64,000 nucleotides of DNA from NCBI RefSeq assembly GCF_000785105.2, contig NZ_CP018906.1:1798001-1862000 (forward strand), written 5' to 3'. The first letter of the stretch is position 1. Every line of letters begins with the position of its first letter. Made by a program: the position numbers and the translations under genes. Shown one piece after another: positions 1 to 64,000 of this stretch. Source of the stretch: Lentilactobacillus curieae. Lineage in GTDB: Bacteria; Bacillota; Bacilli; Lactobacillales; Lactobacillaceae. Under the pieces are notes generated by a model that saw only the letters and a program-made list of their open reading frames with translations, did no database searches and was not told where the DNA came from.

Positions 1-2
1 AT

Positions 3-269
3 GAATTGTTTGTTAAATCAGCAGAAAATGACTACATTTTGATGGCCGATGAGAGCGGAAACGCTACACTAGATCTTGATGCAACAACCAAGTTAGTGAT
101 TTCAGATCAAGGTACAGATGAGCATCACCGCTATGGTGCGTATATTCAAGATCACGGCCAAACCGAAAATTGGATTTTCTTACTGCTTGATTATGAATTC
201 TTACAAAAATGGTACTTAAGAAACGAGAAGCAACTTGAAATATTGTCAAACCAAGTTGTTTTCGGGTAG
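3..269 (+). CDS. 3' end of an unidentified gene (truncated by window edge)
   Basis: The frame is open from the first complete codon and has no convincing start, so this is the last 88 codons of a gene beginning before the window. The visible part is hydrophilic and ends in a Trp/Tyr-rich segment (NWIFLLLDYEFLQKWYLRNE). There is no signal peptide, membrane segment or recognisable catalytic motif. It ends 15 bases before the dUTPase start and has no terminator of its own, so the two are probably co-transcribed. I cannot assign a function. Confidence 0.6.
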   Translation, partial: ELFVKSAENDYILMADESGNATLDLDATTKLVISDQGTDEHHRYGAYIQDHGQTENWIFLLLDYEFLQKWYLRNEKQLEILSNQVVFG

Positions 270-284
270 GAATGGAGTTTGAAG

Positions 285-824
285 ATGGATTTACAGAAGA
301 TGCTAAGTGCGTCTGTTTATTTAAATAGAATGATCGATAGCAAGAAACAGTTACACTGGGCTCCTGATTCACGAATTCAAAATGCGTTTGTTGCTTTGGA
401 CGTCGAGTTGTCTGAAGTTGCTAATACCTCTGAATGGTTCAAGGTTTGGAAAACTCATCGTGGCAAGCATGATGATGGGAAAAGTCCTGAAGAGACACTA
501 CTTTATGAGTATGTGGATGCAATGGATTTCTTTTTGCTAATTTCAAATCTTAAAAATTGGAACCACATTATTTTGAATACCCAACCCGATTTGGATAAGA
601 TTTCTGGATATAAGAAGGAACAGAATCTGGATAAACAGTATCTAATAATTAAGCGAATGCTATTTGATAGTTTCTTTAATCGGAGCGAGTCAGCATTTAG
701 CCACTGCTTTAGATTGTTTATCAAGATGGGACTCGTTGATTTTGGCTTTTCTCAAGACCAAATCGAAGCGGCATTTATGGAAAAAAATCAGATTAATCAG
801 CAACGTCAAGATAATAATTATTAA
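285..824 (+). CDS. dUTPase, dimeric all-alpha type (dUTPase_2/MazG-like)
   Basis: Predicted to hydrolyse dUTP to dUMP and pyrophosphate, keeping uracil out of DNA and supplying thymidylate synthesis. The 179-aa protein carries the all-alpha NTP pyrophosphatase metal motif: E41 and E44 in ELSEVANTSEWFKVWK, then E75 and D78 in EYVDAMDFF. This is the ExxE...ExxD pattern of dimeric dUTPases, not the five-motif trimeric Dut fold. The ATG at 285 lies 7 bases after GGAG (274-277); the TTG at 279 is too close to the ribosome site. Other MazG-fold pyrophosphatases are the main alternative, but the WFKxWK segment favours dUTPase. Confidence 0.82.
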   Translation: MDLQKMLSASVYLNRMIDSKKQLHWAPDSRIQNAFVALDVELSEVANTSEWFKVWKTHRGKHDDGKSPEETLLYEYVDAMDFFLLISNLKNWNHIILNTQPDLDKISGYKKEQNLDKQYLIIKRMLFDSFFNRSESAFSHCFRLFIKMGLVDFGFSQDQIEAAFMEKNQINQQRQDNNY

Positions 825-831
825 GCATTAT

Positions 832-868
832 GCACTTTCCTTTTTTAATGATGGGAGAGTGCTTTTTT
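832..868 (+). terminator. Rho-independent terminator after dUTPase gene
   Basis: Stem GCACTTTCC (832-840) with GGGAGAGTGC (853-862), loop of 12 bases, followed by TTTTTT. It closes the transcript of the dUTPase gene. Confidence 0.8.
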
Positions 869-951
869 ATTTTTAATGTTGTGTTTTTACTGCAAAATAC
901 TGTAAGCTCTAATTAAATAAATTAAGGATTCATGAGAGGATGGTTAAAAGT

Positions 952-1221
952 ATGAAAGCAATCGTTACCGTAATTGGCCACGATCAAGTTGGTATTGTTG
1001 CGCAAGTTTCTGCAAAGTTGGCGGATTTACAGGTAAACATTACTGATATGTCGCAAACTCTATTAGATGGGGAATTTACCATGATGTTAATGGGTGAATG
1101 GGATGATAATGATACTTCATTTGAATCCGTTCAAACTGCATTGACTGATTTAGGTCGTCAATTGAAGCTAGATATTAGAATTCAGCGTCGTGAGCTTTTC
1201 GATGCGATTCAAAAGTTATAG
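952..1221 (+). CDS. ACT domain protein (UPF0237 family)
   Basis: An 89-aa protein that is essentially one ACT domain. It starts [20 protein letters not shown], the hallmark of the UPF0237/GcvR-like group. ACT domains bind small ligands, usually amino acids, and this family is thought to be regulatory; no ligand is established. The ATG at 952 follows GAGAGGA (934-940); the ATG at 940 would add four residues before the conserved start. The DUF711 gene follows after 9 bases. The ACT-DUF711 pair is widespread in Firmicutes, so the two products probably act together. Confidence 0.85.
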
Positions 1222-1230
1222 GAGATTATG

Positions 1231-2574
1231 ATGGAAACAAATCAAATTATTGAAACGATTCAGATGATCTCAGAGGAGAGGCTTGATATTCGAACGATTA
1301 CCATGGGAATCTCCCTTTTTGATTGTATTGACAGTGACGGTGATACAGCACGGCGAAAAATATATGATAAATTAACATCAAGTGCGAAAGATTTGGTAAA
1401 GGTTGCTGACCAAATTGAAGCGGAATACGGGATTCCGATTGTTAATAAAAGAATATCTGTTACCCCAATCGCTTTGATTGCTGCCGCGAGTGGTGATCAA
1501 GATTATGTTAAGTATGCCAAAACTATGGATCAAGCTGCTGCTGCAGTTGGCGTGGATTTGATTGGGGGATTCTCCGCATTAGTTCAAAAGGGATATCAAG
1601 TGGGAGATTCTCGGCTAATCAAATCATTACCTGAAGCCTTAACTGAGACAACCCGGGTATGTAGTTCGGTAAATGTTGGCTCAACTCGGTCTGGAATCAA
1701 CATGGATGCGATTGGTCAAATGGGACACATAATTAAAGATATTGCCGCCATTGATGTTCAAAGCTGTATGAGTCTAGTCGTATTCGCCAATGCTGTTGAG
1801 GATAACCCATTTATGGCAGGTGCTTTCCATGGTGTAGGAGAAGCTGATAAGGTGATCAACGTTGGGATTAGTGGTCCAGGCGTGGTTAAACGTGCATTAG
1901 AGAAGGTTCCGAACGCATCTTTGGATAAAGTTTCAGAAACAATTAAAAAAACGGCATTTAAAGTAACTAGAATGGGTCAATTAGTCGGAAATGTTGCTGC
2001 TAAGGCATTGAATGTTCCGTTTGGAATTGTTGACCTGTCATTAGCGCCAACGCCTGCAGAGGGGGACTCTGTTGCTGAAATATTAGAAGAAATTGGGTTG
2101 CAAAGCGTAGGAGCACCTGGAACGACAGCTGCTTTAGCAATGTTAAATGATGCGGTTAAAAAAGGTGGAGTGATGGCCTGTGAACGTGTAGGCGGATTAT
2201 CTGGTGCATTTATCCCTGTTTCTGAGGATGCCGGGATGATTAGAGCTGTTCAGGCTAGCAATCTCAATATCGAAAAGCTTGAGGCAATGACGGCCGTTTG
2301 CTCAGTGGGATTAGATATGATTGCTATTCCGGGAGATACAAGTGCGGAAACCATAAGTGGAATGATTGCAGATGAAGCGGCAATTGGGGTTATTAATAAT
2401 AAAACAACTGCTGTGAGAGTTATTCCTGCTGTTGGCCAATCTGTTGGTGGCAACGTTGAATTTGGCGGTATATTTGGATCTGCTCCTGTAATGCCAGTTA
2501 ATCAGAATAGTCCTGAAAAGATGATCAAACGGGGTGGGCATATTCCGGCACCAATTCATTCATTTAAGAACTAA
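1231..2574 (+). CDS. PFL family protein (DUF711/UPF0210)
   Basis: A 447-aa DUF711 (UPF0210) protein of usual family length. Typical segments are [20 protein letters not shown], the glycine-rich [29 protein letters not shown], and the C-terminal stretch through [10 protein letters not shown]. The fold is related to glycyl-radical enzymes (PFL-like), but I see no clear radical motif and the biochemical role is unknown. The start at 1231 has GGAG six bases upstream; an ATG one codon earlier is also possible. It is the second gene of the ACT-DUF711 pair and ends at a strong terminator. Confidence 0.85.
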
Positions 2575-2590
2575 ATATAAAAGGGCGTTA

Positions 2591-2636
2591 AAAAAGCCAC
2601 GATAATTTCTTAATTGAAATTGTCGTGGCTTTTTTA
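2591..2636. terminator. Bidirectional Rho-independent terminator
   Basis: Stem AAAAAGCCACGATAATTT (2591-2608) pairs with AAATTGTCGTGGCTTTTT (2618-2635) with one G-U pair. A T-run follows on each strand. It serves the DUF711 gene on the plus strand and the 45-aa gene (2638-2775) on the minus strand. Confidence 0.88.
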
Positions 2637-2637
2637 A

Positions 2638-2775
2638 TTATTCAGATACGTTTTTTGACTTTGTCAGCTTGCTTGTTGTTTTTGAACAAGCTGATTTGTA
2701 ACTTGACTTATTTTGAGAGTAACCAGCGAGTGGACTCTTTACTACATTCTTTGGGGTATCATCATATAAATTCAT
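2638..2775 (-). CDS. Small basic protein of 45 aa, unrecognised
   Basis: A 45-codon minus-strand frame, MNLYDDTPKNVV... to ...SKNVSE, with a strong ribosome site GAAGGAG ending 10 bases before the ATG. A possible promoter lies upstream (2809-2837), and a bidirectional terminator begins immediately after the stop. The product is very rich in Lys and Ser and has one Cys, no hydrophobic helix and no signal peptide. I do not recognise a family. The complete set of expression signals argues for a real gene; the low-complexity composition means chance cannot be excluded. Confidence 0.5.
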   Translation of the reverse strand: MNLYDDTPKNVVKSPLAGYSQNKSSYKSACSKTTSKLTKSKNVSE

Positions 2776-2808
2776 ATTGATCGCTCCTTCACATTTTCGA
2801 TAATCTGA

Positions 2809-2837
2809 TTTTTACACATGGTACCGCTAGTTGGCAA
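2809..2837 (-). promoter_or_regulatory. Possible promoter of the 45-aa gene
   Basis: On the minus strand, TTGCCA (2837-2832), a 17-base spacer, then TAAAAA (2814-2809), about 30 bases before the start codon. The -10 box is weak. Confidence 0.35.
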
Positions 2838-2954
2838 AAAATATGCCTATGCATTTTTTAGGGATAAATTTAGTTAAATAGTCAATTTTGACTTATATTT
2901 AATTCAAGTTTGTGCTCATGGATAATTAATTTGTGAGTTTAGTTCATTTTAAGA

Positions 2955-2983
2955 TTGACGTAAGCATAAATATCCCATATAAT
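2955..2983 (+). promoter_or_regulatory. Promoter of tRNA-Arg
   Basis: TTGACG (2955-2960), a 17-base spacer and a perfect TATAAT (2978-2983), placing the transcription start about 9 bases before the mature tRNA. Confidence 0.8.
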
Positions 2984-2998
2984 AATTAACGTTGATTT

Positions 2999-3072
2999 GT
3001 CACAGTAGCTCAGCTGGATAGAGCAACGGTCTTCTAAACCGTAGGTCGAGAGTTCGAATCTCTCCTGTGACA
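2999..3072 (+). tRNA. tRNA-Arg (anticodon UCU)
   Basis: A cloverleaf can be drawn by eye. The acceptor stem is GTCACAG (2999-3005) with CTGTGAC (3065-3071) and discriminator A3072. The D stem is GCTC/GAGC, the anticodon loop CTTCTAA reads UCU, and the T arm is GAGAGTTCGAATCTCTC. CCA is not encoded. It reads AGA and AGG codons and has its own promoter and terminator, so it is a monocistronic unit. Confidence 0.95.
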
Positions 3073-3319
3073 TAAAACGTACGACGTGTTCTTTTAATTA
3101 AGATCATAAAAGTAAAAAAGCACTGATATCACTTGCATTGAGTGGTGTTGGTGCTTTTTTTGTATCCACAGATTTTGGATTGAATAATCAACGAAGCTAC
3201 TATACCGTATAAATTTGCAAGTTTTTGAGCTTTTCGGGGGCAATATTTGTAGAATAAGTTGCGATTTTATTAAGATAGTTTAGTTTTGCTTAAAAGGAGG
3301 CCGTTTTTAGAGTAAATAT
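3073..3319. other. Non-coding stretch between tRNA-Arg and the 38-aa gene
   Basis: Apart from the tRNA terminator I see no gene here. A ribosome-site-like AAAAGGAGG at about 3293-3301 has no start codon at usable distance. No repeat or structured RNA was recognised. Confidence 0.5.
3114..3161 (+). terminator. Terminator after tRNA-Arg
   Basis: AAAAAGCACTGATATCACT pairs with AGTGGTGTTGGTGCTTTTT, including several G-U pairs, and is followed by a T-run. It lies about 40 bases downstream of the tRNA. Confidence 0.85.
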
Positions 3320-3348
3320 TTGGTTTTAAGCCAAATTAACCAGATAAT
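3320..3348 (+). promoter_or_regulatory. Promoter of the 38-aa membrane protein gene
   Basis: TTGGTT (3320-3325), a 17-base spacer and GATAAT (3343-3348), about 45 bases upstream of the start codon. Confidence 0.6.
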
Positions 3349-3392
3349 AGAATTGTGCACAAAGGTTGCACATCTTTTAGGAGGTGGAAGTT

Positions 3393-3509
3393 GTGGGATT
3401 CGTTGTATTTATTGTACTTATATTTATTGTTTGTGGATTAATTCAATTATATATGGATACTTCAACATCCATGAAAGAAAGCGGCAAGCACCTTGCAAAA
3501 AAAGACTAA
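3393..3509 (+). CDS. Small single-span membrane protein, 38 aa, unrecognised
   Basis: Starts at GTG 3393, six bases after a near-perfect AGGAGGTG. The product is MGFVVFIVLIFIVCGLIQLY followed by a polar tail ending in HLAKKD. Residues 3-19 form one strongly hydrophobic helix and the C-terminus is Lys-rich, fitting a small single-pass protein with its tail in the cytoplasm. It has its own promoter (3320-3348) and a terminator 10 bases after the stop. It lies between tRNA-Arg and the rplU leader. I recognise no family; it resembles uncharacterised membrane mini-proteins or a type I toxin only in general build. Confidence 0.6.
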   Translation: MGFVVFIVLIFIVCGLIQLYMDTSTSMKESGKHLAKKD

Positions 3510-3518
3510 TTTCGGGGG

Positions 3519-3551
3519 AAAACCAATCGTACTCGGCGATTGGTTTTTTAT
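3519..3551 (+). terminator. Terminator after the 38-aa gene
   Basis: AAAACCAATCG pairs with CGATTGGTTTT around a 7-base loop, followed by a T-run. Confidence 0.8.
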
Positions 3552-3608
3552 TTTGGAGATTTATTGTATACTGTTCAGGCGGTGTGATTGAGCACCGTAA
3601 ATCTTTTG

Positions 3609-3637
3609 TTGACTGTAACGAGAATATTTTGTATACT
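3609..3637 (+). promoter_or_regulatory. Promoter of the rplU operon
   Basis: TTGACT (3609-3614), a 17-base spacer and TATACT (3632-3637). This is the strongest promoter between the preceding terminator and rplU and leaves a leader of roughly 105 bases. Confidence 0.8.
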
Positions 3638-3643
3638 ATTCTC

Positions 3644-3740
3644 GTTGTAATTGTGGCTTCCACAGCTACAACCGCACGATTTGAGCTTCTAAGTCCTACG
3701 GGCGCTTAATTTCGGCGAGTCTAAGCAAAAATACAAGGAG
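3644..3740 (+). ncRNA. Ribosomal protein L21 leader (autoregulatory 5' UTR)
   Basis: The roughly 100-base untranslated leader between the rplU promoter and the L21 start can form several hairpins, for example GTGGCTTCCACA. It occupies the position of the L21 leader family described in Firmicutes, where L21 is thought to bind its own mRNA. The assignment rests on position, length and visible hairpins; a covariance-model search would decide. Confidence 0.55.
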
Positions 3741-3749
3741 GTGCACAAG

Positions 3750-4058
3750 ATGTACGCAGTTATTACTACAGGCGGTAAGCAATACAAAGTAACCGAAGGC
3801 GAAGCAATTTACGTTGAAAAATTAGACGCAAACGAAGGCGACAAGGTTACATTCGACCAAGTTGTTATGGTCGGTGGCGATTCAGCCAAATTTGGTACTC
3901 CATTAGTTGATGGAGCATCAGTTGAAGGTACTGTTGAAAAACAGGGTCGCGAAAAGAAGGTTACTATCTTCCGTTACAAGCCAAAGAAGGGCTCACGTTC
4001 TAAGAAGGGTCATCGTCAACCATACACTAAGGTTGTTATTGATTCTATCAAGGCCTAA
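3750..4058 (+). CDS. rplU: 50S ribosomal protein L21
   Basis: A 102-aa L21 of standard length, beginning [20 protein letters not shown], with the basic [20 protein letters not shown] region near the C-terminus. The ATG at 3750 follows AAGGAGGTG. It is the first gene of the conserved rplU-prp-rpmA operon. Confidence 0.97.
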
Positions 4059-4077
4059 CTTAAATTGAGGTGGCTAA

Positions 4078-4410
4078 ATGATTAAAGCATCAATTGATCA
4101 CTTTAAAAACCATGTAAGTGGTTTTAAACTTACTGGTCATGCTGACGCAGGGGAGTATGGGCAGGATATTGTTTGTTCAGCCGTTTCGGTTTTGAGCATA
4201 ACAACTGTTAATGGACTCCAGGAAGTCGCTGGTATTGACTTGGAAGTTGATAGTGACGATGATAACGGTGGTTATTTGTCAGTCTCGATTCCAGTTTTAA
4301 GTGATGCCCAGAAATCAATTAAAGCTGACGCAATTTTAGATACTTTCGAAAATGGAATGAAAGACATTGCAGAGAGTTATTCTAAATACATTAATTTGAA
4401 AATTAACTAA
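4078..4410 (+). CDS. prp: Ribosomal-processing cysteine protease Prp
   Basis: A 110-aa protein of the Prp (YsxB) family. Prp removes the N-terminal extension of L27 in Firmicutes. The expected catalytic pair is visible: His in LTGHADAG (about residue 21) and Cys in DIVCSAVS (about residue 34). It lies between rplU and rpmA, the invariant context of the family. The L27 encoded next door has the matching leader, so the protease-substrate pair is complete. Confidence 0.93.
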
Positions 4411-4433
4411 TTTATATTATGGAGGTGAATCCT

Positions 4434-4730
4434 ATGTTGAAAATGAATCTACAATTCTTCTCTCACCATAAAGGTGGTGGATCAACTGCTAACGGTCGTA
4501 ACTCTGCTGGACGTCGTTTAGGTGCAAAAGCTGCTGACGGTTCAACAGTTACAAGTGGTTCAATCCTTTTCCGTCAACGTGGTACTCACATTTACCCAGG
4601 TAACAATGTTAAGCGTGGTAACGATGACACATTGTTTGCATTGGTAGATGGTGTTGTTCGCTTTGAACGTAAAGGCCGCGATAAGCGCCAAGTTTCAGTT
4701 TATCCTCTTGAGGAAGCTGCTGCTAAATAA
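4434..4730 (+). CDS. rpmA: 50S ribosomal protein L27, with cleavable N-terminal extension
   Basis: A 98-aa L27. It starts [18 protein letters not shown], in which MLKMNLQFF is the Firmicutes leader that Prp cuts after the Phe pair, exposing the N-terminus that reaches the peptidyl-transferase centre. The body ([29 protein letters not shown]) is canonical. The ATG at 4434 has GGAGG eight bases upstream; an ATG at 4419 would overlap the ribosome site and is rejected. Last gene of the operon. Confidence 0.97.
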
Positions 4731-4742
4731 GAATTATTAATT

Positions 4743-4767
4743 GGGCCCTTACAGGGTCCTTTTTTTA
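4743..4767 (+). terminator. Terminator of the rplU-prp-rpmA operon
   Basis: GGGCCCT and AGGGTCC pair around a short loop, followed by seven or more T. Confidence 0.75.
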
Positions 4768-4783
4768 TGCCAATCTTGAAAAG

Positions 4784-4814
4784 TTGGCTATTTAACCCCA
4801 AAGTATTATATAAT
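4784..4814 (+). promoter_or_regulatory. Probable promoter of efp
   Basis: TTGGCT (4784-4789) with TATATA at 17-base spacing (4807-4812), or TATAAT at 19-base spacing (4809-4814). Confidence 0.5.
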
Positions 4815-4848
4815 TAACTATGTTATAAAAATCGAGGAGGACGTTAAA

Positions 4849-5409
4849 ATGGCAATTTCAACTGCTGATTTTAAAAACGGATTGACCATCGAAGTTGATG
4901 GCGCAATCTGGAGAATTATTAGTTTCCAACATGTTAAGCCTGGTAAAGGTGGCGCATTTGTTCGTTCAAAGTTAAAGAATCTTAGAACTGGTGCTGTTCA
5001 AGAAAAGACATTTAGAGCTGGTGCCAAGATGGAACAAGCACAAATCGATACCCGTAAGATGCAATATCTTTACGCTGATGGTGAAGACCACGTGTTCATG
5101 GACTTGGATACTTACGATCAAATCAGCATCCCTGGCGACCAAATTACAGACGAACTTAAGTACCTACAAGAAAACATGGAAGTTAACGTTATTCAATTTG
5201 GTACAGAGACACTTGGTGTTGAATTACCAAACACTGTAACCCTTGAAGTTGCCGAAACAGAACCAGGAATCAAAGGTGATACTGCTTCTGGTGGTTCAAA
5301 ACCTGCAACGATGACTACTGGGTTAACTCTTCAAGTACCATTCTTTGTTAACCAAGGCGACAAATTGGTTATCAATACTCAAGATGGCACATACATTTCT
5401 AGAGGTTAA
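4849..5409 (+). CDS. efp: Elongation factor P
   Basis: A 186-aa EF-P of normal length with three beta-barrel domains. EF-P rescues ribosomes stalled at polyproline. The domain I tip is visible in [18 protein letters not shown], with Lys at the position modified in other lineages. The C-terminal signature [20 protein letters not shown] is intact. I see no EpmA-type modification gene nearby. Strong ribosome site GAGGAGG. Confidence 0.97.
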
Positions 5410-5436
5410 TTTCTGAACTGAAACGGAGGCTATACA

Positions 5437-5889
5437 ATGGCTGATGAAACCAACATTATTTTGCAAAGTGATGATCCTGAATTAGGTAACATCGAGATTG
5501 CACCTAATGTTCTTGAAATTATTGCTGGAGTTGCAACAACTGAGGTTGAAGGTGTTAACCGGATGCGCAGTTCAATTGCAACTAGCTTAAACGAATTGAT
5601 TGGGCGTAAAAAGGAACATGGTAAGGGTGTTAAGCTTACTTACAATTCTGACCATGAATTAGTGGTTGATATTGACGTCTTTTTGAACTATGGAGTTTCT
5701 GTGCCTAAAGTTGCATTAGAAATTCAAAGCCAAGTCGAACAACAACTGTACTTCATGACTGAACTAGAAGTCTCAGAAGTAAATGTTCATGTACAGGGAG
5801 TAGTTCCTGAAAAAACTGAAAGTTCAGTTGATCCTAACAATCCGTTTGCTAATGATGACACAGAAAATGGTGAAGAAAGTGGAAATTAA
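5437..5889 (+). CDS. Asp23/Gls24 family envelope stress protein (YqhY-like)
   Basis: A 150-aa Asp23-family protein. The core runs from about residue 20 (IEIAPNVLEIIAGVATTEVEG) to about 125 (VNVHVQGVVPE), followed by an acidic tail. Members associate with the membrane in Gram-positives, and the homologue at this position has been linked to lipid metabolism. It lies between efp and nusB as in Bacillus, although no accBC genes are present here. Its end overlaps the nusB start, so the two are translationally linked. Confidence 0.88.
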   Translation: MADETNIILQSDDPELGNIEIAPNVLEIIAGVATTEVEGVNRMRSSIATSLNELIGRKKEHGKGVKLTYNSDHELVVDIDVFLNYGVSVPKVALEIQSQVEQQLYFMTELEVSEVNVHVQGVVPEKTESSVDPNNPFANDDTENGEESGN

Positions 5890-6292
5890 TCGTCACAAAA
5901 TTCGGGAAATTGCGTTTCAAACGTTATTTGCCATGAATACCAACGCTAAGACTGATGTGAAGGACTTCTATGTCGTAATTACTGATGGTAAGTACGGAGA
6001 AGATGTGCCTGAATATTTGACTACGCTAGTTTCTGGGGTTGTTGAGCACAAAGAAGAATTGGATGCTTTAATCGAGAAAAACTTAACAAGCGGTTGGTCT
6101 ATTACCAGAATTGCTAAGACTGATTTAATCATCATCGAAGTTGCTTTGTTTGAAATGAAATATGTAGATGACGTTCCGGCCAAAGTTGCAATCAACGAGG
6201 CCATTGAATTAGCTAAGAAATTCAGTGATGATCGATCAAGAAAATTTGTTAACGGGATTTTGTCACACGCCCACGAAGAACTGGTAAAATAG
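5879..6292 (+). CDS. nusB: Transcription antitermination protein NusB
   Basis: An RNA-binding factor that with S10 (NusE) binds boxA during rRNA antitermination. The N-terminal NRHKIREIAFQTLFAMNT and C-terminal AINEAIELAKKFSDDRSRKFVNGIL motifs, given here as landmarks, are both present. GTG 5879 places the conserved segment at the N-terminus (137 aa) and overlaps the preceding gene by 11 bases; ATG 5867 is an alternative with four more residues. The stop codon lies inside the following terminator stem. Confidence 0.93.
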   Translation: MEINRHKIREIAFQTLFAMNTNAKTDVKDFYVVITDGKYGEDVPEYLTTLVSGVVEHKEELDALIEKNLTSGWSITRIAKTDLIIIEVALFEMKYVDDVPAKVAINEAIELAKKFSDDRSRKFVNGILSHAHEELVK

Positions 6293-6320
6293 ATTTACAC
6301 ACATGTAAATCTATTTTTTT
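6288..6320 (+). terminator. Terminator overlapping the nusB stop
   Basis: A perfect 12-bp stem AATAGATTTACA / TGTAAATCTATT with a 4-base loop and a T-run. The nusB stop codon is inside the left arm. Confidence 0.85.
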
Positions 6321-6351
6321 GTACATAAAATTACTTGAGGAGTGGTTAATT

Positions 6352-7215
6352 TTGGCAACACTGATTGATGGTAAAGCTTTAGCAAAGAAAGTAAATGCCC
6401 AAACGGCAGAACGAGTTGCAAAGTTGAAAGCAGAGCATAATATTGTTCCTGGGCTGGTAGTAGTAATTGTTGGTGATGATCAAGCTAGTCAAAGATACGT
6501 TAGAAATAAACATAGAACAGCTCAAAAATTAGGTATTAATTCGTCAATTAAACAGTTGCCAAATAGCGTTTCTCAAGATGAATTATTAGAATTGATCAAC
6601 GAATATAATGCGGATAGTTCGATTAATGGGATCTTAGTTCAAGATCCTCTACCCGACCAAATTGATGAAAAATTAGTTACTAGAACCATTTTGCCAGAAA
6701 AGGATGTTGATGGTTTTCATCCAGAAAACGTTGGTAAGCTGTTTTTAGCAGATACAACAGATTATCCAGTATCTTGTACTCCAAAGGGAATCATGACCAT
6801 GTTTACAGAATATGGCATCGATTTAATGGGTAAAGATGCCGTCATGATTGGTAGAAGTTCAATTGTTGGGAAACCAATGGCTTCATTAATGTTGAATGAG
6901 GGTGCAAGCGTGACGGTAGTCCACCGGCATACTAAAGATGTGAAATTTTACACTAAAAACGCTGACGTAATTGTATCGGCAACAGGGCAATTGCATACAC
7001 TTACCGCATCTGACATTAAGGAAGGTGCAGTGGTGATTGATGTTGGTCAAAATATGAATGAAGAAGGGCACCTTGTTGGTGATGTTGATTTTGATGAAGT
7101 TGAGAAAAAAGCATCATATATCACCCCTGTGCCTGGTGGTGTTGGTCCGATGACAATCGCCACTTTGATGCAACAAACAGTAGATTTGACTGAATGGAGT
7201 CTTATGAGTGAATAA
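6352..7215 (+). CDS. folD: Bifunctional methylenetetrahydrofolate dehydrogenase / cyclohydrolase FolD
   Basis: Interconverts 5,10-methylene-, methenyl- and 10-formyl-THF, supplying formyl groups for purines and initiator tRNA. Of 287 aa. Visible motifs are RYVRNKHRTAQKLGI (catalytic Lys), NGILVQDPLP, MIGRSSIVGKP (NADP site) and TPVPGGVGPMT. The TTG start at 6352 follows GAGGAG; an in-frame start at 6319 lies in the terminator tail and adds no conserved residues. Its stop overlaps the xseA start. Confidence 0.96.
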   Translation: MATLIDGKALAKKVNAQTAERVAKLKAEHNIVPGLVVVIVGDDQASQRYVRNKHRTAQKLGINSSIKQLPNSVSQDELLELINEYNADSSINGILVQDPLPDQIDEKLVTRTILPEKDVDGFHPENVGKLFLADTTDYPVSCTPKGIMTMFTEYGIDLMGKDAVMIGRSSIVGKPMASLMLNEGASVTVVHRHTKDVKFYTKNADVIVSATGQLHTLTASDIKEGAVVIDVGQNMNEEGHLVGDVDFDEVEKKASYITPVPGGVGPMTIATLMQQTVDLTEWSLMSE

Positions 7216-8557
7216 CGAGTATTTAACGGTATCCGCACTAACTCAATATATCAAGAAAAAATTTGACTATGATCCGTACCTATCTAAAGTGTACTTGACC
7301 GGTGAAATTTCAAATTTTCGATTACGCAAAAATGCTCACCAGTACTTTAGTTTGAAGGATGACAACGCAAAAATTAGTGCTATTATGTTCAAGTCTGCAT
7401 TTAATAAGTTAAAGTTTACTCCCGAAGAAGGAATGAAGGTTCTGGTAGTTGGTCATATTTCAGTATATGAACCAACTGGGAGCTATCAAATTTATATCGA
7501 GCGAATGGAACCTGATGGTGTTGGTCAACTGTACCAAGCCTATGAGCAATTAAAGAAACGACTATCTGCCGAAGGATTGTTTACCAAAACCAAACGACCC
7601 TTAGTCAAGTTTCCAAAAAGAATTGCGGTGGTAACTTCACCTAGTGGGGCGGTCATCAGAGATATCATCACAACAGCCAGGCGGCGTTACCCGATAGCCC
7701 AAATTGTGTTGTTTCCAGCGTTAGTTCAAGGAACCGAAGCTAGTAACGACATAGTTAGACAGATCAACCGTGCTAATGAAATGGGTGATTTTGATACGCT
7801 AATCATCGGGCGTGGTGGTGGTTCAATTGAAGACTTGTGGCCATTTAATGAAGAAAATGTAGCTAGGGCTATCTCAACGAGTGAAATCCCAGTGATATCT
7901 TCCGTTGGCCACGAAACCGACACAACAATTGCCGATTTAGTTGCCGATGTGCGCGCTGCCACCCCAACGGCTGCAGCGGAATTGGCGGTGCCAAAGTTAG
8001 AACAGGTAATGTTGGATATCCGTAACAATCAAAACCGATTGATGAATGCAGTCTTCCAATTGATCAAACAAGCTAAGTTGAGGTTGCAAAAGTTAGAAGA
8101 ATCAACGGTGTTTAAGTCGCCTCAAAGAATTTACGAGACTTACACGCAGCGAGTTGATTTACTAACCCAGCGACTAATAGCAAACAATAATCAAAATCTG
8201 AACCATCACCAAAGTGAATTTTCTGCGGTTGATAATCGATTAAAATTAGTTGCCCCAATTACTAAGATTGAAAGATACCAGCAATTAGCTGCTACTTATC
8301 AGATGCGCTTAGTCCAAGCACAAAAGCTTAAGTTAGGTGATAGTAGGAAACAATTTCAGCTGGCAGTTTCCTCGCTTGATCACTTAAGCCCACTTAAAAT
8401 ATTGGCAAGGGGTTACTCATATACAACCGATGCTGATGATCAATTAATTAGTAAAGTTGATTTAATTAATCAAGGTGATAATCTAACGGTTCATTTGAGT
8501 GATGGGTCAGTTGTCGCAACGGTAAACGAGATTATAAAAGATAAGCGAGAGGAATAA
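7208..8557 (+). CDS. xseA: Exodeoxyribonuclease VII large subunit
   Basis: The 449-aa catalytic subunit of Exo VII, which degrades single-stranded DNA to oligonucleotides. It has an N-terminal OB fold (YLTGEISNFR, about residues 20-110), a nuclease core with VVTSPSGAVIRDI, IGRGGGSIEDLWPFN and SSVGHETDTTIADLVADVRA(ATPTAAAE), and a coiled-coil C-terminal third. The GTG start overlaps the folD stop by 8 bases; xseB follows after one base. Confidence 0.96.
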   Translation: MNNEYLTVSALTQYIKKKFDYDPYLSKVYLTGEISNFRLRKNAHQYFSLKDDNAKISAIMFKSAFNKLKFTPEEGMKVLVVGHISVYEPTGSYQIYIERMEPDGVGQLYQAYEQLKKRLSAEGLFTKTKRPLVKFPKRIAVVTSPSGAVIRDIITTARRRYPIAQIVLFPALVQGTEASNDIVRQINRANEMGDFDTLIIGRGGGSIEDLWPFNEENVARAISTSEIPVISSVGHETDTTIADLVADVRAATPTAAAELAVPKLEQVMLDIRNNQNRLMNAVFQLIKQAKLRLQKLEESTVFKSPQRIYETYTQRVDLLTQRLIANNNQNLNHHQSEFSAVDNRLKLVAPITKIERYQQLAATYQMRLVQAQKLKLGDSRKQFQLAVSSLDHLSPLKILARGYSYTTDADDQLISKVDLINQGDNLTVHLSDGSVVATVNEIIKDKREE

Positions 8558-8558
8558 G

Positions 8559-8807
8559 ATGGCAGATAACAAAACTTTTGAAGAAAAAATGCAAGAATTG
8601 GAGACCATCGTTTCCGAGCTGGAACAAGGTAACGTTCCACTGGAGGAATCCATGACTAAGTTCAAGGATGGCATGAAACTCAGTGAAGAGTTATCCAAAA
8701 CACTAAGTAGTGCTGAAAAAACGATGGCTAAAATTGTTGACGATAGCGGAAAAGAATCTGAGTTTGAAAACCTAGGAGATAGTGCAACTAACAATGGCCA
8801 AGATTAA
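8559..8807 (+). CDS. xseB: Exodeoxyribonuclease VII small subunit
   Basis: The 82-aa partner of XseA. The family core is TFEEKMQELETIVSELEQGN, then PLEESMTKFKDGMKLSEE, forming two helices that bind the coiled coil of XseA. The tail is acidic and variable. It starts one base after xseA ends and overlaps the ispA start, within one operon. Confidence 0.95.
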   Translation: MADNKTFEEKMQELETIVSELEQGNVPLEESMTKFKDGMKLSEELSKTLSSAEKTMAKIVDDSGKESEFENLGDSATNNGQD

Positions 8808-9684
8808 GCAATTTGAACAAGAATGGATTCCCAAAATCGACCACCTTCTAGATTCACAAATGAATTATGATGTGAGTCAACCCGAATTATTGGCCGCAAT
8901 GAAGTATTCTGTTGACGCCGGAGGTAAGAGATTTAGACCGCTTTTAGGAATTGCTACAGTACTCACAGTTAATAAGCAAGTTGGTGCGGTACAGCTTAAG
9001 GCACTGAGCGCAATTGAACTGCTACACACGTATTCGCTGATTCATGATGATTTACCAGCGATGGATGATGATCCTATCAGACGGGGAAAGCCTTCAAACC
9101 ATATTAAATTTGGCGACGCATTAGCAACGTTAGCCGGCGATGGGTTACAGGCACTTGCCTTTCAATGGGTAGTCGATAATCAACTCCCTAGTACCGTTAA
9201 AAGTGAACTAGCCTTAAAGTTAGCAATTGCGGCTGGGCCGGCGGGAATGGTTGCTGGTCAAGCAGATGATGTTTTGAACGAAAATCATGAACTATCGTAC
9301 GATGCGTTAAAGAAATTGCATCGTAATAAGACTGGGGCGTTAATCCACTATGCAGTTGAGTCAGGCTTAATTGTTGGTGGGGTCAATGAAGCCGATAGAA
9401 AACCATTTTTAGAGTTTGCAGATGCGTTTGGTTTGGCATTCCAAATTTATGACGATATTTTGGATGTCATTAGCAACGAGAGAGAATTAGGCAAACCAGT
9501 TCATCAAGACAGCGGTAAAAATACTTACCCTAATTTATTTGGTCTAAGTAAATCAAAGGAAATTTTAGCAATTACCGTATCTAAAGCTATGGATGCGTTA
9601 GATTTGATTTCTGATGAGCAGGGGTTTGATACTAAGCTATTAAAAGAATTTTGTGGCTATTTTAAGATTGAGGAAATTGAGTAA
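8794..9684 (+). CDS. ispA: Polyprenyl (farnesyl/geranyl) diphosphate synthase
   Basis: Condenses IPP with allylic diphosphates to give short-chain prenyl diphosphates for undecaprenyl and quinone synthesis. Both Asp-rich motifs are present: DDLPAMDDD (about residue 82) and DDILD (about 224), with GGKRFRP near the N-terminus. ATG 8794 gives the usual MAKIKQFEQEW beginning but is 15 bases from AGGAG; GTG 8782 is only 3 bases from it, so the exact start is uncertain. Ends at the tlyA start. Confidence 0.94.
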   Translation: MAKIKQFEQEWIPKIDHLLDSQMNYDVSQPELLAAMKYSVDAGGKRFRPLLGIATVLTVNKQVGAVQLKALSAIELLHTYSLIHDDLPAMDDDPIRRGKPSNHIKFGDALATLAGDGLQALAFQWVVDNQLPSTVKSELALKLAIAAGPAGMVAGQADDVLNENHELSYDALKKLHRNKTGALIHYAVESGLIVGGVNEADRKPFLEFADAFGLAFQIYDDILDVISNERELGKPVHQDSGKNTYPNLFGLSKSKEILAITVSKAMDALDLISDEQGFDTKLLKEFCGYFKIEEIE

Positions 9685-10499
9685 TGGAAAAACAACGCGT
9701 TGATATTTTACTAGTTGAACAGGGATTATTTGATACCAGGGAAAAAGCTAAACGGGCCGTGATGGCAGGAGAGATTCTTGGTAATAACGAAGAACGTTTA
9801 GATAAGCCAGGAGTGAAAATCCCAGTTGATACTGAATTGCACATTAAAGGCAAGCCAATGCCATACGTAAGTCGTGGTGGTTTAAAATTGGAAAAAGCCT
9901 TGAAGGTATTTGGTGTTAGCGTTCAGGACAAGGTGGTTCTGGACATTGGGAGTTCTACTGGCGGTTTTACCGATGTAATGCTTCAGAATGGAGCTAAATT
10001 AAGTTATGCCCTGGATGTTGGTAGTAATCAGTTAGTTTGGAAATTACGCCAGGATCCCCGTGTGGTGGTAATGGAACATACAAACTTCCGTTACAGCAAA
10101 CTAGCTGATTTTACAGATGGCCAACCCGAATTCTCATCAATTGATGTTTCATTCATTTCATTAAAACTTATTTTGCCAACCTTAAAGGAAATAATTATTC
10201 CTAATGGCCAAGTGGTCGCACTGATTAAGCCACAATTTGAAGCCGGCAAGTCTAAAGTTGGGAAACACGGAATTGTTCGTGACCCAGCAGTGCATAAAGA
10301 GGTTTTGAATTCCGCGTTAAAATTTGCGGTCGAAAGCGGCTACGAAGTTGAAAATCTTGATTTTTCGCCAATTAAAGGTGGTTCTGGGAATATCGAATTT
10401 CTAGTTTTGCTCAAGTCGGTTGATGAACCAAGAATTTTACCGAATGTATCGATTGAAAAAGTTATTGAAAACGCTTATTCTGAGTTAAAGAAGGACTAG
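9684..10499 (+). CDS. TlyA-family rRNA 2'-O-methyltransferase
   Basis: A 271-aa protein with an N-terminal S4 RNA-binding domain (residues 1-60, RVDILLVEQGLFDTREKAKR) and an FtsJ-like SAM methyltransferase (VVLDIGSSTGGFTDVML at about 85-101; IKPQFEAGKSKVGKHGIVRD further on). Homologues methylate 2'-OH of cytidine in rRNA, and some have been called haemolysins. The start overlaps the ispA stop by one base. Position between ispA and argR matches yqxC of Bacillus. Confidence 0.9.
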   Translation: MEKQRVDILLVEQGLFDTREKAKRAVMAGEILGNNEERLDKPGVKIPVDTELHIKGKPMPYVSRGGLKLEKALKVFGVSVQDKVVLDIGSSTGGFTDVMLQNGAKLSYALDVGSNQLVWKLRQDPRVVVMEHTNFRYSKLADFTDGQPEFSSIDVSFISLKLILPTLKEIIIPNGQVVALIKPQFEAGKSKVGKHGIVRDPAVHKEVLNSALKFAVESGYEVENLDFSPIKGGSGNIEFLVLLKSVDEPRILPNVSIEKVIENAYSELKKD

Positions 10500-10514
10500 A
10501 CCCAGGAGGTTATT

Positions 10515-10973
10515 ATGAGAAAAAAGGAAAGACAAAGAATCATTCGCAGGCTGTTATCAACCAATGATTTAGAAACTCAAGAAGATTTTGTAAAGATACT
10601 GTCTAATCAAAATATCTGGGTTACCCAGGCAACGATTTCTCGTGATATTAAAGAAATGCAGTTAGTTAAGGTGCCATCCCCAAATGGTGGATATCGCTAT
10701 AGCCTACCGACTCAGAAGAATGTTGATACAGAAAAAAAGTTAGTTCAATCGATTCAAGACTCGTTTGTGTCTATTGATACGCAAGACAAGCTAGTATTTA
10801 TGAAGGTTTTGCCAGGTAGTGGACCAATCATTTCTAGTTTGTTGTACCAACTGAAGAACGATGACGTATTTGGTACGCTTGGTGATGATAATACTGTACT
10901 GGTCATCTGTGTTTCAGATTCTGCCGCAGAAGCATTTAAAAACCGTGTTAACGAAATGCTTAAGGGTATCTAG
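10515..10973 (+). CDS. argR: Arginine repressor ArgR/AhrC family
   Basis: A 152-aa transcription factor. The N-terminal winged helix includes TQEDFVKILSNQNIWVTQAT and SRDIKEMQLVKVP. The C-terminal oligomerisation and arginine-binding domain has the acidic GTLGDDNTVLVI motif. The family controls arginine biosynthesis and deiminase genes as an Arg-bound hexamer. In lactobacilli there are often two paralogues; this one is the chromosomal recN-linked copy. Confidence 0.93.
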   Translation: MRKKERQRIIRRLLSTNDLETQEDFVKILSNQNIWVTQATISRDIKEMQLVKVPSPNGGYRYSLPTQKNVDTEKKLVQSIQDSFVSIDTQDKLVFMKVLPGSGPIISSLLYQLKNDDVFGTLGDDNTVLVICVSDSAAEAFKNRVNEMLKGI

Positions 10974-10988
10974 TAAGAAGGATGATCT

Positions 10989-12698
10989 ATGCTATTAGAA
11001 TTATCGATAACTGACTTTGCAATAATTGAGCACTTAGATGTGGACTTTCAATCAGGGATGACGGTTTTAACCGGAGAAACTGGTGCTGGAAAGTCCATTA
11101 TTATTGATGCAGTTTCATTGTTGGCAGGCTCCCGAGGTTCAAAAGATTTTATCCGAACTGGGGCCAAAAAGGCGATTATTTCTGGTAATTTTGTACTTGA
11201 TGAAAGAAACCCTACATATGGTGTTTTGGATGAACTTGAAATTGAACATGATGATGGCAGTGTGGTAATTGAACGTGAGCTATTTGAAAACGGTCGCAAT
11301 AGTTGTCGGGTTAATGGCAGGATGGTCAATATTTCCACACTACGCAGAATTGGCGAGACCATCGTGGATATTCAAGGCCAAAACGATCATCAAGAGTTAA
11401 TGAATCCGGATCGGCATATTTTCTTGTTGGATGAATTTGGCGAAGACAAGTTAACTAACCTGCTTGAAAAGTATCATGCTGAGTACTCGACTTATTTGAA
11501 GCTTAAAGCGATAAATGATAAGAAAAACCAAAATGAAAAAGAGTGGGCGCAGCGACTAGACATGTTGAAATTTCAAATCAACGAAATCGATGCTGCCAAC
11601 TTGGTTGCCGGTGAAGAGGAAGATTTGGTTGCTCAACGAGATAGATTGAACAACTTTCAACGAATTCATGATGCGTTAGTGACAAGCTACGAGAGTCTTA
11701 ACAGTGATGAAAGTAGTGCCCTTGATGGGGTTGGAACCGCTATGAGTTCTATGCAGTCTGTAGAAGACCTTGATCCAGATTTTAAACAAATTTCTGAAGA
11801 TGTTTCTGGAGCATTTTATTCATTGCAAGATGCGGTTAGTTTGTTGTCAGACCAAATTAGTAATCTCGAGTTTAATCAGGATACTTTAGATGAGGTTGAG
11901 CAACGACTGAATCTCATCAGCCAGTTAGAAAAGAAGTACGGTGATACTGTCAATCAAATCCTTGAGTATCGTGAGAGCATCAGCGATGAACTTGATCAAA
12001 TGCAGGGGAATGCGGCTGAGGATGACGATTTAGCTGATCGACTAGAAAAATCTAAACAAATGCTAATAAAACTTGCAAAACAAATTTCTGATAAGCGCAA
12101 GGTAATTGCTAAAAGTCTTGAGCTTGGAGTTCAAAAACAGCTGGCAGATTTATTTATGGAAAAGGCGGTTTTTGAGGTCAACATTACAGATGCAACTTCA
12201 CTGACAAGAACAGGGATGGATAACGTGGAATTCTTTATCCAAACCAATCCGGGTGAAAAGATGTTGCCATTGGTTAAATCCGCTTCAGGCGGTGAGTTAT
12301 CGCGAATTATGCTAGCTTTGAAGACGATATTTGCCAAAGCAGCAGGAGTTACTTCAATTATCTTTGATGAAGTAGATACTGGGGTATCAGGCCGGGTTGC
12401 ACAAGCAATTGCCAATAAAATCTATACAATTTCAACCAAGTCTCAAGTTTTATGTATTACGCATTTACCACAGGTCGCCGCAATGAGTGACCAACACTAC
12501 TTTATTTCTAAGCAAACATCTGAAAATCGGACGATGACTCACTTACAAGAACTAAGTTCTAAAGATCGGATTGGAGAATTATCGAGGATGCTCGCGGGAA
12601 CCGAAGTTACTAAAATCACTACTGAGCATGCTGATGAGCTCCTTAAGCTGGCAAGTCACGAACGAGATGTAATTCGTAAAGAATTGAAGAAAAAATAA
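10989..12698 (+). CDS. recN: DNA repair protein RecN
   Basis: A 569-aa SMC-like ATPase acting early in double-strand break repair. Walker A is LTGETGAGKSIIIDA (about 29-43), followed by long coiled coils, then the signature SASGGELSRIMLALK and Walker B TSIIFDEVDTGVSG. Ribosome site GAAGGATGA. I see no LexA box before it, so it is probably transcribed with argR. It ends at a terminator beyond which lies an SOS-boxed gene on the other strand. Confidence 0.96.
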   Translation: MLLELSITDFAIIEHLDVDFQSGMTVLTGETGAGKSIIIDAVSLLAGSRGSKDFIRTGAKKAIISGNFVLDERNPTYGVLDELEIEHDDGSVVIERELFENGRNSCRVNGRMVNISTLRRIGETIVDIQGQNDHQELMNPDRHIFLLDEFGEDKLTNLLEKYHAEYSTYLKLKAINDKKNQNEKEWAQRLDMLKFQINEIDAANLVAGEEEDLVAQRDRLNNFQRIHDALVTSYESLNSDESSALDGVGTAMSSMQSVEDLDPDFKQISEDVSGAFYSLQDAVSLLSDQISNLEFNQDTLDEVEQRLNLISQLEKKYGDTVNQILEYRESISDELDQMQGNAAEDDDLADRLEKSKQMLIKLAKQISDKRKVIAKSLELGVQKQLADLFMEKAVFEVNITDATSLTRTGMDNVEFFIQTNPGEKMLPLVKSASGGELSRIMLALKTIFAKAAGVTSIIFDEVDTGVSGRVAQAIANKIYTISTKSQVLCITHLPQVAAMSDQHYFISKQTSENRTMTHLQELSSKDRIGELSRMLAGTEVTKITTEHADELLKLASHERDVIRKELKKK

Positions 12699-12742
12699 GA
12701 CGATATTCGGATTGCAATTGAGCAATTGAATATCGTCTTTAT
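12697..12742. terminator. Terminator between recN and the convergent YolD-like gene
   Basis: AAGACGATATTC (12697-12708) pairs with GAATATCGTCTT (about 12728-12739), with a shorter inner stem CAATTG. The flanks are A/T rich on both sides, so it may act in both directions. Confidence 0.75.
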
Positions 12743-12760
12743 TATGAATTGTATGCGTAG

Positions 12761-13069
12761 TTAGTTGAATCTTTGGATTGATTGTAGTTCGCCTAGGTAA
12801 AAGATTTTGGTTAAATTACCTGTCATATCCTTGATTAGGAGTCTGTCGTCGGAAAGTTTGGTTAATGAACCGGAAATACTGATGGTTTCGCTATTGAAAG
12901 CGACAGTTACGCGAAAGTTTTGGCAAATAGCTTGATCAGCGAAGTATTGGAGCTGACGCATGGGCATCTGGCCTAGATTTCTGTGATTAGGAAGAATTTT
13001 CAAAAATCTTTGATAGTTTTGTTTAACTGTGTTGGTGATTTCGGTTAGATAGGATTGTCTGTTTTGCAT
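12761..13069 (-). CDS. YolD-like small protein, SOS-boxed
   Basis: A 102-aa cytoplasmic protein beginning MQNRQSYLTEITNTVKQNYQ. The second half (SISGSLTKLSDDRLLIKDM followed by TGNLTKIFYLGELQSIQRF) has the beta-rich pattern of YolD-like proteins, in which a modified strand pair ends with an 'I...I' face. In Bacillus, YolD-like genes accompany Y-family polymerases (uvrX-yolD, yqjW-yqjX) and respond to DNA damage. Here there is no polymerase gene beside it. The ATG at 13069 is 8 bases after GGAG. The promoter holds a perfect LexA half-site pair. The family assignment is inferred from pattern only; the SOS control is well supported. Confidence 0.6.
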   Translation of the reverse strand: MQNRQSYLTEITNTVKQNYQRFLKILPNHRNLGQMPMRQLQYFADQAICQNFRVTVAFNSETISISGSLTKLSDDRLLIKDMTGNLTKIFYLGELQSIQRFN

Positions 13070-13080
13070 TTTAATCACTC

Positions 13081-13094
13081 CGAACGTTTGTTTG
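13081..13094. promoter_or_regulatory. Second, weaker LexA (SOS) box
   Basis: CGAACGTTTGTTTG: left half CGAAC, 4-base spacer, right half GTTTG, one position from the ideal dyad. It lies between the transcription start and the ribosome site of the YolD-like gene, 13 bases from the first box. Confidence 0.5.
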
Positions 13095-13101
13095 TGTCTT
13101 A

Positions 13102-13130
13102 ATTATACGAACAAGCGTTCTAAATTGCAA
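13102..13130 (-). promoter_or_regulatory. Promoter of the YolD-like gene with embedded LexA box
   Basis: On the minus strand TTGCAA (13130-13125), 17-base spacer, perfect TATAAT (13107-13102). The spacer contains CGAACAAGCGTTC (13108-13120), matching the Gram-positive LexA/DinR operator CGAAC-N4-GTTC exactly. A repressor bound there would cover the space between -35 and -10. Confidence 0.8.
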
Positions 13131-13157
13131 CCCTAATTCTCACTTTATTTTTCGCCC

Positions 13158-13186
13158 TTGCCAAAAGTGACAAATTGCGTGATAAT
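13158..13186 (+). promoter_or_regulatory. Promoter of gmk-rpoZ
   Basis: TTGCCA (13158-13163), 17-base spacer, GATAAT (13181-13186), about 35 bases upstream of gmk. Confidence 0.7.
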
Positions 13187-13222
13187 TATGGGTATTATTA
13201 AAAAAGGTGAAGGGATCTTTCA

Positions 13223-13837
13223 ATGACTAAAAGAGGAATGTTAATCGTGCTGTCTGGACCATCTGGTGTTGGTAAGGGGACTGTTCGTAAAGCATTATTT
13301 AATGAACCTGACGTTGATTTTGAGTATTCAACTTCAATGACAACCAGAAAACCACGCGATGGTGAAAAAGACGGTGTGGATTATTTCTTTGTTTCAAAGG
13401 AACAATTTGAAGATAATATCCAAAATGGGGAGATGCTAGAGTACGCCAAGTACGTTGACAATTACTACGGCACCCCATTAAAATATGTTAACGAAACTTT
13501 GGAATCCGGCAAGGATGTCTTCTTAGAAATTGAAGTCAATGGTGCAATGCAGGTTCGAGCTAATTGTCCCGACGCTGTCTTTGTATTTTTAACCCCACCA
13601 GATTTAATGGAATTGAAGCACCGTTTGATTGGTCGTGGAACTGACAAAATGGAAGTTATCGACAAACGAATCAAAACAGCAGCTTCTGAAATAAGAATGA
13701 TGCGTAACTATGATTACGCTGTGTTAAACGACGAAGTTTCTCAAGCAGTCGATAGAATTAAATCAATTATTCGCAGTGAGAGACTTAAAGTTACTCGTGT
13801 GATGCCAGACTATGAATCCATGTTAGGAGATTTTTAA
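13223..13837 (+). CDS. gmk: Guanylate kinase
   Basis: Phosphorylates GMP to GDP with ATP. The 204-aa protein has the P-loop [16 protein letters not shown] (9-24), the GMP-binding [20 protein letters not shown] and the lid [13 protein letters not shown]. Gmk and rpoZ are commonly paired, and here only one base separates them. Start at ATG 13223 with AAGGGATC upstream. Confidence 0.97.
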
Positions 13838-13838
13838 T

Positions 13839-14051
13839 ATGTTACTTTACCCATCTGTTGATAAATTATTAGAAAAAATTGATTCTCGTTACTCATTGAT
13901 TGCATTAGCAAGCAAGCGAGCTCATGAACTTGATGCCGGTGCAAAGCCATTGCTTAATGAATACAAATCACAAAAATCTGTTGGTAAGGCGCTTGAAGAA
14001 ATTGAAGCAGGATTACTAAAGATCGACGAAAATAATAAAGATTTTGACTAA
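13839..14051 (+). CDS. rpoZ: RNA polymerase omega subunit
   Basis: A 70-aa omega. It has [20 protein letters not shown] and [11 protein letters not shown], the conserved segment that wraps the beta-prime C-terminus. It begins one base after gmk ends, suggesting coupled translation, and is followed by a terminator. Confidence 0.95.
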
Positions 14052-14059
14052 AGTGCTGT

Positions 14060-14096
14060 AAACCGGGAATTTAAAAGTTCTCGGTTTATTTTATTT
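14060..14096 (+). terminator. Terminator after rpoZ
   Basis: AAACCGGGAA (14060-14069) pairs with TTCTCGGTTT (14078-14087) with one mismatch; a T-rich tail follows. Confidence 0.75.
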
Positions 14097-14146
14097 GTTA
14101 GACCTTTGGTACAATTAAACTGATAATAAATTTGGTGGTGAGACTA

Positions 14147-15346
14147 GTGTTTTCAAATAAACAAGTAACTTTAATCGTTACTGGAAGCATTGCAGTATAC
14201 AAATCACTGACTTTGGTCAGAGAATTAATTAAAAATAACAATCGGGTCAGGGTGGTGATGACCACAGCAGCAACAAAATTTGTCACTCCGCTTGCTTTTC
14301 AGACATTAAGTAAGCAGCGGGTAATCGTTGACGAATTTCAGGATTACGATGTCGATAAAGTTCTTCACATCGACATTGCAGATAGCACTGATTTGACCAT
14401 TGTTGCTCCTGCGAGTGCCAACATCATTGGCAAACTTGCTAATGGAATCGGTGACGATGCCGCTAGCACAGTTTTATTGGCCAATCACGCACCGCTTTTT
14501 GTGGTGCCAACCATGAACACTAATATGCTGGAAAATCCGGCAAACGCAAGAAATTTGCGTACGTTGGCTGCTGATGGTATTCACGTAATGGATTCGGCAA
14601 CCGGCTTTTTGGCAGAGGGCTATTCTGGAAAAGGTAGAATGCCGGAACCCACTGAAATTTTGCAATGGGTTTCTAACACCATCGACCAATCACAAGTCCT
14701 TAAGGGCAGAAAAATTATTGTTACTGCCGGGGGAACTCGAGAACCAATTGACCCGGTTCGTTACATTACTAATCATTCTTCAGGAAAAATGGGGTTTGCA
14801 ATTGCTAAGGCTGCTGCCGATGCAGGTGCAGAAGTTACATTGATTGCTGCAAACACTAGCCTCCCCCATTTCGATGGAGTGTCAGTTATTTCAGTAGTGA
14901 CTGCCCGTGAAATGGCTGCTGAGGTTACAAAACGTTTTGCGGAGGCAGACGGTTTAATTATGTCAGCAGCGATTGCTGACTTTAGACCTGAAACCGTTGC
15001 TGACCATAAAATTAAAAAGGTTGCTGATGAAGACAAAATGACCTTAACGATGGTTAAAAACCCCGATATCGTCAAAAGTATCGGTAAAGTCAAACGAGCT
15101 GATCAATTCGTAGTTGGGTTTGCTGCAGAAACAAATGATTTAATGGCAAACGCGAATAAAAAAATTACATCTAAAAACCTTGACTTGATTGTTGCTAATG
15201 ACGTTGGCAACAAAAAGATCGGTTTTAATTCTGACCAGAATCAGGTAACGCTTATTTGGCCAAATGGCGAAACTAAGAAAACTAGTGTTGAAACTAAATC
15301 AAAGGTTGCTGAAGAGTTAATCAAAATTATTGCAGAATTTAAATAA
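14147..15346 (+). CDS. coaBC: Bifunctional phosphopantothenoylcysteine decarboxylase / ligase
   Basis: Carries out two coenzyme A steps: CTP-dependent joining of cysteine to phosphopantothenate (CoaB) and FMN-dependent decarboxylation (CoaC). The CoaC domain (1-185) has VTGSIAVYKSL, the active-site His in KVLHIDIADSTDL, and PTMNTNMLENPA. The CoaB domain (190-399) has TAGGTREPIDPVRYITNHSS and MSAAIADFRP. GTG 14147 follows GGTGGTGAG; the in-frame GTG at 14132 is inside the ribosome-site region. 399 aa, normal length. Confidence 0.95.
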   Translation: MFSNKQVTLIVTGSIAVYKSLTLVRELIKNNNRVRVVMTTAATKFVTPLAFQTLSKQRVIVDEFQDYDVDKVLHIDIADSTDLTIVAPASANIIGKLANGIGDDAASTVLLANHAPLFVVPTMNTNMLENPANARNLRTLAADGIHVMDSATGFLAEGYSGKGRMPEPTEILQWVSNTIDQSQVLKGRKIIVTAGGTREPIDPVRYITNHSSGKMGFAIAKAAADAGAEVTLIAANTSLPHFDGVSVISVVTAREMAAEVTKRFAEADGLIMSAAIADFRPETVADHKIKKVADEDKMTLTMVKNPDIVKSIGKVKRADQFVVGFAAETNDLMANANKKITSKNLDLIVANDVGNKKIGFNSDQNQVTLIWPNGETKKTSVETKSKVAEELIKIIAEFK

Positions 15347-15360
15347 TTGGAGGGACCAGT

Positions 15361-17754
15361 TTGCAAGTTGCGAAGGTTATTGTTGATGTTCCTAGTCGAC
15401 AAACAAATATTCCATTTTCATATTTAATCCCCGATAACCTTAGCGATTCAGTGACCGTGGGAATGAGAGTCCAGGTTCCGTTTGGTAGACGAAAAATTAC
15501 TGGATTTGTTGTCGAGCTATCTGATCATTCAGATTTTGACGGTAAGCTAAAGCCAATTGAGGCACTGATTGATTTGACACCGGTTATTAATCCGGAATTA
15601 ATGGATTTGGCAGTCAAAATGAGTCAAACGACCTATTCATTTTTAATCAGTTGTTTACAAACGATGCTCCCCGGTGGAATGCGGACATCCTTTGCCAAGC
15701 GAATCACTGCAAAAAGTGAGCAAGTTGTTAAAGAAAATGATTGGCTGTTCCAAGGAAAATCTTCGGTTGAAATTAATCCGTCAACGACAGCAGAGAGCAC
15801 CACTAAAAAGTTGCTTGATTTAAATAAAAGTGACGAAATAGTGGTGGATTACGTATTAAAACGTAATTCCAGTGCAATCGAAGTTTTGGGTATCAAGGCA
15901 ACAATGACACCTGAACAGTTAGACAAGCAGCGTGGCCTGATTCGGGCCAACGCTACAAGTCAGCATAAATTACTCAATGTATTGAGTGAACAGAATAACG
16001 CAAAACTCTTACAATCGGATTTAGTTAAATCTGGAATTTCAGCATCTGCAATTAAGTCGGCCATTGATAAGGGCTGGGCTAAGCAAATCAAGATTCATCA
16101 AAATCGAAATCCATTTATGCAACCCGTTAAGCAAACTTCTGCATTAAAGTTAAACGTTGCTCAACAAAATGCAGTTGATAAGGTTAGTTTATCCATTGAT
16201 GAAAGGGATGCTACGCGGTTCTTATTGGAGGGAGTTACCGGATCAGGTAAGACGGAAGTCTATCTGCAATCAATGGCACATGCTCTTGAACAAGGACGAA
16301 CTGCATTAATGTTAGTTCCCGAAATCACCTTGACCCCGCAAATCGTTAACCGAATTCGTTCTCGCTTTGGTGACCAAGTGGCAATGTTACATAGTGCGAT
16401 GTCCAATGGCGAGCGGTTTGATGAATGGCAACGAATTAATCGGGGTAAGGCGAAGGTTGTAGTTGGTGTTCGTTCGGCGATTTTTGCCCCGATTAAAAAT
16501 CTTGGGGTAATTATTGTGGACGAAGAGCATGATTCGAGCTACAAGCAAAGCGATAATCCACGATATCAGACCAGAGAAGTAGCGAAATTTCGGGCGGACT
16601 ATAATCACTGCCCAGTTGTGTTCGGTAGTGCCACGCCTTCGCTTGAATCGCGGGCGAGAGCACAAAAAGGGGTATATCAATTATTGAGTCTACCTAAGCG
16701 AATAAATGACCAAGTGTTACCCAAGGTAGATGTGGTTGATATGCGACAGGAACTAAAGAACTCTGGGTCATTATTATCTGCACCGCTTCAAGAAAAAATT
16801 ACTGAGAAGCTGTCTCGACACGAACAAATTATCTTAATGCTAAATCGCCGTGGGTATGCTTCGTTTTTGATGTGTCGAGATTGTGGCTACGTTCCTCAAT
16901 GTCCTAATTGTGATATCTCGTTAACGGTTCACAAAAATAGTCATTCACTGCAATGCCATTACTGCGGCCATCAAGAGCCAATTCCCACTGAATGCCCTAT
17001 GTGCCACAGCAAACGAATTCGTAACTTTGGTTATGGCAGTGAACAACTGGAAGAACAGGTTAAGGAGTTATTTCCCGATGCAAGAACGTTACGAATGGAT
17101 GTTGACACTACCAGAAAAAAGGGATCACACGAACGAATTATTGATGCCTTCGCAAATCACGAAGCTGATATCCTGCTAGGAACTCAGATGATTGCTAAGG
17201 GACTTGATTTTCCAGATGTCACCTTGGTAGGAGTATTGAACTCAGATTCTGCCTTACAGTTTCCTGATTTTCGTTCAAGTGAACGAACTTTTGAACTGCT
17301 GACACAAGTGGCTGGGAGAGCTGGAAGAGCCGATAAGGTTGGAGAAGTTGTGATTCAGACTTATAACCCTAATCATTATGCAATCAAGTTTGCAAAAACT
17401 CAGGACTACGAAGGCTTCTACCAAAAGGAAATGGGAATTCGTAGACTTGGAAAGTACCCACCGTTTTACTACACGATTAAAATAACGGGTAATTCGAAAA
17501 ACGAAAACACGGTGATGACCAGAATGGTAGCCCTGACTAGCTACTTAAAAGAGCACCTTTCCTCAAAAGCAATAGTGTTGGGACCAACCCCCAAAATGAT
17601 TACGCGGGTCAATAACCAATACTATTATCAGATCATCATTAAGTACCGATTTGAAGATCAACTTCAATCGGCATTAAATAGAATTTTAAATGATTCACAA
17701 AAATTAAAGGACGTTCAGTTATCAATTGATAACGAACCTCTCGATTTTATGTAG
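15361..17754 (+). CDS. priA: Primosomal protein / replication restart helicase PriA
   Basis: A 797-aa 3'-5' helicase that reloads the replisome at stalled forks. It has an N-terminal DNA-binding domain (1-105), Walker A LEGVTGSGKTEVYLQ, Walker B VDEEHD, and two zinc-binding clusters CRDCGYVPQCPNCD and CHYCG..CPMC inserted between helicase motifs, then QMIAKGLDFPDVTLVGVLN and the RAGRAD motif. TTG start 9 bases after GGAGGGA. In Bacillus def lies between priA and fmt; it is absent here. Confidence 0.96.
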   Translation: MQVAKVIVDVPSRQTNIPFSYLIPDNLSDSVTVGMRVQVPFGRRKITGFVVELSDHSDFDGKLKPIEALIDLTPVINPELMDLAVKMSQTTYSFLISCLQTMLPGGMRTSFAKRITAKSEQVVKENDWLFQGKSSVEINPSTTAESTTKKLLDLNKSDEIVVDYVLKRNSSAIEVLGIKATMTPEQLDKQRGLIRANATSQHKLLNVLSEQNNAKLLQSDLVKSGISASAIKSAIDKGWAKQIKIHQNRNPFMQPVKQTSALKLNVAQQNAVDKVSLSIDERDATRFLLEGVTGSGKTEVYLQSMAHALEQGRTALMLVPEITLTPQIVNRIRSRFGDQVAMLHSAMSNGERFDEWQRINRGKAKVVVGVRSAIFAPIKNLGVIIVDEEHDSSYKQSDNPRYQTREVAKFRADYNHCPVVFGSATPSLESRARAQKGVYQLLSLPKRINDQVLPKVDVVDMRQELKNSGSLLSAPLQEKITEKLSRHEQIILMLNRRGYASFLMCRDCGYVPQCPNCDISLTVHKNSHSLQCHYCGHQEPIPTECPMCHSKRIRNFGYGSEQLEEQVKELFPDARTLRMDVDTTRKKGSHERIIDAFANHEADILLGTQMIAKGLDFPDVTLVGVLNSDSALQFPDFRSSERTFELLTQVAGRAGRADKVGEVVIQTYNPNHYAIKFAKTQDYEGFYQKEMGIRRLGKYPPFYYTIKITGNSKNENTVMTRMVALTSYLKEHLSSKAIVLGPTPKMITRVNNQYYYQIIIKYRFEDQLQSALNRILNDSQKLKDVQLSIDNEPLDFM

Positions 17755-17765
17755 GAGGAACTAAT

Positions 17766-18710
17766 TTGACATCAATAGTATTTATGGGAACACCCCATTT
17801 TTCAGTACCAATTTTAAAGGGCTTGGTGACAAACGGTTATGACGTTAAGTATGCTGTGACCCAACCAGACCGTCCCGTTGGTAGAAAACATGTTTTGAAA
17901 AAGACGCCGGTCCGGGAGGCGGCCGAAGAACTTTCAATCCCAGTCTTGGCTCCTGCAAAGCTTTCTGGCAGCGACGAAATGTCAACAATAATTGAAACCA
18001 ATCCGGATTTAATTATTACTGCAGCTTATGGTCAGTTCTTACCAACTAAGTTATTGGCCGCAGCAAAGGTTGCGGCGGTCAATGTGCACGGTTCGCTGTT
18101 ACCCAAGTATCGTGGCGGCGCCCCGGTTCAATATTCAATTATGAATGGTGATAAACAAACTGGAATTACCATTTTGTACATGGTCAAAAAAATGGATGCT
18201 GGGGATATTTTATCGCAAAAGGCAATCGATATTGAAAACGACGATGACACTGAGACTATGTTCGCTAAACTTAGCATTGTCGGAAGAGACTTGCTTTTGG
18301 ATACGTTGCCTAAAGTAATTAGTGGAGAAATCAAACCAATTCCTCAAGTTGAAGAAGAAGTGGTGTTTAGCCCTAACATTAAACCTGAAGAAGAGGTGCT
18401 TGATTTTTCCAAGAGCGCATTCCTGGTTGATGCAAAGGTTCGGGCACTGCGACCTGATCCCGTAGCATATACAGAACTTAACGGCAAACGCACTAAAATT
18501 TGGCGGTCTAAAGTTGTTGATGCGACTACAGAACTGGCACCAGGAACAGTGGTGTTGAAGAGCAAACATGAATTACAACTTGCTGCTGGGGATGGTACAG
18601 TAATTTCAATTATTGAACTTCAACCCGCAGGTAAACCAAAGCAAAAGATAACTGACTACTTAAACGGTGCTGGACAAAGCATCAAGGAAGGCCAAAAGGT
18701 GATTGACTAG
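17766..18710 (+). CDS. fmt: Methionyl-tRNA formyltransferase
   Basis: Formylates initiator Met-tRNA using 10-formyl-THF. The 314-aa protein has the N-terminal FMGTPHFSVPILKGL, the catalytic region VNVHGSLLPKYRGGAPVQYS (Asn, His and the later Asp), and a C-terminal OB fold. TTG start with GGAGGAAC upstream. Its stop is directly followed by the rsmB ATG. Confidence 0.96.
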   Translation: MTSIVFMGTPHFSVPILKGLVTNGYDVKYAVTQPDRPVGRKHVLKKTPVREAAEELSIPVLAPAKLSGSDEMSTIIETNPDLIITAAYGQFLPTKLLAAAKVAAVNVHGSLLPKYRGGAPVQYSIMNGDKQTGITILYMVKKMDAGDILSQKAIDIENDDDTETMFAKLSIVGRDLLLDTLPKVISGEIKPIPQVEEEVVFSPNIKPEEEVLDFSKSAFLVDAKVRALRPDPVAYTELNGKRTKIWRSKVVDATTELAPGTVVLKSKHELQLAAGDGTVISIIELQPAGKPKQKITDYLNGAGQSIKEGQKVID

Positions 18711-20051
18711 ATGAAGACTGTATCAAATAATCCACGTGAGTTAGCAATGCAAACGTTGGTACTCACGGCAAAGGGAGCATATTCAAACCTCCAGATCAAT
18801 TCAGTACTGGAAAAGACAACTATGGGGGTAGAGGACAGGGCACTTTACACCAACATAGTTTATGGAGTATTGCAACACATGCTGACCTTTGAATACCAAC
18901 TAGCACCATTTTTAAAAAACGCTGACGAGACCGAAGACTGGGTTAAAGAGCTTTTGTATACAGCAATTTATCAATTAGAGTATCTTGATCGGGTGCCTAA
19001 ACGGGCAATATTTGACGAAACTATCAAGATTGCTAAAAAAAATGGTCACGACGGAATTCGGCGAATGGTAACTGGAATTCTTCATTCCATTGACCGTAAA
19101 GGTTTGGCAGACCCTAAAAAAATCAAAAATCGGTCTGAAAGACTCTCAATTGAAACCAGTGTGCCAGTGTGGATCGTTAAGATTTTAACTGAACAACTTG
19201 AAGGTCCGAAAGCTGAGTCAATTTTACGTTCGATCAATCATCCAGCTAAACAGTCCGTTAGGATCAATCAAGCCTCTGGGATGTCTAAAGAAGAAATCGT
19301 ATCAAAATTAGAATCGGAAGGCTTTGAAGTTTTCGACAGTGAAGTTGCAGCTAATGGTCTTGTCTTGCAGAAAAAGCTGGCAATCAATAGCGAGTTGTTT
19401 GCTGATGGGACAATTACAATTCAGGATGAAAGTGCTATGCTACCGGTAGAATCAATGTCAATTGCTGGTGATGATCAAGTACTTGATGCATGTAGTGCCC
19501 CTGGTGGCAAGACTACGCAAATTGCCGAAGAGTTAACAACGGGGATGGTAACTGCCCTAGATATCCATGATAAAAAGTTACGCGTTGTTCGGAGAAATGC
19601 CGAAAGAATGAACTTAGCCGATAAGGTGACAACTGTGCCCCTTGATGCTAGGAAAGTCGATGAAAAGTTTGCTGACGAACAGTTTGCCGAGATTTTAGTT
19701 GATGCCCCTTGCTCAGGATTAGGCCTGATCAGAAGAAAACCAGAGATTAGGTATTCAAAAACTTTGGCGGACTCAGAAAAGTTGAGTGGCATCCAAAAGC
19801 AAATTTTGGATGCAGTTGCTCCCAAGGTCAAAGTTGGTGGAACAATCACTTACAGTACTTGCACAATTTTGAATCAAGAAAATCAGGATGTTGTTTCTGA
19901 GTTTTTAGACGCCCATCCTAACTTTTCCCTAGAAACAGTTTCCACACAACTTGACTTATCTGCTAATATTAAAGACAAATTATTAAAAATATATCCTGAT
20001 GACTATAATTCAGACGGATTTTTCGTAAGTACTTTACGAAGAGATAAATAA
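18711..20051 (+). CDS. rsmB: 16S rRNA m5C967 methyltransferase RsmB (Sun)
   Basis: A 446-aa SAM-dependent cytosine-C5 methyltransferase. The N-terminal NusB-like RNA-binding domain covers 1-140. The catalytic domain has SAM motif DACSAPGGKTTQIAE, VDAPCSGLGLIRRKPEIR, whose Cys is one catalytic residue, and TYSTCTI with the second Cys. Starts at the base after fmt ends. rlmN, which follows in Bacillus, is absent. Confidence 0.96.
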   Translation: MKTVSNNPRELAMQTLVLTAKGAYSNLQINSVLEKTTMGVEDRALYTNIVYGVLQHMLTFEYQLAPFLKNADETEDWVKELLYTAIYQLEYLDRVPKRAIFDETIKIAKKNGHDGIRRMVTGILHSIDRKGLADPKKIKNRSERLSIETSVPVWIVKILTEQLEGPKAESILRSINHPAKQSVRINQASGMSKEEIVSKLESEGFEVFDSEVAANGLVLQKKLAINSELFADGTITIQDESAMLPVESMSIAGDDQVLDACSAPGGKTTQIAEELTTGMVTALDIHDKKLRVVRRNAERMNLADKVTTVPLDARKVDEKFADEQFAEILVDAPCSGLGLIRRKPEIRYSKTLADSEKLSGIQKQILDAVAPKVKVGGTITYSTCTILNQENQDVVSEFLDAHPNFSLETVSTQLDLSANIKDKLLKIYPDDYNSDGFFVSTLRRDK

Positions 20052-20065
20052 CGGAGTTGATTTAA

Positions 20066-20815
20066 TTGAAAATCGCCTATAATTCGTCAATCGGTAAGGT
20101 CCGCGAGAAGAACGAGGACGCGGTTGGAACATTTAAAAATAAACAAAATGTGATTTTAGCACTGATTTCAGATGGGATTGGTGGTAATAAAGCGGGAGAA
20201 GTGGCTTCTCAGCTAGTTGTTTCTAATTTAGGAAATAGCTTTGAGAAAACTGACTTTAACTCGATTGAAGAATCACAAAAATGGTTGGACTTGAAGCTGA
20301 GTGAGGTCAATGATGCGATTTTAGTAGAGTCTAATTCAGATACTCACCTAAAAGGAATGGGGACTACCTTTGTTGCGGCCTTGATTTCAGGCATTGATGG
20401 ATTTATTGCTAACATTGGTGATAGTCGGGGATACCTCTTTTCCAACAATCAACTCCAGCAAGTCTCAGAAGATCATTCATACGTTAATGAATTAATAAAA
20501 TCAGGCGATTTAACCCCAGCTGAAGCTAGAAACAATCCATATAAAAATATCATTACCAAAAGTTTGGGGATCAATGACGCTTCAACAGCTGATTACATGG
20601 CATTTAAACTTAAAAATCAGGATCAAATTTTGTTATGCAGTGATGGGTTGACCAATATGGTTGAGGACTGTGACATTGCCAACGTGTTGGCTGAACAGAT
20701 ATCAGTTAAAGAGAAGTGTGAAAAATTAATCTCAATGGCTAATGAAAATGGTGGTTTGGACAACATATCCGTGTTAGTCATGAGTTATGAATCGGAAGGT
20801 GATTCCGATGAATAA
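20066..20815 (+). CDS. prpC: PP2C-type protein phosphatase PrpC (Stp)
   Basis: A 249-aa Mn/Mg-dependent Ser/Thr phosphatase that reverses phosphorylation by the adjacent kinase PrkC. PP2C motifs are present: REKNEDAVGTF (11-24), ALISDGIGGNKAGE with the metal-binding DGxGG, ANIGDSRGYLF, LCSDGLTNMVEDC, and the C-terminal GGLDNISVLV. TTG start. The stop overlaps the prkC start by 8 bases. Confidence 0.95.
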   Translation: MKIAYNSSIGKVREKNEDAVGTFKNKQNVILALISDGIGGNKAGEVASQLVVSNLGNSFEKTDFNSIEESQKWLDLKLSEVNDAILVESNSDTHLKGMGTTFVAALISGIDGFIANIGDSRGYLFSNNQLQQVSEDHSYVNELIKSGDLTPAEARNNPYKNIITKSLGINDASTADYMAFKLKNQDQILLCSDGLTNMVEDCDIANVLAEQISVKEKCEKLISMANENGGLDNISVLVMSYESEGDSDE

Positions 20816-22868
20816 GGGTTACGTCTTAAATGGTCGTTACGAAATCATTGCTCGTTTGGGTGAAGGTGGAATGGCTGACGTTTACTTGGCCAAAGACTTA
20901 ATTTTAAATCGGCAAGTTGCGGTTAAACTGCTGCGATTAGATTTTAGGGATAACCCGCGGGCAAAGGAACGCTTTCAAAATGAGGCACTTGCTGTTACCC
21001 AACTAAACAATCCGCATATTGTTGGAGTTTATGATGTTGACGAAGTCGATGGAATGCAGTACATCGTCATGGAAAACGTTGAGGGTGAGGATTTAAAAGA
21101 TTACATTCGCGATCATTCGCCTATTCCTTATCCGACAGTTGTCGACATTATGGAACAGATTTGTAGTGCTGTTGGTGAGGCACATAGACACAATATAATT
21201 CACCGTGACTTAAAGCCGCAAAACATTCTGGTTAACAATAATGGTTACGTTAAGATTACTGATTTTGGTATTTCTCGGGCGGCTACTGAAGACACTATGA
21301 CCCAGACTCGCTCAATAATTGGTTCGATTCATTATTTATCTCCTGAGCAAATAAAGGGCATGGTAGCCACTAAGCAGTCTGATGTGTACTCCCTTGGAAT
21401 CATTCTTTATGAAATGCTTACAGGGAAAGTTCCGTTTGATGGAGAAACCGCCGTTTCAATTGCAATGAAACATTCTCAGGAGTCAATTCCGTTTGTAAAG
21501 GATACTAATCCGAGAATTCCCCAACCACTTGAAAATGCAGTTTTAAAGGCCACTGCCAAGAATCCCACTGATCGATACTTAACCGTGGATGACCTTGCAG
21601 ATGACTTAAAAACGTCGTTGTCTGTCAACAGATTAACAGAACCTCGTTTTGTTCCTAGTGAAGACAATAGTGAGACAGATGGTAAAACTAGGGTGATGCC
21701 ATTCTCGCCGTTGGCCGATACTAATTTAGCCAAAGCTAACGAAGACAAACAAGAGGAATCTGAACCTGAGGAACACCAGCGAGAAGAAAAGCCACGAAGA
21801 AAGCATCACAAGCGTCGCTGGATAATTTTGGGAATTGTTTTGTTACTTCTGATTGGATTAGGAACACTAATTGCGACAGCTAATGGTAGTACCCATGTCC
21901 CTCAAGTGTCTGGATTGACTGAAACTGATGCAAAAGAGAAAATTACCGATGCTAAGCTCAAGGTTGGTAAGGTTCGGTACAAAAACAGTTATTCAGTAGA
22001 CAAAAATCGGGTAATTAGTTCTGATCCCGATGAAGGCCAAAAAGTGGATAAGCAGTCTAAAGTTGACTTGGTGATTAGTTCTGGAATCAGAATGGTTCGT
22101 TTGGATAATTATGTTGGCCAGTCATTTAATTCGGTATCGGCTAAGCTGAAAAATGAAGGATTTAAAATCAAGCGTAGAAACGCTCCTTCTAGCACTTTTG
22201 GACCAGGCAAAATTTTGCAACAAGGATTTAAGGCTGGGACCAGTGCAGATCCTAATAAAAAGACTTTGTCGTTCGTGGTCTCAACAGGGATTAAAGAGAT
22301 TACCCTGAAAGATTTAACAGGGATGACTAAGGAACAAGTTGTCGATTACTCGAATACGGCTGAAATCAATCCAACCTTTGAGTACGCCTATTCAAATGAC
22401 ACCCCCAAAGGAAAGGTCATCCGTCAAGCTCCAGTTGCTGGTGAGAGAATTCAGCAAGGTGGTAGTTTAATGGTCTACATCTCTCGTGGGAAGAAGACTT
22501 CTAACGAAATTAAAAGCTTTAATGTTCGGGTAACGATTCCATATCACGAGAACCCATCCTCAGTCACGGATCAGAGTGATAGTAGTAATAGTTCAGAGAC
22601 AAGTTCTACATTAGGAACAGCTCCCGTAACTAACAGCTCATCCTTGGAGGAAAGCTCATCAGATGACTCTCAGGAAAATGTAATTTTAATTTACCTAAAA
22701 GATCATGATCACGACTACACGCATGTTTATAAACAGATGGTGATTCAGCGTGATACGACTGTCCTATTACCGTTCAAGTTGACTAAAGATGAAATTGGTA
22801 AATACAAAATTGTTCGTGATGGCAAGACGATTCTTAGAGATAACAACATCACTTACGAAATGCATTAG
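20808..22868 (+). CDS. prkC: PASTA-domain Ser/Thr protein kinase PrkC (Stk)
   Basis: A 686-aa membrane kinase that senses cell-wall muropeptides or lipid II. The kinase domain (about 1-270) has GEGGMADVYLA, VAVKLL, HRDLKPQNILV and DFGIS motifs with an HRD aspartate. A basic juxtamembrane segment (PRRKHHKRRW) precedes one membrane helix (about 340-360). Three extracellular PASTA repeats follow (about 363-565), then a Ser-rich linker and a C-terminal beta-rich segment. ATG 20808 gives the conserved MNKGYVLNGRYEI start; an upstream ATG at 20787 lies within prpC. Confidence 0.96.
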   Translation: MNKGYVLNGRYEIIARLGEGGMADVYLAKDLILNRQVAVKLLRLDFRDNPRAKERFQNEALAVTQLNNPHIVGVYDVDEVDGMQYIVMENVEGEDLKDYIRDHSPIPYPTVVDIMEQICSAVGEAHRHNIIHRDLKPQNILVNNNGYVKITDFGISRAATEDTMTQTRSIIGSIHYLSPEQIKGMVATKQSDVYSLGIILYEMLTGKVPFDGETAVSIAMKHSQESIPFVKDTNPRIPQPLENAVLKATAKNPTDRYLTVDDLADDLKTSLSVNRLTEPRFVPSEDNSETDGKTRVMPFSPLADTNLAKANEDKQEESEPEEHQREEKPRRKHHKRRWIILGIVLLLLIGLGTLIATANGSTHVPQVSGLTETDAKEKITDAKLKVGKVRYKNSYSVDKNRVISSDPDEGQKVDKQSKVDLVISSGIRMVRLDNYVGQSFNSVSAKLKNEGFKIKRRNAPSSTFGPGKILQQGFKAGTSADPNKKTLSFVVSTGIKEITLKDLTGMTKEQVVDYSNTAEINPTFEYAYSNDTPKGKVIRQAPVAGERIQQGGSLMVYISRGKKTSNEIKSFNVRVTIPYHENPSSVTDQSDSSNSSETSSTLGTAPVTNSSSLEESSSDDSQENVILIYLKDHDHDYTHVYKQMVIQRDTTVLLPFKLTKDEIGKYKIVRDGKTILRDNNITYEMH

Positions 22869-22888
22869 CGGAAGTTAATGCAAAATCT

Positions 22889-22926
22889 AATCACTTCTCT
22901 TATAATAAAAGGGAAGTGATTTTTTA
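22889..22926 (+). terminator. Terminator between prkC and rsgA
   Basis: AATCACTTC (22889-22897) pairs with GAAGTGATT (22913-22921), followed by T-rich sequence. Confidence 0.75.
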
Positions 22927-22939
22927 TTGAGGTGGTTAA

Positions 22940-23824
22940 TTGACAAAGGGTAAAATTTATCAATCATTAAGTGGGTTCTACGATATTTTGTCCTCTGAGG
23001 ATGGAAAGATTTATCGAACTAGAGCCCGTGGAAATTTCAGAAAGCGTGGGCTTACTCCAATTGTTGGGGATGAGGTTGAGTTTGAGGATGGATATATCCT
23101 CAGCTTACTTCCCAGAACTAATTCATTGGTACGTCCCCCGATTGCTAACATTGATCAGGCAATCGTTACTACTGCTACAACGCAACCGGAATTTTCGAGT
23201 AACCTTTTAGATCGGCAATTGTTAGCGCTTGAGGTTGCAGGAATTGATTCTGTAATTTACTTTACAAAGACCGATTTGCTTCCTGACGGTGAAATTGAAA
23301 AATTCGAGCGGGTTGCCGACGGATACCGAAAGATTGGTTATGAAGTTATTCTGCCGAAACAGGCGTTTTCAGCTGATTCACTATCAGAGGTATCAAGACT
23401 ACTTGCGGGCAAAGAAAACGTCATTATGGGGCAAACAGGGGCGGGTAAGTCTACGTTGCTGAACCACATTACTCCTGAGCTACAATTAGAAACGGGCGAG
23501 ATATCAGCGGCATTGAATCGTGGTAAGCACACAACCAGAAAAGTGGCGTTACTGAAAGTAGGCGACGGCTTAGTTGCAGATACACCAGGATTTTCGTCAT
23601 ATGATCCCATCCAGTTGGATGCGCGTGATTTGGGTAAATATTTCCCCGAGTTTAAGCGGGCGTCGGTAAAATGTCGGTTTAGGGGATGCGTCCACGTTAA
23701 TGAGCCTGACTGCGAAGTAAAAAGTGAGGTAGAGTCTGGTGAAATAATGCACAGTCGCTACGACAATTACTTGCAGATATACACTGAAATTAAAAATCGC
23801 AAACCAAATTATAAAACAAAGTGA
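22940..23824 (+). CDS. rsgA: Small-ribosomal-subunit biogenesis GTPase RsgA
   Basis: A 294-aa circularly permuted GTPase that checks late 30S maturation. It has an OB fold (1-70), then G4 YFTKTDLL before G1 MGQTGAGKSTLLNH, G3 DTPGFSSYD, and a C-terminal zinc finger with CRFRGCVHVNEPDC. TTG start after GAGGTGG. The gene order prkC-rsgA-rpe-thiN is conserved. Confidence 0.96.
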   Translation: MTKGKIYQSLSGFYDILSSEDGKIYRTRARGNFRKRGLTPIVGDEVEFEDGYILSLLPRTNSLVRPPIANIDQAIVTTATTQPEFSSNLLDRQLLALEVAGIDSVIYFTKTDLLPDGEIEKFERVADGYRKIGYEVILPKQAFSADSLSEVSRLLAGKENVIMGQTGAGKSTLLNHITPELQLETGEISAALNRGKHTTRKVALLKVGDGLVADTPGFSSYDPIQLDARDLGKYFPEFKRASVKCRFRGCVHVNEPDCEVKSEVESGEIMHSRYDNYLQIYTEIKNRKPNYKTK

Positions 23825-23836
23825 GGAAACATTATT

Positions 23837-24490
23837 ATGATCAAAGTTGCACCTTCAATCTTAGCTGCAGATTACTTAAATCTTCAAAGAGACATTGAAA
23901 CTGTTGAAAAGGGTGGCGCAGAGTACCTTCACATCGATATTATGGATGGGGCTTTTGTTCCTGCAATTTCATACGGCCCGGGCTGGGTAAAACAAATCAG
24001 ACCAATTTCAAAGATGGTTTTGGACGTTCATCTTATGGTGCAAAATCCAGAACGTTACGTTGATGAATTTGCGGATGCTGGTGCTGACATTATCGGAGTT
24101 CAGGTTGAAGCAACCCAGCACATTCACAGAGTATTGCAAATGATTAATAACAAGGGTGTTGGCGCTGAAGTTGTCATTAATCCCGGTACTCCCGTTTCCG
24201 CAATTGAACCAGTGCTTCACATGGTCAAACAAGTGTTAGTTATGACTGTTAACCCCGGCTTTGGAGGCCAAAAGTTTCTTCCAGAAACAGTTGATAAGAT
24301 TGCTGAATTGGATGCAATTAAAAAAGCTAAGGGTTACGATTTTGACATTGAAATTGATGGTGGGGTAAACAACGAGACAGTTGTTGAAGCTGCTAAAGCG
24401 GGTGCAACTGTTGCAGTTGCTGGTTCATATGTATTCGGTGCAGATGATCCCGTTGCTAAAGTAAACGCAATCAAGGAAGCTACAAAATGA
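23837..24490 (+). CDS. rpe: Ribulose-phosphate 3-epimerase
   Basis: Interconverts ribulose-5-P and xylulose-5-P in the pentose phosphate pathway. The 217-aa TIM barrel has APSILAADYLNL, HIDIMDGAFVP, VLDVHLMV, MTVNPGFGGQKF and EIDGGVNNET with its catalytic Asp residues. The stop overlaps the thiN start (ATGA). Confidence 0.97.
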   Translation: MIKVAPSILAADYLNLQRDIETVEKGGAEYLHIDIMDGAFVPAISYGPGWVKQIRPISKMVLDVHLMVQNPERYVDEFADAGADIIGVQVEATQHIHRVLQMINNKGVGAEVVINPGTPVSAIEPVLHMVKQVLVMTVNPGFGGQKFLPETVDKIAELDAIKKAKGYDFDIEIDGGVNNETVVEAAKAGATVAVAGSYVFGADDPVAKVNAIKEATK

Positions 24491-25143
24491 AAAGAATAAA
24501 TCTGTTGGTCGGCGGTCCCACAGATTTATGGCCAGATGAATTGGTTAATGGTCAAGTTCCTGGCAGCTTTATTGGGATCGACCGTGGAAACCTGCATTTG
24601 ATTAATATGGGAATTGATCCAATCGTTGCGATTGGAGATTTTGATTCACTTCAGAAATCCGAGTTTGACCTAGTTAAAGACCATGTTAATGATATTCGCC
24701 AATCAATTCCGGAAAAAGACGATACAGATACCCAATTGGGCGTAAAAGTTGCCTTAGAAGAACAAAACGCGGATGAATTAGTGATTTATGGAGCAACTGG
24801 AGGCAGACTGGACCATTTTTTAGCCAACCTGTGGATGGTTCTTGAACCTCGGTTTAAGCAATTTGCTCCAAAAATTAAAATGGTTGATCGTCAAAATATA
24901 ATTACTTTCTTTCTTCCTGGGAAATATTCAATTGTTAAGGAAGATTCCAAAAAGTACTTAGCCTTTGTATGTCTAACGCCGATGAATTCTTTGAGTTTAT
25001 ATGATGAAAAGTACCAACTAAAGGATCGTAAAATCAATCAGCCTACTTCGTGGGCAAGCAATGAATTCATGGGTAAAGAAGCCTCATTTGAGTTCGATAG
25101 TGGGGTTATGTGCGTCATTCAGAGTGCTGATTTAAAGAAATAG
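24487..25143 (+). CDS. thiN: Thiamine pyrophosphokinase
   Basis: Converts thiamine to thiamine diphosphate using ATP. The 218-aa protein has the N-terminal LLVGGPTDLWP, GIDRGNLHLINMG, AIGDFDSL, KDDTDTQLGVKVAL and GATGGRLDHFLANL motifs. Overlaps rpe by four bases, so the two are translationally coupled. Followed by a terminator. Confidence 0.95.
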   Translation: MKRINLLVGGPTDLWPDELVNGQVPGSFIGIDRGNLHLINMGIDPIVAIGDFDSLQKSEFDLVKDHVNDIRQSIPEKDDTDTQLGVKVALEEQNADELVIYGATGGRLDHFLANLWMVLEPRFKQFAPKIKMVDRQNIITFFLPGKYSIVKEDSKKYLAFVCLTPMNSLSLYDEKYQLKDRKINQPTSWASNEFMGKEASFEFDSGVMCVIQSADLKK

Positions 25144-25149
25144 TGTTAG

Positions 25150-25189
25150 AATCGTGGAATGCCTGTTGTAGGTAAATCACGATTTTTTT
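25150..25189 (+). terminator. Terminator after thiN
   Basis: AATCGTG (25150-25156) pairs with CACGATT (25178-25184) around a 21-base loop, followed by a T-run. Confidence 0.6.
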
Positions 25190-25201
25190 ATTTTTGGGTA
25201 C

Positions 25202-25235
25202 AAAAAAACACCACTAGCAAGTTGCTAGTGGTGTT
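25202..25235 (-). terminator. Terminator of rpmB
   Basis: AACACCACTAGCAA and TTGCTAGTGGTGTT form a 14-bp palindrome; the A-run at 25202-25208 is the T-run on the minus strand. Confidence 0.85.
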
Positions 25236-25263
25236 AAAATGTTATCAGGATGCTCGGTTTAAA

Positions 25264-25449
25264 CTAAACGCGAGTAACTTTACCTGATTTAAGAGTTCTT
25301 GCAGAAACCCAAACTTTCTTAGGCTTGCCATCAACTAAGATGCGAACTTTTTGCAAATTTGGCTTCCAGCTACGACGGCTAGAATTCAAAGCGTGTGAAC
25401 GCTTGTTACCAAAGTGAGTACGTTTACCACTGAAAAAATCTTTTGCCAT
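25264..25449 (-). CDS. rpmB: 50S ribosomal protein L28
   Basis: A 61-aa L28 starting [20 protein letters not shown] and ending [15 protein letters not shown]. It is the zinc-free form: the Cys pairs of the other type are absent. The start at 25449 follows AAAGGGGA; an in-frame upstream ATG adds three residues that do not fit the family. It is alone on the minus strand, divergent from the Asp23-family gene, as in Bacillus (rpmB-yloU). Confidence 0.97.
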
Positions 25450-25510
25450 GGTTAACAAATCCCCTTTCTCATCGGTTTAATATTTACATTCTGTTTTGTT
25501 CCACCTTAGT

Positions 25511-25539
25511 AATTTATCATAGTTACCCTGACATTGCAA
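25511..25539 (-). promoter_or_regulatory. Probable promoter of rpmB
   Basis: On the minus strand TTGCAA (25539-25534), 17-base spacer, TAAATT (25516-25511). Confidence 0.5.
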
Positions 25540-25618
25540 TACTTTTCTTTCAAGTGAATTTACTTGACAGTTAATTATTATAGATTGGCGGTTTACTTTG
25601 GTTTTTTGCTTGATTGTG

Positions 25619-25648
25619 GTAACATTAACTATCGTTAATGGTAGTTAC
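25619..25648 (+). promoter_or_regulatory. Nested dyad before the yloU-like gene
   Basis: ATTAAC-TATC-GTTAAT is flanked by GTAAC and GTTAC, making a two-step inverted repeat about 30 bases before the ribosome site. It could be an operator or an mRNA hairpin; there is no T-run, so it is not a terminator. Confidence 0.4.
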
Positions 25649-25676
25649 ACATTATTTTTCAAGGAGGCTGTAACTA

Positions 25677-26036
25677 ATGGCCGTAAAGATTAAGACAAAA
25701 TTTGGAACAGTTGATATTGATAACGATGTTATTGCCAACGTTGTTGGTGGTACTGCAACTGATAACTATGGAGTTGTCGGAATGGCAAGTCGCAATCAAT
25801 TTCGAGATAACGTCAACGACATTCTCAAAAAAGAAAACTTTTTTAAGGGTGTTGAGGTTAAACAAGTTGATAATCAAATTACCGTAGATGTTTATATCGT
25901 GGTAAGTTATGGTACCAAAATTTCTGAAGTTTCTAAAAGTGTTCAATCTAAGGTCAAGTATAACTTACAACATATGCTTGGCGTTACTGCAAATTCGGTC
26001 AACGTAATCGTTCAAGGGGTTCAAATTACAAACTAA
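25677..26036 (+). CDS. Asp23/Gls24 family protein (YloU-like)
   Basis: A 119-aa second Asp23-family protein, shorter than the one at 5437-5889 and without its acidic tail. The core includes IANVVGGTATDNYGVVGMAS and VDVYIVVSYGTKISEV. The ribosome site AAGGAGG is strong. It precedes fakA by 30 bases, the same yloU-yloV arrangement as in Bacillus, which suggests a link with fatty-acid kinase or membrane lipids. Confidence 0.9.
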   Translation: MAVKIKTKFGTVDIDNDVIANVVGGTATDNYGVVGMASRNQFRDNVNDILKKENFFKGVEVKQVDNQITVDVYIVVSYGTKISEVSKSVQSKVKYNLQHMLGVTANSVNVIVQGVQITN

Positions 26037-26066
26037 CGATCGATTTTGCTTAGGGAGGAAAAATAA

Positions 26067-27749
26067 TTGAAAGTCACCAAAATAACCAATACCGAATTTA
26101 CGGCAATGGTTTTAGCCGCATCAAATAAATTAAATAAAAATGCGGAATTCATTAACTCTTTAAACGTGTTTCCAGTTCCCGATGGTGATACTGGTACAAA
26201 TATGAATTTGTCACTTAAAAGTGGCTATAAATACGTTAATGAAGAAGTTAGTACCAGTGTTTCCAATTTAGCTAAAGCTCTGGCAAAGGGGTTGCTAATG
26301 GGGGCACGAGGAAATTCTGGCGTAATTCTTTCACAGATTTTTAGAGGGTTTTCAAAGTCCACTGAGGGTAAGAACGAGTTAAGTGCACAGGATTTAGCTG
26401 ATGGGTTTGTTGCTGCTACGGAAACTGCTTATAAGGCCGTTATGAAACCAACTGAAGGTACGGTACTGACAGTTGTTCGTTTGGCCGCTCAAGCAGGAAA
26501 AAAAGTTGCGGCAACTACTGATGATGTTGTTGCAGTTATGGATGCAATTTATGAAAATGCCAAAACTGCTCTTGCCAAAACACCTGATTTATTGCCAGTT
26601 TTAAAACAAGTTGGCGTAGTTGATTCTGGTGGTCAAGGACTCACATTCGTATTAGAAGCATTTGATGATGCTCTGAACGGTCGTACAGACGAAGATGATG
26701 GTGCATATCAACCAAACACTTCTGAAATGGATGAAATGATTGATGCTGCTCATCATCAAAGCGTTCAAAGTCAAATTGACCCCGATGATATCGTGTACGG
26801 TTACTGTACTGAAATCATGGTTAGAATTGGCCGTGGTAAAGAAGTTGATCAAAAGTTCGATTACCAAAAGTTCTATGATTACTTGGCAGAACTTGGAGAT
26901 TCACTACTCGTTGTTAACGATGATGAAATAGTTAAGGTCCATGTTCACACGGAGCACCCAGGAAAAGTTATGGCCTGGGGGCAAGAATTTGGTGATTTAG
27001 CAAAGGTTAAAGTTGATAACATGCGGATGCAACAAGAAACCATCATTGCTAATGATCAACCAAGTGACAAATCGACAGATACTGAGAAAGTTCCTGATAC
27101 TGCTGTAATTTCAATTGCAAGTGGTGCTGGACTATCTGAATTGTTCAAAAGTTTAGGAGTTACAAATATTCTTAATGGCGGGCAAACAATGAACCCAAGT
27201 ACTGAGGACATTGTTAAAGCTATTGCAGCTACTAAGGCTAAAAAAGCAATTGTTCTTCCAAACAACAAGAATATCTTCCTTGCTGCTGAACAGGCAGCCG
27301 AAGTTGCTGAGATTCCGGTTGAAATCGTTCATAGTAAGACAATTTCCCAAGGAATCACTTCAATGCTTGGTTTTAATCCAGATGCAACTCTGGAGGATAA
27401 CCAAAAGGAAATGGAAGACAACTTGGATACTGTTGTTTCTGGACAAGTAACCAATGCAATTCGTGATACAGAAATTGACAATGTTAAGATTAAAAAAGGT
27501 CAATTCATGGGAATCATTGATGGAGACATTGATTTAGTCAATGATGACCTTTTGACTACGGCTGTTGAAATGACCAAGAAAATGTTGGATGAAGATAGCG
27601 AGGCAATTACCATTATTTGGGGTGAAGGTGCAGATGAAGCCTTAGCCCAAAAGGTAGCTGACGAAATTGGAAACATCGACGAAGACCTAGAAGTTGAAGT
27701 CCATGAGGGAGACCAACCGGTTTACCCATTCTTAATTTCCGTTGAATAG
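26067..27749 (+). CDS. fakA: Fatty acid kinase catalytic subunit FakA (DAK2 domain, YloV)
   Basis: A 560-aa protein. The N-terminal DAK2 nucleotide-binding domain (about 1-200) has FPVPDGDTGTNMNLSL with its metal-binding Asp residues, and LLMGARGNSGVILSQIFRG. A middle domain and a C-terminal DegV-like segment follow. FakA with a FakB (DegV-family) lipid carrier phosphorylates exogenous fatty acids, feeding PlsX/PlsY. A damaged degV gene occurs at 61891-62763 in the same window. Start TTG, with GGGAGG upstream. Confidence 0.92.
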   Translation: MKVTKITNTEFTAMVLAASNKLNKNAEFINSLNVFPVPDGDTGTNMNLSLKSGYKYVNEEVSTSVSNLAKALAKGLLMGARGNSGVILSQIFRGFSKSTEGKNELSAQDLADGFVAATETAYKAVMKPTEGTVLTVVRLAAQAGKKVAATTDDVVAVMDAIYENAKTALAKTPDLLPVLKQVGVVDSGGQGLTFVLEAFDDALNGRTDEDDGAYQPNTSEMDEMIDAAHHQSVQSQIDPDDIVYGYCTEIMVRIGRGKEVDQKFDYQKFYDYLAELGDSLLVVNDDEIVKVHVHTEHPGKVMAWGQEFGDLAKVKVDNMRMQQETIIANDQPSDKSTDTEKVPDTAVISIASGAGLSELFKSLGVTNILNGGQTMNPSTEDIVKAIAATKAKKAIVLPNNKNIFLAAEQAAEVAEIPVEIVHSKTISQGITSMLGFNPDATLEDNQKEMEDNLDTVVSGQVTNAIRDTEIDNVKIKKGQFMGIIDGDIDLVNDDLLTTAVEMTKKMLDEDSEAITIIWGEGADEALAQKVADEIGNIDEDLEVEVHEGDQPVYPFLISVE

Positions 27750-27757
27750 TATTTACT

Positions 27758-27785
27758 AAGTTTGGCGTTTGCCAAACTTTTTATT
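27758..27785 (+). terminator. Terminator after fakA
   Basis: AAGTTTGGC (27758-27766) pairs with GCCAAACTT (27771-27779), 4-base loop, then T-rich. Confidence 0.8.
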
Positions 27786-27799
27786 TTGAATGAAAGTGG

Positions 27800-29836
27800 G
27801 TGAGTGATGTGGAACTGAATGATCCAGTTACCGTTTTGAGTGGAGTTGGTGAAAAAAAGAGCGTTACACTTAATAAGTTAGGAATTAACACAGTTAATGA
27901 TTTATTGACCTACTTTCCTTGGCGTTACGATGATTTATCGGTGAAGGATCCTCAAACTACTGAAAGTGGGCAGAAAGTTACTATCAGAGGGGTAGTTGCA
28001 ACTGAGCCAACAGTGAATTTTTTTGGCAGAAAGAAAAGTCGGCTTAGATTTTTATTGAAGGTTGACGGACAAACCTATCCAGTAACTTTTTTCAATCAGC
28101 CATGGTTAAAAAAACAATTGGAACTTAATCATGAGGTTTCAGTTTATGGAACGTTTGATGCCGCGAGACAGCAGATTAATGGCATGAAGTTAATTAAGCA
28201 AGAGCTAGGTTCGAGTTTTGATTCAATTTATCCAGCGACAAAAGAAGTTAAGCAAAATACAATCAAAAAATTAGTGAAAACGGCGTTTGATGAATACGAG
28301 TCAGTCATTCCTGAGGTATTACCTGAATCTTTAATTCAAAAATACAGGTTAGAATCATTCCATGATATGATCAAGAACGTTCATTTTCCCAAATCACCTA
28401 AGGATGCAGATAAGGCATTTAGAACGGCTAAGTTTATGGAATTTTTCTTTTTTTCGATGAGAATTCAGCAACTTAAAAAAATGCACCGACAAGAAAACGA
28501 TGCCAGTGTGGTCCAGTACGATGACCAATTATTGACTAAATTTAGCCAGAAACTACCCTTTTCACTCACTGACTCACAGCAAAAAGTAACCGACGAAATC
28601 CTTAAAGATTTAAATAGTCCATACCCAATGAACCGTCTGCTACAAGGAGATGTTGGTAGCGGGAAAACAGTCGTGGCAGCAATCTCCATGTTTGCAACTG
28701 TAACAAGTGGTAAACAAGCGGTAATTATGGCGCCGACAGAAATTTTGGCTGAGCAACACGCTGAAAATCTAGCAAATATGTTCAGTGATTTCGATGTGAA
28801 TATTGCACTACTTACTGGAGCAACTAGTGCCCAGGCTCGAAGGGCAATGTTGCCAAATATTGAGAATGGTGAAATAAATATAATCGTGGGGACTCACGCA
28901 CTTTTTCAAGACTCAGTACATTATCATGATTTAGGACTAGCAGTTATTGACGAACAACACCGGTTTGGCGTTAATCAACGACAAGCGATGCGCGAAAAAG
29001 GCGAGGGTACTAATGTTTTAGCAATGACGGCGACGCCAATTCCAAGAACGTTAGCAATTACTATGTATGGGGACATGGACGTATCAATCATCAATCAGAT
29101 GCCAAATGGTCGCAAACCAGTCAAAACTACATGGATTTCTGCCACTAAGACTAAAAGTGCCTTAGCGTTCTTAAAGAAGCAATTATTGGCGGGAAAACAA
29201 GCTTACGTTGTTACCCCTTTGATTGAAGAGTCTGAAGCTGTTGATATGAAAAACGCTGTGGCTATTTATGAAAGGTTTCAAGCGATTTTCGAACCTGAAT
29301 TTAAGGTTGGATTGTTGCATGGACGAATGACTAACGATGAAAAAAACACCGCAATGACCGACTTTGCAAGTAACAAATTCTCTGTTTTAGTTGCGACAAC
29401 GGTGATTGAAGTTGGGGTTGATGTTAAGAATGCAAATGTGATGCTGATTTTTGATGCTGATCACTTTGGTCTCTCACAATTACACCAACTTCGGGGACGG
29501 GTTGGCCGTTCCAGCGAACAGGCATACTGTGTTTTAATTGCCGACCCAAAAACTGAGAATGGTAGAAAACGAATGGAAATTGTTGCTGAAAGTTCGGATG
29601 GTTTTTATTTGTCACAAAAAGATTTGGAGTTGCGGGGTCAAGGTGATATAACTGGTAAGCAACAATCTGGTGTGCCAGACTTTAAAGTTGCCGATCCTGT
29701 TGAGGATTTAAACATTCTGAACGTTGCCAATCAAGAAGCTCAGAGAATTACTTCCGAAAGTGATTGGAAAAGAAAACCAGAAAATGTACAATTAGCTAAG
29801 TATTTAAAAATGAATCAACATATTTTTACCGATTGA
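27800..29836 (+). CDS. recG: ATP-dependent DNA helicase RecG
   Basis: A 678-aa branch-migration helicase. It has an N-terminal wedge/OB region, Walker A QGDVGSGKTVVAAI, DEQHRFG, TATPIPRTLAI, the C-terminal RGRVGRS and DLELRGQGDITGKQQSG. GTG 27800 is used here. GTG 27809 is equally possible and has the better spaced GGTGA; the difference is three residues (MSDV). Ends 14 bases before plsX. Confidence 0.95.
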   Translation: MSDVELNDPVTVLSGVGEKKSVTLNKLGINTVNDLLTYFPWRYDDLSVKDPQTTESGQKVTIRGVVATEPTVNFFGRKKSRLRFLLKVDGQTYPVTFFNQPWLKKQLELNHEVSVYGTFDAARQQINGMKLIKQELGSSFDSIYPATKEVKQNTIKKLVKTAFDEYESVIPEVLPESLIQKYRLESFHDMIKNVHFPKSPKDADKAFRTAKFMEFFFFSMRIQQLKKMHRQENDASVVQYDDQLLTKFSQKLPFSLTDSQQKVTDEILKDLNSPYPMNRLLQGDVGSGKTVVAAISMFATVTSGKQAVIMAPTEILAEQHAENLANMFSDFDVNIALLTGATSAQARRAMLPNIENGEINIIVGTHALFQDSVHYHDLGLAVIDEQHRFGVNQRQAMREKGEGTNVLAMTATPIPRTLAITMYGDMDVSIINQMPNGRKPVKTTWISATKTKSALAFLKKQLLAGKQAYVVTPLIEESEAVDMKNAVAIYERFQAIFEPEFKVGLLHGRMTNDEKNTAMTDFASNKFSVLVATTVIEVGVDVKNANVMLIFDADHFGLSQLHQLRGRVGRSSEQAYCVLIADPKTENGRKRMEIVAESSDGFYLSQKDLELRGQGDITGKQQSGVPDFKVADPVEDLNILNVANQEAQRITSESDWKRKPENVQLAKYLKMNQHIFTD

Positions 29837-29850
29837 AAGGATTAATAAAA

Positions 29851-30897
29851 ATGAGAATTGCAATTGATGCTATGGGTGGAGACCACGCTCCTAAGGAAAT
29901 TATCGAAGGAGTGGAGTTAAGCCGTGATGAAAATCCAGATGTCATCTATGACTTATTTGGGTTAACTGATGAAATCAAAAAGTATCTTAAAAATGATCAA
30001 AACATTGAAATTACACAAGCTGATGAAGTTATCGAGATGGGTGAAGAGCCAGTTAGAGCTATCCGAAAGAAAAAGCAATCAAGCTTGGTGTTAGCTGCAC
30101 AATCCGTTAAAGATGGTAAAAACGATGCATTCTTCTCCGCTGGAAATACTGGAGCAATTCTTGCTGCCGGTTTGTTTGTGGTTGGAAGAATTAAGGAAAT
30201 TGACCGCCCGGCATTAACCACTACCTTACCTATAGTGACTCCCAAAGAGGGCATGTCTGATAAGTTTGTAATGCTTGATGTTGGTGCGAATGCTGATTCT
30301 AAAGCTCTAAACTTGTACCAATTTGCTTTTATGGGTAAGTATTACGCAACCAATGTGTTGAAAATTGACAACCCAAGAATTGGTCTACTAAACAACGGAA
30401 CAGAAGCCGATAAGGGTGACATGTTGCACAAAGAAGTTCACGAATTACTGGCCGCCAATAAGGATATTAACTTTATTGGGAACGTTGAAGCTAGGGAGTT
30501 ATTGAACGGTGCAGCAGATGTGGTTGTTACTGATGGCTTTACAGGAAACGCAGCTCTTAAAGGAATCGAAGGAACTGCCTTGAGTACACTTAACTTGATT
30601 AAGAGTAGCATCATGGATGGTGGCATGAAGTCTAAGATGGGTGCCTTAATGTTAAAGGATGTATTTAAGTCAATTGCCAGCAAGATGGATTATTCAAAAT
30701 ATGGCGGTGCAATGTTCCTTGGACTAAAAGCTCCAGTGATCAAAGCTCACGGTGCAAGTAAACAGGAAACCGTTAAAAATACCCTTGCCCAAATTAAGAC
30801 CATCATTGATTCAAAGATGATTACTGAAATGGTTGACTATGTTGATAGTCATAAAGCCGAATTGGATGCCATTAAAGAGAGTGTAAAAAAAGGTTAA
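29851..30897 (+). CDS. plsX: Phosphate acyltransferase PlsX
   Basis: Makes acyl-phosphate from acyl-ACP, the substrate of PlsY (encoded at 45623-46258). The 348-aa protein has MRIAIDAMGGDHAPKEI at the start, EPVRAIRKKKQSSL, FFSAGNTGAILAAG, and VVTDGFTGNAALKGIEG. ATG 29851 gives the family N-terminus; the in-frame TTG at 29833 overlaps recG. Followed by acpP. Confidence 0.96.
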   Translation: MRIAIDAMGGDHAPKEIIEGVELSRDENPDVIYDLFGLTDEIKKYLKNDQNIEITQADEVIEMGEEPVRAIRKKKQSSLVLAAQSVKDGKNDAFFSAGNTGAILAAGLFVVGRIKEIDRPALTTTLPIVTPKEGMSDKFVMLDVGANADSKALNLYQFAFMGKYYATNVLKIDNPRIGLLNNGTEADKGDMLHKEVHELLAANKDINFIGNVEARELLNGAADVVVTDGFTGNAALKGIEGTALSTLNLIKSSIMDGGMKSKMGALMLKDVFKSIASKMDYSKYGGAMFLGLKAPVIKAHGASKQETVKNTLAQIKTIIDSKMITEMVDYVDSHKAELDAIKESVKKG

Positions 30898-30905
30898 TTA
30901 TTTGC

Positions 30906-30911
30906 TATAAT
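30906..30911 (+). promoter_or_regulatory. Possible extended -10 promoter for acpP
   Basis: TTTGC followed by a perfect TATAAT, giving a TGC extended -10, 40 bases before the acpP start. No convincing -35 box. Confidence 0.45.
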
Positions 30912-30950
30912 AGCTGAAGTACTTAAATTAAAAATAAATGGGTGTTTTAA

Positions 30951-31190
30951 ATGACTAAAGAAGAAGCTTTTAACAAAATCGCCGACATGGTTGCTGATCA
31001 ATTTAATATTGATCGTTCAAAAATTACGGGTGATTTAAACTTTAAGAACGACTTAGATGCCGATTCAATTGATTTCGTTGAATTTGTCTTGGATTTAGAG
31101 GATGTATTTAACTCGGAGATTTCAGATGAAGACGCTGAGAAACTTAACACCATTAATGAAGCCGTTGACTTTGTTATGAAAAATCAATAG
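30951..31190 (+). CDS. acpP: Acyl carrier protein
   Basis: A 79-aa ACP. The phosphopantetheine Ser is in DADSIDFVEFVLDLED (residues about 36-51); the family DSLD motif reads DSID. Highly acidic, four-helix bundle. It lies between plsX and rnc as in other Firmicutes but without fabD and fabG, so this locus supplies phospholipid synthesis and may not be the main fatty-acid synthase ACP. Confidence 0.95.
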   Translation: MTKEEAFNKIADMVADQFNIDRSKITGDLNFKNDLDADSIDFVEFVLDLEDVFNSEISDEDAEKLNTINEAVDFVMKNQ

Positions 31191-31208
31191 GTTGCTAATT
31201 TAGCGACA

Positions 31209-31248
31209 GAAACTAATTAATTCCCGAGTAGATTAGTTTCACTTTTTT
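31209..31248 (+). terminator. Terminator after acpP
   Basis: GAAACTAAT (31209-31217) pairs with ATTAGTTTC (31232-31240), followed by CACTTTTTT. Confidence 0.8.
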
Positions 31249-31274
31249 GTTTTAAATATTTTTGGAGGAAATAA

Positions 31275-31985
31275 ATGATAAAAGGCTTAGACGAAATGCT
31301 TAATCGTGATTTTAACATTACGATTAACAACACTGATCTTTTAGACGAGGCGTTTACGCAAGCGTCTTACGTTAACGAACATAAAGATCAAAACCTGAAA
31401 TTTTATGAACGAATTGAATTTCTAGGAGACGCGGTTTTACAATTAGTTGTCTCGGAGTACATTTTCAAGCGTTATGAAAGATTGCCACAAGGTCGACTAA
31501 CTAGATTAAGGGCTGCCATGGTTAACGAAAAAAGTTTCAGTACTTTTGCCAGGGAATGTCACTTTAATGAGTACATTCGGCTCGGAAAAGGTGAGGAACG
31601 CGCTAACGCTAGAAATCGAGACTCACTACTTTGTGATATCTTTGAGTCTTTTGTTGGGGCTCTTTATCTTGATCAAGGTAAAGCTGCGGTTGAGAAGTTT
31701 TGTCACCAAGTGATTTTTCCAAAATTAGATTCGGGAATGTTTGATGAATTCTTCGACCATAAGACTGAGCTACAAGAAGTTGCCCAGGAAGATGGTCCTG
31801 TAGACATCGATTATGATCTAGTTGAGGAATTTGGCCCTGCCAATGACAGAATGTTTAGGGTCAAGGTGTCTATCGAAGATAAGGAGTTTGGAATCGGCGA
31901 AGGCCATTCTAAAAAGGAAGCTGAACAAAAGGCAGCTCAGCAAGCTCTAAAGCATTTTGACACCACCAACATGAATTTACTTTAG
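31275..31985 (+). CDS. rnc: Ribonuclease III
   Basis: A 236-aa double-strand-specific RNase processing rRNA precursors and mRNAs. The signature is YERIEFLGDAVLQLVV with catalytic Glu and Asp; the second metal site is in DSLLCDIFESFVGALYLD. The dsRNA-binding domain is C-terminal (about 155-230; GEGHSKKEAEQKAAQQAL). Conserved rnc-smc-ftsY order. Confidence 0.96.
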   Translation: MIKGLDEMLNRDFNITINNTDLLDEAFTQASYVNEHKDQNLKFYERIEFLGDAVLQLVVSEYIFKRYERLPQGRLTRLRAAMVNEKSFSTFARECHFNEYIRLGKGEERANARNRDSLLCDIFESFVGALYLDQGKAAVEKFCHQVIFPKLDSGMFDEFFDHKTELQEVAQEDGPVDIDYDLVEEFGPANDRMFRVKVSIEDKEFGIGEGHSKKEAEQKAAQQALKHFDTTNMNLL

Positions 31986-32005
31986 ATAGGGGATTTGATG
32001 TTTCC

Positions 32006-35000
32006 GTGCAACTGAAATCGATTGAAATCGTGGGGTTCAAGTCCTTCGCGGAAAAAACTAAAATAGATTTTCCTGATGGAATGACGGGAATAGTAGGCCC
32101 AAACGGAAGCGGTAAGAGTAATATTGCTGAGTCAATTAGGTGGGTGCTAGGTGAACAATCAGCTAAAACTCTACGGGGGTCAAAAATGTTTGATGTGATT
32201 TTTTCAGGTTCTGCGAACCGAAAATCACAAAGTATGGCGGCAGTTACCTTGACTTTAGATAATAGTGACGGGTATGTTAAAACTCCGTTTTCGGAGATTA
32301 AAGTTGCTAGGAAGCTGTTTAGAAATGGCGATAGTGCTTATTTCATTAATGAAAAAGAGTGTCGGCTAAAGGATATTGTTAATATGTTTATGGACTCTGG
32401 CATTGGCCAGGGTTCTTTGTCGATTATTTCCCAAGGAAATGTTGAAGCAATTTTTAATAGCAAACCTGAGGATCGGCGGTCAATTGTTGAAAACGTTGCG
32501 GGTGTCTATAAATATAAGCAACAGAAATTGTCTGCTCAACATGAGTTAGATACCACCAGTGAGAACCTTGATCGTGTTAACGACATTATCCACGAGTTAC
32601 AACAACGTATGAACCCACTTGAAGAACAGTCAAGTTTGGCAAAAGATTATTTAGACCAGAAAAAACAACTTGATGCATTGGAAAAGTCTAAGCTAATGAT
32701 TGATGCCAATCGTTTGGAGACTGAAATCGAAGGACTAAAGGCGAAAGCAAAAAATCTGGATGATGCCAAAAACAATCTTACTGAACAGTTACGGGGACAA
32801 ACCCAACATAAGATTGATCTTCAAGCACGGTTGGAAAGTAACAACAGTGAAGCTGAAAAGTTACAGAATCGTTTGCTTGAACTATCAAAACAAATTGAAC
32901 GGCTAAAAAGTGAACAACAGCTTTCTAGTCAGAAACAAAATTTTAATAGTGAAAATATAAAGCGGATTTCTGACCAAATTGAAGCCGCCGAGGCTGAAAA
33001 ACAGAGCCAAAGTCAAAAATTTGAACAGCTGGTTGTTGACCAAAATGATATTAAACAACAATTGTTGTCATCCCAATCGAAGATTGACGATTTGAATGCA
33101 AAACTTCCAAATAAAAGTTCAGACGAACTTGATAAGGAAATTCAGGCCACTAGAGACAAGTACGTTGAATTACTACAGTCCAAGACTGAGTTGAAAAATC
33201 GAATCAATTTGCAGACTAGGGACAGTCAACAGCTTGATGAACAATTAAAATCACAATCCACCAGAATAAGTGATTTATCCAAGCAAATTGACGAACGTCA
33301 ATCGGCAATAAACAAGGATCAACAGGCACTAAATGAATTGAAAGTTCAGTTGGACGAACGGACTGAACAATTGAAAGTCTTAGGCACCAGTTATCAAGAA
33401 GTCAAAGAACAGACGGATCGGGCAAATCAATCGTGGTTAGCAGCATTGAGAGTTGCAGAGGAAGCAAAGGCTAAATTGCAATCTCTTAAAAATCTTCACG
33501 ATTCTTATCGAGGCTTCTATTTTGGTGTATCTAATTTATTAAAACATCGGGACGATTTTGAAGGTATCTACGGTACAGTTTCAGAATTTGTTAAAATTGA
33601 TACTGAGTATATAAAGGCAATCGATGTTGCAATGGGAGGCCAGTCCCAAAACGTGATTGTTGAAAATAACTCAGTTGCATCTAAAGCAATTCATTTTTTA
33701 ACAAAGAACCGACTGGGTCGGGTAACTTTACTACCTTTAGATACGATTAAGGGTAGGTACATAGCTGACGCGACACTTAATAAAGTAAAACAAGCAGATG
33801 GTTTTATTGGTGTTGCTAGCGATTTGATTGCTGTCGATAATAAATTTCTGCAAGTAATTAAATTCATTTTAGGAACCACCATCGTTGCGAGAGACTTAGA
33901 TTCAGCTATCAAAATAAGTGCCATGATCAGTCACCGAAACCGGGTGGTCACATTGGATGGTCAAGTAGTTAATCCTGGTGGCTCACTTACTGGTGGGGCA
34001 TCTAAGAAAACTAGTCAAAGTGTTTTGGTTCAGCAAACTGAATTAGAAGAACTTGAGAAGACCGTTGCCCAAATGAATCAGAAATTAGAGTCTAAAGAAA
34101 AAGAATTAGCAGATCTAAAGGCAAGAAACGCCGAGCAGCTCGATCAAGGCAACAAATTGAAGGACGCGCAACAGTCTTTAAAGCAAAAATTTGATATTAA
34201 AAGTGAGCTGATTGACCAGAGTCAAGAGAGTCTAGATCATCTGACCAGACAGTTAAAGACGCTTAAGCTCGCATATAACAATGCAATTAAGGGAAATGTG
34301 AGTGATGAAGCTAATGGGTTATCAGACCAGCTTGTCGAGATAGAGAATTCTTTAGCTTCAGCAGAAACTAAAGTGGCTGATTTAACTGAAGAGTTAAAAA
34401 ATGCTAAGGCAGCTGAAGCTTCATTTAGAACCGAACAACAAAGTTTGCACGAACAGCAAGTTGTTTTGCAACAAAGACAAAAACAGATCAACAAGGAAGT
34501 TAGCCTAGTTAAAGATAGCCTGAATGAGTCGAAAAATCAGATTATTGAGTACACTAAGCAACAAGCTAAATTAAAATCTGAGTCTGCAAACCAAGTTTCA
34601 AAGGCTGATTTGGTCAAACAATTAAGCCAGTCGCAGTTAGAAGAGCAGCAGGCAAACACAGACTTAGAGAAGTTAAAGGCGCAGATTGCTGACAGCAACC
34701 AAGCACTTGCGAGTTTGAATGATGATATTGCTGAAAATCAGATTAATTTAACAAATGTTAATAATGAAATTAAGGCAAATTCTGATAGAAACAGCCAAGA
34801 TACACAAAGACTTGAAAAGTTGAAAGCTGATTTACTTGATAAATATGGTGTTGAAACCCAGTCAATTGAGGACTTTAATAATCAAGAAATAAATATTTCG
34901 GAGTTGATTAGTCGGATTAAGATGCTGCAAAGGGGAATTGCTGAGATAGGTCCAGTTAACGTTTCTGCAATTCAGGAATTTAACGACGTATCTGAACGTT

Positions 35001-35560
35001 ATAAATTTTTGAATGAACAACGTGATGATTTAGTTGCCGCAGAAAATAAGCTTCAAAGAACCATGAAGTCGATGGATGATACAATTTCAACTAAATTTGC
35101 AGAGTCCTTTGCAGAAATTTCAAAGAACTTTTCAAAGGTCTTTGTTGATATGTTTGGTGGTGGTGAAGCCAAATTAGTTTTGGTTGATCCAGATGACATG
35201 CTGAATACAGGAATTGAAATTATGGTTCAGCCACCTGGAAAGACTTATAGAAATTTGAGTTTACTTTCCGGTGGTGAAAAGGCATTAACAGCAATCACTT
35301 TGTTATTTGCCGTTATCAAGGTTCGGCCAGTTCCTTTCTGTATTTTGGATGAGGCTGAGGCAGCCCTTGATCCTTTTAATGCTGATCGATTTGCTCAGTA
35401 TTTAAAACGCTATGGCTCCGATACCCAATTCATTGTAATTACCCACCGAAAGGAAACGATGATTTATGCAGATCAGCTGTATGGAGTCACTATGCAGGAA
35501 TCTGGTGTTTCTAAGGTAGTTACGGTTAACTTAGATAATGTTCAGGAAGAGGTACAATAA
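32006..35560 (+). CDS. smc: Chromosome partition/condensation protein SMC
   Basis: An 1184-aa condensin ATPase. It has Walker A GIVGPNGSGKSNIAESI (30-46), coiled coil (about 170-500), hinge (about 510-665; GGQSQNVIVENNS, GRVTLLPLD), coiled coil (670-1010), then the signature LSLLSGGEKALTAIT and Walker B ILDEAEAALDPFN. GTG start after AGGGGA; the ATG 8 bases earlier is out of frame. Its stop codon overlaps the ftsY start. Confidence 0.97.
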   Translation: MQLKSIEIVGFKSFAEKTKIDFPDGMTGIVGPNGSGKSNIAESIRWVLGEQSAKTLRGSKMFDVIFSGSANRKSQSMAAVTLTLDNSDGYVKTPFSEIKVARKLFRNGDSAYFINEKECRLKDIVNMFMDSGIGQGSLSIISQGNVEAIFNSKPEDRRSIVENVAGVYKYKQQKLSAQHELDTTSENLDRVNDIIHELQQRMNPLEEQSSLAKDYLDQKKQLDALEKSKLMIDANRLETEIEGLKAKAKNLDDAKNNLTEQLRGQTQHKIDLQARLESNNSEAEKLQNRLLELSKQIERLKSEQQLSSQKQNFNSENIKRISDQIEAAEAEKQSQSQKFEQLVVDQNDIKQQLLSSQSKIDDLNAKLPNKSSDELDKEIQATRDKYVELLQSKTELKNRINLQTRDSQQLDEQLKSQSTRISDLSKQIDERQSAINKDQQALNELKVQLDERTEQLKVLGTSYQEVKEQTDRANQSWLAALRVAEEAKAKLQSLKNLHDSYRGFYFGVSNLLKHRDDFEGIYGTVSEFVKIDTEYIKAIDVAMGGQSQNVIVENNSVASKAIHFLTKNRLGRVTLLPLDTIKGRYIADATLNKVKQADGFIGVASDLIAVDNKFLQVIKFILGTTIVARDLDSAIKISAMISHRNRVVTLDGQVVNPGGSLTGGASKKTSQSVLVQQTELEELEKTVAQMNQKLESKEKELADLKARNAEQLDQGNKLKDAQQSLKQKFDIKSELIDQSQESLDHLTRQLKTLKLAYNNAIKGNVSDEANGLSDQLVEIENSLASAETKVADLTEELKNAKAAEASFRTEQQSLHEQQVVLQQRQKQINKEVSLVKDSLNESKNQIIEYTKQQAKLKSESANQVSKADLVKQLSQSQLEEQQANTDLEKLKAQIADSNQALASLNDDIAENQINLTNVNNEIKANSDRNSQDTQRLEKLKADLLDKYGVETQSIEDFNNQEINISELISRIKMLQRGIAEIGPVNVSAIQEFNDVSERYKFLNEQRDDLVAAENKLQRTMKSMDDTISTKFAESFAEISKNFSKVFVDMFGGGEAKLVLVDPDDMLNTGIEIMVQPPGKTYRNLSLLSGGEKALTAITLLFAVIKVRPVPFCILDEAEAALDPFNADRFAQYLKRYGSDTQFIVITHRKETMIYADQLYGVTMQESGVSKVVTVNLDNVQEEVQ

Positions 35561-37200
35561 TGGGACTTTTCGATATATTCAAGAGACGTTCAAAGCAGGC
35601 AGATAAGAAAAAAACAGAAGAAAAGAACGAAGAAGAACTGAATCAACAGACCGACTCAGAAAAAAATGAGCAGGCTAATGTTGACCAGGTTGAAGATCAA
35701 ACTACTAGTGAAAATCGTCAAGAATCTAAAAATGATGAAGATAATGCCGAAGATACAGGTACCGGTAGTGAAACTGATGTTGCTGATAATAAAGATGATG
35801 TGGCAACGCTTAAGCCATTGGAACCAGCTAAGCTCGAAGAATCAACTGAGGTTGAGGAACAGGCTGACGAATCTGCTACTGAAGTAAATACTAGCAAAGA
35901 GGAAGATGCTCTCCAAACAGCTTCAAAGATGCAGGAGCCAGCTGAAAAGCATGAAGACTTAGTTAGTGAAACATCCACTTCAGACCAACCAGTGTCCGAG
36001 GACAAACCAGAAATTGCTGAAGTTTCATCCACCACTGATAACACAAATCCAATAAGCAGCATGGAAACGATTGATTCTGAAACGAGTGAGACTGAATCAA
36101 AAGCTTCTTCTGATGATAATGAAGAAAATTTGACTGAGATAGCCACGGAGTCAACAGCATCAGTGGACCAGCAACCTGAAACTGCAGAAGATGTTGAAAC
36201 TAAGGTTGAAGACAGTGAAAGTGCAGAACCAGCTGATATCGATGAATCTGAACCAGTAACGGAGGCCAAGGAAGAAAAGTATGAGCAGGGGCTTACCAAG
36301 AGTCGAACAACGTTTGGGCAGAAACTAAACGCCCTCTTCGCAAACTTTAGAAGTGTTGACGAAGAGTTCTTTGATCGGTTGGAAGACATGTTGATTGAGT
36401 CTGATGTTGGTTTTGAAACATCAATGAGAATCACGGATGAATTGCGTGACGAAGTTAAGTTGCAAAATGCTAAAAAGCCTAAGGATGTTCAGAATGTAAT
36501 TGTTCAAAAGATGATTGAAATTTATGACTCTGAAGGAAATGGTGAGGATAATTCGCTACATCTAGCGGAAACTGGTCCGAGCGTTTTACTATTTGTTGGG
36601 GTCAATGGTGTTGGTAAGACCACTACCATTGGTAAACTTGCTAAACGATTTAAAAATGAAGGCAAAAAAGTTCTGTTAGTTGCCGCTGATACATTTAGAG
36701 CAGGTGCAATTGAACAGCTAAACGTTTGGGCTCAGCGTGATGGTGTTGATATCGTTAAAAATGAACCTGGGTCTGATCCAGCGGCTGCTGTATTTGACGG
36801 AGTAAAAAAAGCTAAGGCAGAAGCCTATGACATTTTATTAGTCGATACTGCTGGAAGACTGCAAAATAAAGTTAACTTAATGAACGAGTTAGCTAAAATG
36901 AAAAAGATTTTAACCAGAGAGATACCGGACTCACCTCACGAAGTCCTATTGGTATTGGATGCAACTACTGGTCAGAACGCTATGACACAAGCGAAAACAT
37001 TTAAAGAAACCACTGATGTTTCTGGAATCGTGTTAACTAAACTAGATGGAACTGCTAAGGGTGGAATCGTCCTTGCCATTAGAAACGAGCTCCATCTGCC
37101 GGTTAAACTAGTTGGGTTAGGTGAAAAGGTAACTGATTTGGCAGACTTTGATCCAAATAACTTTGTTTACGGTTTATTCAAGGGATTGTTTAAAGACTGA
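35560..37200 (+). CDS. ftsY: Signal recognition particle receptor FtsY with long acidic N-terminal domain
   Basis: The SRP receptor GTPase, 546 aa, much longer than the roughly 330-aa NG-only forms. Residues 1-12 (MGLFDIFKRRSK) are an amphipathic, basic membrane-contact helix. Residues about 15-245 are a Glu/Asp/Ser/Thr-rich low-complexity segment, the A domain. The NG domain follows, with FVGVNGVGKTTTIGKLA, ADTFRAGAIEQL, VDTAGRLQNK and TKLDGTAKGG. It starts within the smc stop codon (TAATG). Confidence 0.96.
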   Translation: MGLFDIFKRRSKQADKKKTEEKNEEELNQQTDSEKNEQANVDQVEDQTTSENRQESKNDEDNAEDTGTGSETDVADNKDDVATLKPLEPAKLEESTEVEEQADESATEVNTSKEEDALQTASKMQEPAEKHEDLVSETSTSDQPVSEDKPEIAEVSSTTDNTNPISSMETIDSETSETESKASSDDNEENLTEIATESTASVDQQPETAEDVETKVEDSESAEPADIDESEPVTEAKEEKYEQGLTKSRTTFGQKLNALFANFRSVDEEFFDRLEDMLIESDVGFETSMRITDELRDEVKLQNAKKPKDVQNVIVQKMIEIYDSEGNGEDNSLHLAETGPSVLLFVGVNGVGKTTTIGKLAKRFKNEGKKVLLVAADTFRAGAIEQLNVWAQRDGVDIVKNEPGSDPAAAVFDGVKKAKAEAYDILLVDTAGRLQNKVNLMNELAKMKKILTREIPDSPHEVLLVLDATTGQNAMTQAKTFKETTDVSGIVLTKLDGTAKGGIVLAIRNELHLPVKLVGLGEKVTDLADFDPNNFVYGLFKGLFKD

Positions 37201-37216
37201 TTTTTAACAATTATTA

Positions 37217-37257
37217 GGTGAGAATTAGTGACTGTGGTCCTAGTTCCCACTTTTTTA
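37217..37257 (+). terminator. Terminator after ftsY
   Basis: GTGAGAATTAG (37218-37228) pairs with CTAGTTCCCAC (37240-37250) with one mismatch and a G-U pair; then TTTTTT. Confidence 0.65.
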
Positions 37258-37267
37258 TTTTCTGATA

Positions 37268-37296
37268 TTGACTTGCTGAATAAAAATCGGTACTGT
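37268..37296 (+). promoter_or_regulatory. Probable promoter of ylxM-ffh
   Basis: TTGACT (37268-37273), 17-base spacer, TACTGT (37291-37296). Confidence 0.5.
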
Positions 37297-37327
37297 AAAC
37301 TAGTGTGAGACTAGAAAGGAAGCAATT

Positions 37328-37669
37328 ATGGAACTAGAAAAAAATAACTATATAAATTCTTTATTTGAATTTTATCAGCCACTTTTGACTGCTAAACAAT
37401 CTAGTTACATTGAGCTTTACTACGCTGATGACTATTCCTTAGGTGAGATTGCTGAGGAGTTCAACGTTAGTCGCCAAGCAGTTTACGATAACATCAAGCG
37501 ATCAGAAAAAATTCTGAACGGTTATGAAGATAAGTTAAAACTATATCAAAACTACATGGACCGAAACTCTAAGCTGGATAAGATTAGAGAATACGTTCAA
37601 TTGAATTATCCCAATGATACTGGACTAAATGATTTGATTAGTTCATTGGAAACTACTGAAGAAGAATGA
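37328..37669 (+). CDS. ylxM: YlxM/UPF0122 DNA-binding protein
   Basis: A 113-aa helix-turn-helix protein resembling sigma-70 region 4: [20 protein letters not shown] at about residues 38-57. It always precedes ffh in Firmicutes, and homologues stimulate SRP GTPase activity. It is 14 bases upstream of ffh. Confidence 0.93.
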
Positions 37670-37683
37670 GAGTGGTGTAAATT

Positions 37684-39138
37684 ATGGCATTTGAAGGCTT
37701 AACAGAGCGTCTTCAAAACGCAATGAAAAAGCTTCGTGGTAAGGGTAAAATTAGCGAAGCCGATTTGAGAGAAACAATGCGGGAAATTCGTTTGGCACTT
37801 TTGGAAGCCGACGTTAACTTTACCGTGGTCCGTAACTTTGTAAAGACTGTTCAAGACCGTGCAAAGGGTTCAGAAGTCCTTGAAGGTTTGAACCCATCAC
37901 AACAAATCATCAAGATTGTTGATGAAGAGCTGACTAAGATGATGGGGGACGAAGCTGTCCCTCTTAATAAAGCTCCAAAAATTCCAACTATTATTATGAT
38001 GTCTGGGCTTCAAGGTGCAGGTAAAACAACCACTGCCGGTAAGTTAGCATTAAAACTTAAGGATGAAGAAAATGCGCGGCCACTTTTGGTTGCGGATGAT
38101 GTTTATCGTCCTGCTGCCATTGATCAATTAGAAACTGTCGGTGAGCAGATTGGCGTTCCTGTATTTCAGTTGGGTACGGATGTTGATCCAGTCGAAATTG
38201 CTAAACGCGGGGTTGCTAAGGCCATTGAGGACCATAATGATTACGTGATCATCGATACTGCTGGTCGTTTACAGATCGATGAAGCCTTGATGGGTCAGCT
38301 TAAAAACATTAAAGCAGAAGTTCAGCCTAATGAAATTTTACTGGTTATTGATTCAATGACTGGTCAAAATGCGGTCAACACTGCTGAAGGTTTTAACGAC
38401 GCCCTTGACGTTACGGGTGTGGTTCTTACCAAGCTGGATGGTGATACGCGTGGTGGTGCTGCTTTATCTATCAGAGCAGTCACAGATAAGCCAATTAAGT
38501 TCGTTGGTCAAGGAGAAAAGATGTCCGACTTGGACGTTTTCTATCCTGACAGAATGGCTTCTAGAATTCTTGGAATGGGAGATATGCTTTCCCTTATCGA
38601 GAAGACTCAGAAGGAATATGATGAAAAACAAGCACAAGAACTAACCGAAAAGATTAGAGAAAATAGTTTCGACTTTAATGACTTTTTGGATCAAATTAGT
38701 CAAATTCAAAAAATGGGTCCTTTGGAAGACATCATGAAGATGATTCCAGGAATGGCCAATAATCCTGCACTTAAAAATGTCAACATGGATCCAAAGGATA
38801 TGGAACACATTAAGGCCATTGTTTATTCAATGACTGAGCAAGAACGAGAAGATCCAGATGTGTTGAATCCTTCAAGACGGCGCAGAATCGCTGCTGGTTC
38901 TGGTCGACCAATTCAGGAAGTTAACCGCATGATCAAGCAGTTTAACCAAATGAAGAAGATGATGAACCAAGTTTCTAAAGGGAATATGTCTGGTATGGAA
39001 AACATGATGAACGCTACCGGTATGGGCGGCGGAGGCATGGGTTCTAAGATGTCTAACCTAGCAATGAAGCAAATGAGTAGAAAGCTCCACAAGAACAAAA
39101 AGAAACGTCTTAAAGCCAAGAAGAAACGTAAGAAATAG
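37684..39138 (+). CDS. ffh: Signal recognition particle protein Ffh (SRP54)
   Basis: A 484-aa GTPase that binds 4.5S/scRNA and signal sequences. The NG domain has MSGLQGAGKTTTAGKLA, ADDVYRPAAIDQL, IDTAGRLQID, TKLDGDTRGGAALS. The M domain is Met-rich (about 300-470; MNQVSKGNMSGMENMMNATG) and ends with a run of Lys/Arg. Partner of the FtsY encoded 0.5 kb upstream. Confidence 0.97.
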   Translation: MAFEGLTERLQNAMKKLRGKGKISEADLRETMREIRLALLEADVNFTVVRNFVKTVQDRAKGSEVLEGLNPSQQIIKIVDEELTKMMGDEAVPLNKAPKIPTIIMMSGLQGAGKTTTAGKLALKLKDEENARPLLVADDVYRPAAIDQLETVGEQIGVPVFQLGTDVDPVEIAKRGVAKAIEDHNDYVIIDTAGRLQIDEALMGQLKNIKAEVQPNEILLVIDSMTGQNAVNTAEGFNDALDVTGVVLTKLDGDTRGGAALSIRAVTDKPIKFVGQGEKMSDLDVFYPDRMASRILGMGDMLSLIEKTQKEYDEKQAQELTEKIRENSFDFNDFLDQISQIQKMGPLEDIMKMIPGMANNPALKNVNMDPKDMEHIKAIVYSMTEQEREDPDVLNPSRRRRIAAGSGRPIQEVNRMIKQFNQMKKMMNQVSKGNMSGMENMMNATGMGGGGMGSKMSNLAMKQMSRKLHKNKKKRLKAKKKRKK

Positions 39139-39178
39139 TCTATTATTTCAACGGTTTAGTGGTGTAAAGAAAAAAACC

Positions 39179-39207
39179 TTTACAAGCGTTAGAATTGTTG
39201 GTATATT
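39179..39207 (+). promoter_or_regulatory. Promoter of rpsP
   Basis: TTTACA (39179-39184), 17-base spacer, TATATT (39202-39207); a TATAAT overlaps 5 bases further on. Confidence 0.65.
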
Positions 39208-39240
39208 ATAATACGTTAAAACAATATAGGAGGAATAAGC

Positions 39241-39516
39241 ATGTCTGTTAAAATTCGTTTAAAGCGCATGGGCTCAAAGAAGCGTCCATTCTACCGTATC
39301 GTTGTTGCTGACTCACGTAGCCCACGTGATGGTCGTTTCATCGAAAACGTTGGTACTTACAGCCCATTACAACAACCTGCTAAGGTTACTTTGGAAGAAG
39401 ATTCAATCCTTAACTGGTTAAACAATGGTGCTCAACCATCAGATACTGTTCGTAACATTTTATCTGATGCAGGTATCATGAAGAAGTATCACGAAGCTAA
39501 GTACTCAAAAAAGTAA
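39241..39516 (+). CDS. rpsP: 30S ribosomal protein S16
   Basis: A 91-aa S16 beginning [20 protein letters not shown] and containing [15 protein letters not shown]. Strong ribosome site AGGAGGAA. khpA follows after 18 bases. Confidence 0.97.
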
Positions 39517-39534
39517 AGTGAGTGATTCTACAAC

Positions 39535-39783
39535 ATGGTTAATGTTGATGAGTTAATAAAAACTATTATTGAACCACTTGTTGATGATAGGGAAGAGGTA
39601 AGCATTAGTCATCAGGAAACTGATCGGTTTAATGAATACCACTTGCACCTTAGCGATGATGATGTTGGCCGAGTAATTGGTAAACATGGTCACGTAATTC
39701 AAACAATCAGAACGCTGGTTTACAGTGTCCCTGTTTCAGGTTCAAAAAAAGTGCGCCTTGTTGTTGATGACGGCAAGGAATAA
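39535..39783 (+). CDS. khpA: KH-domain RNA-binding protein KhpA (YlqC)
   Basis: An 82-aa single KH domain with the GxxG loop in VGRVIGKHGHVIQTIRTL. KhpA pairs with KhpB (Jag) to bind small RNAs and influence cell division and elongation in Gram-positives. Conserved in the rpsP-khpA-rimM-trmD-rplS cluster; here a terminator separates it from rimM. Confidence 0.93.
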   Translation: MVNVDELIKTIIEPLVDDREEVSISHQETDRFNEYHLHLSDDDVGRVIGKHGHVIQTIRTLVYSVPVSGSKKVRLVVDDGKE

Positions 39784-39827
39784 AAAAGTTCTTATTCGAA
39801 ACGGTGGTTTTGTTTAAGAGCTTTTTT
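39783..39827 (+). terminator. Terminator after khpA
   Basis: AAAAAAGTTCTTA (39783-39795) pairs with TAAGAGCTTTTTT (39815-39827) with one mismatch; loop of 19 bases. Confidence 0.7.
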
Positions 39828-39860
39828 GTTATCTAACGGTCAAAAATATAGGAGGTTGCT

Positions 39861-40385
39861 TTGGAATATTATAATGTTGGAAATTTAGTTAATACTCAAG
39901 GAATTAAAGGTGAAGTTAGAGTAATTTCAATTACTGATTTCCCTGAGGATAGATTTAAAAAGGGCAATACTTTATTTGTCGATGATGAGAAAACCCATTC
40001 AATGACTAAACTGGAAATTGATGGGGTTAGAAAGCAAAAGAACTTCATCATTTTGCATTTTAAAGGTTATGACTCAATTAATGATGTTTTGAAGTTTAAG
40101 CCTGGGGTGCTGAAAGTTAGCGAAGATAGTATCCCGGATGACGAATTGGATGAAGGAGAGTACTACTACCACCAAATAATTGGACTCTCTGTAGTTGAGG
40201 ATGGCAAGCAACTTGGAACAGTGAAGGAAATTCTGTCTCCAGGAGCCAATGATGTTTGGGTAGTCAAAAGAGACCACAAACAAGATTTGTTACTTCCGAA
40301 AATCGATTCAGTCATCAAAGGCGTAGATTTAGAGACAGGCATAATCGATGTCGAAGTTCCAGAGGGGTTAGACGATGAAGATTGA
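39861..40385 (+). CDS. rimM: 16S rRNA processing protein RimM
   Basis: A 174-aa 30S maturation factor. The N-terminal beta barrel has [19 protein letters not shown]; the C-terminal PRC-barrel has [11 protein letters not shown] and [12 protein letters not shown] start following AGGAGG. Its end overlaps trmD by 11 bases. Confidence 0.95.
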
Positions 40386-41127
40386 TGTTTTGAGCTTATT
40401 CCCAGAAATGTTCACTGGTCCAATGCACGATTCAATTATTGGGAAGGCAATTGAAAATAAAATTATTGATTTCAACGTAACTGATTTCCGCGATTTCACA
40501 ACCGATAAGCATAATCACGTTGATGATTACCCATTTGGTGGCGGGGCTGGAATGCTGCTGCAAGCACAACCAATTCTAGATGCGTTTGAGCATACTCAAG
40601 CAGAATCAAAGGCAAAAGGGTATCCTGATGGCAAAGTTATCTTAATGGACCCAGCAGGCAAACAATTTACGCAGTCAGATGCGGAAAGCTTGGCAACAAG
40701 TGAACATTTAACTTTTATTTGTGGCCACTATGAGGGTTATGATGAACGAATTCGCTCGATTGTGACTGATGAATACTCATTAGGGGATTATGTGCTGACA
40801 GGTGGAGAATTACCTGCTATGGTCATGATTGATGCAATTTCTAGATTAATTGACGGTGTGCTTGGTAATAATGAGTCTGCCGTAACTGAATCATTTTCAA
40901 CTGGATTGCTAGAGGGTCCTCAGTATACGCGACCAGCTGACTTTCGTGGCATGAAAGTCCCGGAAGTTTTGACCAGCGGGAATCATCAAAAGATTTTTGA
41001 ATGGAATCAAAAAGAGTCATTACGCCGAACTTATTTGCGTCGTCCCGACTTGATTGATCATCAAAAATTAACTGATTTGCAAAAGCGGCTACTAGCTGAC
41101 GTCAGAATTGAAGAAGAGAAGAACTAG
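40375..41127 (+). CDS. trmD: tRNA (guanine-N1)-methyltransferase TrmD
   Basis: Makes m1G37 in tRNA, preventing +1 frameshifting. The 250-aa protein has the trefoil-knot SAM site [33 protein letters not shown], and the linker [19 protein letters not shown]. Overlaps rimM. 123 bases, including a promoter and leader, separate it from rplS. Confidence 0.97.
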
Positions 41128-41144
41128 CTGACAAGAAAATTAAC

Positions 41145-41174
41145 TTTACAGATAGCGAATAACTATGATACACT
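41145..41174 (+). promoter_or_regulatory. Probable promoter of rplS
   Basis: TTTACA (41145-41150), 18-base spacer, TACACT (41169-41174). Confidence 0.55.
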
Positions 41175-41179
41175 AATTT

Positions 41180-41244
41180 TTGGCGTAAGCCGTAAAACAA
41201 CATTCCGCTGTCCGAGAGATAATGAATGCTATTGAAAGGAAGAT
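41180..41244 (+). ncRNA. Ribosomal protein L19 leader
   Basis: A roughly 65-base leader between the rplS promoter and the coding start, with a GGCGTAAGCC hairpin and further pairing potential near CATTCCGC and GAATGCTATTG. It is in the position of the Firmicutes L19 leader family. A covariance-model search would decide. Confidence 0.5.
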
Positions 41245-41250
41245 TTGTTC

Positions 41251-41610
41251 ATGCGACAAAATCAATTGATTGAAAAGCTTAATAATGAACAACTACGTAG
41301 CGACATTCCAGAATTCCGTACCGGAGATTCTGTTAAAGTTTACGTTAAGGTTGTTGAAGGTACCCGCGAACGTATCCAATTGTTCGAAGGTGTTGTAATT
41401 AAGCGTAAAGGTTCAGGTATCCAAGCTACTTATACTGTTCGTAAGATCAGTAACGGTGTTGGTATCGAACGTATTTTCCCATTACACTCACCACGTGTTG
41501 ATAAAATCGAAGTAGTTCGTCATGGTCGGGTTCGTCGTGCAAAGCTTTACTACTTGCGTGCATTGCAAGGAAAAGCTGCTCGTATTCCTGCATCACGTCG
41601 TGCAAGATAA
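41251..41610 (+). CDS. rplS: 50S ribosomal protein L19
   Basis: A 119-aa L19 starting [20 protein letters not shown], with [20 protein letters not shown] and the C-terminal [21 protein letters not shown] 41251 follows GAAAGGAAG; a TTG two codons earlier is possible. Confidence 0.96.
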
Positions 41611-41620
41611 GCTTTTATCG

Positions 41621-41662
41621 AAAAAAAGGCCAAATCCATTATTTGGATTTCGGCCTTTTTTA
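41621..41662 (+). terminator. Terminator after rplS
   Basis: AAAAAAAGGCCAAATCCA pairs with TGGATTTCGGCCTTTTTT, with a T-run. One of the strongest terminators in the window. Confidence 0.88.
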
Positions 41663-41746
41663 TTTATAATTGTTTAATTTTTGTAACCGGAACCAAAGTT
41701 GAACTGATAATCTGTTATCATAGTTCTCAGGGAGAAGGTGTGTAAG

Positions 41747-42676
41747 TTGATTAGTGATAATGATCAAAACTTAGTGTGGTTCATAAAGTACATTAAAAAT
41801 GAACGCAAATATTCAGATGAAACTGTAGCTGCTTATCAGCGGGATATTTATGAATTTATAGCTTTTTTAAATCAAACTAATCAGGAACAAGCATCCCTGC
41901 TACGTGTGGACTCATACGATGTTGAGGCGTACTTAACGAACTTATACGACAAGGGATTCTCGAAGAACTCCGTTGCCCAAAAGATTTCTGCACTGAAGTC
42001 GTTTTATAATTACTTGGTTAAAAACGAGGAGATGCCACTAAATCCGTTTGAATACGTCCACCTTAAGACAAACAATAAAAAGCTTCCCAGGTTCTTTTAC
42101 CAAGAAGAAATGAAAGCTTTGTTTGAGAGTGCAAAAAAGGATGAAAACAATCCGCTCAGAATGCGTAACCTAGCTTTGCTTGAAGTGTTTTACGCAACGG
42201 GAATCCGTGTGAGTGAATGTGCTGGGCTTACCCTTGACAGAATTGATATTGCTAATAAGATGATGTTAATCTTTGGGAAGGGCAATAAGCAAAGGTATGT
42301 TCCGTTTGGAAATCATACCAAGGATGCACTTAGTGATTATTTGCCCGAAAGGGACATCGTGATGGAAAAATACCATGAGTCCCATCAGTATCTGTTCATT
42401 AATCACTATGGTAAGCCACTTAGCGCTCGTGGAATTGAATATATTTTAGATGACATTATCAAAAAGAGCAGTTTAAACTCCGAAATTCATCCCCACATGT
42501 TGCGGCATACATTCGCAACGGCGATGTTAAATAACGGGGCTGACATGCGAACTGTCCAAGAACTTCTGGGTCATGCTAGTCTATCTTCAACTCAAATTTA
42601 TACGCACGTTACAAAGGCTCACTTAATGAGTGATTATAACAAATTCTTCCCTAGATCAAAGAAAAATCAAGAATAG
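41747..42676 (+). CDS. xerC: Tyrosine recombinase XerC
   Basis: A 309-aa site-specific recombinase that normally resolves chromosome dimers at dif with XerD. It has an N-terminal SAM-like domain ([19 protein letters not shown]) and a catalytic domain with Arg in [10 protein letters not shown], Lys in [10 protein letters not shown], HxxR in [12 protein letters not shown], His in [10 protein letters not shown] and Tyr in YTHVTKAHL, so all catalytic positions are intact. TTG 41747 after GGAGAAGG; GTG 41738 overlaps that site. It heads the xerC-hslV-hslU operon. A TGATAA-TCTG-TTATCA dyad lies just upstream (about 41705-41720). Confidence 0.93.
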
Positions 42677-42687
42677 GAGTTTATTTT

Positions 42688-43230
42688 ATGCCAGTAAAAT
42701 TTGAAGCAACCACAATCTGTGCCGTTCGCCACAATGGCCACCTAGCAATGGCTGGTGACGGTCAAGTTACCATGGGCGAAAAGGTAATAATGAAGGGTAC
42801 AGCCCACAAAGTTCGCCGAATTTTTGACGGTAAAGTCGTAGTTGGCTTTGCGGGAAGCGTTGCGGACGCATTTAATTTGGAAGAAAGATTCGAATCAAAG
42901 TTAGGCCAATATGACGGCGATTTAAAACGTGCTTCAGTCGAATTGGCACAAGATTGGCGAAAAGACCAAGCCCTACAAAAACTAGAAGCACTGTTGATTG
43001 TAATGAATGATACGGATCTATTATTGGTATCAGGTTCTGGAGAAGTAATCGAACCAGATGATGATATCTTAGCTATTGGTTCAGGTGGCAACTTTGCATT
43101 AGCAGCTGCGACGGCAATGAAACACCATGCAGAAAACATGAGTGCTAAGGATATTGCTGAAGCCGCAATTCACATTGCTGGCTCAATTGACATTTTTACA
43201 AACCAAAACGTTATTTCTGAAGAATTGTAG
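42688..43230 (+). CDS. hslV: ATP-dependent protease subunit HslV (ClpQ)
   Basis: A 180-aa proteasome-like peptidase. The usual mature N-terminus TT(I)(V/C)AVR appears as [10 protein letters not shown] at residues 8-17, after a 7-residue MPVKFEA leader. Processing before Thr8 would therefore be needed to expose the nucleophile. GDGQVTMG and the C-terminal [12 protein letters not shown] are typical. hslU follows after 13 bases. Confidence 0.94.
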
Positions 43231-43243
43231 GAGGAACATAATA

Positions 43244-44653
43244 GTGGACGAATCTCAAATTACCCCTAAACAAATCGTTGAAACCTTAGATCAATACATT
43301 ATTGGTCAGGGAGAGGCTAAAAAAGCGGTGGCTGTTGCTTTAAGAAATCGTTACCGTAGAATGCAGCTTTCAAAAGATATGCAAGATGAAATTTCACCCA
43401 AAAACTTGCTAATGATTGGACCTACCGGTGTTGGTAAGACAGAAATTGCTCGTAGGCTAGCTAAAATTGTTAATGCGCCATTTGTTAAGGTCGAAGCCAC
43501 CAAGTTTACTGAAGTCGGTTATGTCGGCTCAGATGTAGAATCAATGGTTAGAGACTTAGTCGAAAATGCAGTTAACTTGCAAAAAGTAGAAGCATATAAA
43601 AGTGTTAGAACAGACGCTGAAAAGGAGGCTAATAACCAATTAGTTAAGTTGTTAGTTCCTGCCGAGCGGAAAAAGAATAACAAAAATGACATGCAGAATT
43701 TAATGAGTATGTTTTCTGCGATGCAAAAGGGAGAAATGCCTACCCCTGATGCCCCTGAAGAAGAGGTCAGTGAGGATATTCGTGAAAAGCGGATGTCGAC
43801 ATCAGAAAAGCTTCGTGCAGGTCTTCTTGAAGATGAACAAGTAAAAATTAAAGTTGATGATTCATCAGCTAACATGGCTGGTCAAAATAGCATGTTGAAT
43901 CAAATGGGAATTGATCTAAATGATACTCTTTCAGGATTAATGCCCAAAAAACAAATTGAACGGACTGTAAGTGTGAAGGAAGCTAGGGAAATTTTGGCTC
44001 ACCAAGCTGCAGAGAAGTTGATCAATCAAGCTGACCTATATCACGATGCAATTACAAGAGCTGAAAACACGGGAATTATTTTTATCGATGAAATTGATAA
44101 GATTACTGGAGGCAATTCTAATAACTCTGGAGAGGTTTCTCGTGAGGGTGTTCAAAGGGACATTCTTCCAATTGTTGAAGGTTCCCAAATTAATACTAAA
44201 TATGGTTCTATTAATACGGATCACATCTTGTTTATTGGCTCTGGTGCATTTGCCACCAGCAAGCCATCTGACCTGATTCCCGAACTCCAAGGTCGTTTCC
44301 CAATTAGAGTTGAATTGGATGACTTGAGCAAGGAAGACTTCGTTAGAATTCTAACTGAGCCAACTAATGCACTCACTAAGCAATATGTAGCATTGATTGG
44401 TACTGATAACATTAAGATTACCTTTACGATTGAGGCAGTTAATAAAATCGCCGAGATTGCATCAGATGTTAACCACAATACGGATAATATTGGTGCAAGA
44501 AGACTCCACACGATTCTTGAGAAGCTTCTTGAGGACATTCTTTATGAAGGTCCAGATATGCAAATGGGTGAAATTACCATCACGGAACAATATGTTGATG
44601 ATAAAGTTGGCAAACTTGCTGGCAACAAGGATCTTTCAAGATATATTCTATAA
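43244..44653 (+). CDS. hslU: ATP-dependent protease ATPase subunit HslU (ClpY)
   Basis: A 469-aa AAA+ unfoldase partner of HslV. It has ITPKQIVETLDQYIIGQGEA at the N-terminus, Walker A MIGPTGVGKTEIARRLA, a variable I domain (about 100-240), Walker B GIIFIDEIDKI and the sensor region HTDNIGARRLHTILEKL. The C-terminus, ending LSRYIL, is the activating tail that docks into HslV. GTG 43244 follows AGGAGGAA; earlier in-frame starts are within hslV. Confidence 0.96.
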   Translation: MDESQITPKQIVETLDQYIIGQGEAKKAVAVALRNRYRRMQLSKDMQDEISPKNLLMIGPTGVGKTEIARRLAKIVNAPFVKVEATKFTEVGYVGSDVESMVRDLVENAVNLQKVEAYKSVRTDAEKEANNQLVKLLVPAERKKNNKNDMQNLMSMFSAMQKGEMPTPDAPEEEVSEDIREKRMSTSEKLRAGLLEDEQVKIKVDDSSANMAGQNSMLNQMGIDLNDTLSGLMPKKQIERTVSVKEAREILAHQAAEKLINQADLYHDAITRAENTGIIFIDEIDKITGGNSNNSGEVSREGVQRDILPIVEGSQINTKYGSINTDHILFIGSGAFATSKPSDLIPELQGRFPIRVELDDLSKEDFVRILTEPTNALTKQYVALIGTDNIKITFTIEAVNKIAEIASDVNHNTDNIGARRLHTILEKLLEDILYEGPDMQMGEITITEQYVDDKVGKLAGNKDLSRYIL

Positions 44654-44665
44654 GAATGAAGGCTA

Positions 44666-45541
44666 ATGATGATTAAACTTAAAAATGACTACTTAACAGT
44701 TACAATTAATCCGCTAGGAGCTGAATTAACCAGCGTTAAATCAGCAGATACTGAATATATTTGGACTGCAGACAAACAATATTGGGGTCGCCATGCGCCA
44801 GTCTTGTTTCCCATTGTTGGCAGATTAAAGGACAATCAGTATCAATTTGAGGGAAAAACCTACGAAATGACGCAACATGGTTTTGCTCGGGATAATGAAT
44901 TTACTGTAGAAAATCAAACAGATACTGAAGTTACTCTATCTTTAAGCGATAACCAGGACAGTTTAGCAAAGTATCCTTTCAAATTTAAGTTGACAATTAG
45001 TTACGTTTTAACCGATCATGAACTGTCAATTTCTTTAAACGTACTGAATACTGATACTAAAGAAATGATTTTTCAAATCGGTGCCCATCCCGGGTTTAAT
45101 ATTCCATTCAACCCCTATGAGGGTGGCTTTGAAGACTATTCAGTCAAGTTTGCACCCCAGAAGGATTATGTGAAGGTACCCTTAAAACCACCATATAGTG
45201 ACCCAAATGACACTTCTGTGGTTGATTTAAGGCAACCAATGCAACTAAAACATGACTTATTTGATCAGGATGCCCAAGTGCTTGAATTGAATGGTGAAGA
45301 AACGACATTATTACTTAGTAGTAGTGTCAATGAAACTGGAGTTTCAATCCACATCAATAACGCTAAATATGTTGGGGTGTGGTCACCATATCCTAAAGAG
45401 GCACCATTTGTCTGTGTGGAACCTTGGTGGGGACTAGCAGATACAGTTGATGCCGATGGCCAACTTGACAATAAGTTTGCGACTAACCGACTAGCACCTA
45501 AAGAAGACTTTACAGGAAGTTACTCATTGACTTTCTTTTAA
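44666..45541 (+). CDS. Aldose 1-epimerase family protein
   Basis: A 291-aa galactose-mutarotase-like beta-sandwich of the LacX/YeaD-type group. It has GAELTSVKSADTEYIWTAD, HGFARDNEFTV, the catalytic-type His in QIGAHPGFNIPF, and VCVEPWWGLADT with the catalytic-type Glu. The exact sugar is unknown. It lies 12 bases after hslU and may be co-transcribed with it; terminated by a strong hairpin shared with plsY. ATG 44666 or 44669. Confidence 0.88.
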   Translation: MMIKLKNDYLTVTINPLGAELTSVKSADTEYIWTADKQYWGRHAPVLFPIVGRLKDNQYQFEGKTYEMTQHGFARDNEFTVENQTDTEVTLSLSDNQDSLAKYPFKFKLTISYVLTDHELSISLNVLNTDTKEMIFQIGAHPGFNIPFNPYEGGFEDYSVKFAPQKDYVKVPLKPPYSDPNDTSVVDLRQPMQLKHDLFDQDAQVLELNGEETTLLLSSSVNETGVSIHINNAKYVGVWSPYPKEAPFVCVEPWWGLADTVDADGQLDNKFATNRLAPKEDFTGSYSLTFF

Positions 45542-45543
45542 TC

Positions 45544-45606
45544 AAAAAAAATCAAGCGCAAAACACCGCGAAATAGCGAGAATGTTTTGCACTTGATTTT
45601 TTAATT
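45544..45606. terminator. Bidirectional terminator between the epimerase gene and plsY
   Basis: AAAAAATCAAGCGCAAAAC pairs with GTTTTGCACTTGATTTTTT around an inner CGC/GCG hairpin. A and T runs flank it on both sides. Confidence 0.85.
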
Positions 45607-45622
45607 GCTATATTATTTATTA

Positions 45623-46258
45623 CTATTTTGATTTTTTCTTATTGGAAAACCAGTAGAACAAGCCAAATGGGACAATGCTTTCCGTTCCGTGGAAAATTCT
45701 GGCAACATTACTACGATGCCGATAGATGATAAATCCTGTTAGGATAATTGCTATAATACTGAGCAATACATCGTGGCTAAATATAATCACAACTGTAATC
45801 ACAAAGAAACCGATGATGCTGGCAAGACTGACAGTGCTGGTGACCAGGATGACAAACAGCCATAGGAACAAAGCAATGAAGAAAAACAGTGGTCGATATG
45901 CCAACAACATCCCTGCACTGGTTGCAACAGCCTTTCCTCCCTTGAATTTATCAAAGATTGAAAAGGTATGGCCAATAATTGCCATTAATCCAAATAAAAG
46001 CGGTGTGATTCCCGTAATACCAAAGAGCGTTGGCAATAACGTAGCCACTGCACCTTTGGAAATGTCCATGATCATGACGATACTTCCAGCAATCGGTCCT
46101 AAAACCCGGTAGGTATTGGTAGTACCGATATTTCCAGACCCGTGACGCCTAATATCGATGTTAAAAAAAATCTTACCGATCCAGACTCCACTTGGAATTG
46201 ACCCAAGTAAATAAGCTAAAAGTAACAATAAAATAATTTCGTATGTATTATTATCCAC
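45623..46258 (-). CDS. plsY: Glycerol-3-phosphate acyltransferase PlsY
   Basis: Transfers the acyl group from acyl-phosphate (made by PlsX) to glycerol-3-phosphate. The 211-aa integral membrane protein has about five hydrophobic segments and the three family motifs: GSIPSGVWIGK, HGSGNIGTTNTYRVLG, and GHTFSIFDKFKGGKAVATS. Monocistronic, convergent with the epimerase gene and divergent from parE. Confidence 0.96.
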   Translation of the reverse strand: MDNNTYEIILLLLLAYLLGSIPSGVWIGKIFFNIDIRRHGSGNIGTTNTYRVLGPIAGSIVMIMDISKGAVATLLPTLFGITGITPLLFGLMAIIGHTFSIFDKFKGGKAVATSAGMLLAYRPLFFFIALFLWLFVILVTSTVSLASIIGFFVITVVIIFSHDVLLSIIAIILTGFIIYRHRSNVARIFHGTESIVPFGLFYWFSNKKKSK

Positions 46259-46306
46259 CGTAAAACCCCATTAAATGTTAGTTTGTTCATTTCACAAGCA
46301 AGGATT

Positions 46307-46335
46307 ATTTTAGCATCTTTCGTGGGTTTAGCCAA
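46307..46335 (-). promoter_or_regulatory. Promoter of plsY
   Basis: On the minus strand TTGGCT (46335-46330), 17-base spacer, TAAAAT (46312-46307), about 50 bases from the plsY start. Confidence 0.6.
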
Positions 46336-46405
46336 TAAAATTCGTTTTCAAAGCCGAGCTTTTAAGGTATTATGAAATAGATTGCAAGTAAAGGAGTCAG
46401 AATAA

Positions 46406-48364
46406 ATGTCAAAGCAGAGTCAGAATTACGATGATTCCTCCATTCAAATATTAGAGGGGCTGGACGCCGTTCGTAAACGTCCAGGTATGTATATCGGATC
46501 AACGGATTCTAGGGGACTTCATCACCTTGTCTATGAAATTGTGGACAATGCAGTAGATGAAGTTTTAGCAGGATTCGGTAAAGAGATAAATGTCATCATT
46601 CACAAAGATAATAGTGTTACTGTAGTTGACCATGGTAGAGGTATGCCAGTTGGAATGCACAGTTCTGGTAAACCAACAGTTGAGGTCATTTTTACCCAAC
46701 TACACGCAGGTGGAAAGTTTGGCCAGGGTGGGTACAAAACCTCCGGTGGTCTTCATGGTGTGGGAGCTAGTGTTGTAAACGCACTATCCACTTATGTGAA
46801 GGTCGATATTGTTCGTGATGGCTATAAATACGAGGAGACCTTTGAAAACGGGGGTCATCCAACTAAGCCATTTAAAAAGATTGGTAAGACTAGAGAGTCA
46901 TCTGGAACCACAGTGACCTTTAAGCCAGATCCACAAGTGTTCACCAGTACCGTTTATAATTTCGGAACGCTGTCTGAAAGAATGCGTGAGGCTGCCTTCC
47001 TGCTTAAGGGAACAAAAATTACGCTTACAGATGAACGAACTGACCCACAAACAGAAGAAAGCTATCACTATGAAGAAGGAATCAAGGAGTTTGTTAACTA
47101 TCTGAATGAGGATAAACATACGTTAGGTGAGGTAATGTACTTTGACGGTTCCCGTGAGGGAGTTGAAGTTGAGGTTGCCGCTCAATATAACGATGGTTAT
47201 TCTGAGACGCTATTGTCGTTCGTAAACAATGTGCGTACTAAAGATGGTGGAACCCATGAATCTGGTTTAAAGAACGCCTGGACTAAAGCTTTTAATGATT
47301 ATGCGCGAAAAGTAAACCTACTAAAAGATAAGGATAAAAACCTTGACGGCTCTGATGTTCGTGAAGGCTTATCTGCTGTGATTTCACTTCGAGTTCCAGA
47401 AGAATTACTTCAATTCGAAGGCCAGACAAAAGAAAAGCTCGGTACCCCAGAAGCACGTTCCATTGTTGATAGCGTAGTTTCTGAACAGTTAGGTTACTAC
47501 TTGATGGAAAATGGCGAGTTTGCTCAAACACTAGTTCATAAGGCATTAAGAGCTCGCCAAGCAAGACAAGCCGCTAGAAAAGCTCGTGATGAGAGTCGAA
47601 ACGGCAAGCATAAGAAGAAGCAAGAGCGATTACTTTCGGGTAAGTTAACTCCTGCCCAATCTAAAGATTACAGTAAAAACGAGTTGTTCTTGGTCGAAGG
47701 TGATTCTGCCGGTGGTTCAGCTAAGCAAGGCCGAGATCGGCGTTATCAAGCGATTTTGCCACTTCGTGGAAAAGTTTTGAACACAGAACGTGCTAAACTC
47801 GAAGATATTATGAAAAACGAAGAAATCAACACAATGATTTACACAATTGGTGCCGGCGTTGGTGCTGATTTTGAATTAAAAGATGCGAACTACGATAAGA
47901 TTATCATCATGACGGATGCCGATGATGATGGGGCCCACATTCAAATCTTGCTGCTGACATTCTTCTACAAATATATGCGACCAATGATTGAAGATGGCCG
48001 GGTATTTATTGCCCTACCACCACTCTACCGTTTACAAAAGGGGAGTGGCAAGAAGATGCGTACTCAATATGCATGGACTAACGAAGAATTAGATGTACTT
48101 TCAAAAGACTTTGGCAAGGGATACAGTTTGCAGCGATACAAAGGTCTCGGAGAAATGAATGCGGACCAACTATGGGAAACAACAATGGATCCAGAGTCAA
48201 GAACCTTAATTCGCGTAAGAATTGAAGACGCTGCGTTAGCTGAACGACGAGTTACCACGTTGATGGGTGATAAAGTTGAACCTCGGAGACGCTGGATCGA
48301 AAGTAACGTTAAATTCACCCTTGAAGAAGACGGAAGTATTTTGGATAATACTTCCAACCAGTAG
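46406..48364 (+). CDS. parE: DNA topoisomerase IV subunit B
   Basis: A 652-aa GHKL ATPase subunit. The N-terminal ATP site is in EIVDNAVDEVLAGFG with GRGMPVGMH and GGLHGVGASVVNALS; the TOPRIM domain has LVEGDSAGGSAKQGRDRRYQ and MTDADDDGAHI. Divergent from plsY; parC follows after 13 bases. ParE rather than GyrB because it pairs with parC and is not beside dnaA-recF. Confidence 0.96.
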   Translation: MSKQSQNYDDSSIQILEGLDAVRKRPGMYIGSTDSRGLHHLVYEIVDNAVDEVLAGFGKEINVIIHKDNSVTVVDHGRGMPVGMHSSGKPTVEVIFTQLHAGGKFGQGGYKTSGGLHGVGASVVNALSTYVKVDIVRDGYKYEETFENGGHPTKPFKKIGKTRESSGTTVTFKPDPQVFTSTVYNFGTLSERMREAAFLLKGTKITLTDERTDPQTEESYHYEEGIKEFVNYLNEDKHTLGEVMYFDGSREGVEVEVAAQYNDGYSETLLSFVNNVRTKDGGTHESGLKNAWTKAFNDYARKVNLLKDKDKNLDGSDVREGLSAVISLRVPEELLQFEGQTKEKLGTPEARSIVDSVVSEQLGYYLMENGEFAQTLVHKALRARQARQAARKARDESRNGKHKKKQERLLSGKLTPAQSKDYSKNELFLVEGDSAGGSAKQGRDRRYQAILPLRGKVLNTERAKLEDIMKNEEINTMIYTIGAGVGADFELKDANYDKIIIMTDADDDGAHIQILLLTFFYKYMRPMIEDGRVFIALPPLYRLQKGSGKKMRTQYAWTNEELDVLSKDFGKGYSLQRYKGLGEMNADQLWETTMDPESRTLIRVRIEDAALAERRVTTLMGDKVEPRRRWIESNVKFTLEEDGSILDNTSNQ

Positions 48365-48377
48365 GAGGAACGATTGA

Positions 48378-50816
48378 TTGAGTAAAATTGAAAATCTAAC
48401 CCTTGAAGAAGTTATGGGTGACCGGTTTGCGCGGTATTCAAAATCAATTATCCAAGAACGGGCACTCCCTGATATTCGTGATGGATTAAAACCAGTTCAG
48501 CGTAGAATTCTTTACGCAATGAACAAGGATGGTAATACCTACGACAAAGGGTTTAGAAAGTCTGCTAAGTCTGTGGGTAACGTCATGGGTAACTTTCACC
48601 CCCATGGTGATAGTTCGATTTATGAAGCCTTAGTCAGAATGAGTCAGGACTGGAAACTCCGCGAGCCATTGATTGAAATGCACGGGAATAATGGTTCAAT
48701 GGACGGTGATCCTGCTGCTGCAATGAGGTATACAGAGGCCCGATTGAGTAGAATATCGACAGAAATGTTGCGTGATATCGATAAGGACACTGTGGATTGG
48801 GTACTAAATTTTGATGATACGGAGTATGAACCGACTGTATTGCCATCTAGATTCCCTAACTTATTAGTTAACGGATCTACTGGAATTTCAGCGGGTTATG
48901 CTACTGATATTCCACCTCACAATCTTGGTGAAGTTATTGATGCGATTTTATATCTACAAAAACATCCACAAGCGTCATTAGACGACTTGATGGAGTTTGT
49001 TAAAGGGCCAGACTTTCCAACTGGCGGAATTGTTCAAGGAATTGACGGAATCAAAAAGGCCTATGAAACTGGCCACGGAAAAATTGTTGTTCGCTCTAAA
49101 ACAACGATTGAGAAGTTGCGTGGAAACAAGTCTCAAATCGTAGTTACCGAGATTCCTTACGAGGTAAATAAAGCTCAGCTTGTAAAACGAATGGACGAAA
49201 TTCGCTTAAACAAGAAAATTGATGGAATTGCTGAAGTTCGGGATCAAAGTGACCGCGAAGGATTATCAATCGTGATCGAACTTAAAAGAGACGTAGACAG
49301 TCAAGGGGTTTTGAATTATCTGTTCAAAAATACTGACTTACAAATCTCTTATTCGTTTAACATGGTTGCCATTAACCACATGCGTCCAGAACGGCTTTCA
49401 CTGAAGACGATTTTGACCTCATATTTGGAATTTCAACAAGAAATCGTTAAGAAACGGACTAAGTATAACCTTAACAAGGCAATGGATCGTCAACATATCG
49501 TTGAGGGGCTTATCAAAGCTCTCTCAATTCTTGATAAAGTGATTAAGACTATTCGTGCTAGTGAGAATCGTAAAGATGCTCGCGATAACCTGGTTAAGGA
49601 ATACCAGTTCTCTGAAAAGCAAGCAGACGCAATTGTCGCTTTACAACTTTACAGATTAACTAATACTGACGTTACAGAGCTTGAAAAAGAGTCTCAAGAT
49701 CTTAGCGAAAAGATTGCGGAGTATAACAAAATCCTTGGTGATGATAAGGAGCTTAACCGAGTTTTGGCTAAGGAACTTAAAGCAATCGCCAAAGAATATC
49801 GCAATGATCGAAAGACTGAGATTCAAGAAAAAGTTGCCGATATTAAGATTAATACAGACGTTATCGTACCTGATGAAGACGTTATTGTTTTAGTTTCTCA
49901 TGACGGTTACATTAAGCGAAGTAGTATCCGTTCGTTCACAGCCTCATCAGATGAGTCTGGTCTGAAGGACGAGGATTATGCAATCTTCACTGAGAAAGTG
50001 AACGCGCGTGATCACTTATTTATGTTCACAAACAAGGGAAACCTAATCTATCGGCCTGTATTTGAAATTACTGATGTAAAATGGAAAGATACTGGCGAAC
50101 ATATTTCCCAAACGATCGGTTTAGATTCTGATGAAGAGATTATTGCTAGCTATAGCTTTACTAGTTTGAAGGAAGCCGGCTGCTTCCTAATTGCAACCGA
50201 TGATGGGTATATCAAACGAGTAAACTTTGATGATTTAACGCCAGGAAGAACGTACAAAAAGCATGCGTACACGTACATCAAGATGAAGGCTGCTGAATCT
50301 CGGGTAGTTTCTGTTGATTTTATCGATGACAACGAAACTAAGAAGGAATTATTACTTACTTCTAAAATGGGCTTAGCTCTACGATTTGCTATCGAAGAGG
50401 TGTCCACCTATGGGGCTAGAACTACCGGGGTTAAGTCAATGAATCTAAAGGACGACGATAGGGTTGCTAACTTAGCGATTGTGCAAGAAGACGATGTCCT
50501 CGGATTTATTACCCAGCGTGGTTCATTCAAAAAATTGGCCGTAAGTGAAGTTTCAGCAACTTCAAGGGCTCGCCGCGGGGTAAATATTCTTAGAGAACTT
50601 AAGCGTGAGCCACATAGAATCGTTGACTTTACGGTGCTTAAATCAGAGGATTCACCACTCGAGGTTATTACTGATCGACGGAAGTTCCACGATATCATTC
50701 CGAGCGATTATTCACTTGGAGGTCGTTATTCAAATGGATCATTTGTTGTTGACGTGACGACTGAGGGAACGCCAGTGATTATTAGGCAGAAACCTGAAGA
50801 AATTTCTTTAAATTAA
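48378..50816 (+). CDS. parC: DNA topoisomerase IV subunit A
   Basis: An 812-aa breakage-reunion subunit. The active-site Tyr is in AAAMRYTEARLS. The quinolone region HPHGDSSIYEALVRM retains Ser79/Ser80 and Glu83, so it looks wild type. A long coiled coil and a C-terminal beta-pinwheel domain follow. TTG start after AGGAGGAACG. The C-terminal domain lacks the GyrA box of gyrase, as expected for ParC. Confidence 0.96.
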   Translation: MSKIENLTLEEVMGDRFARYSKSIIQERALPDIRDGLKPVQRRILYAMNKDGNTYDKGFRKSAKSVGNVMGNFHPHGDSSIYEALVRMSQDWKLREPLIEMHGNNGSMDGDPAAAMRYTEARLSRISTEMLRDIDKDTVDWVLNFDDTEYEPTVLPSRFPNLLVNGSTGISAGYATDIPPHNLGEVIDAILYLQKHPQASLDDLMEFVKGPDFPTGGIVQGIDGIKKAYETGHGKIVVRSKTTIEKLRGNKSQIVVTEIPYEVNKAQLVKRMDEIRLNKKIDGIAEVRDQSDREGLSIVIELKRDVDSQGVLNYLFKNTDLQISYSFNMVAINHMRPERLSLKTILTSYLEFQQEIVKKRTKYNLNKAMDRQHIVEGLIKALSILDKVIKTIRASENRKDARDNLVKEYQFSEKQADAIVALQLYRLTNTDVTELEKESQDLSEKIAEYNKILGDDKELNRVLAKELKAIAKEYRNDRKTEIQEKVADIKINTDVIVPDEDVIVLVSHDGYIKRSSIRSFTASSDESGLKDEDYAIFTEKVNARDHLFMFTNKGNLIYRPVFEITDVKWKDTGEHISQTIGLDSDEEIIASYSFTSLKEAGCFLIATDDGYIKRVNFDDLTPGRTYKKHAYTYIKMKAAESRVVSVDFIDDNETKKELLLTSKMGLALRFAIEEVSTYGARTTGVKSMNLKDDDRVANLAIVQEDDVLGFITQRGSFKKLAVSEVSATSRARRGVNILRELKREPHRIVDFTVLKSEDSPLEVITDRRKFHDIIPSDYSLGGRYSNGSFVVDVTTEGTPVIIRQKPEEISLN

Positions 50817-50835
50817 TAAAATTTCCACGAAACGT

Positions 50836-50864
50836 TTGATTATCTATTAATTTGGCATTATAGT
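50836..50864 (+). promoter_or_regulatory. Promoter of the LysR gene
   Basis: TTGATT (50836-50841), 17-base spacer, TATAGT (50859-50864). Confidence 0.6.
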
Positions 50865-50880
50865 AGTGATAATAAATGTT

Positions 50881-50899
50881 TATCAAACCAGATTTGATA
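50881..50899. promoter_or_regulatory. Candidate operator (inverted repeat) before the LysR gene
   Basis: TATCAAA, a 5-base spacer, TTTGATA: perfect 7-bp arms. It lies just past the expected transcription start and 14 bases before the LysR ATG. It fits an autoregulatory site for the LysR product. Confidence 0.5.
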
Positions 50900-50913
50900 C
50901 AAGGAGAGTAAAC

Positions 50914-51879
50914 ATGAAAACTACTCAGGAAAACATCTTTTCATCAAAAACTTTGACATATTTTTTGCAATTGTCAGAGACCATGAATTACACACAAGCA
51001 GCTCAAATTTTAGGAATTACCCAACCTGCATTAACTCAGCAAATCAAGAAACTTGAACGGACAGTTGGAACTAACTTATTTTACTCTGTTGGTAAAAAGT
51101 TGAAGATGTCTGACGCAGGATACATTATGTTAAAGACAACCCATCAGATTTACGATTTGCTTAATCAAGCAACTGATGAGATTCAACAAGCAACAAGTTC
51201 AACTACCGGCGACATTAATTTGGGGATTTTGGCTTCCATTGAAACCAAGGTCTTCGAAAAATTTGCGCTTGAGTTGTACAAAGAAAATCCTGATTTAGTA
51301 ATCAATTTTCATATGCTTACTAGAAAAGAAATTTGGGAAAGTCTTGAAAATAACAAAATTGACTTAGCAATTATGTACTTGCCAGATGAGTCCATTAAGA
51401 ATTGGAAACCTTACAGTTCTAAGAAAATCATCACTGATGATTTGTGGTTGATTCATCACGATGAGAAAAAGGCTGGCCGTAAAAAGGTTAAGATCAAAAA
51501 TGCCAATGATCGTGGATGGGTAATGTATCCCACTGAATATTACTTGAATGTTGCTTTAAGAGAAATGTTTAAGAATAACATGGTGGATAGTCCACACGTG
51601 CAGGCTAGATTTACGATGCCTGAGCAAATTTTGAACTTTGCGGTACACGCTGGTCTAAATACAGCACTTCCAAAATCATATTTACTCAATGTTGATTTAG
51701 ATGAGCTTCAAAATAAGGGCTTATATACAGCACAGTTTGACCCCAACATCACTTTTGATTTAGAATTTGTATATCGAAAAAATAAAAACGAGATTCCTCG
51801 AATTGGTAGATTCTTAGATAAGTTTGATGAATTCCTAGCTAAGAAGGACTACTTCTCAAGGTTGACTGAAAAAGACTAA
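50914..51879 (+). CDS. LysR family transcriptional regulator
   Basis: A 321-aa regulator. The N-terminal winged helix has [20 protein letters not shown] (about 27-46) and [17 protein letters not shown]. The C-terminal periplasmic-binding-like domain (about 100-310) binds an unknown effector. ATG 50914 follows AAGGAGAG; GTG 50866 would run through the operator. It is transcribed towards ppaC, 14 bases away, an unusual partner, so LysR may also influence pyrophosphatase transcription by read-through. Target genes cannot be told from sequence. Confidence 0.88.
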
Positions 51880-51893
51880 GGAGATTTTTGATA

Positions 51894-52823
51894 ATGAGCA
51901 AAGAATTAATTTTTGGCCACTCAAATCCAGATACTGATGCAATTGTTGCGGCAAAGGCATACTCATACTTACAAAATAAATTAGGTTATGATACTGAAGC
52001 TGTTGCTTTAGGCGAACCAAACCCAGAAACTCAATTTGTTTTGAACTACTTTGATGAAGCAACACCACGTGTAATTAGTGAAGCATCTTCAGAGGTTGAC
52101 TCAGTTATGCTGGTTGATCACAATGAAGCTCAACAAAGTGTCAGTGATATTGATAAGTTAACGGTAACTCACGTAATTGATCATCACCGAATTGATAACT
52201 TCCGTACTGATTTGCCACTTTACTACCGTGCTGAACCAGTTGGATGTACAAGTACTATTTTGACTAAGATGTTTGATGAAAATAAAGTTGAAATTCCTGC
52301 TCAACTCGCTGGATTGATGCTTTCAGCAATTGTGTCTGATACATTGCTTTTGAAGTCACCAACAACCACTGATGACGATAAAATTGCTGTAAAAGCCTTA
52401 GCAGAAATTGCTGACATTGATGTGGACAAGTATGGTATCGAAATGCTTAAGGCAGGTACTAACACTGACGCTAAGAGTGATCAAGAATTGATCGATTCAG
52501 ATGCAAAATCATTTGATATGAATGGTAAAAATGTCCGTATCGACCAAATCAATGTTGTTGATTTCGACGATATTCTAAAGCGTAAAGCCGACATCTTAAA
52601 GGCAATGGAGACTGAAGCTGGTTCTGAAAATTATGATTTATTCTTAGTTTTAGTAACTAACGTTCTGAATAGTGATTCAAAGATGATCGTCTTTGGGGAA
52701 CCTAAGGATGCAGTTGAATCAGCATTTAACGGCTCAATCAGTGATGACATGATGAACTTACCAGGGGTTGTTTCAAGAAAGAAGCAAGTTGTCCCACAAT
52801 TAACAGATGTTTTAAACAAGTAA
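51894..52823 (+). CDS. ppaC: Manganese-dependent inorganic pyrophosphatase (family II)
   Basis: Hydrolyses pyrophosphate to orthophosphate, driving biosynthesis. The 309-aa DHH-family enzyme has [36 protein letters not shown] (DHH) and, at the C-terminus, the substrate-binding [13 protein letters not shown]. No CBS regulatory domains. ATG 51894 follows AAGGAGA. Confidence 0.96.
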
Positions 52824-52835
52824 ATAAATTCAAAG

Positions 52836-52864
52836 GGGTGGCATTTTTTGCGGCCTCTTTTTAT
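52836..52864 (+). terminator. Weak terminator after ppaC
   Basis: AAAGGGGT pairs with GCCTCTTT with a G-U pair; T-rich loop and tail. Confidence 0.5.
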
Positions 52865-52891
52865 TTACTATTTAAAAAATTCCTCTATAAT
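52864..52891 (+). promoter_or_regulatory. Promoter of msrB-msrA
   Basis: TTTACT (52864-52869), 16-base spacer, perfect TATAAT (52886-52891). The leader contains an ACACAA-CCTAA-TTGTGT hairpin before the ribosome site. Confidence 0.6.
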
Positions 52892-52934
52892 GTAGTTAGT
52901 TGTACACAACCTAAATTGTGTTGGAGGTTTGATA

Positions 52935-53366
52935 ATGAATAAAGATGAATTAAAGAACAAGCTAACTGATGAGCAGTACCGAGTTACTCAAGAAGCCGCG
53001 ACTGAAGCGCCATTTACAGGTAAATATGATGATTTTTATGAAGATGGCATCTATGTTGACGTTGTGTCTGGAGAGCCGCTATTTTCTTCGACTGATAAAT
53101 ACGATGCTGGTTGTGGTTGGCCTTCATTTACCAAACCAATCGATAAACAGGCAGTTAAGAACAATCTGGATTTATCACACGGAATGATTCGCGAAGAAGT
53201 TCTCAGTAACCAGGCAGAATCCCACTTAGGCCATGTATTTCCAGATGGACCTGCTGACAAAGGTGGAGTTCGGTTTTGCATCAATTCAGCTGCATTGAAG
53301 TTTATCCCCGTTACTGAATTATCTGAGGCGGGATATTCTGATTATGAGGTTTTATTTAAAAAATAA
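52935..53366 (+). CDS. msrB: Methionine-R-sulfoxide reductase MsrB
   Basis: Reduces the R epimer of methionine sulfoxide. The 143-aa protein has [25 protein letters not shown], and [13 protein letters not shown], whose Cys is catalytic. It is the zinc-free form, without the two CxxC pairs. ATG 52935 after GGAGG. msrA follows after 19 bases, so both epimers are handled from one transcript. Confidence 0.96.
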
Positions 53367-53385
53367 ACGTTAGGGAGTAATTAAT

Positions 53386-53904
53386 TTGGAAGATACTGCA
53401 ATTTTTGCTGGCGGATGTTTTTGGTGCATGGTAAAGCCATTCGACGAAATGCCAGGAATTGATAAAGTTGTCTCAGGATATACAGGAGGCCACGTAGCTA
53501 ACCCAACTTATGAACAAGTAAGCAGTCACACTACTGGTCATACAGAAGCGGTGAAAATCACCTTCGATCCTGAGAAAATCAGCTACAAAGACTTAGTTAA
53601 AATTTATTGGCAGCAAACAGATCCAACTGATGCCATGGGTCAATTCCAAGACCGCGGCGATAATTACCGCCCAGTAATCTTTGTGAAGGATGAAGAACAG
53701 CGCAAGATTGCTGAAGAATCAAAAAAAGAACTAGAAGCTAGCGAAATGTTTGATGATCCAATCGTAACTAAGATTGAAGACGTTCAACCATTCTATGATG
53801 CTGAAGAAGAACACCAAGAATTTTATAAAAAGAATCCACTTCGTTTCCAAATGGAAGAGCAAGGTGGGCGTGAACAATTTAAGCAAACGCATTGGAATGA
53901 CTAG
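53386..53904 (+). CDS. msrA: Methionine-S-sulfoxide reductase MsrA
   Basis: Reduces the S epimer. The 172-aa protein has the catalytic Cys in [41 protein letters not shown] and [20 protein letters not shown]. There is no fused MsrB domain. TTG start after GGGAG. Confidence 0.96.
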
Positions 53905-53912
53905 CAATTAAT

Positions 53913-53951
53913 AAAAACCACAGTATTTGACAAAAATACTGTGGTTTTTTT
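53913..53951. terminator. Bidirectional terminator between msrA and xerS
   Basis: AAAACCACAGTATTTG pairs with CAAAAATACTGTGGTTTT around a short loop. It overlaps the xerS stop codon. Confidence 0.88.
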
Positions 53952-55041
53952 AGTTGTTATCTTTGTGTAGTTCGTTCAAAGCGGCACGTTGCTTTGTATC
54001 GACAATGTGTGTATATAAACTGGTTGCCTTAGTTGACGACTGACCTAACTGAGTGGCTACTAGCCGCTCGTTATGAGTTTGCAAGTATAGTTTTGAGGCT
54101 AACGTGTGACGTAGCTTGTGCGGCGTTATTCTCACACTGTTGAAGGCCTGCGAGTATTTGCCGACCAAAAGCTCAACTGTTGCGGTTGAAATTCGCCTAG
54201 GTCCCTGTGCCCCTTTTGTTAAAAAAAGGGCAGGGGTGCTTTCGTTAGCTTCATATCGGGATTTACGGACTTGTAAGTATGGAGTGATATAGGGAGTTAC
54301 CCAGTTAGCAATCGGAACGGCGTCCCATTTACCACCTTTACGCCGAACAGAAATCGTGTTGTTAGTTAAACTCAAGTCCTTTAAATTTGAATTTGTAAGT
54401 TCAGACACGCGAATTCCAGTTCCAAGCAGCAATGCATTGATAGCAACGTCGCGTTCACAATCACGTTCATACATTTTCAGAATTCGCTTACCGGTGATTT
54501 GCTTGGGATATTCAGTTTTAATAAATTCAAGATAATTAACGTCTGTATCGCCAAGCATCAGCTTATCCTTAATGTTATTAGCACGCGTCTGGTAGGTTTC
54601 ACTATCAGGTACTAAGCTGATTTTCTTCATGACGTTTCGATAAAAATAAGGCTCGCCGTCATAATTTTCTGATTCTTCAGTTAAGAACCTAAATAAAGCA
54701 GATAATGCGTTCAGTGATCGGTTGACGGTGCTGTGTGACAGGGTTGCTTGGCTCTTAGTCGTTGATTGCTTGCTTCGGTTCAGCAGAAAAGACTTATATA
54801 GCTCCATGTCTTGTTTTTTTAAATGTTCCAATTCTGCAAGGCTTACATCTTTTGGATTCTTAGCAGCGGTGATACCAGTATCAATCAACCAATTGAAGAA
54901 GCGGGTGAATTCATTTAGATACTGATAAAGAGTAGCTGGCGATAATGGAATTGTAGACTTTTCTATGTAATAGTCATTAACAAAATTAGGAAGTTTAGAA
55001 ATTATTTGTTCATTATGTCTTATGTAATCATTTTTACGCAT
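53950..55041 (-). CDS. xerS: Tyrosine recombinase XerS
   Basis: A 363-aa single-recombinase (XerS/difSL) family protein. The N-terminal domain (SPATLYQYLNEFTRFFNWLI) and the GEPYFYRNVMKKI segment are characteristic of the streptococcal/lactococcal enzyme. Catalytic positions: Arg in GTGIRVSEL, Lys in RRKGGKWD, HxxR in HKLRHTLASKL, Tyr in SLYTHIVD. The usual second His (LGH) is Gln here (TQLGQSSTKAT), which may lower activity. XerC is also encoded in this window. ATG 55041 after TAGGAG. An inverted repeat that could be its site lies about 65 bases upstream. Confidence 0.9.
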   Translation of the reverse strand: MRKNDYIRHNEQIISKLPNFVNDYYIEKSTIPLSPATLYQYLNEFTRFFNWLIDTGITAAKNPKDVSLAELEHLKKQDMELYKSFLLNRSKQSTTKSQATLSHSTVNRSLNALSALFRFLTEESENYDGEPYFYRNVMKKISLVPDSETYQTRANNIKDKLMLGDTDVNYLEFIKTEYPKQITGKRILKMYERDCERDVAINALLLGTGIRVSELTNSNLKDLSLTNNTISVRRKGGKWDAVPIANWVTPYITPYLQVRKSRYEANESTPALFLTKGAQGPRRISTATVELLVGKYSQAFNSVRITPHKLRHTLASKLYLQTHNERLVATQLGQSSTKATSLYTHIVDTKQRAALNELHKDNN

Positions 55042-55102
55042 ATTATAAAACTCCTAAAAAGTGAATTTTTGGTGGGGGTTCTTTTGATAAATTATTATAA
55101 CT

Positions 55103-55134
55103 TAATAAAACTTATATTTTACTAAGTTTCATTA
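55103..55134. repeat. Inverted repeat upstream of xerS, candidate difSL-like site
   Basis: 12-bp arms: TAATAAAACTTA (55103-55114) and TAAGTTTCATTA (55123-55134), with one mismatch and an 8-base centre. XerS systems have their recombination site close to the gene, and the size (about 30 bp) fits. It could also be an operator, since a promoter for xerS must lie nearby. Confidence 0.45.
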
Positions 55135-55141
55135 TATCAAA

Positions 55142-55686
55142 GAATCTCCGGGTAGCAAATAGCAAAAAGGCGGTTTTGTGGCTCAGTGTTTCGCACCTAA
55201 ATTAGTATCATGTTGTTTCCTTTCGCAAAAGAATACATATTAAACTGATCCAAAACAGTTCTTCGATACCAAAAAACCGTCAGAACAGGCTTTTGAGCAA
55301 TTCTTATTTATTACCAAAAGAATGCGTTATATACGCGCATTCTAAGACAGTTTTTAACTGATCAGCAGCTAGTTATCCATTAACTTGAAGAATGTAATTT
55401 GGAATTCATTTCATTGCTTGGTCTGAAATGTATCGGCAACTGTTTTTAAGGTTTGACCACTGATAAACGTAACTTGCTTAAGTCAATGATAAAGAATAAA
55501 ACAATTGCAGGAATAACAACCATTAGTTAGATTATTAGATTAATGGTTGTAAAACTGGCTTACTGATACTACCACCATGATTTATTAGTTTTAGCACTAC
55601 TTCGTATAATATATATTATGTAAAGTAAAATTTAAAAATTAACATTTCACCAATTTTTTAGCTCCCCACTATTTTTTGGCAATAAA
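55142..55686. other. About 550 bp without an intact gene; probable decayed remnants
   Basis: No complete gene is visible. On the minus strand, 55446-55523 reads MVVIPAIVLFFIIDLSKLRL..., and an overlapping frame continues KQVTFISGQTLKTVADTF. Together these resemble the frameshifted C-terminus of a sugar ABC permease (IP..LFFI...FISG.T), a weak and inferred likeness. On the plus strand about 55250-55345 reads TDPKQFFDTKKPSEQAFEQF... between stops. Two hairpins occur: AGAATGCG/CGCATTCT (55319-55343) and ACAACCATTA/TAATGGTTGT (55516-55550). Confidence 0.4.
55516..55550. repeat. Perfect 10-bp inverted repeat in the decayed stretch
   Basis: ACAACCATTA (55516-55525) and TAATGGTTGT (55541-55550), 15-base spacer. 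There is no T-run, so it is probably not a terminator; its role is unknown. Confidence 0.55.
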
Positions 55687-55718
55687 TAAAAACCCGAATC
55701 AATTTGCGATTCGGGAAT
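55686..55718 (-). terminator. Terminator after the MDR oxidoreductase gene
   Basis: CCCGAATC (55693-55700) pairs with GATTCGGG (55708-55715). The A-run before it is the T-run on the minus strand; T-rich sequence on the other side may allow use in both directions. Confidence 0.82.
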
Positions 55719-55721
55719 TTT

Positions 55722-56672
55722 TTATATAAGAATTACTGGCAGACCTGGTGCATTCCAAGCTTCAGAAATTTCATCAAGCTTAAATTTATTTACGTCTAGT
55801 TCAAGTTTTCCTGCTACGGCATACCTGAACAATTTTGGTAATTCTGTTTGCAAATACTTCTCAAATTCAATTGGTTCGAAACTACCAATTCCTGAACCAA
55901 TCAAAGCTAAATCACGGCTTCTAAACAGCTGTGATGAAATATTTATATCTGGACCAGCCATTTGGCCGATTGTAATGAATTTTAACGGTCTAGCTAACTG
56001 TATCTGACCTAAAGCGCTTAGTATCATCTCTGCAGGTTTACCCCAAAGATAATCAACAACTATGCTAATTGGATACTGGTCGTAAATCTTTTTTATTTGT
56101 TGAGTGATTTCTGCCTCAGAATCTGAAAGTACTACAATTTCATCGGCACCAATTTTCTTGAGGCTTTCTAGTTTATCAGCGTTCCGACCAGTAGCAATGA
56201 CCTTGCTTGCACCACGGTACTTGGCCATCTGGACTGCCATTGTTCCCGTTGATCCGGTAGCACCATTTACTAGCACCACGTCGCCTTCAGAAATGTTTCC
56301 CCTAACTGTCAGTGCCACATCAGAACCCATTAACACGTTTGGCATAGCGGCAGCGATTGCTGGATCTAACTCAGCTGGAACATCGACTAAACGATTTTTA
56401 TCTACGATTGCCTTTTCTGCCATCATTCCAGATAAGCCCATTGAGAACACCAATTTACCCTCATCGGTTTTGGCAACTCCGTCCATTCCCATTACCGCTG
56501 GCAACGGGTCAAAATTTGTGTAGTGCTTACCGGCAGCTTTACCAATATCTAATCGTTTAATTGAAGACGCAACCGGATTTACAATGATTTGTTGGGCATT
56601 GGTTGTCTTAGGATCTTTATAATCCAGGTATTCTGGAACTTTACCATATTCAGTTAAAACTGCTGCTTTCAA
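55722..56672 (-). CDS. MDR-superfamily zinc-free oxidoreductase (quinone oxidoreductase-like)
   Basis: A 316-aa medium-chain dehydrogenase/reductase. The N-terminal GroES-like fold (1-110) is followed by a Rossmann domain with VNGATGSTGTMAVQMAKYRG and a Tyr-Gly-type dinucleotide motif. No Cys/His zinc ligands are present, pointing to an NADPH-dependent quinone or enone reductase. It is the last gene of the minus-strand block, 54 bases after the Nudix gene. It may be co-transcribed with the folate genes without being part of the pathway. Substrate unknown. Confidence 0.85.
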   Translation of the reverse strand: MKAAVLTEYGKVPEYLDYKDPKTTNAQQIIVNPVASSIKRLDIGKAAGKHYTNFDPLPAVMGMDGVAKTDEGKLVFSMGLSGMMAEKAIVDKNRLVDVPAELDPAIAAAMPNVLMGSDVALTVRGNISEGDVVLVNGATGSTGTMAVQMAKYRGASKVIATGRNADKLESLKKIGADEIVVLSDSEAEITQQIKKIYDQYPISIVVDYLWGKPAEMILSALGQIQLARPLKFITIGQMAGPDINISSQLFRSRDLALIGSGIGSFEPIEFEKYLQTELPKLFRYAVAGKLELDVNKFKLDEISEAWNAPGLPVILI

Positions 56673-56726
56673 TTAATTCACCCCATTAATTTAATGTCAA
56701 AATGCTATCATTTTGATTTCTACAAG

Positions 56727-57245
56727 TCAATTATAGTACATAGCAAAGTATGGTTGAAATTCCAACGGCGCTTCTTTTTTTGTCAGCATAAACACTGGGA
56801 GCTCAGCTACATCATCCGCATTAAAATTTGACTGAAAAGTAAACCTTAAATCAATGTGCTGGTGATCTGCCTCGCCTTTAACTGGATTGGCAGGAATATT
56901 GATAACATTAACGTCAATCAATAGCGGTTTAGATATGGCATAAAACCCTGTTTCTTCATGGAATTCACGAATGGCACAGTCAATTGGGAGCTCTGTTGGT
57001 TCTACGTGTCCCGCCGGAAGTAAAATCGTGTGCAGGTAGGGATGCCTAATAAAAACGGCTTGCCCTTTACTTAAGATAAATGCGCTGGCAGACAAGTGAA
57101 CCCCTGACTTTCGATTACGCAGACTTGATGAGTCAGACTGATCAAGAAGACGTGTGACTTGCTCCAATTTGCCTGCTGACAGCCACGGATAATCCGTATC
57201 TGCTAATGCCGCTATTTGAGAAATAAGTTGCTCTTTGAAGTCCAT
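56727..57245 (-). CDS. Nudix hydrolase, candidate dihydroneopterin-triphosphate pyrophosphatase (FolQ)
   Basis: A 172-aa Nudix protein. The Nudix box is complete: GHVEPTELPIDCAIREFHEE then TGF, matching GX5EX7REUXEEXGU. It lies directly after folP in the folate operon. In Lactococcus a Nudix gene in the same kind of cluster (folQ) removes pyrophosphate from dihydroneopterin triphosphate, the step between FolE and FolB that is otherwise missing here. ATG 57245 follows GGTGA; GTG 57254 is an alternative. The role is inferred from context. Confidence 0.8.
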   Translation of the reverse strand: MDFKEQLISQIAALADTDYPWLSAGKLEQVTRLLDQSDSSSLRNRKSGVHLSASAFILSKGQAVFIRHPYLHTILLPAGHVEPTELPIDCAIREFHEETGFYAISKPLLIDVNVINIPANPVKGEADHQHIDLRFTFQSNFNADDVAELPVFMLTKKEAPLEFQPYFAMYYN

Positions 57246-57259
57246 CTTAGTCACCGACT

Positions 57260-58357
57260 TTAATCAAGAGCTGCTTTTAGCAGCTCAAATGTTTTGGTCA
57301 TCATGGCGGTTTCCTTTACGTCATGAACCCTAATTATCCGCCCACCAAGAACGGACATTAGTGATTCAAATAACAGCGTTGGCAGCAATCGATCATCTGC
57401 TGAATCAAGGTCAAACAGTCTGCTGGCAAAGCTCTTTCGGGAAATAGCAATCATGATTGGTACATTGAATCTGGTCATCTGTTTGGTGTATTTCATCTTA
57501 ATCAAATCAAACTCTAACGTATTATGATCAGAAAAGCCGACACCTGGGTCTAAAACAATGTTTTCTGGTTTAATTCCTGTTGCTAGTAAATCTTCCAAGT
57601 TTTGGTCAAAAAAGTTATCCATTGTTTTGATAAGTGTCTCAGCTTGTTCGTTAAAGTTTCTGCCATTGAACATGCTGACAACTGCTGGTTGATACTCTTT
57701 TACCAAATCGAGTTTCGATTTCGAATTAAAGCCATCGATGTCATTAATAATTTGAATTCCATCATCGAGGGCTAATTTAATTACCTCCGGAGTATTTGAG
57801 TCAATCGCCAGCACAATGTCTGGAAAATTGGCATGGATTTCCTTAAGGTATGGAGCTAATCGTGACCATTCTGCTTCGGGACTAATATCGTCAAAATGAG
57901 GTTTAGATGATTTTCCACCTACTTCGAACACCTGCGCTCCAGCTTCTTGTTCAGATTCAATTCTTTTCAGTACTCCACTAATCGAGTTGTTGACGCCCCC
58001 ATCGTAAAAAGAATCGGGAGTTAAATTCAGGATGGAATAAATCAAAGGTTGCGTCGTAATGTCAAAATCAAAACCTCGGCCGCTGAAATGAATTTCCGTT
58101 TCAAAAACCAATTGTTTTAATGTATCTACTGAAGATGATGATAGTTCAGTTTGTAGATCTTTCAATAACGAAGAAAGCATATCCCTTTGAATTTCTATGG
58201 ACATTTTGCGACTATTTGCATCATACAACTTGTTAGTTGCATATTCCAAATTACTGACCTTGTTGACTTCTTCCTCTGTTGCTAAAAAAACTATTTTCAA
58301 TTTATTCCTTAATGCTGAGTTAACTGATTTGACATTGATAGGTTCCAAGACTTTCAC
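57260..58357 (-). CDS. folP: Dihydropteroate synthase FolP, with N-terminal extension
   Basis: Joins pABA to hydroxymethyldihydropterin diphosphate. At 365 aa it is about 90 residues longer than the classic enzyme; the TIM barrel begins near residue 105. Present: ILNLTPDSFYDGG (111-121), AIDSNTPEVIKL, IVLDPGVGF, ISRKSF and RVHDVKE. The normally invariant GGESTRPG loop reads GGKSSKPH (147-154), so Glu, Thr and Arg are replaced by Lys, Ser and Lys. GTG start; overlaps the folC stop by 4 bases. Confidence 0.9.
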   Translation of the reverse strand: MKVLEPINVKSVNSALRNKLKIVFLATEEEVNKVSNLEYATNKLYDANSRKMSIEIQRDMLSSLLKDLQTELSSSSVDTLKQLVFETEIHFSGRGFDFDITTQPLIYSILNLTPDSFYDGGVNNSISGVLKRIESEQEAGAQVFEVGGKSSKPHFDDISPEAEWSRLAPYLKEIHANFPDIVLAIDSNTPEVIKLALDDGIQIINDIDGFNSKSKLDLVKEYQPAVVSMFNGRNFNEQAETLIKTMDNFFDQNLEDLLATGIKPENIVLDPGVGFSDHNTLEFDLIKMKYTKQMTRFNVPIMIAISRKSFASRLFDLDSADDRLLPTLLFESLMSVLGGRIIRVHDVKETAMMTKTFELLKAALD

Positions 58358-59640
58358 TCTCCTGTTAGTCTTTCCCTTATGGGATTAATAAGATAGAATG
58401 AGCCGACAACAAAAATTACGGCATCTGGTATTTCAGATGTTGCCTGTTCGATTGCGAAATCTAGTGCTTTGATTGGGCCCGAAAAGTTGGGATATGTTAT
58501 CCCGGTTTCCCTATAAAACACCTCATCCAATCGCTTTGAATTAAGTTCTCTAGATTCATTTCGCGGATTGGTAATGATAAAACGGGTGTTTTTAAGTTTA
58601 AGCAACTCAGAAACGGCAGTTTTAAAATCTTTGTCCTTTAAAAAGCCATTTATGATAATTTTTGGTTGATCTGAATAGTTATCTGCGACAGTCTTTACGA
58701 AAGCCCCAACCCCATCTGGATTGTGAGCTGCGTCTAAAATAATTGCTGGGTTTTTAGTTACTAGTTCAAATCTTCCAGGAATGGACAAGTTATTTCCCAA
58801 AGCACTGCTGACGGCTGTTGCGATTTTTTCTTCTGAAATCGTCAGGCGATTCTTAAAATTAGATAGCCAGCACAAAACTGTGTTTAGGTTTTCTTGTTCA
58901 TAGCTAGCCTTTAAACCGAATTCAAATTCTTGATTTAAAAACGAAAATTTACCATTGGAAACTGTAGTTTGGTGTTGATCTGCATCAATCAAATCGGCTT
59001 GTTTGATTTTAGCTTCACCTTGGATGACTTTTTTAGTTATCATCTGCTGATTGGGAGCCATAATAGTAGTGTTTTGGGGCCTAATAATTTTGGACTTTGT
59101 GGTCGCAATTTCAGCTAGACTGTCACCTAGAATCCCCAAGTGATCCAGACTGATCTTGGTGAAAATTGAATACATAGTTGTGGTGACTGCATTAGTAGCA
59201 TCCAATTCTCCTCCTAAACCGCATTCTAAGACAACATAATTAACTTTGGCCTCAGCAAACACCATCATGGAAATTATAAAATCAGCTTCAAATTTTGATA
59301 GCTGATCGTCGTTAAAATCAGCGGTACTCATAAGCTGTCCTAATTGAGCCACCTTTGTCTGGTACTCTATCATCGAAATGCGAGTCATATTAACCCGAAT
59401 GGTGTCAGTAACGTTCCCAATCGCGGGACTAGTGAACAGACCGGCGGCAATTCCTAATTCTTTTAAAATGTTTGCAATCATAATCGCGGTGGAACCTTTG
59501 CCATTGGTTCCACAAACGTGAATAATTTTAAATTTCATATCAGGGTGATCAAGAGCCGCTAATACCCGTTTTAATAATGAAATCCGGTCACCTTCGTCAT
59601 ATAAGAACTCAGCAAATTTTGAATTATAAGTTTTGGTCAT
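58354..59640 (-). CDS. folC: Folylpolyglutamate / dihydrofolate synthase
   Basis: Adds glutamate to dihydropteroate or folates. The 428-aa Mur-ligase-like ATPase has HVCGTNGKGSTAIMIANIL (P-loop, about 40-58), ECGLGGELDATN, KISLDHLGILGDS and ILDAAHNPDGVGAF. Its start overlaps the end of folKE by 17 bases and its stop overlaps folP, indicating tight translational coupling. Confidence 0.95.
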   Translation of the reverse strand: MTKTYNSKFAEFLYDEGDRISLLKRVLAALDHPDMKFKIIHVCGTNGKGSTAIMIANILKELGIAAGLFTSPAIGNVTDTIRVNMTRISMIEYQTKVAQLGQLMSTADFNDDQLSKFEADFIISMMVFAEAKVNYVVLECGLGGELDATNAVTTTMYSIFTKISLDHLGILGDSLAEIATTKSKIIRPQNTTIMAPNQQMITKKVIQGEAKIKQADLIDADQHQTTVSNGKFSFLNQEFEFGLKASYEQENLNTVLCWLSNFKNRLTISEEKIATAVSSALGNNLSIPGRFELVTKNPAIILDAAHNPDGVGAFVKTVADNYSDQPKIIINGFLKDKDFKTAVSELLKLKNTRFIITNPRNESRELNSKRLDEVFYRETGITYPNFSGPIKALDFAIEQATSEIPDAVIFVVGSFYLINPIRERLTGE

Positions 59641-60697
59641 TTAAATCACCGATTGAATTTAAGAACTCAGCTTGTAAGTTACTGTCTTCTTTGAAAAGGC
59701 CGGAAAAGCTAAAGGTTCTGGTCGAGGAATCCGTTTTTTTAACTCCCCGCATTTCAACGCACATGTGGCGAGCATCAACCACCACTGCAACTCCCTGTGG
59801 ATTCAGAATTTTGTTTAACTGGGTAGCAATATCATCAGTTACCTTTTCTTGAAGGCCGAGTTTGTGAGTAACAAAGTCAACTAGACGAGGAATCTTACTT
59901 AGGCCAATGATTTTTCCATTTGTAGGAATATAAGCAACGTGAGCTTTTCCAAAGAATGGCATCATGTGATGTTCACACATTGAATAAAACGGAATATTCC
60001 GCATCATAATCATTTTTGAACTGTCAGGGTTTTCAGAGTCAAATAATTTATAGTCCTGAAACTTTTCTTGACCAGTAGTACTAAAGATTTCCGCATACAT
60101 TCGTTGAACGCGGTCAGGGGTTTCCAACAGTCCTGCACGATCTGGATCCTCACCAATATTGGCCAAAATTGTCCGCACACTTTGCATGATTTCTTGATCT
60201 CCCCGTTTGTTTTGTTTAATCAACTTAATGGATTGATCTGAGGCGGATAATTCAGTGATTCGTTGCTTAATCGTATCGTTAAGATTAAAGTCAGCTGGCA
60301 AAACTTCTAGACTTGGAACCAACACAAATAAACGGTTGAATGCTTCTGGATGTGGAACAACCAGATCACTATCTGAAATTGTCTGGTCACCCCAAAAAAC
60401 AATATCTATATCAATAGTCCTGGGTCCCCAATGAATGTCGCGGGTTCTATGCAGGTCCGCTTCAATTTGATGAATTTTAGCTAATAATTTTTCAGGTTCA
60501 TAGTTAGTGGCAACGTTAATGGCAACGTTAATAAAGTTTTTTTGTTCAACATTGCCAACTGGACTAGTTTCGTAAAAGTTTGACGTGTTTACCAACATAT
60601 TCTGTGGATCACTACTTATGGCAGTGATTGCTCGGTTAATGTTAAATTCTCGATTACCAATGTTGCTGCCTAGGCTGAGTATTACGTTAGTTTGCAT
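59624..60697 (-). CDS. folKE: FolK-FolE fusion: HPPK and GTP cyclohydrolase I
   Basis: A 357-aa bifunctional protein. Residues 1-165 are HPPK (LSLGSNIGNRE, HWGPRTIDIDIVFW, VPHPEAFNRLFVL), which pyrophosphorylates hydroxymethyldihydropterin. Residues about 170-357 are GTP cyclohydrolase I (MCEHHMMPFFGKAHVAYIP with zinc ligands, GLSKIPRLVDFV, VDARHMCVEMRGV), the first pathway step. This fusion is known from Lactococcus and lactobacilli. Both domains look intact. Starts at the folB stop (one-base overlap). Confidence 0.96.
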   Translation of the reverse strand: MQTNVILSLGSNIGNREFNINRAITAISSDPQNMLVNTSNFYETSPVGNVEQKNFINVAINVATNYEPEKLLAKIHQIEADLHRTRDIHWGPRTIDIDIVFWGDQTISDSDLVVPHPEAFNRLFVLVPSLEVLPADFNLNDTIKQRITELSASDQSIKLIKQNKRGDQEIMQSVRTILANIGEDPDRAGLLETPDRVQRMYAEIFSTTGQEKFQDYKLFDSENPDSSKMIMMRNIPFYSMCEHHMMPFFGKAHVAYIPTNGKIIGLSKIPRLVDFVTHKLGLQEKVTDDIATQLNKILNPQGVAVVVDARHMCVEMRGVKKTDSSTRTFSFSGLFKEDSNLQAEFLNSIGDLNDQNL

Positions 60698-61044
60698 TAT
60701 TCTGTTACCTCAATTTCTACATTATCGAAAACTCCATCAACCGGTAAGTTGATTTTTCTGATCCTAACGGTCAATCGGGTGATTCTGTTATCAATTTGTT
60801 TAATCTTGGAGATGATTTTATCTGCGAGCGTCTCAAGTAATTTATCATTACTCTTATCAATAATTCGCTTAATAGTTGGATAAAAGTCAGCATAGCTTAC
60901 CGTACTATTGAGATCGTCGTTTTCTGGTTTTGCATTAATCTCGGCTATCAAATCAATTTGCAACGGTTGGCCAACAACCCTTTCCTCAGGGAGAACCCCA
61001 ATATGACTGTGGAATTGCATATTATTAACGGTAATTTTATACAT
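60697..61044 (-). CDS. folB: Dihydroneopterin aldolase
   Basis: A 115-aa enzyme that cleaves dihydroneopterin to hydroxymethyldihydropterin. It has MQFHSHIGVLPEERVVGQPL with the catalytic-type Glu and a conserved C-terminal Lys region. It is the first gene of the folB-folKE-folC-folP-nudix run. Ribosome site TTAGGAGA. No convincing own promoter was seen; it may be read from the folT transcript past the intervening terminator. Confidence 0.94.
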   Translation of the reverse strand: MYKITVNNMQFHSHIGVLPEERVVGQPLQIDLIAEINAKPENDDLNSTVSYADFYPTIKRIIDKSNDKLLETLADKIISKIKQIDNRITRLTVRIRKINLPVDGVFDNVEIEVTE

Positions 61045-61080
61045 AAATATTCTCCTAATCGTCCAAAATGAGTTTATGCC

Positions 61081-61117
61081 AAAAAACGGCCCTAACCGCT
61101 TGTGGTCTGTGCCGTTG
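61081..61117 (-). terminator. Terminator between folT and folB
   Basis: On the minus strand AACGGC and GCCGTT with an inner CC/GG stem, then TTTTTT. It begins directly after the folT stop, so it separates or attenuates folB expression. Confidence 0.8.
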
Positions 61118-61645
61118 TTAGATTAACTTTTCTTTTAACTTGTTAAACTGTGGTGAGTTTAACAAGAAGTAAATGATGATAATTTGAATTGGTGTTGTAA
61201 CGACCTCTTTAAGGATACGGGTCATTAAAAATGTCACGTAAGGTGTCTGATACATTAATGATATCCATAGCGTGTTTAACACTAAATTAACAACTAACAT
61301 AATCAGAAGTTGTGATATGACTATTCGCTTTATAGATGGTTTATGACCATATAGAAACCATCCATAAACGATGGCACCTAAAATTGCGGACAGCGTAAAT
61401 CCCGGGTTGTAAACTTGGCCAGAGACCAGCGTACCAATAACATCTGTTAATCCAGCCATGGCAGCTGACCATACAGGTCCATAGAGATAGCTAGCAATCA
61501 CTACAATAACAAACCCAAAACCAAGTTGGATTGTTTTGGTACCAACAGTAAATCGGTCTACAATCAGGCCGAGCGCCATAAGGATTCCCAACACGGTCAC
61601 GTCGAGAGTTCTTAGTTTCTGAAACCTAAATGGTACTGTGTTCAT
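61118..61645 (-). CDS. folT: Folate ECF transporter substrate-binding subunit FolT
   Basis: A 175-aa S component of an ECF transporter, working with the shared EcfA/A'/T module encoded elsewhere. About five to six membrane helices. It has the family AxxxA-like ALGLIVDRF near the N-terminus and the ligand-binding region of the folate S component. Assignment to folate is supported by the THF riboswitch just upstream and the downstream folate genes. ATG 61645, 11 bases after AGGAG. Confidence 0.9.
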   Translation of the reverse strand: MNTVPFRFQKLRTLDVTVLGILMALGLIVDRFTVGTKTIQLGFGFVIVVIASYLYGPVWSAAMAGLTDVIGTLVSGQVYNPGFTLSAILGAIVYGWFLYGHKPSIKRIVISQLLIMLVVNLVLNTLWISLMYQTPYVTFLMTRILKEVVTTPIQIIIIYFLLNSPQFNKLKEKLI

Positions 61646-61656
61646 AATAATGACAT

Positions 61657-61801
61657 CTCCTAAAAGGAGCTCACCAATATTTAGAAAGTCGGATACTAAA
61701 TACTAATGGTGAATGCGAATATAGCACCGCAAGTGAAGTTCACTTTTCGTTCGGAGTTCACATTCCGTTCCTCCGACACTTAACGCGATATATCCTACCC
61801 C
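61657..61801 (-). promoter_or_regulatory. THF riboswitch (class I) with translational expression platform, upstream of folT
   Basis: The minus-strand leader has the THF aptamer core at 61801-61708: GGTAGG then ATATATCGCGTTAAGTGT, the P3 pair CGGAGG...CTCCG, and the closing side GCGGTG...CGCATTCACC. The GCGTTAAGTG and GCGGTG elements match the class I consensus. Downstream, CTCCT (61669-61665) pairs with the Shine-Dalgarno AGGAG (61661-61657) around a 3-base loop. Ligand binding would therefore be expected to block folT translation. Assigned by pattern; a covariance search would confirm. Confidence 0.82.
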
Positions 61802-61822
61802 AAAAATTTTATTTCACGAATA

Positions 61823-61828
61823 ATTATA
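61823..61828 (-). promoter_or_regulatory. Extended -10 promoter of the folT leader
   Basis: On the minus strand ATGC followed by TATAAT, giving a TGC extended -10. Transcription would begin about 20 bases before the riboswitch. The -35 region overlaps the degV terminator. Confidence 0.6.
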
Positions 61829-61835
61829 GCATAGA

Positions 61836-61882
61836 AAACAAAAACAATCACAAACTTTATTTAAAAAGTGAATGTGATTGTT
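61836..61882 (-). terminator. Terminator after degV
   Basis: On the minus strand AACAATCACA and TGTGATTGTT pair around a 20-base AT-rich loop, followed by TTTTTGTTTT. Confidence 0.75.
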
Positions 61883-61890
61883 CGTGTTTA

Positions 61891-62763
61891 TTATAATTCG
61901 TCTTTTTCGAAATCTCTTAGCCAAGCCAAAGCCAAAGACTTATCACCTAAGTGAGTACCAATACTTGGGCCAAAATAACTACGTTCAATTGGCATATCGG
62001 GATATTGTTCGTGAATGGTTTTTGCCTATTCCTCACCAGCTTTTGGATCATCGCCATCAATAATTAATCCTCGGAGAGGATATTCTGCATTAGCTTTCGC
62101 TTCAGCAAACTTGGCTTCTACTCTTTTTAAGGCTTTTTTTCGAGAGCGAATTTTTTCAATTGCGACGATTTCATGACTATCATCATCAAAAGTCAATAAA
62201 GGCTTAATTTTCAGTAACCCGCCAATAAAGGCCGATGCATTTGAAAGGCGACCTCCACGAACGAGGTTTTGCAAATCGTCTACGACAAACAATTCATCGA
62301 ACGTTGCTCTCAAACCATCCAGGTAATTTATAATTTCTTCTGGGGTGCGGTCTAGAGCTGCCATTTTACTAGCTTGAATTGCTAGGTAACCCATTAATTT
62401 AACGGTGATTTGGGAATCATAAGGGATGACCTTGATTCGCTCAATTGTTGGAGCAATACTGACTAGTGAATTATACATACCTGATATTGTGCTAGCCAAA
62501 TGAATGCTGATCACAGTGTCGTATCCCTTATCAGCAAGCGAGTTATAAACATTGATCATTTCCCCTACAGGAGCTTGCGAAGTGCTTGGAAACGACTTTG
62601 AGGTAGTAAGTTTGTCGTAAAATTCTTCGGTTGTTATATCCTGTCCTTCGTGATATTCCCGACCATCAATAATAACTGGCATTGGGACTACCGTAATGTT
62701 GTATTTTTCTGCTTCCTCTTCAGAAAGGTAAGAAGTACTATCTGTTACAATTGCAATTTTCAT
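61891..62763 (-). pseudogene. DegV family (FakB-like) lipid-binding protein with in-frame UAG
   Basis: The full frame from ATG 62763 to TAA 61891 encodes 290 residues, the normal DegV length, but codon 246 is TAG (62028-62026). The N-terminal part has IAIVTDSTSYLSEEEAEKY, SFPSTSQAPVGE and SAFIGGLLKIKPLL. Beyond the stop the same frame continues with QYPDMPIERSYFGPSIGTHL, a normal DegV C-terminus, with no other lesion. DegV/FakB proteins carry fatty acids to FakA. A single C-to-T change (CAG to TAG) is the simplest cause. The 245-aa product could retain some activity. Confidence 0.85.
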
Positions 62764-62783
62764 ATTCACCCGTCCAATTTGTT

Positions 62784-63197
62784 TTAAATTCGGCCGATAC
62801 TGTTATCTAACCGGTTAATCAAGATTTTCATTAGTCGTAATTCTTCCTCAGTCCAATGCGTAAAGATTCGCTGCTTGATGTCCACTAATCCTGCCGTTAT
62901 CCGTAAATTAATGGAATTTCCCCGTTCTGTCACTGAGTACTTGAGCTGGCGCCTATCTGGGCCAATCGTTACCTTGGTTACCATCTCTTTGGTAACTAGT
63001 CGCTTTAACTGGCGCGACAAAGTAGATATATCAAGATTTGTTACATTTGCTAACTTTTCTTGAGTATCGTGACCCGCAATAATTTGTTGGAGGAGACGCC
63101 ATTCGGACATTGTTAAGTTATCCTGTTTAACCAGTTTACCAGATTTTTCAAGATATGCATTGGCAGAATCAAGTAATCCGTCAATTATTTCTTTCAT
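62784..63197 (-). CDS. MarR family transcriptional regulator
   Basis: A 137-aa winged-helix regulator. The recognition helix region is NLDISTLSRQLKRLVTKEMV and the wing GPDRRQLKYSVTERG. ATG 63197 follows GAGGAGG; an earlier in-frame start overlaps that site. It precedes degV by 20 bases on the same strand. In streptococci a related MarR regulator (FabT) controls fatty-acid synthesis, and MarR-degV neighbours suggest lipid control, but FabT identity is not shown here. Divergent from rqcH. Confidence 0.85.
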   Translation of the reverse strand: MKEIIDGLLDSANAYLEKSGKLVKQDNLTMSEWRLLQQIIAGHDTQEKLANVTNLDISTLSRQLKRLVTKEMVTKVTIGPDRRQLKYSVTERGNSINLRITAGLVDIKQRIFTHWTEEELRLMKILINRLDNSIGRI

Positions 63198-63244
63198 ATT
63201 GGCCCTCCTCAATACTTTATAAATCTAAAACGAGTATTATCCCT

Positions 63245-63273
63245 TTCGTTAGCCCCCTATCATAGGATATACT
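63245..63273 (+). promoter_or_regulatory. Possible promoter of rqcH
   Basis: TTCGTT (63245-63250), 17-base spacer, TATACT (63268-63273), 40 bases before the rqcH ATG. Weak -35. Confidence 0.45.
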
Positions 63274-63312
63274 AAAGGGTGCAGTTTTTATGCGTAGAAA
63301 GGGAGTGAAACT

Positions 63313-64000
63313 ATGTCATTTGATGGTTCATTCACACATTCAATGGAAAAAGAGTTAACGTCCCTTTTAGCAACGGGAAGGGTTAGCAAAATCAATCAAC
63401 CTTATCCAAATGAAATGTTGTTGACAATCAGAGCTCATAGTAAAAACCGAACAGTACTATTATCTGCAAATCCCAGTTATGCTCGGGTGCAGATAACCAA
63501 AATTCCGGCGGCAAATCCAGCCGTTCCAAATAACTTCACTATGGTGATGAGAAAGCATCTTAGTGGAGCAATTCTCAACTCGGTAAACCAACTAGACAAC
63601 GACCGTGTTCTCCAGTTTCACTTTTCTGGTCGTAACGAAATTGGTGACCAAACTTCACTAATGCTGGTAATCGAAATAATGGCTCGCCATAGTAACGTTA
63701 TCTTAGTTGACGAAAACACCAACAAAGTTATCGATGCAATTAAACGAGTTGGTTCAGACGTTAATCGATATCGGACACTACTTCCTGGTTCAACTTATGT
63801 GAACCCACCGAAGCAAGATTTACTAAATCCATTTGAGCTTACTAATTTTGAGATGATTCAAAAAATTGTGGCTCAATACCCAAACGTTGATGTTTTGGCT
63901 GAACAACTAAGAAAAACATTACAGGGACTTGGTAACGATACATCCTTGGCATTAGCAACTAGCTTGCATAAAACAGGAAGTTTAGAAGATAACTTTAAAG
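63313..64000 (+). CDS. rqcH: Ribosome-quality-control protein RqcH (NFACT/FbpA family), 5' part
   Basis: The frame is open to the window end, giving about 229 residues of a gene normally near 560 codons. It starts MSFDGSFTHSMEKELTSLL and has NPSYARVQIT, NNFTMVMRKHLSGAIL and EIMARHSNVILVDE, typical of the NFACT-N domain. RqcH adds alanine tails to nascent chains on stalled 50S subunits; older names include fibronectin-binding protein. ATG 63313 follows GGGAGTG. Confidence 0.93.
   Translation, partial: MSFDGSFTHSMEKELTSLLATGRVSKINQPYPNEMLLTIRAHSKNRTVLLSANPSYARVQITKIPAANPAVPNNFTMVMRKHLSGAILNSVNQLDNDRVLQFHFSGRNEIGDQTSLMLVIEIMARHSNVILVDENTNKVIDAIKRVGSDVNRYRTLLPGSTYVNPPKQDLLNPFELTNFEMIQKIVAQYPNVDVLAEQLRKTLQGLGNDTSLALATSLHKTGSLEDNFK

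Follow-up and report, generated by a model that had tools for sequence, protein, structure and literature searches.

In Lentilactobacillus curieae, a gene for a protein of 102 amino acid residues lies between recN and gmk, and two LexA-type boxes precede it. Its position and promoter raise the questions of whether it belongs to the SOS response and, if so, with which partner its product would work. An earlier note, based on the 64,000-nucleotide stretch of DNA that was analyzed here (referred to as the window), described it as a stand-alone YolD-like gene under LexA control, whose product would either act with a polymerase encoded elsewhere or be an unknown SOS protein. The features of the locus are listed in Table 1.

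Table 1. Features around the 102-residue gene, numbered from the first letter of the window
Feature	Position	Strand	Remarks
recN, convergent neighbor	10989..12698	+	within the flank of about 1.5 kb in 87 of 143 loci
Inverted repeat separating the convergent recN and 102-residue gene	12697..12739	.	folds at -21.7 kcal/mol
102-residue gene, putative YolD-superfamily barrel protein without RG..KW arm	12761..13069	-	ATG at 13069, stop at 12763-12761
Shine-Dalgarno-like GGAG	13078..13081	-	shares one base with the proximal box; read from the sequence
Proximal LexA-type box CGAACGTTTGTTTG (minus strand CAAACAAACGTTCG)	13081..13094	.	downstream of the -10 hexamer, abuts the ribosome site
-10 hexamer TATAAT	13102..13107	-	84-100% conservation per position in 138 loci
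Distal LexA-type box, inside the 17-bp spacer between -35 and -10	13108-13120, perfect dyad CGAACAAGCGTTC; 13108..13121, CGAACAAGCGTTCT	.	
-35 hexamer TTGCAA	13125..13130	-	first three letters 99-100% conserved across the 138 loci when these are aligned by their distal boxes
gmk, divergent neighbor	13223..13837	+	within the flank of about 1.5 kb in 135 of 143 loci

The host genome is a single contig of 2.096 Mb. The coordinates bore out that the 102-residue gene faces recN, and the inverted repeat between them is probably a terminator common to both genes; this repeat was absent from the output of a terminator scan. Beyond the promoter of the 102-residue gene, the gene set gmk-rpoZ-coaBC runs in the opposite direction. 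Rfam gave no match at gathering score between positions 12600 and 13300.

The promoter of the 102-residue gene has the form TTGCAA-17-TATAAT, and the perfect dyad in its spacer was confirmed in both coordinates and letters. The second, imperfect box that the earlier note had placed before the ribosome site was also found, between the -10 hexamer and GGAG, and the two dyads are 27 bp apart. A lone LexA-type box is near the chance level. With at most one mismatch to the LexA-type motif, 11 matches were found in the window versus 10.9 expected. In the whole genome, the consensus with one mismatch gave 50 matches versus 80 for the backward pattern, and GAACN4GTTC gave 22 sites versus 47 in the control. 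The strict consensus CGAACRNRYGTTYB, however, had only three perfect sites in the 2.1-Mb genome, which are located at 235118 before a umuC-type gene, at 1992011 before lexA and in the promoter of the 102-residue gene. In the genome-wide box search that the earlier note had proposed, the strict form was rare and the loose forms did not rise above the control. In contrast to lone boxes, paired boxes in place are above chance.

To follow the gene and its boxes through the family, 251 Lactobacillaceae genomes were sampled. A family profile matched 146 of these genomes, while the single protein used as query matched 56. Among the 147 places read, 143 were orthologs of the 102-residue gene, from 143 genomes and 21 of 40 genera. 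The remaining four, in three genomes, were YolD-like proteins of the umuC-operon kind, three of which have umuC just upstream (family profile, E ≤ 1e-3), and they were left out of the 143. At least one of gmk and recN accompanied the gene in 139 of the 143 loci, so that its chromosomal place is fixed. Neither neighbor was present in the stretch read for L201, L202, L206, and L216 (three of which are from genus g19), which were assigned by profile and box only. An in-frame TAA was found in the gene copies of L109 and L132, so that two of the 143 copies look broken, which may reflect decay of the gene in individual species. These two loci and L178 were omitted from the family alignment, which consequently had 140 rows, because of an in-frame stop or a doubtful start and length.

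Boxes were counted in the 140 bp upstream of the start codon by a rule that required an intact AAC/GTT core and allowed at most two mismatches to CGAACN4GTTCG. By this rule, at least two boxes were present in 138 of the 143 orthologous loci and a single box in five; related genomes are dependent samples, a concern that the 21-genus spread limits and does not remove. The controls contained no pairs: none of the 143 in-gene stretches and none of the 2860 dinucleotide shuffles had two boxes, and one box was found in 2 and 25 of them, respectively. The distance from box to box was 27 bp in 96 loci and 28 bp in 26 of the 143 loci. Moreover, the TTG of the -35 hexamer and the -10 hexamer were conserved at a constant position relative to the distal box. 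Similarly, an alignment-based scan of named genomes identified 12 Lentilactobacillus loci, all 12 with both boxes; the same scan with the single protein as query gave no match. At the level of the order, a profile search matched 75 of 198 genomes, of which 17 were Lactobacillaceae. The matches outside the Lactobacillaceae were weaker and may belong either to the 102-residue family or to umuC-operon YolD. One homolog outside the Lactobacillaceae (L222:1391-1717) lies, as judged by eye, between DegV-like and cardiolipin-synthase-like genes and has one partial LexA-type box upstream.

Since chance alone would produce single near-match boxes and the divergent gmk shares the intergenic region, the boxes might serve gmk or be fortuitous, with the ORF being incidental. 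However, the ORF is conserved, and the pair, kept in 138 of the 143 loci, remains at a near-fixed distance from the start codon of the 102-residue gene even where gmk is 400–1000 bp away. Thus, the boxes belong to the 102-residue gene and not to gmk. This explanation is extremely improbable, and the conservation refutes it on sequence grounds. The earlier note had named a dyad not conserved upstream of orthologs as a reason to give up LexA control; with the pair kept in these loci, control of the 102-residue gene by LexA is strongly supported by sequence.

Other parts of an SOS regulon are also recognizable in the host genome. The lexA gene is located at 1992085, downstream of its own box. Looser boxes precede recA, dinB, uvrB, and uvrC (genes identified by Pfam), and because of the genome-wide background these four rest on their placement. 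When seven SOS-type promoters were compared under one rule, two boxes were found only at the 102-residue gene. The promoters of lexA, recA, umuC, and dinB had one box each, and those of uvrB and uvrC had none, as their boxes break the core. In a published study of Lactobacillaceae, the LexA regulon was reported to be universal among the members covered, and 13 target operons were predicted (PMC3616900). The lexA gene directly adjoins a DUF896 gene (L067:689-1017), and no yneA-like ORF was found between them.

A likely counterpart of the 102-residue gene has appeared in expression data. In Lactiplantibacillus plantarum WCFS1, lp_1611, a gene of unknown function with a LexA/DinR motif, was up-regulated 32.9-fold with H2O2 and is next to, and in the opposite direction from, opu genes (PMC2174512), and lp_1610 is opuCD (PMC8953754). 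Among the loci without recN, L117 and L122 (genus g38), L021, and L124 have genes for a transport permease and a substrate-binding protein beside the 102-residue gene, and the neighbors in L122 are BPD_transp_1 and OpuAC by Pfam. Because lp_1611 adjoins opuCD (lp_1610) and the genes of L117 and L122 adjoin transport genes, we infer from position only that it is an ortholog. The available passages on lp_1611 present it as an uncharacterized ORF and a guessed regulator, and they contain no YolD link, double operator or family-wide conservation (PMC2174512; PMC8953754). Similarly, none of the literature matches listed tied the 102-residue gene to YolD, in a search that covered subscription journals thinly.

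Scans of the 102-residue protein against Pfam, NCBIfam, and PHROGs assigned no family, and Pfam and NCBIfam scans of 22 family members gave nothing credible. PF08863 (YolD-like) was not among the families matched by these 22 members at E ≤ 1, had no match in the whole host genome and, in the profile search that the earlier note had suggested, did not match the 102-residue protein. The YolD-like protein of the umuC operon in the same genome was likewise missed by PF08863. Profile–profile comparison with hhalign was more sensitive. The family alignment (140 rows) matched the YolD-like proteins of umuC operons (5 rows) with a probability of 96.3, a score of 51.7 and an E-value of 1.9e-9, versus 18.3 for the best of 60 column permutations and 9.4 for the reversed control. 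Against the PF08863 set of Bacilli (24 rows, from 24 of 30 YolD loci fetched, the other six having been dropped for a wrong reading frame), the family alignment had a probability of 78.5–83.3, a score of 33.3 and an E-value of about 1e-5, versus 12.0 for the best of 60 permutations and 13.5 for the reversed control. The probability between the operonic set and the PF08863 set was 96.4. By these profiles, the 102-residue protein is closest to the YolD-like proteins encoded in lactobacillar umuC operons, and its homology to PF08863 YolD is weak and confined to the barrel part (78–83% probability).

The N-terminal arm with the RG..KW motif is thought to grip UmuC-type polymerases. This arm was found in none of the 143 family members versus all 53 operonic copies found; the operonic search model was built from arm-bearing copies, so armless operonic copies could have been missed. 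The strict motif was present in only 12 of the 24 PF08863 proteins, and thus its absence alone does not make a protein un-YolD-like. A looser W/F box was found in 21 of the 24 PF08863 proteins and, in the first 45 residues, in 23 of the 143 family members. The term YolD-like used in the earlier note is therefore retained at the superfamily level, where profile–profile comparison and predicted fold agree with it, but not at the level of PF08863, given the missing profile match and the missing arm.

A structure model built with 13 sequences had a mean pLDDT of 79.9, with helices at residues 4–25 and 37–50 and a five-stranded barrel. The pLDDT was about 92 in the barrel region (residues 41–100), while the N-terminal 30 residues were of low confidence. 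The 102-residue protein is thus predicted to consist of alpha-helix and an Sm/SH3-like beta-barrel. The best matches of the model among solved structures were Hfq (Foldseek E 1.9e-4; Z 9.2) and WYL domains, including those of PafBC (Z 8.8) and DriD (Z 8.5). The WYL domains of BrxR and CapW were also close. In a viral structure library, the matches were mostly uncharacterized or Sm/Hfq-like small proteins. The YolD class has been described as Sm-related and WYL-like (PMC6511836). Similar to Hfq and other Sm proteins in its predicted single-chain fold, the 102-residue protein differs from them in having no sequence match and no Pfam family; its likeness to the WYL domains of PafBC and DriD is also one of predicted fold, with no sequence match.

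These folds suggest that the barrel might bind ssDNA or RNA in the manner of WYL domains (DriD) or Hfq, and that the protein would signal or regulate as a nucleic-acid-binding SOS effector. Several of the DriD entries and the CapW entry are indeed complexes with ssDNA. However, a shared small barrel shows no function, and de novo designed barrels matched the model as well as Hfq did (Z 9.2 and 8.9). Nor was there a credible sequence match to a solved chain: the best hit of a profile search of PDB chains was unrelated (E 0.22), and no Hfq chain was found at E ≤ 1. Basic residues were also poorly conserved on the barrel, where no single basic residue type exceeded 55% at any column and Arg or Lys together reached 69% at residue 96 and at most 47% at the other columns. 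A role of this kind is thus quite unlikely. The helix at residues 37–50 carries Q-[LI]-x-[LY]-F, and 73 of 140 sequences fit a loose pattern of it. We take this pattern to resemble the sliding-clamp pentapeptide consensus. A clamp-binding motif is not claimed here, as the predicted helix and hydrophobic packing would explain the spacing.

The host genome encodes two Y-family polymerases, one of UmuC type and one of DinB type. The umuC-like gene that the earlier note had expected elsewhere in the genome was therefore found, and its observation that no polymerase gene is adjacent holds more widely, with no umuC in the flanks of the 143 loci. The 102-residue protein could accordingly be a relocated YolD that still serves a UmuC-type polymerase as a UmuD-like subunit. 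Such an arrangement has a precedent in Staphylococcus aureus, whose yolD and umuC are apart and both LexA-controlled (PMC6511836; PMC11442139), and umuC of the host genome has a LexA box. Against this explanation, the umuC operon of the host genome contains its own YolD-like gene: umuC is followed by an ORF of about 105–120 codons and then by a gene for a YolD-like protein of 125 residues (L066:3285-3662). A polymerase encoded elsewhere is thus weakened as the partner of the 102-residue protein. The intervening ORF (L066:2916-3278) has no Pfam match, and similar ORFs were seen by eye after umuC in L259, L260, L278, and L284, where a YolD-like gene was not found.

The distribution of the gene also does not follow that of UmuC. 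At a threshold of E ≤ 1e-40, UmuC was present in 206 of the 251 genomes; 118 genomes had both the gene and UmuC, 25 the gene only, 88 UmuC only and 20 neither. UmuC was thus found in 118 of 143 gene-bearing versus 88 of 108 gene-less genomes (OR 1.07, p 0.87), so that the 102-residue gene occurs independently of UmuC. A Y-family polymerase was found in all 25 genomes of the gene-only group; with types judged by size and score, it was DinB-size only in 16, of about 510 residues only in six (genus g6) and of both kinds in three. Since the gene is present without UmuC in 25 genomes and without DinB-size polymerase in six of these, it has no obligate partner in UmuC or in DinB. In L242-L250, the gene for the Y-family polymerase of about 510 residues is followed by one for a protein of about 150 residues, which has a DRAxQFxPF motif and no Pfam match and is presumably of a kind annotated as YolD-like. 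In L246, a gene for a group II intron reverse transcriptase/maturase (RVT_1, GIIM; positions 2244-3560) is directly beside the gene for the polymerase of about 510 residues.

Sixty UmuC loci, hand-picked from the 206 UmuC-positive genomes (40 gene-bearing and 20 gene-less), were inspected for YolD-like genes. Within about 2.5 kb of umuC, such a gene was found in 52 of the 60 loci, that is, in 32 of 40 from gene-bearing and 20 of 20 from gene-less genomes. UmuC loci without a nearby YolD-like gene were therefore seen only in gene-bearing genomes (8 of 40 versus 0 of 20, p 0.04, or p 0.08 once a UmuC locus cut by a contig end was dropped). This excess is the one comparative result that favors a relocated partner. 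However, the eight loci represent few events, since a single genus contributes three of them and a second genus two, and the host genome and 32 of the 40 loci already carry a YolD-like gene. Considering also the lack of co-occurrence with UmuC and the absence of the arm in 143 of 143 members, continued service to UmuC is rather unlikely. Of the two options in the earlier note, action with a polymerase encoded elsewhere agrees with the presence of UmuC but not with the YolD-like gene in its operon or the missing co-occurrence, and an unknown SOS protein fits better.

The comparison with known systems points in the same direction. Similar to the PF08863 YolD family, which includes YqjX, YolD, and YozL of Bacillus subtilis, the 102-residue protein has a predicted barrel after a helix, and LexA control has been reported for YqjX and for S. 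aureus YolD (PMC6511836). Different from this family, it is below the detection of PF08863 and armless, and its gene shows neither linkage to nor co-occurrence with a UmuC-type polymerase. It shares with the operonic YolD-like protein the profile similarity described above and, presumably, SOS control, which the operonic protein would receive through the box before umuC; the operonic protein differs in being encoded behind umuC and in bearing the RG..KW arm. The yolD gene of S. aureus (SAOUHSC_02144) is likewise stand-alone, LexA-controlled and away from umuC (PMC11442139; PMC6511836). It differs in that it has been proposed for a umuC elsewhere, whereas lactobacillar UmuC is mostly accompanied by its own YolD-like gene, as in 52 of the 60 loci. 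In the available account of B. subtilis, inactivation of YqjX did not significantly change mutagenesis and contact between PolY2 and YqjX was not detected (PMC13335488). YolD-type function itself is thus putative, as is a role of YolD as the counterpart of UmuD.

Without an RG..KW arm and without a need for UmuC, the 102-residue protein would more likely contact DinB, RecA or the clamp. Our tentatively preferred reading is that the gene encodes an adaptor of YolD type that lacks the arm and would serve as a core SOS effector, acting on one of these three and not on UmuC; the adaptor role and the partner are both inferred. With one LexA operator in the promoter spacer and a second just past the transcription start, the gene would be held tightly off, with LexA dimers on both boxes blocking the promoter and early transcription. 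RecA-driven cleavage of LexA frees SOS operators. After DNA damage, such cleavage would free both boxes and lead to strong induction. The barrel protein would then accumulate and may function as an adaptor at stalled or damaged forks, by analogy with UmuD'/YolD, and it would act on a target that is available whether or not the cell has UmuC, namely DinB, the RecA filament or the sliding clamp.

Genes for harmful SOS products are known to have more than one operator, and a very tight double operator would also be explained if the 102-residue protein were a checkpoint inhibitor that is induced by damage and blocks division or replication, as SulA or YneA does. The place next to lexA in the host genome is taken by the DUF896 gene, with no room for yneA between them. 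None of the 251 genomes had a match to the YneA model (NF010723) at its cut-off; weaker matches were found in 234, many of them in long frames, which are probably LysM proteins. However, the relationship to YolD argues against an inhibitor, as does the absence of LysM or any other Pfam domain, and this role is decidedly unlikely.

The preferred reading of an armless adaptor can be compared with a UmuC-independent SOS effector in which an armless, stand-alone barrel of YolD/WYL type, retained by lactobacilli behind a double LexA operator, would act directly on RecA, the clamp, DinB or ssDNA. We regard the latter as possible, although on the doubtful side. If true, such an effector would represent an SOS accessory class without an assigned family and would give the YolD barrel a role apart from UmuC. 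The 102-residue gene is apparently a core SOS gene of many lactobacilli, present in 143 of the 251 sampled genomes, that no Pfam or NCBIfam model names. As a YolD relative is present in genomes in which the only Y-family polymerase found is of DinB size, the role of the barrel would be testable in a UmuC-free background.
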